Made by a program: the position numbers and the translations under genes
The notes under the pieces: model-generated
Database searches by the model: none
Told to the model about the DNA's origin: nothing
Seen by the model: only the letters and a program-made list of their open reading frames with translations
Shown here: positions 1 through 64,000 of the stretch, one piece after another
Layout: each line of letters opens with the position of its first letter
How positions within the stretch are numbered: the stretch's first letter is position 1
Assembly (NCBI RefSeq): GCF_024713975.1
Contig: NC_091094.1
Span: 19,490,501-19,554,500, forward strand
DNA from: Paralichthys olivaceus
Lineage: Eukaryota > Chordata > Actinopteri > Pleuronectiformes > Paralichthyidae
Direction of reading: 5' to 3'
DNA: 64,000 nucleotides

Positions 1-2624
1 AATCGTTGAAAGCTGTTACAGATGTGGCTGGAGGGAGAAAATGCTGCGTAACCACCATTTTTAACAAAGGAAGATCAAATCCAACAACAGTCTTTTTTTT
101 TTAACTCAAGCTTCACGGAAACAGAAAAAAACCTAAAATGTATATTTTGGTAGTCTTTAAAAACAAAACCTTTGTAATATTGTTATTAATATTGACATAA
201 TAATGATAATCTGTAAGGTATTTTATTCTGTAATTGGTTTTAAAGCAATGTTTTTATGTCTCCCTGTAAGATATTGTACATAGAGGTTGGGGTGGGTTTG
301 GGAGGAAAGGGGTAGGGCTTGATGGTATGGGGGAGGGGATTACTGAACCGGCTGGCATGCCATTAGTTGGTTTGGAAAGGGGATAACAGCAGGTTGTCAT
401 GTACTACTTTGTGTGGTCATCTCACTACTTTTTATCAGTATGCATAATGGTTTATGTGTACGTTGTTGGCCAGTCCACTGCTGCGATGCCTGCAGAAGTT
501 CTGTCTGACACATTTGTTCAGTAAACGAAAAAAGTTCTTTTTGTTACAAAGTCATCGTTGTGTTTGCTTTACTTCACGGAAAAGCAACGTTGACTTTTTA
601 TAGTTTTTAACACCACGGTGAACCAGATTTCTACCAGACTAAGTCGACAGACTACGAAGGATCAACAAACCTTAAAACAAGAGAAATCACTGGTTCACGG
701 GGTCCGGGGGAGGGGTTGACTTGACTTCCTCTTTTTTGAAAATATTATATATTTTTTGTGCGATTCACTTCTCAATGTTTTTTTTGTTTTTGTTCATTTT
801 CTTTTTTGTATTATTATTCTTTTACGCGGGATTTTCCACCGCGAAAACAAAATGAAGGACATTCTCAGAGAAGCAATTGTAGAAAACATCACGGTCACGT
901 TCTGTCCTCTTATCACTATTGAAGGTGCATGTGATTGCATCTGAGTGTGTGTGAGTGAGTGTTGTGTGCATACATCAACGTGTAAAATGGAACTACTTTC
1001 GGCAACGAAGGAGCATTTCGATTGCCTTTTTTTGGTACTGAAAAAAAAAAAAGATCACCCTGTTCCATTTTGGCTCATCTGCTCCTCTCCCCTGCCTCCC
1101 TCCCATTTCGTATTTAGTTCTAATAAATTTCTGCTCCTCTGGAACTGACATGTTGTTGTTTATCGACCTTTGCTGCTCCGTGTAGTGGTGAACAGAGGGG
1201 GTCTGGGCAGGGAACCACAAATCGAACAGGGTCTCGCTCCCGGTCGGCTCTGATGCAGGACCTCAGTACAGACGACACTGGCTGGCAGGAAACGTTTGGA
1301 AAAAAACATAGCTTGAACAAACTCAACATTTGCAAAAAACAAGTCGGCCATTTGTTGGGCCTTCTTGTGTGACGTTAGCCGCAGCAGAAAACTTCCTGAT
1401 CCAGCCAGCAGCTCCTCTGTCAGACCACCTGGGACACGACATAAAACTACTGCTGGACACCAACACTGTAACTTTTTAACTTACAATAAAGCAATAAGTT
1501 ATTTTTTACCTTACAAATGAAAATAGTACTATTATTGGTAATAGCAGACGACGTGTGGATAATTCTGCGGCATTAAGACTTATTTTCAGAAAAAAAAAAA
1601 AGAAACTATATTTTTCTGTTTGAAGATCTTGTTCCCCTTGTATATTGATTTTAATGATGTCTTTTTCTTGTGTTGATGTAAGGAAAAGGGCCAATGCTTT
1701 GAATGGAGCTCGTACACGAGCTCAGTTAAAGTTTGAGATTTGGGCTGTCCTCTGCCAAGCTTTACAGCAATGCTTTTCTTTTCTCCTTGTTTTTTTTCTG
1801 ACAGTTTCAATTTTAAAATCCTAATAAATTATTCTAAAGCATTTGACTACGATTGTTGTTTTTTTAACCGTACATTTGACAGTGTTTACACAGTCAAACA
1901 CTGATATCATACCACGGATGGTATGCAAAAAAAGTTTATATTTGCAAACCTGGGTTTCTCACAGTTTACACAATTTTCTTGAAGGTAAAGCTCCCGGTGT
2001 AGGTATTGTCAGAATTGTATGACCCCTAGTGGATGTTTATAAAATGACACCCCTCCCACAAGAAGATTTGACCTGGAGATGCATGACTCTCCGGGAAAAC
2101 TTAAATAAACTGAACATTGACCCCAAATAGTTTAACCTCTAATACAAAGCCTAATAGGGCACTGTCATTTAGTGGGTGGTGGCAACTCTAAAGTCAAAGC
2201 TAATCTGTAGAGTTAAAGCTACTCTCTGGTTTAACTTGAGTAAAAACCAGGTTACCAGTTCATGAGATGCACCTATACTGTGTTTACATTATCAGTCCAA
2301 GTTAACCATTTGTGCTGCTCTTCATTCTGACACCACAGACAAATGATTTATTTCCCACAAGCATAAAGTAGTCAAATAATACTTAAATAACATTTAAGAT
2401 AGCAGACCATTTTATACATTGCCGTCTACTCTAAGCTTTGCTGTGACCCTGGTTTCATATCTACTAGCCTTTCTCATAACCTACAGGCCTCTGACTCTAC
2501 GATAAGGAAGGTGCCCATTTTTGTTTTAAGCCGCATTAGCAACTATGGCTGTAACTATGGCGATATCAGTCTGCTTGTTGATTGACTGATGGGATGGATA
2601 ACCATGACATCTGTACAGACCTTA
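1..2624. other. Non-coding left flank, possible distal 3' UTR
   Basis: I see no convincing exon here. Three AATAAA motifs on the + strand lie near 1122, 1485 and 1823, with T-rich and GT-rich tracts around them, so part of this stretch could be the end of a + strand gene lying left of the window. In the human map the gene next to ENHO on this side is CNTFR, but nothing in the sequence identifies it. The short open frames look random and low-complexity. Confidence 0.3.
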
Positions 2625-3031
2625 GATTGAATATAAAGATGGACAACATGACTGTTCCCCAAAAGGGGGGCTAAAGCGTCTCGACCCCCACTTGGTGGTT
2701 GGCTGCTTTTTATGAGTCATAAATCCCTCCTCCTCCATGTTGGTGGATGGGACATGGGTCAAAAAAGGTGTATATTTTTTCAGTAAGTTTGGTTTTAATA
2801 TATATATATAAACGGGGTGAAACATCCTGATTGACAGCTGAGACTGACTCGTGATTGGTCGAGTGCGTGTGATGGCTGGGCGTCAATTCTGCAGCTTCAT
2901 CCCCCGATGACCTCTGAGCAGACTCTGGCTCCAAATACAAAAGATGGCATCGTCCTTATCTGGGATACTCTGGCCTCATTTCTGGATAGTGGGAGGACGT
3001 TGTGACATGTCATCCATCTTTATATACAGTC
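2625..3031. mobile_element. TIR (MITE-like) element, copy 1 of 2
   Basis: The 407-bp element is bounded by imperfect inverted ends: the left end contains TATAAAGATGGACAACATG and the right end, read on the other strand, contains TATAAAGATGGATGACATG. Internal segments (the 'ggtggttggctg', 'gtcataaat' and 'catgttggtgg' stretches) recur in the same order in the copy at 62595-62908. There is no coding capacity, so it is non-autonomous. I could not define a clean target-site duplication. Confidence 0.7.
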
Positions 3032-3500
3032 ACACTCTCTGCATTGTAATGAGTTAGATGATCTAACGCCATCATCAGACAAGTCCTGCATCATTCCCAG
3101 CTAAAGAGTGACAACCACAATAGATGAAGACAGTAAATGTCCAATGATGACCTGTTTACCATGCCTTCAACTGTTTAACATTTAACTGCAACAGCTCCAG
3201 GCATTAAAATCATAGATGTAAATGGAACATTACACACCGCAAGTGATGAAGTGTGTTAGCAACATTAATACCTGTTACACAGCTCTGAATAGTTGAGAGA
3301 TCCATGTATCCATGTGTCTGCAGTGGTAAACAGAACAGGACTCTGGATGGAGGCCAGTAGGGTGAGTGATCCTCTCACAACCCACTCTGGGGAGCAGGAG
3401 TGGGTCTCTGTCTCTCCGCACAGACTTCACTTTTTTACGGCTTTGAAAGACGCACTAGAACCAGAACACAACATAGCAGGCTTATCGACCAGAGGTTTGA

Positions 3501-4801
<1,301 letters not shown>

Positions 4802-5280
4802 CACAGTGTAAAGACATGTTGACGCAGGTCTGGTGGGTGGTTCTCACCATCTGCCAATGACAGGACTCGACTCATGTTTATTTCAATGTGTAAATCACTT
4901 CCTCTCATGTTTCCTGTTGTTCACATGGACGAAGAATACGTCATGTCAGTAATTAATGCTGATTTAAACTAAAAAGGCAGCTTTATCATCATCTTGAATG
5001 TTAATAGTCAAATTTTTTTTAAATTTAATAATGGTATTTTGTTATATATTTAAAATAAATTATTATATTTTAATGGTAGAACCTGTTGTAGCAAACATAA
5101 AATAACTTTGACTTGAGAATTTTTGTCACTTTGTATTATTTAAAAGTTAACATTTCTGGAAACCTGAAGTTTGATTGTAAAAACACAAACTTCTCTTTGC
5201 TTAATGTTTTCCGATTCCTGTGATAACATATGAAATATTTTATATTAGAAGATTAATAAAAGAGTATTATATGATACAGA
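4802..5280 (+). other. Probable 3' UTR of the tmem233-like gene
   Basis: The AT-rich stretch after the TAG stop runs to an AATAAA at 5255-5260. No other gene signal is present before it. The endpoint is inferred from the polyadenylation motif alone; a second AATAAA at about 5761 could serve a longer transcript. Confidence 0.45.
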
Positions 5281-5439
5281 TTAATATCATAGTTTCATTG
5301 TGTTAATTATTCCTCTGAGTAAAGCCACACTGCTTCCCAAATTGGGCATCAAAGCTGTTCTAAACGTACACAAGCCAAAAGATTATATTACCCCTCATTG
5401 AGATTCATTACACCTGCAAGATCTTCACCTCGTAAAGTT

Positions 5440-5795
5440 GAATGCCTTATTTCTAATGACTTCAATGTCTTATTTTTAATGTATTTAATGTCTTCAGTGT
5501 CTTATTTCTAATTTCTTTAATGTCTTTTTTTCTAATGTTTTCAGTGTCTTAATTGTACTGTGTGCAATGTCTTATTTTTAATGTTTTTAATTTCTTCGGT
5601 ATCTTATTTTTAATGTCTCCAATATCTTATTGTCATGTCTTCTGCGTTTTAATTTTTTAATTTACTGAATGTCTTATTCTTCATGAATGTTTTATTTTTA
5701 ATCCCTTTCCTTTTTAGAATTGCCTTTGTAAAGTACTTTGAACTGCCTTGTGTCCATATGAATAAACTTCCCTTGTCTTATTTGATGTAGGATTT
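5440..5795 (+). repeat. Degenerate T-rich minisatellite plus retroposon-like tail
   Basis: A unit close to TCTTATTTTTAATGTnTTnAATG (about 22-28 bp) recurs roughly ten times with drift from 5445 to 5700. It is followed by a 'ttgtaaagtactttgaactgcc' type segment and an AATAAA, a combination seen at the 3' ends of many teleost LINE/SINE copies. I interpret it as the 3' end of an old retroposon with an expanded internal repeat; the family is not assigned. Confidence 0.5.
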
Positions 5796-7060
5796 AATAA
5801 ACTTTGTTGTGAGTTACAATTAGTTTGAAATATTTCACTGTACTCTCCTTGATCCTTAAGCTACAACCTGCTCTGCTGGGACATTTTCTTGTAGTTTGAT
5901 ATTGTCACAGTATATCCCAAACTAAATATAGCAGATTTCCCATCTGCAGTGCAGGTTTGCCCAGTTTGTCACATGGTCAAATAAATCTGACCCAGTTGCG
6001 AGGCGACTGAAACATACAGAAAGTGTCACAAAAGGTGTCACAGGTTATATGATTCAGGAAGAAGGACGTTCCTGATCTTGTGTGAACATTTGATTTAATC
6101 TCATCCTGTAACTCAAATTTTTCTATTGTTGCTATTAGACAACAGCACTTTCTGCCTTTTTTCTCTCCATGTTATGTCAAGGTGCTTCATGGACCCCCAT
6201 GGGCAAACAAATGACACACGTCCTACACTAAACAACAAAAATGGAGTCTTCACGTCTTCATGTTTGATTTTCACTGCGAGCCTCTGCTGTCAAATCAATT
6301 TTCAGTACACAGGTGTAATTCGGAGCGGTGCCTCTGATGCAAGAGGCCTTCTGCCAAGTTTCAGCAGTTGTTTTAATGCACTTAGACAAATTACTTTCGA
6401 GCGGTAATCTGGTAAGATTATCTAGTTTAACTTGAAAGAAAAATGCTGTGTGTTTGTAGTCCCACCTCTTTGATGTCGCACCAAAGAGAAACTCGAGAGA
6501 GGCAGACACAAAATAAAACAAGTGCAGGGTGTAGGCGACTTGAAAGCACCCAGTAGGATTATCAAGGGATCGCAGACTTTGCGACAGGGAGGTGATTACC
6601 ACACAATGTAATGAAGAAACTCCCACACAAACAGAATGAATCAGGTTAATTCATGTGTTTCATGCTACATTAAAGGCAGATTTGGACGTGTTGCTCGCTG
6701 AGGTGTGTTTGGAGATCACTCCATGACTCACATGAAGTGCTCACAAATAGGACACTCGAACCAGCTGCTTCCATTAGCAGCAGATAGAGGGTCTGTGCAC
6801 ACGTATCTCATGACACATTCCTCCCAGCGAGCAGCAGTCTGATCCAGCCTGAATAAATGAAAGAGAAGAACTGTGGGAACGATGCAGAGCCGACAGGGAA
6901 ACGTAAACATGCATTTACATAAATATCCTCAAGGATTCACTTTGATGTCATATTTTTTATTTTATCACTTTTTTTTCTTTTAAATACAGATTCAGTTTAA
7001 TTAAAGCTGTATTGTTCAACCTTGTTGCCCTCTAGGGAGCAATAGAACAATCAGTAAACG

Positions 7061-7100
<40 letters not shown>

Positions 7101-10100
7101 CATTTTGCTATATATAAAATTATTATAGAATTGTGTTCCATTCCCCTTATTCACTGAATAATGCTTTGCACCAACGGATGAGGGGTTGCACCAGACTTTT
7201 GTAGAGCTACATTACTAACAAAGATAAACTGTTGTGCTTGAATTAGCTCTCTCACTTTTTCCAAAAATCAAGTTCAAACTAATTTTACATGACACGTAAT
7301 TTGTTCAAATGATTTTGAACCATTGACAAACCGACTCCCCTTTGCTCGTCACTTTGACATCTAAGTGTGTAGAACCCAAAATACTTCCACATGCCACTCC
7401 TCAGGCTTACTGGCTCACTCTCCTAAACAAGAGGACAGGTAATAGGTCAAGCTGAGAGTGAGTGCCCTCTGCCAGAAGACAAACTACATCAGATCCTCTG
7501 ATGCTATTAGACTGTATATTTTGAACTTGAACAAGTCGTGCCCTTATGTTTGAATGAATGGTTTGGGTAAAAAGTGACAGCTTAGCTTAAATATGAAAGG
7601 AGTTGCCTGTTTATGTATCTGCTAAATACTCCACTTTGTTCATTAATAAGTTGCTAACTTTGTCTTTCTGCTCTTTAGGTTTGATGGTAGACAGATGTAC
7701 CGTACCATGTTTTTCTTTTTTTTTTTGCTGCTTGCATTTTAGAAACAGAGCTAATGAGAGCCATGAGAGTGAACCAAAACCAACACAAACAGCTGAAAGA
7801 TGCTAAAATGCTCTTTAGAGCTTAAGAGAACTGCAAAATTGGGGGAAAGTTCTCTGTGGGTTCATCCCAATTCACATAAACTTAAGTTGCTTTCAGACAT
7901 GAGCTCCGGAAGATGTCCAGAAAATAAATGTTCTCATATGAAGAACGCAACATTAGACTGTCCTGTTCAAAACAACAGGAAAAATCTGTGATCATTCAAG
8001 AGAGGGATGGAGCCTAGGTAGAGCATACAGAAGGCGGGACATGGCATGCAAATGTTACTGCAGAAATCATAATGCGTCTTTTCATTTTGAGATCTTTGTT
8101 GGCATCTTCTGAAAGTATGACACCTTCTTTCACCCTGGGATATTTGTACACTTTTAGTTTGTTTCTCTCTCCGTCCGTCACCCACTCACTTGCTTGGAAT
8201 TTGCAGGAAATTGTCCTGCCGTGTTTTCACACTATGGACAGTTTACTGGGCGGCTCGTTAACATGTCTGATGGAAGTGTGTCCTCAACCTCAGCAACAAC
8301 ATTATCTACAGAGTGCTGGGTTACCTGCGATGTGATAATTGCATTATTCCCATTATATTTCATTGTGACGGTGACATGAAGTTTTACTCGACACAGGGTA
8401 ATTCAGTCCTGCTGCTGCTTGTTTCTGATGATGCAGAGGGTCAGTGAGTACATTTGCAAGACATTTGAGAAAACTGTTGTTGAGATGTTTTTCATTCTGT
8501 TCCCATGACAAATCTACAATAATATAACTTTCAATGACTCAACTTTGGCTTGGCGCTCACAACGGATTTTTACAGATGCTAAAAATGTAATTGGATTGTT
8601 GTCAACACAGATCTGATTATGATACTTTTTGTTACTTTATGTAAAAACGAATGTCATAAAATGCTAATCTAAATTTGCATAAAAATTCTTCCTGTTGTTT
8701 TGTAATATTTTTTGTTTTAATCAGTTATTTGAATACGCTGTATCATAGAGGCACCTGTAAGGAATTCATTTCTGCTGCAATTTGTTTTCTGTTCGAAGGA
8801 ATGACCTTAGAAGACACGCGTGGGAGCACAATCATCACCACAAACCTGGCCATGACCGTGGCCCATGCACAGGGATGATTTGTGTTGTAGTGTCATCACA
8901 CAAATGTGTGGTATTTTCTGCATGAGCAGAAGATTTTAGAAATGCAGAGGGCCATGCCCCCCCAAAGAAAATTGTAGATTTCCCTGATTTCCATATATGT
9001 ATTTAATTGATATGTATAGGGAAGAAATGGGAATACAATGGTTTTAAACAGGCAGTAGAAGTTGCGTCAATTTTCTTTGAAGCAGTAATGCATGAGAATC
9101 AGAACTAATGTTGGTTTTATCGAAATGATCAAGGATCCTATATCTCTGTGGTCATTGGTCTGACATTGATTGAATGTGATCATGTTGGTCAAGGTTTGGT
9201 TGTATTAAACAGCACAGGGACATAGCGCTGATGTTATCCTGAGAACTTTGAAAAAAGTAATGAGACGAGGGGAAAATTATTTAGAATAAGTAGAAATTTC
9301 CTGACTACAGATCCAAGAATTTAAAACAGGTATGAACGAGTTTGAAATAAGTAAAATATAAAACATAAAAATCTAATAAGAGGAAAATATCTTGCTGTGG
9401 GGAGGCAGCCATTAATAATATTTCGGACCTGTAGAGGGGCTTCAAGCTAAATGGTCCAGGGCAACTGAAGAACTTATCTTGAAGCAGATTGTATATCATT
9501 GATTTTTAAGTGTACCAGTAAGAATACAGAAATAACGGTTAGATCAAATTAAAGCCACAAATACTACACATGTGTTTTTATAGAACAAACAGTATTTCAT
9601 CTGAAAGAAACAACAAACATGTTTCTTTAAATATGAATTCAAGTATGAACCAATTATACCTGTCACTCAAACTTATTTGAATTATCAAGATCCTATCATT
9701 GACATTTTCTTAAATTCTTTGGTTTTCTCCTTCTTAACAACTAACTGGATGCAGACTTGTGGTTTTCACCCACCTGAACATTTGTCACCCTGCCCTCTAA
9801 ATAACTTGGAACAACTTGAACAGATGATCCCATGAGAGACATCGTGTCTGATGGAGAAGCATCATAGATCTAACACTGAGAACACAACATTGTCTCCTAG
9901 TGGAACAAAGGGCCGGAAAAAGACTTTCCTCTGATGCTGCAACACTAACTTCTGTGACAGCTGCTTTTCAGTCTTGGAGACGTCTCTGTGCTGGAATCAC
10001 ATTTCATTTAAGAGCATTACTTAGTGGAAACCCTGCCACAGGGATGGTTGTGCAACTCACTTAGATCTGAAACTTTATCTTAGACCATTTCAAGAGTATT

Positions 10101-10706
10101 GATCTGAGAAGCTCAGAGGCCTGTTTCCGACCTCATGTGACGGCTGCAAACTTCCTCACACTGAACCAGAGGGGAAGGTTATAGATTTCTTACCCCATTC
10201 CTCAGGTTTTTGTTGCAGCACAGCACATACAATCTAAAACAGGAAACAACTTGAAACAGATGTTCATACTCACAGCAATTTTGACTAAAGAATTACCGAA
10301 TTTGAGTGCACACGTTTAGTTAACCTGCTTTTAAAATTTTTTCAATTAGTTTTGGTCATTTAAGGTATTTAATTTTTCATGAAATGAATCTAGTTTTCTT
10401 TGAGTACCTGGAGTTGCCTGGCTGTTTGGCAAATGGAGCCACAGGTGCTTCAGATGTCCATAAATACTATTGTTGACTAATTGGACTGTGCCATGTTCCT
10501 CCTGCATGATGGGGAGGGGTGACGTCGTTTCTAGTTAGTTATTTCTGTTAGTTATTTTCTTTCTTACAATTGTTTCGATAAGGTGGAATCATTAGTTTCT
10601 TACTATTATGTATCAGAAATACTATACTAACATGTTTTGGTTGTTGTTGTTAACTTTAATAATTGCTTATAATGGTTTCCCCCTTGTGTGTCAGAATGGA
10701 CTGATC
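5796..10706. other. Intergenic DNA, no supported gene
   Basis: No exon could be supported on either strand. The stretch holds an (AT)n microsatellite at 7065-7099, some diffuse repeat-like sequence around 7850-7960 and 8200-8350 (pieces resembling 'tttcagacatgagctccgg' elements), and otherwise AT-rich single-copy-looking DNA. Open frames such as 6258-6626 (-) and 8072-8335 (+) lack domains and splice support. Confidence 0.5.
7065..7099. repeat. (AT)n microsatellite
   Basis: An uninterrupted alternating AT run of about 35 bp. Confidence 0.95.
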
Positions 10707-10711
10707 GGCAG
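10707..10711. repeat. Target-site duplication, left copy
   Basis: GGCAG directly precedes the left LTR and is repeated exactly after the right LTR at 17091-17095. Five base pairs is the duplication length typical of Ty3/gypsy integrases. Confidence 0.85.
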
Positions 10712-10716
10712 TGTGA

Positions 10717-10963
10717 CGGAGCGCACGGCGTCTCGGCACGGCGTCTCGGCACGGCGTCTCGGCACGGCGTCTCGGCACGGCGTCTCGGCACGGCGTCTCG
10801 GCACGGCGTCTCGGCACGGCGTCTCGGCACGGCGTCTCGGCACGGCGTCTCGGCACGGCGTCTCGGCACGGCGTCTCGGCACGGCGTCTCGGCACGGCGT
10901 CTCGGCACGGCGTCTCGGCACGGCGTCTCGGCACGGCGTCTCGGCACGGCGTCTCGGCACGGC
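10717..10963 (+). repeat. 13-bp CpG-rich tandem array in U3 (18 copies)
   Basis: The unit GTCTCGGCACGGC recurs every 13 bp with first and last unit starts at 10730 and 10951, giving 18 near-perfect copies, each with three CpG sites. The array begins about 18 bp inside the LTR. The right LTR has only 3 copies (16296-16334). Long open frames in several phases across it are artefacts, because 13 is not a multiple of 3 and no stop occurs in the unit. Confidence 0.95.
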
Positions 10964-11144
10964 AGCAGTACACTGCCTCGTATACACGGGGGTGCCGGTG
11001 CACACGCCGACCGTCACAGCACTAATACACTGCCCCGTTTACATGTCTCATTATTACAAGAGTTAACTGTGTGCGTTACATCTTACCGGTGTTCAGTGTC
11101 GCGTCTGTGTTTGTTTGTGCGGGGCGAGCGGTTCCGGATGCGGA

Positions 11145-11152
11145 TATAAATA
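11145..11152 (+). promoter_or_regulatory. LTR TATA box
   Basis: TATAAATA sits within the LTR, about 180 bp after the tandem array and about 480 bp before the AATAAA signal, where a U3 promoter would be. The right LTR has the same motif near 16516. Confidence 0.65.
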
Positions 11153-11628
11153 GACGCTCGACTTCCGGAGTAACCGAAAGTGAACCCGCATTCTGTTTAA
11201 TATTGCTTCGGCTGTTGTATGTATAGTTGGCTACGCCTTCAAGTGTACGTGTGTTAAGTTTGTTACCATACATGGTTCAGTCATATGGAATTCAATTTAT
11301 TAGCTGTTAAAGCTTCTTGGTGTCACGTACCGGGGACACCCCTGTTTATTGTTGTATTTTGGTTTGCTCCAATTGTAGGGGCGGGCTTAGCCCCGATTTA
11401 AGCGTGTGGATTCATTCTGTCAGGGAGGCTGCTACTGGAAGGACGTAAGTCATAGAGCTCTCCCCAAAAACGGTTTTCTGCAAAAATATTTGGTTATTGA
11501 AGTTATTTGTTTGGGCCAACGTGCCTATTTATTTTCTCATTTCCCAGTGTTTGTTTTCCACTGGTTTGTTTTATTTTATATTTACTTTGAATAATTCTGC
11601 CTTGTCGGCCTTCAATTTGGGGTTAACA

Positions 11629-11634
11629 AATAAA
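11629..11634 (+). terminator. LTR polyadenylation signal
   Basis: AATAAA lies about 85 bp before the end of the LTR and is preserved in the right LTR, which would process the genomic transcript. Confidence 0.6.
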
Positions 11635-11721
11635 TGCCCTCTTACAACTGCAACTCCAAGTACTCCTGAGAGTTATTTCCATCGAGCTCAGTCGCTCATA
11701 GACATACCTACTTTTAACAAT

Positions 11722-11739
11722 TGGTGGCAGTGGTGGGAT
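11722..11739 (+). promoter_or_regulatory. Primer-binding site, probably tRNA-Leu
   Basis: The sequence TGGTGGCAGTGGTGGGAT begins two bases after the LTR and starts with TGG, the complement of a tRNA CCA end. Its reverse complement closely resembles the 3' end of vertebrate tRNA-Leu (AAG/TAG type), with about one mismatch as I recall that tRNA. The two-base gap matches the two-base gap between the polypurine tract and the right LTR. Confidence 0.6.
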
Positions 11740-11748
11740 CCAGTGGCC

Positions 11749-11766
11749 ATGAGCGGCTCTCAGTGA
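11749..11766 (+). other. Five-codon upstream ORF in retrotransposon leader
   Basis: ATG AGC GGC TCT CAG TGA ends seven bases before the gag-pol ATG. It is the first ATG after the primer-binding site and has a purine at -3, so it could modulate initiation at gag-pol by reinitiation or leaky scanning. Function is inferred. Confidence 0.35.
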
Positions 11767-11772
11767 GTAGAG

Positions 11773-14700
11773 ATGGAGACCAGAAGTGGAGTTACAGCAC
11801 CCCACGGGGCTGCCCCTGCAGGAGCCCCGGGAGCAAGGCCGAAATCTGCAGCATCGTCCAGTACGCACACTCCAGTGGTCGGAGACCGGACCGATCGGCT
11901 GGAGCACATTATGAAGTCGGTGGTGGACTGTCAGCGGAGGCAACAGGACCAGTTGGACGTAGAGGCACAGCGGCATGACCAGAGGTGGAAAGCCATGGAG
12001 CATCAATTCCACCAACTACAGAGCCTGGTGAGAGGTGAGACGGCGCGACAGTCACTCGTAGAGCTGCAGCAAGACAACCCGCCCATCTCCCGCCCCTCTT
12101 CGACTCAAGGGCTACTTCCTCATGTACCAGATCCACAACCACGCCCAGGTCTGGTACCAGCGTCCGGACTACAGAGCTCCCTGAACTCCTCTGCTATCAG
12201 CCTAGCCACACCTCCACATTTCCATCCGGGTTGGACGAACCCCAAGATGTCCCCATATGACGAGGACGAAGATATTGAACATTATTTAAAGACATTCGAA
12301 AGGCTCGCGGCAGCCAGTCAGTGGCCCTTAGATACATGGGCACTGTGTTTAGTGCCCTTGTTGAAAGGGAAAGCCAGAGCTGCTTTCGTAGCAATGAACA
12401 TTGAGGACAGTCAGGACTATGTCAAAGTGAAGCAAGCCGTTCTCAGGAAATTTGAGATCAATGCAGAGACCTATCGCCAGCGTTTCCGCTCCAAGACTAT
12501 CCTGGAGGGAGAGACGGCGAAGGAGCTTCGTGATCGACTCAAAGACCTCCTGGGGAAGTGGCTGGACCCAGAGACAAAGTCCAAGGAGCAGATCTGTGAC
12601 CAGGTCATACTGGAGCAGTTCCTGGGGATGCTTAACCAGGAGCTACAGATATGGGTGAGAGAACGCATCCCACACTCCTCGGCGGAAGCGGCGGAACTGG
12701 TGGAGACCTTCGTAGCCGCCAGACAGTCCAGACGGTGCTACCAGCTGAGCCCACACGACACCTGGAGAAGACCTCAGCAGACAGCCCAGCATGAGCCGCT
12801 GAAGACACCGGTCGGTAAGTCTGGGGGTGGTAGTGGTCGTGTGTTCAGTCCCTCTAACAGCCCCTATAGGCCCAGCCCCAGTGTGAAGCCCACTCCAGCT
12901 AGTACATCTCGGGTCCTGATCTGTCACCACTGCGGTCAGCAAGGCCACATTAGACCCCATTGCCCTGTGATGCAAGCCACTGACTCAAGACTGTGTTATC
13001 TCTCTGGCCCTAGTAAACACATAGCATTCACTCCATCTGATGTAACTGTCCCTGTCATGATAGGAGGCAAGACGCTGCAGGCTTTGGTTGACTCCGGTAG
13101 TAGTCAATCTTTTGTTCTTAAATCCTGTATGAAGTCTAATTATCAGCCAGTGGGTAGCGTTAGGGTCCGCTGCATCCATGGTGATGAGTCTAGGCATCAG
13201 ACTTGCGAGGTCCCCATTGTAATCAGCGGTCAAAAGTATTTGCTTACCGTAGGCCTCTTGGATAAGTGTCCCTATCCGGTGATTCTAGGCCAGGATGTGC
13301 CAGTCTTGACAGAGTTGCTGCAGAACGTTAACACAGCTTCTAGCTATGTTTTAACTAGGGCACAGGCCAGTAAGAATACAGAACTAGATGATTTAACAGA
13401 GTTACCGTATAGTGGCCATGGTGGCAAACCTAAAAAATCCAAGGCAGAGAAACGTAGGGCTAAAGTGGCGGGTACAGCAGTGCCAGAGAGTCTCGCACTA
13501 CCACCACTGGAGGGCAGTGAAGTCCTTGTGCCAGATTTTGGCAAATTACAGCAGGAAGACCCGACCCTTAGCTCTAGCTTTGCCTCGGCGAAAACCCCAG
13601 ATGAGGCTAGGGAAGACATCAAGGAGGGAGGTGTTTGTTTTGTCATGCGCAATGGCAAACTCTACAGGGAGAGCGCAGACAAGGAACAGTTAGTGGTCCC
13701 AGAGGCTCTGAGAGGCAGAGTACTACATCTGGGGCATAGCATTCCATGGGCAGGACACTTAGGCAAAGAAAAGTCTGAGAAAAGAATCGTGAACAGGTTT
13801 TACTGGCCAGGTTTTCAGAAGGACATAGCGGAATACTGCAAGTCATGTCCGGAGTGCCAATTGTCTGCTCGCTCGCATAGAAGCTTGAAAGCTCCTCTCA
13901 TCAGTCTCCCCATTATAGATGTGCCTTTCAGTCGCATAGCCATGGATGTAGTTGGTCCCCTAGAAAGGAGTAGGGCCGGCCACAGGTATATTCTAGTTAT
14001 ATGTGATTATGCAACACGTTACCCTGAAGCTTTCCCCCTCAGAAATACAAAAGCTAGGCAAGTAGCCAACTGCTTAATTCAACTATTCTCCCGGGTGGGG
14101 ATCCCCAAAGAGGTATTGACAGACCAGGGCACCAACTTCACCAGTAAGTCTTTAAAGCAGGTGTACTCAATGTTAGGGATCCGGGGCATCAAAACCACAC
14201 CCTATCACCCGCAGACTGACGGCTTGGTTGAGAGGTTCAATCAAACCCTGAAGTCCATGTTAAGAAAATTTGTGTCTGACACAGGAGCTGACTGGGATCA
14301 GTGGCTCCCCTATCTGCTTTTCTCCTACAGAGAGGTACCGCAGGCATCCACCGGGTTCTCCCCCTTCGAGCTTTTGTACGGCCGGGAGGTGAGAGGCCCG
14401 CTTGACATTCTCCGTGAGAGCTGGGAGGGGGACGCTCCTCACCAGCCGGTCAACATCGTGAGCTATGTCCTAAGGATGCGGGAAAAGCTGGAACAGCTGA
14501 GCTCCATGGCACATGACCACCTAGCCAAGGCCCAGACACGACAAAAGACATGGTATGACCAGACGGCACGCAGCCGCTCTTTCAATCCTGGAGAGAAAGT
14601 ACTGCTGTTGCTACCCTCATCTGAGAGCAGTCTGTTGGCTAAGTGGCAAGGGCCGTATGAAGTACTTCGCAAGGCCAGTGAGGTTACCTATGAAATTGCC

Positions 14701-16266
14701 ATGCCGGACAGACGTCGCTCTAAGCACCTCTACCATGTCAACCTACTAAAGAGATGGACTGACCGTCCGGCGGCCGTCCTAAACCAGCTGTGGGCGCGGA
14801 CCGTGGAACAGGAGGAAGAACCAGTGGAGCTGTATTTTCCTACAACTGGTGGTGAGTCTCCCTACCCCTCTGTCACCCACCTGACACCTGAACAGCAGGA
14901 GGACCTGCTGAGCATCATCCCCAGAGGCCTGTTCCGAGACCAGCCAGGGCGGACCGAGGTTATCACCCATGACATCCAGCTCACGTCTCCAGGTCCCATC
15001 CGGCAGACCGCTACCAGGGTTCCAGCGCGGCTGATATCTACGCTGAAGCAAGAGGTACAGGACATGCTGGAGATGGGGGTGATTGAGCCTTCGCACAGTG
15101 AGTGGTGCAGTCCAGTGGTCCTAGTTCCAAAAAAGGATGGCGGACTCCGCTTCTGTATTGACTTCTCAAAGCTGAACAGCATCTCGACATTTGACCCCTA
15201 TCCCATGCCCCGTGTGGACGAGATGGTGGAGCGCTTGGGGAGGGCAAAGTTCCTCAGCACTTTGGACCTGTGTAAGGGGTACTGGCAAGTACCACTCTCC
15301 CCCCGAGCACAGGAGCTGACTGCCTTCCGTGCCCCATCGGGTCTATACCAGTTCCGGGTCATGCCCTTTGGCCTTCATGGCGCCACAGCAAGCTTCCAGC
15401 GTCTCATGGATGAGGTGCTGAGAGGCGCTGAGGACTACGCCGCGGCCTATATTGATGACGTTATTATACATAGTTCCTCCTGGGCGGAGCATCTTCATCA
15501 CCTTCGCGATGTCTTCCGGCGGATCCATCAAGCAGGGCTGGTGGTGAACGCCAGCAAGTGCCAGCTCGCCAGGTCGGAGGTCTGTTACCTAGGCTACAGC
15601 CTGGGGAGCGGCACTATCCGACCTCAAATCGGCAAGGTGGACGCCATCCGCGATTCGCTGCCGCCCTCTACTAAAAAGGGGGTGAGGTCATTCCTGGGAT
15701 TAGTCGGCTGGTACCGACGTTTCATCCCTAACTTCTCCAGCCGGGCTGCACCCTTGACAGACCTAACTCGCAATACCAGTCCCAACAAGGTGGTTTTGAC
15801 AGCTGAGGGTGAAGCAGCTTTTCAGGACTTGAAAGAGAGCATGTGTCTTGATCCGGTGCTCCAGAGCCCAGACTTTTCCTTGCCCTTTACGGTACAGACA
15901 GACGCCTCAGGCCTTGGACTGGGGGCAGTGTTGTTGCAGGGTGAGGGGGAGGACAAAAGACCAGTGCAGTATGTGAGCCGTAAACTGTTCCCTCGCGAGA
16001 CCCGCTACTCCACTGTTGAGAAAGAGGCTTTGGCTATTAAGTGGGCCATTGACACTCTTAAGTACTATCTGGTGGGCAAAGACTTTGTCCTTGAGACGGA
16101 CCACAGGGCCCTACAGTGGCTCCATCGCATGAGGGATTTTAATTCAAGGATTACCCGTTGGCACCTGTCGTTGCAGCCCTACAAGTTTACGGTGAAGTAC
16201 AAGGCAGGCAAAGACAATGCTATTGCGGACTTCCTTTCGCGCCATGACATGGACGCTTTCTCTTAA
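11773..16266 (+). CDS. Single-frame Gag-Pol polyprotein (Gmr1-type)
   Basis: The 1497-aa polyprotein has no internal stop or frameshift. From the N-terminus: a Gag capsid region (about 150-340) whose 234-312 part resembles a SCAN domain (WLDPETKSKEQICDQ, then a leucine-rich helix); a CCHC zinc knuckle (C384, C387, H392, C397); an aspartic protease with DSG at 440-442; the integrase zinc-binding region (histidines near 655-662, C692 and C695); and the integrase core triad D725, D784, E820 with 35 residues between the last two. A GPY module at 960-962 follows, then reverse transcriptase (about 1090-1290, YIDD at 1226-1229) and RNase H (D1377, E1418, D1443). All catalytic residues I looked for are present. 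The start chosen is the first in-frame ATG, with G at -3 and +4. Integrase before reverse transcriptase is the hallmark of the Gmr1 group. Confidence 0.95.
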   Translation: METRSGVTAPHGAAPAGAPGARPKSAASSSTHTPVVGDRTDRLEHIMKSVVDCQRRQQDQLDVEAQRHDQRWKAMEHQFHQLQSLVRGETARQSLVELQQDNPPISRPSSTQGLLPHVPDPQPRPGLVPASGLQSSLNSSAISLATPPHFHPGWTNPKMSPYDEDEDIEHYLKTFERLAAASQWPLDTWALCLVPLLKGKARAAFVAMNIEDSQDYVKVKQAVLRKFEINAETYRQRFRSKTILEGETAKELRDRLKDLLGKWLDPETKSKEQICDQVILEQFLGMLNQELQIWVRERIPHSSAEAAELVETFVAARQSRRCYQLSPHDTWRRPQQTAQHEPLKTPVGKSGGGSGRVFSPSNSPYRPSPSVKPTPASTSRVLICHHCGQQGHIRPHCPVMQATDSRLCYLSGPSKHIAFTPSDVTVPVMIGGKTLQALVDSGSSQSFVLKSCMKSNYQPVGSVRVRCIHGDESRHQTCEVPIVISGQKYLLTVGLLDKCPYPVILGQDVPVLTELLQNVNTASSYVLTRAQASKNTELDDLTELPYSGHGGKPKKSKAEKRRAKVAGTAVPESLALPPLEGSEVLVPDFGKLQQEDPTLSSSFASAKTPDEAREDIKEGGVCFVMRNGKLYRESADKEQLVVPEALRGRVLHLGHSIPWAGHLGKEKSEKRIVNRFYWPGFQKDIAEYCKSCPECQLSARSHRSLKAPLISLPIIDVPFSRIAMDVVGPLERSRAGHRYILVICDYATRYPEAFPLRNTKARQVANCLIQLFSRVGIPKEVLTDQGTNFTSKSLKQVYSMLGIRGIKTTPYHPQTDGLVERFNQTLKSMLRKFVSDTGADWDQWLPYLLFSYREVPQASTGFSPFELLYGREVRGPLDILRESWEGDAPHQPVNIVSYVLRMREKLEQLSSMAHDHLAKAQTRQKTWYDQTARSRSFNPGEKVLLLLPSSESSLLAKWQGPYEVLRKASEVTYEIAMPDRRRSKHLYHVNLLKRWTDRPAAVLNQLWARTVEQEEEPVELYFPTTGGESPYPSVTHLTPEQQEDLLSIIPRGLFRDQPGRTEVITHDIQLTSPGPIRQTATRVPARLISTLKQEVQDMLEMGVIEPSHSEWCSPVVLVPKKDGGLRFCIDFSKLNSISTFDPYPMPRVDEMVERLGRAKFLSTLDLCKGYWQVPLSPRAQELTAFRAPSGLYQFRVMPFGLHGATASFQRLMDEVLRGAEDYAAAYIDDVIIHSSSWAEHLHHLRDVFRRIHQAGLVVNASKCQLARSEVCYLGYSLGSGTIRPQIGKVDAIRDSLPPSTKKGVRSFLGLVGWYRRFIPNFSSRAAPLTDLTRNTSPNKVVLTAEGEAAFQDLKESMCLDPVLQSPDFSLPFTVQTDASGLGLGAVLLQGEGEDKRPVQYVSRKLFPRETRYSTVEKEALAIKWAIDTLKYYLVGKDFVLETDHRALQWLHRMRDFNSRITRWHLSLQPYKFTVKYKAGKDNAIADFLSRHDMDAFS

Positions 16267-16275
16267 GGAGGGGGG
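16265..16275 (+). other. Polypurine tract
   Basis: AAGGAGGGGGG follows the gag-pol stop codon directly and lies two bases before the right LTR, the position needed for plus-strand priming. Confidence 0.8.
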
Positions 16276-16277
16276 TG

Positions 16278-17090
16278 TGTGACGGAGCGCACGGCGTCTC
16301 GGCACGGCGTCTCGGCACGGCGTCTCGTCACGGCAGCAGTACACTGCCTCGTATACACGGGGGTGCCGGTGCACACGCCGACCGTCACAGCACTAATACA
16401 CTGCCCCGTTTACATGTCTCATTATTACAAGAGTTAACTGTGTGCGTTACATCTTACCGGTGTTCAGTGTCGCGTCTGTGTTTGTTTGTGCGGGGCGAGC
16501 GGTTCCGGATGCGGATATAAATAGACGCTCGACTTCCGGAGTAACCGAAAGTGAACCCGCATTCTGTTTAATATTGCTTCGGCTGTTGTATGTATAGTTG
16601 GCTACGCCTTCAAGTGTACGTGTGTTAAGTTTGTTACCATACATGGTTCAGTCATATGGAATTCAATTTATTAGCTGTTAAAGCTTCTTGGTGTCACGTA
16701 CCGGGGACACCCCTGTTTATTGTTGTATTTTGGTTTGCTCCAATTGTAGGGGCGGGCTTAGCCCCGATTTAAGCGTGTGGATTCATTCTGTCAGGGAGGC
16801 TGCTACTGGAAGGACGTAAGTCATAGAGCTCTCCCCAAAAACGGTTTTCTGCAAAAATATTTGGTTATTGAAGTTATTTGTTTGGGCCAACGTGCCTATT
16901 TATTTTCTCATTTCCCAGTGTTTGTTTTCCACTGGTTTGTTTTATTTTATATTTACTTTGAATAATTCTGCCTTGTCGGCCTTCAATTTGGGGTTAACAA
17001 ATAAATGCCCTCTTACAACTGCAACTCCAAGTACTCCTGAGAGTTATTTCCATCGAGCTCAGTCGCTCATAGACATACCTACCTTTAACA
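16278..17090 (+). repeat. Right (3') LTR, 813 bp
   Basis: It is nearly identical to the left LTR outside the array. The differences I found are a G/T change in the last repeat unit (CTCGTCAC) and a T/C change near the end (CTACCTTTAACA). It contains three 13-bp units instead of 18. The GGCAG target duplication follows at 17091-17095. Confidence 0.93.
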
Positions 17091-17095
17091 GGCAG
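17091..17095. repeat. Target-site duplication, right copy
   Basis: GGCAG follows the terminal CA of the right LTR and equals 10707-10711. Confidence 0.85.
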
Positions 17096-19682
17096 CCATA
17101 TATGTTCTCTTTGTCTCGGTTTGTCAGGTCAGATAATGCTGCTCAAGCTCCCATTTAGAACGAACTTTAGTTCTGTTATTTTATCTTTGCAGGGTCCAGT
17201 TTTTATTCTGAGTATTTTTGATACTTTTTTTTATTTGCAAATTGAATTTTCTTTCAAACCACATGTTTCTTTGCTCTACTTGCTCTGTCCCTGACACATA
17301 GGACTGTTTCAAGTTGCAGTCTTGTTTGCCTCTCAAAGCAAAAAATATCAATTGATCATTTCACATGATAACATGAAACGATATCGACGTTATTTAAATC
17401 AACATCAACAGAAGGAGCTGGGACCATAGAGGACACAGGGGCCTTATCAGGATATATAAACAAAATGTAAACAACCATAAGACTTATATGGTAAATGATA
17501 TGGAAATGTTCCAGTTTTGGAAACTACGCATATAAACCTCTTTTGTTTATAGAAAATACTATTGCCTTGATTGAGCTTCATTTGGATTCCTGCCATAATA
17601 GCTCGGCCTGCCTTCCTCCCTCCCTCTGTCCCTGCTCCTGATGAACAGCTGAAATAGTTTGTTTGGCCACTCTGCACTGCGATGCAAGGCGGAAGTCATT
17701 GTTTTGTCTGACAGGCGGCTCGGCTTGTTCTCCGTAACAACCTCGTCCACCCCCCAACCCCCCACTGCATGCTCCTCTCTCTGCAGCAGGAGCCCTGTGT
17801 AATTACATCCAAGACCTACGCTTGATATCACTGCTGACATCCACCAGCACAGCCCCACCTCTCTCTCTGTGTGTCTGCTCTCTCTCTCTCTCTTTCTCTC
17901 TCTCTGTGTCTGCTCTCTCACTCTCTCTCTCTGTCTCTGTGTGTCTGCTCTCTCACAAACAGTGTGCAGTCCTGGCTGGCTTTCAGCTGTGTGTGTAGTG
18001 CAGAGCAGATAGAGAGGGAGAAGACGAGGGGGAGACGCAGACAGATGAGGGAAAGAGCATGGTAGAGAGGGGAAGAGAGAGAGAGGAGTGTTGTTCATGT
18101 GAGCAAAAATGGAGAATAGAAGATGGGATGTTTACTAAGAAGATAAACTCTGTGGGGTAAGTGCGGTATCATTCTGATACTTTGCTTTCGCTTGCGATGG
18201 CTCATACAATTCAAAAGTCTTAGCTTTGCCTCTGCTCCTGTAGAATATTTCACATTGTCTGGGTCTAACTTCCTCTTAAACATGACATAATTAGGCCGTG
18301 AGTTCACATATACAAGAGAGAGCTCTGCTTGTGATTGCTGCATCCTCAGACTCTCAGGGGAAGTTTTTTCCATGATAACAAATCCTCCTAAGAGGGAAAG
18401 AACGGGGGCTCGTCTCCACCTGAGGATTGAAGGCTGCAGCAAGAGCAAGATCAAATGTGACTTTATCACATCCACCTGTCACACTCGGTGGGCTGCCAGG
18501 TTTCCTGGATCCCTGCATCACGGCTATAAAATCAATTTGCTGAGGGACGGGGGATCTGATTGAGGGATCAGGGTGATTGATAAGAGGTAATTACAGATCT
18601 GTGCTGTCACCTAGATGTGGATGAATGAATTTTTGAAAAAATAATTTTTTTAGCAGAGTTTCCCAACTGATTGGTGTTTTTGTAAGAGGGAGAGAAAGAA
18701 GGATTTATGTCTGACTGCGAGGGAGCGAGAGATTCAGTTCAGTCAAGTGAACAGTTGGTTATGGCCTTGCGATTTACAAGGTTTGTAGATTTTATTTAAA
18801 TCTGCAAAGCATAACTTCTGAAGTGAGATAAGGCGTTTGTTCCTGAGCTTTAAGGATATTTTTCCTCTTTGCAAATAAGTGTCAATTAATCTCAACAATA
18901 TAATATTTGTCAAAACCTAATGCTCCTCCTCTTCAAGTTTTCATTATCTCTATAGTTTTTATGATTCCATGTTAAAAGCTCAATGCAAACTGCTGCCTTG
19001 ACTAACATGACAGATCCTTCTGAATCACATTGTCAATTGATTTCATCATAATAGTGTAAACAAAAGGAAATGACAGGGTTGTAAGTGCTTAGCGTCAAAT
19101 CTAGTGTCTCTATTGCATGAAGACGACTTCATAATTCAATAAGCATCCAGTAAATCTACAGAGGAGCAGAGGAAACATCACAATAAGAGACAATTTCCAG
19201 TTTTAAGGAAAAATCATTTTTCTCCCTTCAGTTTCAATCTCTAAAACCTGGTCCCAAATATAAATAAATAAATCATCACATCTTTCATTTGTTGGATTGT
19301 TGGTTGATATTGATGAGACTTGATAATCACTGTTTTCTCACTATAGCAGAAGTTATCACTATTGACTATTCACACTATAAATGCTATTCCAATGTAAAAT
19401 TATGGATATGGTAATTTACCAAATGGGGAAGTAATGGGATTGAATTTTCAATCTGGTTCTTGATATTGTGTGTCTGTATTAGCATATGGCCGGTGTGTTG
19501 TGCAGATGGTAATTTGAAGGGTTATGAAGAAAGATGAAGATGAATCAAAGTACACAGTGAAGGCACAGACACACTAGTTATTAGTAGGTTGTGTTGAGAA
19601 TGGTAACTATCATGCACATTGATACTGTTGTTCTAAATTTCTAAGTTGTGGTAAATAGAGTAGAGACCAGATCAGCCTCTTG
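17096..19682. other. Intergenic DNA upstream of enho
   Basis: No coding exon is supported. The notable content is a CT-rich minisatellite (17861-17957) followed by GA-rich DNA (18009-18090), and a stretch ending CTCTGTGGG|gtaagt near 18157 that could be a donor of a non-coding first exon. Since enho genes commonly have a 5' non-coding exon, this is a weak candidate only. Confidence 0.4.
17861..17957. repeat. CT-rich minisatellite
   Basis: Runs of CT are interspersed with three copies of TGTGTCTGCTCTCTC at a spacing of about 33-39 bp. A GA-rich tract about 60-130 bp downstream is complementary in composition, so the pair could fold back. Confidence 0.8.
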
Positions 19683-19986
19683 ATGTGGAGGCACAGTGGT
19701 TAGCAGTGTTACACGAAGGTCTTTCTGACTGGAGTTCTCATCTTCTCCTTGTGCCTTTGAGGCTTTCCTCTGAGGACTCCGGTTTCCTCCCACTGTCCAA
19801 AGACATCCTGGGTAATTGGACACTCTTAATCGCCCGTAGGTGTGAAAGTCTGGAACGGTTTGTCTCTATATTTCAGCTCTGTAATGGACTGGGCAGGGTC
19901 GACCACACCTCTTGCACAGTAGCAGCTGGGATTAGCTCAGACAGCCCCCCTGATGCTTAAAAGATGAGCTGTATAAAAGGATGGAT
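19683..19986 (+). mobile_element. tRNA-derived SINE (mermaid/DANA-like)
   Basis: The head 'ggcacagtggttagca' resembles a tRNA box A region, followed by 'ctccggtttcctccca', 'gtccaaagacatcc', 'aattg...cgcccgtaggtgtga' and a tail leading to 'aggatggat'. These blocks, in this order, are shared with the copies at 36241-36556 (+) and 54503-54935 (-). The order and wording match the common teleost tRNA-derived SINE that I know as mermaid/DANA; the name is from memory. Confidence 0.65.
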
Positions 19987-21399
19987 ATTTTGCATTGGTG
20001 GCTGTGTAAAGAAGCTCACCCCAATGGATGTGACATAACTGTGCTTTAATAATGCACTTTACTTCAATTACATATGACATATGAAGCATACATCTTCTAT
20101 ACAGTCACTCTGCTGGAAGGAGGGGTCTTCATACACTGTAGATAACAACAGATGCTATAATGAATGGGCTGAGCATCTTTATCAGGGGCGGCCAACCGTC
20201 ATGCCTGATGGAATATTGTCAAACCATACAGACAGAATCAGAGTAAATGTGAGACAACAGAGTGAAAACGATGTCAATTTAGCTCCAGTTTTCCTCCAGT
20301 GAATCTCTCTCTACTCTGCCCCATCTCAGCTGCTGCATGTCAATCATCCGGGAGTCCGTGTGTCAATCAAACAGACCCCCCTCATATGGTTCATCAAAGT
20401 AGCAAACCTTTTGGGTCATGAAAGACATTATTATATAAAGCATTTTTTAAATCAATGTTCTATTCAGCCCCTTAGATTTCAGGCTAATGGTATTTTGCAC
20501 ACCGGCTCACTGTCTTACCTTCCTCGTTCTAAAATTCAGCTCCGCAAACCACGAGCCAACAAACAGCAGGTTTTCTAACCAAAAACTCCACCTACTGAGG
20601 ACTACATCAAGTAGACAGGGCTGAGATGAAATCACACACTGTTAAAACGAGGTCACCAAATGTGATCTGTGCTGTGCTCTGTGTTTTGTTGATGCTATAA
20701 TCTGAATAAAAATGCACTTTTCTGCATTAATACGTGCTTGATGTTTGAAGACTTACAAGCATGACCTGATGTGTTTTTCATTTGTGCACTGAAAGGTATT
20801 CACCAGAGCACGCCAGCTCAGAGGACGCTGAAAGGACAATGACTCTCTCGAGCTGCACGTTTGATTTATACCTTCACTGTTACACAACTTCTGCCTCATT
20901 AAAAAAGGCTGTTCGCATTTAACAATTCTTGATTGTTCTATCTGCTCCTCTCTAACAGACACTGGCAGGAATCTACTGGAGCTGTAAGCAGTGTTTTTAT
21001 AGTGCACACTACTGTGAAATCAACAGCGCCAGAAGGTACTGCGAGGCTCATCTGTATGGCGGAGTGACGGTGTGTCACCTTAAAGAAGCGGAGAAGAAAA
21101 ACAGAGCCTTGAGGAGTAAACACTCGTCTATGCAGTGACGGGCAGACTTTCCTAAAATATTCAGCAGAAGCAAATGTGCATCATGCCAAGGAACATTCTC
21201 AATTTAGATAGTGTATAATGTCCATATAAGGACACGTGTAATGATGATACAATGGATTCACGCTTCTTCTCTTAAGTGAGGACATAGCTGATGCTCAGCC
21301 TCACTCATTCCCTTGAAATGAACCAAGGACATCATGGAACCAGCTTGAAATTTAATATCTAAACTGACCGACCCTGGATACGGCTGCGCAGTCTTCATT
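19987..21399. other. Intergenic or 5' region of enho
   Basis: No coding exon is supported on either strand. The segment just upstream of the enho start contains 'ctgcgcag' at about 21384-21391, a possible splice acceptor for a 5' non-coding exon. Confidence 0.35.
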
Positions 21400-21612
21400 A
21401 TGGAATCTGAAGAAAGCACTTCGGGCCTGTCCACAGCTGCGTTGGTGGCCATAGCCTGCAACACGTTTGTTGCCATTCTCCTCCTCCTCCTTTGTCTAAT
21501 CCTCTATCGAGCCTGCAGGGTCCCCTCCAGCCCCGAGAGGCTGCCTGTGCTGGCTCCACGCGAACGAGAAACCCAGCAGACGAATGAGCACAAGCACCTG
21601 TTGACCTCCTGA
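21400..21612 (+). CDS. enho: Adropin (energy homeostasis-associated protein)
   Basis: A single-exon frame encodes 70 aa. Residues about 11-35 (STAALVAIACN, FVAILLLLLCLILYRAC) match the hydrophobic N-terminal part of human adropin (76 aa), including the AxxAIxCN and five-leucine features and the cysteine that follows. The remaining tail is polar and ends HKHLLTS, with the terminal LL shared but little else. Adropin is described as a small membrane-anchored or secreted peptide linked to energy balance and vascular signalling; whether the hydrophobic stretch is a signal peptide or an anchor is unsettled. Position supports the call: in human, ENHO is next to DNAI1 in the same relative orientation. 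A non-coding upstream exon is likely but not located. Confidence 0.85.
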   Translation: MESEESTSGLSTAALVAIACNTFVAILLLLLCLILYRACRVPSSPERLPVLAPRERETQQTNEHKHLLTS

Positions 21613-23650
21613 CTATAGAGGCATGAGTCAAATGTAGCAAAGGGCGATGGCCTCCGTGCACTCCTCCACGGGAGAGCGGTGCGGGACTGACTGCAAGCAA
21701 TAATCTGGTGTTGTCCTTCCAAGTTTTTAAAGTCACCTGCCAGTCTGATGGCAGACGTGACTGCGCCTCACAAAGAAGGCATGAAGTAAACTGTGGTGGG
21801 GAGAAGACACTATTTTTAAGCAGCCATCACTTGTCAGCTCTTGTCCTTGGTTTGACAGAGCCCGTGGACAAAGGCCGATGTGAATGTTTTCATTTACCGC
21901 AGACGAGCCTGAAACAGCCACGGGGACGGAAGCAGATTACACAGAGAAAGGAACGATGAGTATACAAAGAGCTGCTGGCCTGTTGTTGGTTTCTAAATAT
22001 ATCTTCCTATTTCATACTCTCTCCTGAAAAAAAAAAAGTCGATTGCTGAGAGCAGGGACTTGAGCCTGTGTGGAGTATGTGTGTCACTGTCACTCATAAA
22101 AACCTCTGATCTGTGAGGCATACAGTCACACTGAGGATGTTACATAAGGACTGGAGAGGCTTAGTTGAGATTTGCGTCCTCTTCAGTATGGCCCTTACGC
22201 TGACATCTGCTCGTGGCTGTCCATGATGGCCCACTCACTCTGGACTGAATTGCAGGGAACTAATATTCAGTCCAGTACAGAAGCTGCTCATGTTCCATCA
22301 CATCTCCACACAAATGATCAGCATTTTAATCTTAACCTGAATCAGAGGTACTGCAATGTCACACTCCAACAAGAAATGCAATGGAATTTGAATATTTTGG
22401 ATTGTGCACTTTAAACATCACAATACTTTCCAGGAACTCAGCTTGAAAGGCTTTAGCTCACATGAAAATACAGCTGTTCTAGCTTCTATTTATAGAATTT
22501 GAAATGTTCCTACTTTGGCATATCCTTGTTAAAGTACAAAAAAATGCAACGTGACAGAGAGTCACACAGCAGAAGGGTGGTCTGAAAGCCGTGCACATAC
22601 TGCAGCAATCTACCCTGGGATTGGGTTCTATTTCTACAAACTTATGTCATCAGAATAACATCGAAAGATCCAGTGATTACATCAATATTCTCCACATACT
22701 GACTCTAAAACAACAAACAAAAATACTGACAAGTTTAAGACATCTATTGAAATTGTTTCTTGCATTTATACGCCCATTTTGTCAGGTGTGAAAACACCAA
22801 AATGAAGAAAATCTATGTTTCTCCACTGACAACAGCAGACCTGAGGCCTGTACGAAGCAGGGTTTGTGGTTAGCAAGGTAACTTTAATTTTCATTTCTTA
22901 CTGAGATAAATCGCCATGGTAAATTGTGCTTCACACTTAACCTGCTCCGGTGCAGGTTGACTTCAGAGGATCAGAACAAATCCTGTCACCATATTTTACA
23001 TTACATTTAGCTGATGCTTTTATGCAAAGTGACTTAGGATTCTGGGTTTTCAATCAAGTTGAGCCAACAGATATTTTCACAGATCAGTGGAATTGTTTTG
23101 GTTTTAAAACAGGGCTTCTGACAAACAGAGGGATTTGTATCACCTTGAATAAATACATCACTGCAAATATTACAGCTTCACTTTCAGCGAACAAAGATTC
23201 TTTAATTCCTGACAGTGATGCTGTCTGTCTCATCGCTGTAGCTCATGAGGACACCACCCTGAGACTCTGAGACAATAAATGGAGATAACAACCAAACCCT
23301 TTGATTTCTTTTAATTGGAAAAATGATCCAAACACTGTTGCTCATGATTAGAAATAAACATTTCAGTAAGACTGACCTCATCAGATATTATGAGAACAAA
23401 GATATCACTTAATTCTTTTTACCAGCATCACATGTTCATAATAGTTTGAGCAAGAATACTCACTCAGTAAGAAACTCAATATACTGTCCGTAGTCTTATC
23501 TAAGCTTTTCCATTCCAGCTTTGTGAAAATAGTGTTTACATTTTTACTGAATGTCACTTTTGTCTGTTTATCAGTGTTTCTCCCTTATCATAAATAACTT
23601 AATCATGGTTCTGAGGATGTTGCTCTGATGACTGCCTCTTTCACATGAAC
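21613..23650. other. enho 3' UTR and intergenic DNA
   Basis: No further exon is supported. The first part is probably the enho 3' UTR, but I found no clear AATAAA nearby, so its end is not placed. The rest is AT-rich without a recognised element. Confidence 0.4.
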
Positions 23651-23658
23651 GTGATCAT

Positions 23659-23942
23659 CAGTGGTGGAGGAAGTATGCAAACATTTGGGTATGAGTCCAT
23701 AAAAATGTTCTAAAATGTACTCAAGTAAAAGAACCATATTATCTTTTCTACTTGAGTAAACATAACAAAGAACTTGCTTTTAAATATAGTTAAAGTATAA
23801 GAAGTAATACTACTTGCAGCGTGTAGCCTATTCCCCAATGTCATACGGCATCAAGGAGGTAGTGTACAAATATTTTTTCTCAAATTTATGAAAAACTGAC
23901 TTAAGTATAGTAATTGATGTACTTCATCACATCTCACCACTG
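23659..23942. mobile_element. Non-autonomous hAT-like element
   Basis: The ends are CAGTGGTGGAGGAAGTA at the left and, at the right, ACATCTCACCACTG, whose reverse complement begins CAGTGGTGAGATG. The interior is rich in 'acttgagtaaa' type repeats, as in the abundant teleost hAT-derived elements. Flanks gtgatcat (23651-23658) and atgagcat (23943-23950) agree at 6 of 8 positions, consistent with a decayed 8-bp target duplication. No coding capacity. Confidence 0.7.
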
Positions 23943-23950
23943 ATGAGCAT

Positions 23951-24980
23951 AGCTGGAAAACCCAGAGTAAAGTGAATCAGTTGATAACCAGCTTTGTAAC
24001 ACAAGTTATCCAAGGCAGCCAATGTTGGACTCACTGAAGCCAGAACTAAAAGATATGTGGTGTATGTTGATCTTGCTTCATAGCACAGGCCTCAGAATGT
24101 AACAGACACTTCAAAAGAAAAGAACAATTCAAGAAAATGGATTCTGGAAAATTCAACTTACAACCAAAGATCACAGAATCACTCCAGCTCCACTGTGTCA
24201 CGTACTGTTTCTCTGCCTACCCTGCAGTGTGCCTCCTCTACAGCTGTCGTCTCATCACTGTCCCATGGCCGCAGTCACTTGTATCAAATAATGCTGGGAT
24301 TGAGTCGTCCTCTCTGACTTACCCTGCAGAGATCAGGTAATGAATCTCTCTTAGGAAAAGGAAGGATGCTGGACAAAAGGACAAAGATGCTCTCTGTGGC
24401 AGAGACACAAAGAGAGAGCCGGGACACTGTGGCAGGATATGATTCCAGTTGAGCATCATAGCTCGGGGTGATGCTTCACTGAAGGACACGATCATAAATA
24501 AGGAGGGGAAGGGAGGAAAAAAAAAAGCCAAATAAAGACAGACACCACTATGACTCCGAGCAAAGATTCACCAGTATATGGGATATTAAAAGGCTCCTCA
24601 CTCATCTTTGGACGACTGCCCAGAACAGCGTGTGCCAGCCAAGATAAGTCGTCTGGATATGGTCCACAAATACTCAATCTATTACACAAATTTATCTCCC
24701 ACTTCACTTGGAGTAACCCCCCGTCACTTTTTTAGCTTAATCAACTTGTACAATACGCACTGAATGGATTAAATAAATCAACTGAGCCAGTGGAATTCCA
24801 GTGTTTCCTATGTAACATGTATCAACTACTGCAGTAACAATAAATTAATAATTAACTAATTAAATAGTTTTCTTGGCATGTCAGCGTTTTTTACTGTTGC
24901 ACACACTGAGGAACACAAATGGGAGGAGTATGAATTAGAGAAAAAGATTGTCTCAGATTTGTGTGTTGGGTTGAGAAGAA
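23951..24980. other. Intergenic DNA between enho and dnai1 ends
   Basis: This region lies between the convergent 3' ends of enho (+) and dnai1 (-). It should include the dnai1 3' UTR, but no unambiguous minus-strand AATAAA was found. No exon is supported. Confidence 0.4.
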
Positions 24981-43112
<18,132 letters not shown>

Positions 43113-43852
43113 CGCGACAAGAATCCAGGTTGATGTTCTGACCGGTTGTTTGGTGAAGGTCTATATGTCCACAGAAAGGGATCAAATATAAAGTTTAAAT
43201 AGTTGAGCTCGCTGTGTAGCAGCCGCCAGCTGCTGTATGTCGGTTGCCAAGACAACCAACCTTCTTCTTCTACTATTACAGTCAACATAGTTCCTGATTC
43301 TCTCACCCAAATATCCGTTTTTCCCCCCTTGATGGTGAATTATATTAATTATTAATTATATACCATCAGCTGATTAATCATCTCTATAAAGTATGCGCCA
43401 CTTGCTTGCTGTTATATTGAATTTATTTAGAGTGCTCCAATGTGATTGAGCAAGCAGCTATTTAGGTTATAAATAATTAAGCAATTATAACTAATATTGA
43501 AGGGGGATTTTAGCTATAACACTAGTGAATATCGAACAGCTACTGAGCAAAATGATTCATTTCAATTTCACAACATTCATTTTGCTCCACTACGCATTTG
43601 GATATAGTCTCGCCTGTGATTGGTCGAACCCGTCATGAATAATCTATAGACCCGGAAGTAGGGCGGCGCTGCTGTTTTTTGCTGTCGAGTCACCTCTGTG
43701 TGGTCAGGATGGAGGAAAACGAGCTGCTACCATGCTGAGAAACCACGGATAACCCGACGACCGAGCATCACACACCGGGGACACCTAAAGGACACGAGTC
43801 GCCGTTTTTGATCCACGAACCTCCTGCGTCGTCTCACGTACACGTCGCCAAA
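43113..43852. promoter_or_regulatory. Head-to-head dnai1/fam219a promoter region
   Basis: The two start codons are only about 740 bp apart on opposite strands. An RFX X-box (43243-43256) lies 130 bp from the dnai1 start. An inverted CCAAT box (GATTGGTC, about 43618) and an ETS-type site CCGGAAGT (43652-43659) followed by GC-rich DNA lie on the fam219a side. The 5' UTRs of both genes must lie inside this interval unless additional upstream exons exist. Confidence 0.65.
43243..43256. promoter_or_regulatory. RFX X-box of the dnai1 promoter
   Basis: GTTGCCAAGACAAC has two GTTGYC/GRCAAC half-sites with two bases between them, the standard ciliary X-box layout. Its position 130 bp upstream of the dnai1 ATG fits regulation by RFX factors, which with FOXJ1 control motile-cilia genes. 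Confidence 0.7.
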
Positions 43853-46800
43853 ATGATGGAGGAAATCGACAGGTTCCAAGTGCCTCCAGTTAACGGGGAG
43901 ACACAGCCATTGGTAAGAGACCAAAGCAGCAAAATACATATTATAATCAGACCATTCTGTGTTGTTCGATGCTAACTGTGATCTGAGCTGTGTCTGTGTT
44001 GCCTGTGTGTTGTATCGCGACAGCTGTGTGACATAATCTGCGTGTGAGAGCTAGCGGATCTGTTTAGGACAATCTGGATCTTTGGGATGGGTGTACATTG
44101 TCTATGTACAGATGACAGGATGGCGGCGGAGACACCCCTCCCTATACAACCAACACACAAATAAACCTTATAATAACCAATCAATAACATAGACATTCGT
44201 GTAATACACTTGACGTAAACCTTGCTCTTTAAATATATTTAAAAATCCACGTCAGTATCTGCGCCTGTCAACATCAGTAAGTGACAGAGGCCACTGTTTT
44301 CATTTCGTCATGGGGTGACGTGTGGTTTGGGATGTGTGAGTACAGATGATCGCGTGAATAGGAGCCTTATTGTGTCCTAACCATACTGCAGAGTGCAGCC
44401 CTGATGATGATGGTGAGGCCCAGTCAGAGGAAAGTCTCTATCATTTATCACAAGGCAAGTGTCTGACCTGCTAGTGTAATGAGAATCGATGGATATTTTT
44501 TCAACATAATGGGATTTTGTTTGATTGCCATTAAGCTATAAACCCAACCTTGCATGAGTTCTGAATTGCTATGGCCGCCAATGATTACCCATATTCCCCA
44601 CATTTAGAATCGACTTTGAGCTTTTATTCCAGCAGTATTCAACCAACACGCTGGCCTCATTCTCCATACTTCTAACAAAGCATTCTCAAGCAGCTGTTCT
44701 TCTTTTAATGTTTGCCTTAAAGGGGTTTGGCTAATCCAGAATGACCCCTTGAGGAAAAAACTCCCAGAACACACTTTCTCCAGTACAGAAAGTCTCCCTT
44801 TTTTTGTAAAGGCATCAGCAATTGCTCTCTGTCCCTCACCCCGAAGAGTTGATCTGCTCACTTTCATCCAGCGAGATTCTGAGGAATTGAATCCACTGGC
44901 TGAGATAGTTGGTTTTTGTCTTATTCTTCACAACTATACAGTTTTTTTTTTCGCCTCAGAACTATAATAGCCTGTGTGAGTCAAACATCACTGCACTTCT
45001 GCCTCTTATCTCCTGCACGGCCAGTGTCTGAAACAGCCCCTCACTTGTACGTCTGCACCATATCTGATTGTGACTGCATCACAGTTGCTGTGGCTCACGC
45101 GAGCGTGCATTTTAATGCTAATAACTTCATTGTGATTCCTAAACCACAATTCACTGGGCACCTGCAGGCTCCTTGTTGAGTGAATGTCACACTAATAAAA
45201 CGGCTTCATAAGGAACGTTATGTGATGTTTGTGGTTGTCTTTGACCAATGAAACATGTTTCAAGACTCATAATGTTAAATAATGATAAAAATAAGGTTAC
45301 ATTTTACTTGTATAGCACATTTCAAGCTTAAGCACTTTTCAAAGAAAAGTGTAGAAGTTACAAGAAACCCATGAAACCACCCTTACGGAATTTGATAGCA
45401 TATATAACACCATCATTATAAATAGGGTATACATACATAAATTGATGTACAAGTATATACTGTTATCAATAAAACAAAATAAAGTGTGGTTAAATATAAA
45501 AGAGTGAAAACATTTTTATTACTGAAATTTTTTTTGTATAATTACTGTTTGCCAAATGTCAGTATGGCAGTTTGCCTTTAATCACATCAGGGTTCCAGTG
45601 TGGCCCAGTTACCATTATCATTCATATGGATAACATGCTACAGTTTTAATGGTCACCTGATGTATCAGTCTTCGCTGCTATTGGCCAGTGGGAGGCCATG
45701 ATGTATAATCCCACCAGTGGCTCTGTCTGTGCCGAGTCAGCAACCTTGTGGCTCTTCATCATCAGAAGCAGTAAAGCAGTCGCTAACAAGAGGACAAGCT
45801 GATGAAAGTGATGCATGGATGGGTATACACATTGTGTTTGTGATAGTGTGTGAGGGGCGATGACCTTAAGTGAGTGCAGGTATATATGAATACATACTGA
45901 AGGTCAGGGCGACAGGTCATGTTTTACTTTTATTACATAAAAACATGTGTCGCCCCCAATGTCATAGTTCAAGTTGATTTGCGAGTGACCAGTAGCACAT
46001 GCTCTCTCAGGGATCTGTGGGCTCCTAATGTAAAGTATGTTTTAAGTGACCTTGTTGACTTTCTACAATGCCAGTACCTGTTACTTGACCCAAAAGGATG
46101 ACCGAACATAGTCCAATAAGGACTTACTTCTCACTGATCAAGCATTGGGAGCATTTATTGAGGCAAAACATAAAACCGTATAGAGCAGGTTCGATTCCAC
46201 TTTTCCTTTCCTGATACTGATTCCAATGCCTGGACTTTGCGTATTAGTCTATACAGAGTACCGATCGGATTCCATTGCTTTAAAAAAAAAAAGATAGCAT
46301 CCTAAATAACATATTTTAACAGTGGCACTCTAAAAACAGTACTTACCATTGACCGCATACAGCACAACTGCAGTTTTGGTGCGGTAAGGAAAAGGAGATT
46401 TTTGGAGTTTTATTTTGTTGAAACTAATATACTTTAAAGACGTGGTATTGAAATGGTATATGGATTTTCCTAATCACTGATGCCCAAACCCGGCATTTTT
46501 GTGGTGGCATTTCCGATACTGGTATCAACATTGGAACATCTCTACTAACTTAATGCAAGCTTTTATACTTCAAGAGGAGTTTAAACTTGTTTATTGTAGC
46601 CTACCTTGTTGTCAGTGATTGTTCAAGAAACAATCATGGAATTCTGTCACCAAACAGCTTTAACACAGTATCTCTTTAATTATTCACTGCAAGCTTTTTT
46701 GAAAAAAAAAATCAAACGGATATATCTGACAGACGATATGACCCTTTCTCATTACAGGATTTATCTGTGGTAGAAAGGGAAGCTTGTGGGTAAGTCTTGT

Positions 46801-49800
46801 GATGTGAGGGAAGGGCCTGTTGCAGAACAGAAAGAGCTCACATTTGTGCTTGTTAAAGTGGGAATACTTGGTCTACGTGCTGTGCTTTCACAGCTCCTGC
46901 TAGTACTGTCTCCACTGTTGCAGCTATCATTAATTATTCCGGCCAAGTGAACAACGCTTCATCACCAGATGAGGCTGTTCTATGCATTGAAGGTATATTT
47001 GGCTGCAGTAGACTGCATTAATAATAAAACCTTACAGTTTGCTATTTTACCTCCACCAAAGAGGTTTTCATTGCTACGAGCAGGATTATGCTAAAACTAC
47101 TGAACCAATTTTATTGACACATGGTTGAAGGGTGGGACATTCACATTCGAAGAACTTATTAACTTTTGACGAAGATCTGGACAATCACTTCTTTTAATAT
47201 CATGAGACAGGGTAGTTTTTGACCTTTTTACAGATTTCTCAGAAATGAATTCATTGATCTTGATGGCAAAAAAAAAATCAGGCAGGTTTAGAGGACTGAT
47301 ATTTGTGAGTGTGTGGAAATTGGTTTGAATCTAAATAAAAATCCTGATCCAGTGGATTGCTGGTTTCATAAGGAGACTGTTGAGCCTTGGTGGAGGTCTA
47401 ATGAGATACATTTCTGTAAAGAAAAGAGATGGATCACAATGATTGGCTGCTGAGAAACATTTATAAGATGTCTACCTTTTTTGTGGGCATGTGTGTTAAG
47501 AGGCTTGGGTCCTCCTGGAGCAGCTGCAGGCTCAGTTCTGACTTGACCCATTGCATTGTGTGTCTTTTCTGTTCTCTCTCCCTTATCAATAAAGGTGTCT
47601 AGAAAAGGATATCAACCTTTTGCTAGGATAACAATAATCCAATTTACTATGCATTAACTATACTTCACAAGAATGTAAACATATAATGCTTTGCTGCAGT
47701 TTTACCAAATTGTGACATAGTGGACAGCTTGTTTTTAAACACATTACATGAAAATTGATATGCAAAATAAGCTTTTCGCCGTCTGTGCTAAATGCTCATG
47801 AATTTTTCATCAGGTACAGTGATATTGGATGAGCTCTATTGGTCTTGTAAAATTGGCCTGGATTACTGTGGAATTTCACAATAATAATATGAAAAGGTTT
47901 TGACAAAATAGGTTGAGACATATCTGTGCCTGGATAATGGATCTATTTACTTTATAATCCCCTCTCACAATCATCAAAGGCACTTGGGTTTTCAATCATT
48001 TTTTCAGGAAGCACAAACTCACCTGGGCCTCTTACGTCTAACACTTCGATTATATTTTGTTCACATGATTAAAAGATATACTTAATCTCAATATAAAGCA
48101 GTAGACTGAGCCTATATTATTTTTTTCCCTTGACAGTACAAAATTGTGTTTGGCTCTAGTTATTTGATTGCCATATGTGTCCTTAAAAAATAGCAGCTAT
48201 TCCCATTTAGTGACTACAGATTTATTGAAAGCCAAATTCCTGCTCGCCCTCGCCCATGTGGCTCGTGGAGTCCCTGAGTGCAACAAGGGACGGCCTGTGG
48301 GATCAACATAATGTGGAGGTCTGTCAGCAGAACAGGCTCAGCAGAGTCCAGCTCCCCTCTCTCAATCTGGGGAAGCCGTGGCTCCAACAGCAACCCCCTC
48401 TGTTCTCCCATGCCTCCTCCCTATGCCATCACTGCTCGCACATAAAAGAGGCAGGGCCAGCAACATAAGCAGAACACTCAGGCCTATTGATGCTGCAAAG
48501 TAGGCAGCTATAGTAGCCCGTAGTCTGAGGGAATCTTGCCAGGGTATAGGACCCAAGAAGGTTCTAAAAATAACCCCACAGATTTTCATGATGATGTGGG
48601 CCTGCAGCCTTGTGATAAATTGAAGGGCTGTGTTCAGTACGGAGTTGATTGTGCCCTCAGGGCTGCATTCAATTTCACATGCCCAAATGAAGTATGGCAC
48701 AAGTTAATTGGAAGTGTGTTACTAGAAAGTAAACTTTGGTTCAAATTAGCAAACTGTGCAGCCACGACTATGACGGTCTTTGAAGACTTAAGCTCAAGTC
48801 AAGTAAGATTTATTTATTGTAACACATTAAAAACATCAGCAGTTGAACCAAAATGCTTGACAGTCACAGCAACGGGAAGAATAGAAGATAAGTTAAAAAG
48901 AAATGGAAAAAGTAAAATGGGATTTAAGGTTTGACCATACTTTTAGCGTTCAGTGTCCATTTAGAGTTGTGTACTTGTTCCGGCCCCCATCTCCATTCAT
49001 ACTAAAAGACCTGATGCAGAAAGGAAAGGGAAACTATTGCAGAGCTCGGAGGCAGCAACAGAGAGGGCTGCTGTGAAAAATGACCTCAGGGACCTGGGGG
49101 CAGAAAGTGTCACATGTTAGTTGCTAGTGTTGTTGTATTGTTCAATCATGCTAACTCATAATGCTAACATGCGGGGGACTATGTGTTTCTCCTCCTAGGA
49201 CCCAGCAGCATCCTCCACCTCAGAGATGATCCCTGACACCAAGGGAGAGACTGTGGCCATGAACTACAAACCATCACCACTGCAAGTCCAAATAGGTATC
49301 TCCACCTATACATAAGATATATGTAAAGGTTTAACAGTGAGCAGTTCAGTTCAAGAATCAACAGTTCAATCCCCTTGATGAATGGAAAGCATTCTGTACA
49401 CCAGTGAAATTTGCGAATGCAATATTGTCTTACTGCACCAATACATGGTCCAAATAAGCACAAACTAGGTGTTGAGTCCTGTATGATTTTCCACTAGGAT
49501 TATTTCTTTCTTTTATAAAAGGTGTCATTTCTTATTTGCCTCTTTTATTGCGCTGCCACAGCATTGTGAAAGGATTCCTCATCTCTATATAGTCCCCAGG
49601 GTTCTGTGAAAATATTCCTACCTCAGATGCACCAGTCAATATCTCAAAAACTAAAACTAGAAGGGCACTCAGAGAGAGCATGCCCCCGCCAAGGCTGGTT
49701 GGCCAACATATTGAATATATATGTGTTTACGCCCATGCATATGATACAAGTTCACAGCACAATATCCACAAGCATAAAACCATACTTGCCAGTTAGCATT

Positions 49801-52800
49801 TCTACTCTGTGTGCACAACTGCGATTCTGTGAGCATGGAGCTGAGAGAAGCATGAACTCGCCCTTCCCTAGGTTTTGGCAACCGCTCAACACCGCCTGAC
49901 ATTTACCTGCTCATCAAGTTGCTGATGCTCTCCTCCTTTGATTGGTCACTTTGAACACTCCAGTCCCCTGCCTATCTCTGATCTTCTAACCCTCTTCTTG
50001 GCGTCGGATTCATGAAGAATATTTTTAAAGGGTTTCATTGAGCCAGCCACTTCTATAATACTCTTTACACAAGTAAATAGTGCATATACAATATAAAACA
50101 AAGGCTTTTTGTGTTGACAGCAGTGGTATATATGATCCACAAAGCTTACAATTGCTTCAGAAAAAATATTGCCATAATAGTGCAAATATGTCAAAGATTT
50201 CAACCTGTATTTGTACCTGCACAGTATTTGAAGAAAGATCACCCAGCTAAAAGTACTTGAAAATCATAGTATCGCACAATGTTAAAGAAATGATAATAAC
50301 ATTTGGCATCCACCACCTTAATCGTATCTGCATCTTGAAAGATTTCTATCAAATTTTGACAGTTTTTTTGTTCGTGAAACTAACACTGATATTTAAGAAA
50401 CAAAATCATACAAATCTGTCATTCATGCTCACTAAGCTGAGGTTCATTGATTGATTTACTGATGACGTCACATCCTGTGGTTGCCCAGAGAAACAGAGGG
50501 ACCTTGCCAGGAAGGGATCAGTGAAGAATGGCACAGTGGGAAGTCCTGTCAATCAACAACCCAAGAAGAATGCCAGGACAAGGTAACAGCTTCCACTGCC
50601 TGTTTGGTTCCTCGTTCCATGCCGACCAACTCAACCACAAATACATCAATCACCACCTAAATCATTATGTGTTTGTATCTGCTGCACAACTGACTGAAAT
50701 GCAAAAGACACGGTCTGCACTCTTTGCCACTAAAGGCTATATATTCAGACAAACGCCATCAGACCTCCTAATGTTACAACAAAACACAAACATTTTAATC
50801 TTTTTATAGAAGAGAAAATGTAATGGTTTTTTTGGGGGGTGGGGGGATGAACTGAAACACTGATAAAAGAGTCAAAGCTCTGAGCTTAAACCCGCTACAA
50901 CCCACTGTATTGGCAACTGACTCATCTGTCTAATCCCACTCTCCAGTGGATCAGGGGAAATACAAGAAAGGCTACCAACGGCTCTGAGGCTGGCAGATAA
51001 TCTTGGAATGTCTACAGTCTGACGGCTACAGATTAGCCCCAATTTCTGGGGTTTTGTGACCTTCAGTGGAGAGCAGTGTGAATCTTAACACAAATATCCT
51101 GTTCTGGATAAAACTACTGCTCTATTCCACCTCTTTTACACCAAAATTAATGAACATACGAAGTTTAAAAAAAAAAAGAAAAAAGCAACTAACCTATTTT
51201 TTATTGCCAGTGGAGATTCATTTTTTTTCATGTTCAATGCCACAAATGCACTGAAAACGGAGATGCACTCTCCTCACTGTTGGGCCAAATTAGCAGCTGG
51301 GTGTCATGTCCGAGCCGGAGCCAATTAAAACCTGTGTACTGCAGAATCATTTGACGTGGGATTGAAGGCTGATTGTATCCATTCCCATTGCAGACATAAA
51401 CCTGATGTTAGTGGGTGTTATTGGGTTTTTTGACAGGTGGAAAAGGGGCTTACACTTAGAATATTTCTCAGGGTGTTTCAGTGTGAGAGTGTTTGCCTCA
51501 TTTGAGTGTTGAATATTTTATCAAGGCTTGACTTGCCTTTTGTGCTCTCTTTCAGGTTGGTCGTGCCAAACAAAGGTTACTCCTCTCTAGACCAGAGCCC
51601 GGACGAGAAACCCCTGGTAGCACTGGACACTGACAGGTACATGGTTTTGTAACATCAATTTTTTATAACAGTATAGGCACATGCTTTTCTGTCCGACCCC
51701 AGAGAAGAGAACAAGGGTAGAAAACTGCTCATTTGGGCTGACTCTGTCATGATGGCACATTAATCCATAGAGAAATTTGAGAGACTTCATAACAGAAGGG
51801 ATTCTAAAAAAAAAAAAAAAAAGGGGGTAAAGCCTCTCCTAGGGCTCAGGATTAGTGGATAGCGGGGTGAGTGTTGTGACAGGGAAAAGCGGCTCAGAGG
51901 GAGTGCTCAACCTCTACGTCGTACCAGTGGGTCTGCATTTCACACAGATGAGTCCCACCCTTTGTGCCCTCCGAGCGCAGCGACATGGGGGAAACTGTCT
52001 CATGTGCAATGAGCGCTCTGGAAGCCGACCAAGCTTACATCATGTGTTGCATCATACAGTGTACAACCACTGACGAGCTCTGTGGCTCACAGCAACAACA
52101 GGAAACCCATTTGTGAATTGTCCACATTTTAGATTCATGTGCAAGCCCTCTGTTCTGTTTGTTTACAGAAGATTAGTCATTTAATGGAAAAGCCTGTTAG
52201 CTGTGTTAATAGGATGTTACTGCTCCTCAGATGAAATTGCATTTACAAAAAGCTGTTGGTGTCTGTGTGTGTCTGTGCTTCTGCTGCATGTACGCTCATT
52301 ATGAGAGACAGACATTTCCATAGAAATTCAAGGCACTGCAGCAGATTGTCTCCATGGGTTATAATGAGATATCAATACCTCGGAAATGTCAACTCTCCTT
52401 GTTTTGTAATCGCCCCATCTACCAATTAAAACACAGGCTGCAACTGTTGGCTAGTATCTGTTGCTTAAAGGGAAACAGCTTCAACCTATTAGTGATTTGT
52501 TTTGTATCATTACTATCCCTTATGAAAGCAGATGTATAATATCTACTGTGTCTGTGGAGAAGGTTTCTCAAGTCAGGAAAATGACCCTGACAATGTCATC
52601 AGAGTTATCTAGTGGCTGAACTTACAGAAGGCTACAAATGTAAAACTGAAAACCTAAGAATATAAAGTCATAACTTAAGGATAAAAAAGCTCATGATATT
52701 TTGAGAAAAAGAAAGAAATTTGGGAAATAACTAATTCTACTATCTCATAATGCTACTTCATTCTCATAATATCATGACATGCTCAAAATGATAATACAAT

Positions 52801-53815
52801 TCTCAAAACTATCCTTTTTGTCATATGAGTGGCCCTAATACTCTGTTATAACTTTGAAGAATAGGGAGCAGTTCCTCTTCCACAGAGCCTGCTGTGTTGC
52901 TCTACCATGTTTATACAGTAGCTCACAATGGACAAATCAAACACTCTTAGAGAGGGCCTTTTGAATTTTTATGTTACCTCAAAACCACTGTTAGCTCTCC
53001 TACAAGCTTAAAAGGGGAGGGTGATGGAAGTGGTCTTAAGTTGGTTGGTTGCTGAACTACCCTTCTAAAGATTCAGATCATAATTTCCCAGTGTGCTAAT
53101 GTTGCACACACCATCGTCTCCTGTGTCTAACTCCCGATGCCTCGTGTCTTTCAGTGATGATGACTTTGACATGTCCAGATACTCCTCATCAGGATACTCC
53201 TCAGCCGAGGTGAGATGTCTGAGGGACCAGGTATCTATACACACGTTATATTGATAGTCAATACAGCTTCACCCCACCAGTGTCACCACCTGATCACCCA
53301 GTCCCATGTTCACACCAGGTATATGTGCACCCATTAAAAAAATAAATGTACAGGCTCTGCCCAGCATTCACACAACAGTTGTCTGTAATGATTTATCCCC
53401 ATTTCTCATTCACACAGGTTGATCCCCGTTCATGTTTTCCACTTGGAGTATCTTATGTTTGGTTTTTTCTCTCTTGCTTCCTCCATTACCACCTAAGACC
53501 CGTTTGTTTCCTATGTGGCTGCGTTCTGTTTCTGTAAATATAATTCATTTGGATCACCCCAACAAAAAAAATGTGAATAGGCAAAAAAAGGTCATTCCTA
53601 GCTCTAAGAATTCGTGCAGAAGCTCTGCTGACATCTTCTTTCTTTGGCTTCTGCAGCAGATCAACCAGGACCTGAACATCCAGCTCCTAAAGGATGGCTA
53701 CCGGCTCGATGAGATCCCAGACGACGAGGACCTGGATCTGATCCCCCCCAAAGCAGTGAACCCCACCTGCATGTGCTGTCAGGCTGCTCCCTCCACAGCC
53801 TGTCAAATCCAGTAG
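43853..53815 (+). CDS. fam219a: FAM219A family protein
   Basis: Six coding exons join in frame to 181 aa (human FAM219A about 185): 43853-43912, 49199-49295, 50489-50582, 51556-51636, 53155-53209 and 53657-53815. The N-terminus MMEEIDRFQVP, the MNYKPSPLQVQ block, a basic segment EKQRDLARKGS with NQQPKKN, then VVPNKGYSSLDQSPDEKPLV, a serine-rich DDDFDMSRYSSSGYSS stretch and a C-terminus with CMCCQ are all recognisable, so the protein is complete. It has no known catalytic domain; the family is conserved, largely disordered and of unknown function. Intron 1 (5.3 kb) is large. Exon 6 has tandem acceptors (ctgcagcag), which may add or drop one glutamine. The gene shares a promoter region with dnai1, as in the human arrangement. 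Confidence 0.95.
45290..45375 (-). repeat. Retroposon tail-like fragment
   Basis: 'acttgtatagcacatttcaagcttaagcacttttcaaag' is the reverse-strand form of the 'aagtgcttt...tatacaaat' tail found on many teleost LINE/SINE copies. It is in fam219a intron 1. The family is not assigned. Confidence 0.35.
46180..46550. repeat. Probable dispersed DNA element in fam219a intron 1
   Basis: It contains 'cctgatactgattccaatgcc', 'agtaccgatcggattccattgc' and an end 'ggaacatctcta', wording I associate with a common teleost non-autonomous DNA transposon. A short related piece (atcagaatcagtatcgg ... atcatctctata) occurs at 32320-32370. Ends are not precisely defined. Confidence 0.35.
47050..47397 (+). mobile_element. 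Complete CCTCCRCCAA-type TIR element
   Basis: The 348-bp element starts ACCTCCACCAAAGAGG and ends CCTTGGTGGAGGT, which are inverted ends over about 13 bp. The interior ('agcaggattatgctaaaactac', 'gatcttgatggcaaaaaaa', 'gaggactgatatttgtgagtg') matches a very common teleost non-autonomous element as I remember it. It lies in fam219a intron 1. Confidence 0.65.
48790..48905 (-). repeat. Retroposon tail-like fragment
   Basis: 'agatttatttattgtaacacattaaaaac' followed by 'gttgaaccaaaatgcttgaca' is the reverse-strand 3' end of a teleost LINE/SINE-type copy. It is in fam219a intron 1, just upstream of exon 2. Confidence 0.4.
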
Positions 53816-54502
53816 CACCATTTTGCCCCCCCCCCAAAAAAAATCTCCTGCCTGTCACCTGCACCGACGCCAACTACTGAGCAGAGTGGCTGCAAGGAGG
53901 AAAACTATCAGCTTGCAATGGCACAAAGGGAAAAAAGGAGGGTTTATAAATGCTAAAATGAGAAAAGGATATACAGTAGGTGAAGTCTTGAGAAAATGTA
54001 CAGTATCTGTGCACCTTCCTCCTATGGTTGGATCTGTGCATTTCACTTCTGCGTAGTTGCAGGGCCTCGACTGATGGCAGAAACTTTACCTCTAATGACG
54101 ACGTGTCACTTTTGCTTCTCCTTTGTTCGACATCCATGTCATGCTTGTGGATATTTTCTGTTATGAGGACGATGAAGGATTGTGCAACATTGTGCAGGAA
54201 GAGGGACAAAAATAGAATGGGATGACAGAAACTCTACCAAATGCATGTAATGGTGACGAGGTGTCATCATCGGTAGTGAACCCACCCACGGAAAGTACTT
54301 TTTTTCTGCTTGTGCGTCATTGATGGTGAGATTAATGGACGGGAATGGATCGGATGTTGTGGCCATTGTTTTTTTCCCATCATTTCTTTCTGCCAGTCTG
54401 TTTTGTCTGCCCATGTATACGTGTCAGACATGAAAGATGAAATGTGTGTGTCTGGTTATGTCCAGGAAAGTAGTGCTAAACCATTAAGTTACAAACACAA
54501 TC

Positions 54503-54935
54503 ACAACATCCATCCATCCATCAACTATACTGCTTATCATTTTGAGAGTTGGGGCCTGGTCACACATTCACAATTGCAAAGTGAATATCGCAGGTACACC
54601 AAGGTTGAACTTCACAAGAGGTCACACTGCGATTTGCCTCGGCACAGGAAGTGCATGTTTTATTCGCCCCCTCGCTCGCTCAGATAAAAGATTTACAGGA
54701 AGCAAACACATTTGTGTATGTGTGACTGGGCCTTTAGGGTGAGGGTTAGCCAGTCTATCACAGGCTAAACAAGCATTTGCCCAAAACTACGAGTTGCCAG
54801 TTACCTGCATGTCTTTGGACTGTGGGAAGAAGCCGGTGAATACGCAGGCATGGGGAGAACATGCAAACTCCTCACAGCAAGGCCTAGTTGAACTGGGGTT
54901 CAAACCCAGTTGGTTCAAACCATGCTGCCCCATTC
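54503..54935 (-). mobile_element. Reverse-oriented SINE, split by an insertion
   Basis: On the minus strand the SINE head ('ggttcaacc', 'ggtttgaacccc') lies near 54935, the blocks 'gtttgcatgttctcccca' and 'cccacagtccaaagacatgca' follow, and the tail 'gataagcagtatagttgatgg' with GATG repeats ends near 54503. Between 54551 and about 54733 the order is interrupted by unrelated sequence with its own inverted ends; the flanking SINE parts otherwise join in the expected order. Confidence 0.7.
54551..54733. mobile_element. Short TIR element nested in the SINE
   Basis: The left end GGGGCCTGGTCACACATTC and the right end, whose reverse complement is AAGGCCCAGTCACACATAC, match at about 18 of 23 positions over the full ends. 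The element is about 183 bp and has no coding capacity. No clear target-site duplication could be fixed. Confidence 0.55.
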
Positions 54936-56159
54936 ACAACATTGAAATACTAATGCCAGATTTATTTTTTAAATGTTTGAATGTTAAACCAAGGTCGTAC
55001 TGCTTAACTGTTCCCTATTCAGTTAAAAGAAGCTGAAAACAAATAGTTTTGCATGTTGCCTGTTAACACTATTGTCTAATGAGCAGCCTGTGCAGATGAT
55101 TCCTCTGTTTTTATTGACCCCCCCACACACACGTCCTTGTGCTAATGAGACATTATGTGAGGTGCACTTGGTAATATTTAGGTTTACCTACTGTAGTATC
55201 AGTAGATGTAGTGATTTAAAGACAGTGGCAGGAACAGCTCACGAGTTTGTGTGTACCTGCTGTTGGTAGCCCCGACATGAGAGGATGTTTAAAATATTTG
55301 CAGAAGCAGGTGCCACACTGGTGAACGTGGTTATAAAACACTTCATATAATTAAGGGAATCAGTGAATGGATAAAAGACTCGAGATAATGTGCAGATACA
55401 CTGAGAATTGTTGAATTTTTGATCATACATGAGAATGCGTACAAAGGGATTTCATGTTGCCTGGATGGAAATGAAATGGGATTTTTTTTTCTGATATACA
55501 AAAGGAATTTTTAAAATGTTCTCCTTTCTTTTAAGTTCTGTTTTAAGTGTATTTGTTTTCTATGTTTGTATATTCACGCGTACTCCTCCTAGAGGTCGAA
55601 AACAACATTTGTCCGACTCGGGGACAAGAAGTGTATATGTAGCACCTGACACAGCTGTGTATTGTCAATGCTTTATGCCAATGGATATTCTCCATTATGT
55701 TGAAAAGGAAGTAGTCCTTGCTGTATAGAAGTACTGAATACCCTTTTTTTGTTGCCATGTTTACATCATTCTGAAGACATATCTGGAGCTTTCAGTTCAG
55801 TCAGCTGTTCTCTAGTCGATTGCATGTTAATCTTCTCAGTGGAAGTGGGTTTCCCAAAAACATTTACATATTTCTAACTTCCTTATCTTTTTAGCTTTTA
55901 TCCAGCTAATGGGAAAGATAGCTTTTCATATAAGTTGATCCTAGCATTAGTTAAGGCAGATCACTATTAATTGAGCCACAATCCAGTATGAAAGCTGACA
56001 GCAGCAGATCTTAATGGAAGCCCGCATCAACTGGCGGCTCAGCTGATCCCCTCCTATTCATTCAAGTGGCAAAGCTGATATTGCACACTCTATTTAAGAT
56101 GCTTTAGCTGGCCCAGTTCTCAACCTGCCTTTACCCCAGCACCTCCTTTTCATATTGAA

Positions 56160-56220
56160 TCTTACAAAATCACTGAACCTTTTTGCTCTGAGGTGCTAAC
56201 CACTGCACCACCTGCCATTG
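56160..56220 (-). repeat. SINE head fragment
   Basis: The reverse strand reads 'ggtggtgcagtggttagcacctcagagcaaaaaggttca', the tRNA-like head of the same SINE family, without the rest of the element. Confidence 0.55.
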
Positions 56221-57469
56221 CAATTCAAATCAAATTAATTCTGCTGTCAGTCCCCCTGACCGAACTACAGTTTTAGGCATGTGTACACGTTACACTGGTC
56301 CAAGTTATGTCCTCATGGTCATGTGCAGTGTATTGTGTTTACACTTTTACATGGGATATTACATAGTGTCTGCATCTACAGTGCAATCTCATTTCTAGTA
56401 ACATGTTTTGATATAAAATGGTGTTTTTGGGAAACCTCATCTTTTATAACTGATGCTTTTCTCCATGTGTTCATATATTTCACCATTCATTGAATGAAGG
56501 TTCAGTGTGTGATGTACGACTCTGAAATGACAGATGTGTGGATAAGAGAGGAATCGCTGATAGTGATGCATCATTTGATTTACAAAAGTACACAAACTGA
56601 TTTTTTTTGCATATAAGGTGCCATATGTGTAGATAATGTTACGGTGCAGTAGTTCAGGTGATATGTCACCAACGCCTCCAGCTGAGGTGTGTGTTAGAGC
56701 AGTGGCTGTATACACTACAGTACAACATTAACAATGATGAGGTCCTGACTGTGACTGATTATGGTGCTTCATTAATTTTAATCATTAATTTCATCCACTC
56801 AAACAGGTTGTGTGCACTGTACTCCTGAGATTTGGACACTAATGTAATGCATTGTAACAAGCTATTTATTTGCAGTTGCGTGTGTTTTAATTTATTTTTC
56901 CATGTATGGGAAATAATCCATATACAAACAGATGCTTTTTATTTGTCAGATGTTTTATTATGATGATTGTGTACTGGTTCCATTTAGGTTTTAACAGTGT
57001 TAAAGTTCTGTGTATAGTGCAACATATGACAAATAATAAATATTAGATATCGGAATTTTGATGTTTCCACATGCTTCTGTAAATTCATTGCACATTTTTT
57101 TGCTTGAGACCATAAACAGCAAAACTGTTTTCCACCAATAAAAAGACTGATGAGGAGGTGAAGCATCTATATGCATCCTCAGTCAGATTCAAGTGCACCA
57201 ATCCAAACACATCTTCATTCTGCTTCAGACTGTTGTCCCTGCAGGGGATTAAACAGATGCGAAACAGTTTTCCTGCCACCCACACAGACCCTCCACTGGT
57301 TTATGTGTTCTTACTGCTGAAGTGAAGTAAATGAGTGTAACATCGCAGGAGAGGAGAGGAGAGGAGGGATCCATATACTTAGACAATGTGAATAGTGAGT
57401 GAGTGTGAGGGCTGGGGGGGTTGGGTATTTGTGATTAGCTCTGAGTTGATCCCTCAGGAGCAGATGGTG

Positions 57470-57593
57470 GCTTACCTAGATGCCTTAAAAACCCCAGTAG
57501 CTGCTGGAGTGTGAGTCCACGCTGCGAGGACCAGCACTGAAGTTGAGGAACCTTTAGTAGGGAGGCTCATGAGACAGGACGGCAGGGAGACAG
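57470..57593 (+). other. Probable 5' non-coding exon of the nicalin gene
   Basis: The stretch ends GGGAGACAG|gtgagg, a consensus donor. A matching acceptor (cctcccttcatag) at 57884 lies 15 bases upstream of the nicalin start codon. The 5' boundary and the promoter are not defined. Confidence 0.45.
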
Positions 57594-57899
57594 GTGAGGA
57601 ACAATTCAATACCCAACAGGATGCTGCTTGTTGATAGATGAGTTCAGGTTTCAAAGGTGGAGAATATCAGTGGGGGAGTCAGTCAATGGGAGTTCAAGTT
57701 GGCAGAGATAAGGTTCCTGTCTAATACGTGTCAGGATGAAATGCATCATGCATCAGCTCTTTTACTGTATACCACAGAGATTTGGATGAACCTGTTGTGC
57801 CAAACCTGGTCTATATGCTTGTTATATGTGTGCTGTGCTCTTCGATGTGTGTATCCTGGACCTAACGTCGACCTCCCTTCATAGTCTGAGACTGACATC

Positions 57900-60800
57900 A
57901 TGCTGCTGAAAGAGCCGGGTGTAGCTGCTGTGGTGCTGCTGCTCTGTGTCCAGGGTCTGCAGGGCTCTGCTCTTCCTGCTGTGTCCTCCTATGAGTTCAC
58001 TGCTTACAGGATGCAACAGTACAACTTGTCCCAACAGAAGCATGGTAGGTTCAGAGACTCACCTCCAGTGGAAGGAAGAGTAATTACATTTATTCAACTA
58101 CTGCACTTTTGAGGTAGAAATAACTTCAGATGCCTTTGTGCTGGTGTTATCATCTTACACAAAATTACAAGGACACCGCATGGAAAATGATTGTTATTAA
58201 TTATTGTTCTTTATATCCTATAATGAAAGGACACACACATATACTGAATGAGACAGACTTCATTGACAGATAAGATAAATTAAGTTGACTTTATTGCTCT
58301 TTACTGATTAACATACAAAATGCATCCAAGTTTAAATTGGACTTATTTAAAGGGAGGAGAGCAGACAAAGTAGTAGAAGTACTGAGACCATCTTCCTCAG
58401 TAAATCAAAAATTCCCTGTTGTACCAAAATATTACAATATTCATCAACCCACAATCAGAGTGTAAAATAAAATATATACTATATTGTCTGATTATTATTA
58501 CTAGTGCATTAGCATTTAAGGAATATTTTAAAACTCTTACTGATCGATCTGCAAAGTAACTAATAAATACAGCTGTACAATAGTAGGAGTAAATAATAAA
58601 CTGATATTTCTCTCTGAAACATAACAGAGTAAAAATCTATGCTATAGATAATCTAATAATAAAATCTAATAATAATAATCTTCTTCCTACACTGAGGTTG
58701 CCGTGGAGCCATTGTGGTAGCAGAGGCACGTGCGGCCGAAGAGCCAGTGCTGACCCGTCGTTGTGTCGTCATGAAGGTGTCGGACTTTACCACAGAAAAA
58801 TATCTGGAGGCCCAGAGACAGAATGCTGCTTCCGTACTGATCCTGCTGCCCAGGAATATGTCCAGTATCCCCCATGACACTGTTCAGGTAGCAGGCTTTT
58901 CCAAAAATATTCTTTAAGCGACAGAACAACAAAAAAAGGATCTTTTAACCAGACAGTATTAAGGAAACTGGGTAATATACACTGTATGTGTTCTCTAAGG
59001 TATTAGGTAACAGCCTGCTGAGGCAGTTTTTATGGAACATCAAACAATTGCTATGGAAATGAAAGAACAGGCACTTCTTATTCAATCTTTTTTTCTGTCA
59101 GTCCTTCATGGTGAGTGAGAGTGAGACCTTGCTGAAGGAGACACTCATGCCCGTCTATGTGGTGCCTGAGGATGAGCAGCTGCTTTACATGTATGAGGAG
59201 GTCAAGCAGGCCGCAGCCACCCGAACCTCATCTATAGTGATCCGAGGTAAGAGGAGCAAGAGGATGTGTGAGAAACAGTTAAGTATGGACAGAGCACAAA
59301 AAGAAAAAGTTGTAGAATGGATACAAGGGACTGAAATGGTAGAAAAAGCAGCAATCATGTCTATTTGTTTTAAATCTGTATGTTTTCAATGATTTCAGTC
59401 CTCCGAAGTATGATCACAGCTACAGCCTTTCAGATCCTAGTGAGCAACAACGCCCCCATCAAGCCCATAACTGACACGTCGATATCCACACTGGAGGTTA
59501 GTGTGGGACCTGATGAATTCAGTTTGTGATCAATCCTCAGTTGGTCACTGTGTAACTGGTGATGTGTATTTCAGGGAGTGCTTCCAGGAACTGGGGAAGA
59601 TGTACCAACGATTGTCATCACTGCCCACTATGATTCATATGGACTGGCCCCTGTGAGTCACATATAAAGTTTCCATCATCCAACCATCGTTTAAAATATG
59701 AGCACTGACACAATAATAAACTGTTCATGCATGTTTATGCTTGTGTTTGCATGTCACACAGTGGTTGTCTCATGGAGCAGACTCTAATGGCAGTGGGGTC
59801 ACCATCCTGCTGGAGCTCGCACGTCTCTTCCAGATGCTTTATAGTAGCTCCAGCACCAGACCCCAGTGAGTTCTCATTTTAACAAAACAAAACTTATATA
59901 GTTTGGTCAATACATGTAGTGCTGCGATGTACAAATACTCAAGTCCTGTACAAATTCAATGTACTTGTAGTTTACTTGAGTATTTCCATTTTTGCAACTT
60001 TAGAAAATGCTGACATGGAGCATTTTTCAACATTATGAGTACTTTACGTTTGATTCTATAAGTGAAACTGTCCTAAAAATACCTTTTTACTTTTACTTAG
60101 GTAAGCAGCACTTTTACTTGTAATGGGGTTTTTCTGTGTGATATTGATACAACTACTTAAGTGTATGATCTACTTAGACCTGCTAATAATACAAGCATTT
60201 AGTATTATTAGAATATTTTATTGAGTGGCATGGTCAGACAAAATGATCCACTGAATATACATACTGCTGAATACTGATCCAAACTATTCAAGACATTTTT
60301 TATCATCTGAAAAAGTAGCTCACATCATGTTATTAGAAAAAGTATTTTAACAGTGAATGAACAATGGATAAAAACTTTTATCGATGAACTCCTCCTTGGT
60401 TTTTGTGTTTTAGATATAATCTAATGTTCTCTCTGACTGGAGGTGGAAAATACAACTTTCTCGGCACAAAGAGGTGGATTGAAGAGAATCTGGACCACGC
60501 AGGTGAGTTTTTGACCTTGTGACCCACTGACCATGTGGCGAGTCAGCTGTGTGTGACAATAGGAACTTAAACATGAACTGTCCACTATTTATTTTAACCA
60601 ATCATGTCCCCCCCAGAGTCCAGCCTGCTTCATGACAATGTGGCGTTTGTCCTGTGTTTGGACACACTGGCCAACGCTGATGAACTGTACATGCATGTGT
60701 CCCGGCCTCCTAAACCCGACACTCCCATGCACTCATTCATGCAACTCCTGGAGGAGGTAGCATATTTTACTGCAAGAAAATGCTCATTAAAGTCTCTTCA

Positions 60801-62500
60801 GTCCAAATGACCTGATGCTTGAGGTTTCTGGTCTCTCCTGCAGGTAGTCTCCTCCAGATTCCCCTGGGTGAAGGTGGGTTTGGTCCATAAGAAGATCAAC
60901 CTGGTGGAGTCCACTGTGGCCTGGGAACACGAGCGCTACAGTCTGCGTCGGATCCCTGGATTCACTCTGTCTCACCTGGACGACCCCAAATCTGAGCAGC
61001 GGGGCTCAGTACTGGACACAATGTAGGAGCTGAACTCTGGTTCTGAACTGTTCGAGTTACTTTGATCATTTAAAGAAGATGATTTAGAGACACATTCTAG
61101 AATGGCTGTTGCCTGAACATGGTAACATTACTTCTCACAGGTCACAGGTGGATTTCAGGAAAATGAAGCGCAATGGAATCATCATAGCAGAAGCCCTGGC
61201 ACAGTATATGTACAATCTCTCTGACAAAGTAAGTACATTCATGGGTGCATGTAGACAATCAGAATACAGACACAAAATATTAATGATATTATAATAATGT
61301 ATTATAAATATATATTTTGTATAGCATATGTGATGGTTGTTGGTTATCTTTCACCAGGGTTCACCCAAAGATGTGCAGGTTTTTAAAGGCCAGCTGGTAA
61401 GATACCTGGTGATTTTAGTCATTATGGGCAGGAAACTGCTGCCCTCTGCTGTTTGTTCTAACACATTGCACAGTGTTTGTGTCTTCAAAGGCCCAGACTC
61501 ATGTAATAGCTTTAGCCAGTTAATTTGATTCAACTGAAGATTGGGAACTTCAAATAAAACACCCACAATATGTCAAGAGGTTTTGAATTCTCCAAAGTGG
61601 AGAACTTTTTGTACTTTTGGCTCAGCACGACGTGAGAATAATTTAAGTCATAATCACAAATGATACGTGAGTTCCAGATTAAGTATTTTATGTTTGACCA
61701 TAATGGGGAACATTAAAGCACTTTGGCATATGGTAACTATTGTTTTAATTTTATTGCACACTAAATGTTCGTTGTAACCCCCCCTCTGTGTATCCATGTC
61801 TAAATCCTGGATGCAGGACTTTCATGATGGTCGTATGTCCAGTCTGATGTCCTTCCTGACCTCCGTCCCCCGGGCAACCCAGCTATTGGATAAGGAGCCC
61901 AGTCACGTCTTGTTGGTCAACTCACTGGAGCATGAATTTAAACGCTACCTGCAGCAGGTTCACAGACACAACTTTCGACAGGACAAGAGGTGAACATACA
62001 GTACATGATATATTCCCAGCACTCACTGCACGGTCAGTGATTCACTACATTTAATCCTCTTCATACAGGGACCCTGATATCACCTTTTTTGATCAGATGG
62101 ATCAACCAATAGTGATGTACAGGTGAATATCAGTGTTATAGTTATTTTTGTGCATATAGTTCTTTATAGACGAGTTGGACAATGACACTTTTTTCCTCCC
62201 AGAGTGAAACCTGCAGCGTTTGACCTCTTCCTTGGTGGCTGCATCGCTGCTTATCTGGGGATTGTTTACTTTGCAATACAGGTTTGTCTGCGTTCTCCTT
62301 TTGCAGTGCCTACTCATATTATATTGTAGGAATCTGTCCTTTCTCGCAAACAGTAAATCACCTTGTTTGTTGTCACAGACAGATGAGTAGATACTCATCA
62401 TGTATTGTTTTCTTACATGATCTGTGTGTTTGCTCTCTTGCAGAATTTTGGATATGTCTACACAAAACTGAAGGCAGCAATGAAATCAAAGTGCCAGTGA
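57900..62500 (+). CDS. ncln: Nicalin-family ER membrane protein
   Basis: Fifteen coding exons join in frame to 552 aa (human nicalin 563): 57900-58044, 58697-58887, 59102-59246, 59399-59496, 59575-59652, 59762-59865, 60414-60502, 60617-60756, 60844-61022, 61141-61228, 61358-61396, 61817-61989, 62069-62122, 62203-62281, 62444-62500. It has a signal peptide (about 1-25), EFTAYRMQQYNLS, the nicastrin/M28-like fold with TIVITAHYDSYGLAPW and GADSNGSG, then TKRWIEENLDH, NVAFVLCLDT and AWEHERY, and one C-terminal membrane helix (about 512-534). Nicalin pairs with NOMO and TMEM147 in the BOS complex of the ER multipass translocon. The peptidase-type HxD and D residues remain, but the catalytic glutamate pair is replaced by glycines, as in other nicalins, so no protease activity is expected. 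Fish have more than one nicalin-type gene; this may be the paralogue called ncl1. Confidence 0.92.
59905..60190. repeat. Probable hAT-derived repeat in nicalin intron 6
   Basis: 'actcaagtcctgtacaaattcaatgtacttgtag', 'tttttacttttacttaggtaa' and 'actacttaagtgta' are the type of sequence found inside the hAT-like element at 23659-23942. The ends are eroded. Confidence 0.4.
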
Positions 62501-62594
62501 CTCCTGTAAAACTGACAATGAACTTGAAACTGCACATGTTAGATGTCTGCTTCTCTGGCTGTGAAGACACAGACTGATCATGTGCACAACCATT

Positions 62595-62908
62595 GACTTT
62601 AAATAAAGATGGATGACGTCACCGCCTCCCAAAAGTGAATCCAAAGCATTTCCATCACCACCTGGTGGCTGGCTGTGGTGTAGGTCATAAATCCCACTTC
62701 CATGTTAGTGGGGCCGAACTAAAAAGTCAAAGAAAAAGTTAAATAATTTTTTCTCAAATATGGTGTCTGTCATTTTAGCTAGTTCTTATCACCCTGATGT
62801 ATGTTCATATTTCTGGTAAGTTTCGCTGAAACAATGTTGAAAAGTCATAATTGACAGCTGTGACTGTGGGAGGAAGTGGAGATTTGTCGTCCATCTTCAT
62901 TTAAAGTC
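62595..62908. mobile_element. TIR (MITE-like) element, copy 2 of 2
   Basis: The left end GACTTTAAATAAAGATGGATG and the right end, whose reverse complement is GACTTTAAATGAAGATGGACG, form about 24-bp inverted repeats with few mismatches. It is the same family as 2625-3031 but 314 bp instead of 407 bp. It begins 94 bases after the nicalin stop codon. Confidence 0.75.
62602..62607 (+). terminator. Candidate polyadenylation signal of the nicalin gene
   Basis: AATAAA lies 102 bases after the stop codon and is part of the left inverted repeat of the TIR element. A second pair of signals at 63030-63039 would give a longer 3' UTR. Confidence 0.4.
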
Positions 62909-64000
62909 AGCATATCCTGTAAAGTCTTGATTAGTTTTAAAGATGATTGTTTGTACCTTTCATAAATCCACTGTAATATGAACCATTTTTGTTGGAATAG
63001 TCTTTGTTGTCTGAAGGAGAATTAAACTAAATAAATAAAAGACATGGTTGCATAGATTTTCTTGCCTCAAAGTTTATTAAAGTAGGGAACAAACCAGGGC
63101 TTGGATGTGATTTGAGCACAAGGACGTTGCTGCCACATGATTACAATGATTCCTTGTGTCCCCTGCTCTGCGTTGGATTTGATTGGGCTCAACGCTGCTG
63201 TCAAACAAGGCCCAGCTGCTGCAGTGAGATGGACAGCCAGTTCCTATCACTGATAACTCAGTGAGAGCACTGCATGGAGACACAAAGGCACCCTTCAGTA
63301 CTTTTTGAATTATTGATGCTCATATAACAGGCTGACAGTGAACAGAGATGACCCTGGATGTCAGGAGATTCCACGAAATCGCTATCCCTCCCTCCCCTGG
63401 TTTCTTCTTGGTTCTCCAGATCTGATAATCTGTTTTAACTACAAGGCAGTTAAAAAGCCATAAGTTGAGCCATGTAGTGCTTGAGATAAGTGATGACAAG
63501 TTTGTGAGGGACCCTGAGAGGGAAGTAGGTCATGGACAGTGACCCCAGGTATGTGTGTCTCTGCAGGGGGCCTGGGGCTTAGCAGGATTAGCGGCTCAGG
63601 TAGCACAAAGTGTTGCTCTGGTTCAGCAAGGATGCTCTCAACCTGCGTCTGTTTCCAACACAGTAGATTCATCAAAGAACCAAATAGTTTGGCAAAAAGT
63701 TCTGTTTTACTATCAATTTGGTGGGTGAGATAAATCCATGCAGGATTTACAGCAGCTGACGCACGATCAAGAGAAACACTATGATTTGGATGTGATGCAT
63801 CATCTACGAAAAACACAAATGACAGCAATATGGGTGGAAGAGCTACAGCCACACGACAATCTAAATCAGAAAGAAACCCCACACATGCAGAAATGTTGCA
63901 GAAAAAGTGGCAGCAGTGGTAAATTATTAGAACGAGAGTTACATAGATTTGAGGGAGGAGCCACAAGGTGAGCAGGGGAGGAGGAGAAGGTTGTTCATGA
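62909..64000. other. Right flank with one unrecognised open frame
   Basis: The first part is probable nicalin 3' UTR up to AATAAA at 63030. A 175-codon minus-strand frame (63439-63966) has no recognised domain. Its N-terminal third is hydrophobic, and the middle (about 80-140) reads like an amphipathic helix followed by a proline-rich stretch. A possible acceptor (cttccctctcag) occurs inside it, so it may be part of a spliced gene continuing to the right, or chance. It is not called as a gene. Confidence 0.25.

What the first reader, a model, noticed from the sequence alone, without database searches (positions are those of the whole stretch)
11773..16266. Intact gypsy element with integrase ahead of reverse transcriptase
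The order read directly is protease (DSG 440) - integrase (D725, D784, E820) - reverse transcriptase (YIDD 1226) - RNase H (D1377, E1418, D1443). Ty3/gypsy elements normally carry integrase last. The Gmr1-like group of deuterostomes is the known exception. An intact, single-frame, recently inserted copy is useful because it can show how this rearranged polyprotein is processed.
Basis: partly seen in the sequence, partly recalled or inferred. Interest (0 to 1): 0.75.

Follow-up and report, generated by a model that had tools for sequence, protein, structure and literature searches.

The report
Gypsy retrotransposon with integrase before polymerase
This is a young, intact jumping element whose DNA-inserting enzyme precedes its copying enzyme, an order already known for the Gmr1 group, so it is a good new example and not a new kind of thing.

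Summary
RT and IN each match Ty3 best, in reverse order along one Ty3 chain. The element is complete: LTRs 10712-11719 and 16278-17090, target duplication GGCAG, primer site, polypurine tract; the LTRs differ at 2 of 813 aligned sites plus a 195-bp array expansion. In the same genome 53 IN-RT pair rows have RT 48-100% identical to the window, and 37 RT-IN rows 37-43%. In RT and IN trees the sampled IN-RT elements are one group, far from copia. This is the published Gmr1-like arrangement: a new member of a known kind. Gmr1 itself was not available for the trees, and how the polyprotein is cut cannot be read from sequence. Side result: a deleted family copy captured the whole primer tRNA-Leu(UAG), identical to 3 of 9 fetched genomic genes except at position 58, the m1A site.

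The parts
10707..10711 (.). target-site duplication GGCAG, left copy
10712..11719 (+). 5' LTR, 1008 bp, TGTGACGG...TTTTAACA
10723..10963 (+). 13-bp tandem array GCACGGCGTCTCG, 18.5 copies, upstream of the TATA-like box in the 5' LTR
11145..11152 (+). TATA box-like TATAAATA in the 5' LTR (3' LTR copy at 16516)
   Evidence: role inferred
11629..11634 (+). polyadenylation-like AATAAA in the 5' LTR (3' LTR copy at 17000)
   Evidence: role inferred
11722..11740 (+). primer binding site TGGTGGCAGTGGTGGGATC, 2 nt after the LTR; its first 18 nt complement mature tRNA-Leu, and base 19 is C where genomic tRNA-Leu A58 would call for T
11773..16266 (+). single gag-pol open reading frame, 1497 aa
12466..12726 (+). 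SCAN-type capsid C-terminal domain
12922..12966 (+). CCHC zinc knuckle (nucleocapsid)
   Evidence: Pfam hit below cut-off, motif literal
13048..13299 (+). aspartic protease (DSG 440)
   Evidence: Pfam hit below cut-off
13696..13869 (+). integrase H2C2 zinc-binding domain
13924..14211 (+). integrase catalytic core by Pfam rve (D725, D784; E820 lies just past the rve match)
14650..14754 (+). integrase C-terminal p58_C/SH3 region, with the GPY motif at aa 960
14764..14874 (+). variable IN-RT linker (about aa 998-1034), length differs between families
15124..15600 (+). reverse transcriptase (YIDD 1226)
15799..16182 (+). RNase H (D1377, E1418, D1443)
16265..16275 (+). polypurine tract AAGGAGGGGGG, overlapping the stop codon, 2 nt before the 3' LTR
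16278..17090 (+). 3' LTR, 813 bp
16289..16334 (+). 13-bp array in the 3' LTR, 3.5 copies
17091..17095 (.). target-site duplication GGCAG, right copy

Best explanation
It is a complete, recently inserted Ty3/gypsy LTR retrotransposon of the Gmr1-like type, in which integrase sits between protease and RT. Shown from sequence: order, single frame, LTRs, target duplication, primer site, polypurine tract. Inferred cycle: RNA starts in the LTR; one Gag-Pol is made without frameshift; protease cuts the parts apart, with the variable linker between the integrase GPY module and RT (aa about 998-1034) as the likely cut between integrase and RT; mature tRNA-Leu primes minus-strand DNA at a primer site 2 nt inside the LTR and plus-strand DNA starts at a polypurine tract 2 nt outside the other LTR, so the linear DNA carries 2 extra bases at each end; integrase removes them to leave CA ends and inserts with 5-bp duplications. 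The changed order therefore seems to alter polyprotein layout only, not the chemistry.
For: Order and domains; the same IN-then-RT Pfam order in pieces of three other families. RT/RNase H best match Ty3 (E 2e-84; Ty3-G polyprotein 7q5b residues 613-1008) and IN best matches 7q5b residues 1086-1451 (E 2e-35), so the order relative to Ty3 is reversed on one reference chain. Complete ends and target duplication; two more family copies have 5-bp duplications (ATGTG, AACAC) and two deleted ones GGGTG and ATGAT. In the genome 53 IN-RT rows (52 elements) and 37 RT-IN rows separate without overlap by RT identity, 48-100% against 37-43%. IN-RT elements are one side of a branch in RT and IN trees: 93/94 and 77/77 with all rows, 96/98 and 100/99 with two long rows removed. 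34 of 61 SCAN matches lie upstream of an IN-RT pair and 0 of 61 upstream of an RT-IN pair. Primer: the captured tRNA and an exact 18-mer primer site found 7 times, 6 of them in family copies, reversed control 0.
Against: No Gmr1 reference was in the trees. The IN tree with all rows supports the grouping only at 77/77. The protease and CCHC hits are below Pfam's cut-offs. 19 of the 53 IN-RT pair rows have no SCAN match upstream in the list (one of them the second row of one element), and 27 of 61 SCAN matches lie beside no pair. Processing, transcription and mobility are not shown. A structure prediction of IN-RT failed (mean pLDDT 42). Low conservation reaches from the linker well into the N-terminal part of RT (to about aa 1100), so the linker is not a sharply bounded cut site. 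The exact primer-site 18-mer is confined to this family and one unexamined place, so it does not unite the IN-RT families. Three of the 5 family copies with LTRs at both ends are damaged: C7:26.42 and C5:25.22 lack internal parts, and in C2:29.29 the frame from the ATG stops after 62 codons. C24:4.47 shows only one LTR and a shorter open frame.
Confidence: 0.93

Rival explanations
1. An independent reshuffling of an ordinary gypsy element: the order was reached separately from Gmr1 by recombination.
For: Gmr1 itself was not in the trees, and the IN tree has no outgroup.
Against: All 21 sampled IN-RT rows, several families down to about 50% RT identity, form one side of a branch in both RT and IN trees, and SCAN-type gag accompanies IN-RT pairs and not RT-IN pairs in the lists searched; in frogs SCAN was reported in over half of Gmr elements and only there (PMC4131045, passages).
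Confidence: 0.05
2. A Ty1/copia element misread as gypsy.
For: Same IN-RT order as copia.
Against: RT is RVT_1 and RVT_2 is not in the list up to E 1; closest solved relative is Ty3; two copia RTs of the same genome are split off by a 100/100 branch.
Confidence: 0.005
3. Assembly or recombination artefact joining pieces of two elements.
For: LTRs differ by 195 bp in length.
Against: A second copy on C7 has the same open frame length and order with 2 differences in 1905 bases of IN-RT, and the target duplication matches on both sides; the length difference is 15 whole units of a 13-bp array that also varies in other copies.
Confidence: 0.01

Closest known systems
Gmr1-like Ty3/gypsy elements (Gmr1 of Atlantic cod; Goodwin and Poulter 2002 and Butler et al. 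2001 seen only as titles in reference lists)
   Same: Integrase upstream of RT; RT and IN of gypsy type; SCAN-type gag; apparently vertebrate host (inferred)
   Different: Sequence distance to Gmr1 not measured; no reference was available
Gmr1-Gmr4 of Tetraodontiformes (PMC11117352, passages with part of Table 2)
   Same: Single Gag-Pol frame of 1506-1634 aa (here 1497); young copies, Gmr1 judged possibly active by the authors
   Different: Their LTRs are 337-518 bp, here 813 and 1008 bp with a 13-bp array; the passages seen do not state their domain order
Ty3 of yeast
   Same: Closest solved RT/RNase H and IN by sequence
   Different: RT precedes IN in Ty3 (residues 613-1008 against 1086-1451 of 7q5b)
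Ty1/copia
   Same: IN before RT (general knowledge)
   Different: RT belongs to RVT_2; separated by a 100/100 branch in the RT tree

Membership tests
Ty3/gypsy (Metaviridae) | RT of RVT_1/Ty3 type, outside copia | tested here: met
Ty3/gypsy (Metaviridae) | Integrase with H2C2, DDE core and GPY/F C-terminal module | tested here: met
Ty3/gypsy (Metaviridae) | usual order PR-RT-RH-IN | tested here: not met
   this is the defining exception of the Gmr1-like group within gypsy
Gmr1-like gypsy group | IN upstream of RT with gypsy-type RT | tested here: met
   definition in PMC8220671 and PMC3587641 passages
Gmr1-like gypsy group | SCAN-type gag domain (reported for over half of frog Gmr elements) | tested here: met
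Gmr1-like gypsy group | RT/IN clade that contains Gmr1 itself | not testable with these tools
   no Gmr1 reference held; the sampled IN-RT elements of this genome form one group
Ty1/copia (Pseudoviridae) | RVT_2 reverse transcriptase | tested here: not met

The most novel reading that the evidence does not exclude
The deleted sister copy at C7:26416006-26419036 is a genomic fossil of primer read-through: plus-strand DNA copied the whole mature tRNA-Leu(UAG) instead of stopping at m1A58, put C opposite m1A58 (tRNA position 58 reads G there and A in all 50 other genomic matches to the searched tRNA end), then jumped to the RT region by 3-nt microhomology and was integrated. If right, the C at base 19 of the primer site in the 5 other copies seen may itself be an older trace of the same misreading. 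A Gmr1-type element would thus carry a written record of which tRNA, and which tRNA modification, it used.
Probability: 0.5. Interest if true: 0.5.

Novelty: new member of a known kind. Interest (0 to 1): 0.34.

Why it matters
The domain order is a published exception, named in the title of a 2002 paper (seen in reference lists), so the main finding is confirmatory. Its value is practical: one genome with several IN-RT families and many RT-IN families side by side allows clean comparison of linkers and ends. It shows that the ends (2-nt offsets, CA termini, 5-bp duplications) look like those of other retroelements despite the moved integrase. The captured primer tRNA gives direct genomic evidence for the primer of this family, which otherwise is inferred from complementarity alone.

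Tried and rejected
Structure prediction of the IN-RT segment from a 13-row alignment gave mean pLDDT 42 and pTM 0.26; no fold search was run on it. Its best stretch, ten-residue blocks of 52-83, is the integrase C-terminal barrel, so it says nothing firm about the linker. A Ty1/copia origin was tested and rejected. A search for papers on Gmr1 and polyprotein processing listed 7, none on this topic by title or start of abstract. Searches for captured primer tRNA in retrotransposons (6 papers; 0; 3; 0) listed no report of one by title or start of abstract; they were narrow and cover open-licence papers only, so absence in print is not shown. The Troyka paper (PMC12440569, passages) was looked at for other domain orders and gave nothing used here. 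Rfam at gathering thresholds gave nothing in the window. No age in years is given, since no calibrated rate for this genome was at hand. The first LTR script forgot to reverse minus-strand loci and was redone; the first tRNA comparison was out of register by the CCA and was redone.

Full report
Observation. The frame 11773-16266 is 1497 codons without a stop. A piece with RT and RNase H matches Ty3 RT best (4ol8, E 2e-84) and then residues 613-1008 of the Ty3-G polyprotein 7q5b; a piece with integrase matches residues 1086-1451 of 7q5b best (E 2e-35). So the same two enzymes lie in opposite order here and in Ty3.

The whole element. LTRs are 10712-11719 and 16278-17090, flanked by GGCAG on both sides. 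Over 813 aligned positions they differ at 2 sites and by one gap of 195 bases. The gap is 15 units of a 13-bp array: 18.5 copies in the 5' LTR and 3.5 in the 3' LTR. One of the two substitutions is inside the array; over the 750-base core there is 1. A TATA-like box and AATAAA are in each LTR. The primer site begins 2 bases after the 5' LTR and the purine tract AAGGAGGGGGG ends 2 bases before the 3' LTR. By established retroviral logic this implies 2 extra bases at both DNA ends, removed by integrase to expose CA; this is inference.

Host. Neighbouring frames match CD225 and FAM219A. That it is a vertebrate, probably a bony fish, is my inference from this and from the genome size.

Family copies. 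The LTR core finds 15 places in the genome. They reduce to 6 insertions by their flanks: the window; C7:26.72 (duplication ATGTG; a solo LTR with the same flanks lies 25 kb away, so the locus was duplicated); C7:26.42 (GGGTG; three solo LTRs share its flanks); C5:25.22 (ATGAT, lacking internal parts); C2:29.29 (AACAC); C24:4.47 (one LTR found). Exact array units in the 15 LTRs are 18, 4, 4, 3, 3, 2, 2, 2, 2, 2, 2, 1, 1, 1 and 0. Copies of the GGGTG insertion have 2, 1 and 3 exact units in the three solo LTRs and 2 and 2 in the deleted element, so the array changes after insertion. The window's 5' expansion is the outlier; since new U3 is copied from the 3' LTR, it would not be passed on (inference). 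LTR pairs differ at 2/813, 0/800, 3/799, 0/799 and 6/766 aligned sites in the five copies with two LTRs. The C7:26.72 copy has the same open frame length and 2 of 1905 bases different in IN-RT; C2:29.29 has 22, with pS 0.027 and pN 0.007. In C2:29.29 the frame from the ATG stops after 62 codons.

Order census. With the window's integrase (116 matches; 115 candidates scored of 785) and RT (150 matches; 150 scored of 590) as queries, 90 integrase rows pair with an RT row within 3 kb on the same strand and 26 do not. 53 rows (52 elements, one counted twice) are IN-RT and 37 RT-IN. RT identity to the window is 48-100% in the first group and 37-43% in the second, with no overlap. Counts are lower bounds because only the best candidates are scored. 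SCAN: of 61 matches 34 lie upstream of an IN-RT pair, 0 upstream of an RT-IN pair, 27 beside no listed pair; 34 of the 53 IN-RT rows have one and 19 have none. In frogs a SCAN domain was found in over half of Gmr elements and only in them (PMC4131045, passages), and the SCAN family is said to derive from a Gmr1-like gag (PMC3424704, passages). The window's domain matches mammalian SCAN proteins of known structure. Pieces of three other IN-RT families show H2C2, rve, p58_C and RVT_1 in this order.

Trees. 20 IN-RT loci and 20 RT-IN loci chosen by hand from the census, plus the window and two copia RTs, were used (41 integrase rows, 43 RT rows; none dropped). IN-RT forms one side of a branch: RT 93/94, IN 77/77; copia RT is split off at 100/100. 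Without the two longest rows (L092, L093) support is 96/98 and 100/99. For RT the copia rows serve as outgroup; the IN tree has none.

Junction. Between the integrase GPY module and RT the 14 other rows and the window show a stretch (about aa 998-1034) that is poorly conserved (0.1-0.2 of positions per 20-residue block in 1002-1041) and differs in length by tens of residues. The integrase side rises to 0.35-0.55 in some blocks, while on the RT side conservation stays at 0.2-0.3 to about aa 1100 and then exceeds 0.5. That fits a cleaved or flexible linker; it is not proof of cleavage. Structure prediction did not help.

Primer. In the deleted copy at C7:26416006-26419036 the DNA after the LTR and its 2-base spacer reads as the complement of a complete tRNA-Leu(UAG) including CCA (85 nt, ARAGORN), then continues at window base 14882 in the RT region, with ACC shared at the join. 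The copy has a target duplication GGGTG. Of 51 genomic matches to the tRNA end with either purine at positions 57 and 58, 50 are on C9 with A at position 58 and only the captured one has G. Of 9 of these genes fetched, 3 are identical to the captured 82 nt except at that base, which is nucleotide 19 from the 3' end of the CCA tRNA, that is position 58; the other 6 differ at that base and at 1 to 5 more; none of the 9 encodes CCA. m1A58 is the known stop for plus-strand strong-stop DNA, and unmodified tRNA is copied to its 5' end in vitro (PMC13191261, passages; for HIV-1). Two readings fit: misincorporation of C opposite m1A58, or one base copied from the element's own primer site, which has C at base 19 in the 5 other copies seen, before switching back to the tRNA. 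A random later mutation at just this base is unlikely given LTR differences of 3/799 (roughly 0.2% per site since insertion, my estimate). By title only (reference list of PMC5371799) the primer tRNA sequence is said not to be inherited in Ty1.

Known or new. PMC8220671, PMC3587641 and PMC2774666 (passages) describe Gmr1-like elements as gypsy elements with integrase upstream of RT or copia-like order; hosts named in the passages seen include cod, gilt-head bream, a tunicate, crustaceans and an annelid, and Gmr elements are also reported in frogs (PMC4131045) and Tetraodontiform fishes, there with a single Gag-Pol frame of 1506-1634 aa (PMC11117352). The window element fits the description in the respects tested. 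It is a new member of a known kind.

Noticed in passing
L020 1414-1498 (G000:C7:26416006-26419036 element): Complete primer tRNA-Leu(UAG) captured behind the primer site of a deleted family copy, joined directly to the RT region; its only mismatch to 3 of 9 fetched genomic genes is at position 58.
   Followed up: yes
window 10723-10963 and 16289-16334: 13-bp array with 18.5 and 3.5 copies in the two LTRs of one element; 0-4 exact units in the other 13 LTRs found. Possible enhancer-like repeat; length changes after insertion.
   Followed up: partly
window 11749-11766: Five-codon upstream ORF (ATG AGC GGC TCT CAG TGA) ending 6 bases before the main ATG; present in the window and the 4 other copies whose leader was seen, one with a silent change.
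   Followed up: partly
window aa 552-567 (13426-13473): Strongly basic stretch KPKKSKAEKRRAKVAG between protease and integrase; could be a nuclear localisation signal.
   Followed up: no
G000:C7 26.41-26.75 Mb: Local segmental duplications shown by shared flanks of full-length, deleted and solo-LTR copies of the same insertions.
   Followed up: partly
G000:C9:6339504-6398997: Cluster of 49 matches to a tRNA-Leu 3' end, with UAG and AAG anticodons among those fetched.
   Followed up: no
G000:C5:24306397-24306414: A seventh exact primer-site 18-mer outside the known family copies; not examined.
   Followed up: no
window 4073-4567 and 53432-53812: Neighbouring frames with CD225 (IFITM-like) and FAM219A matches; the element lies between them.
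   Followed up: no
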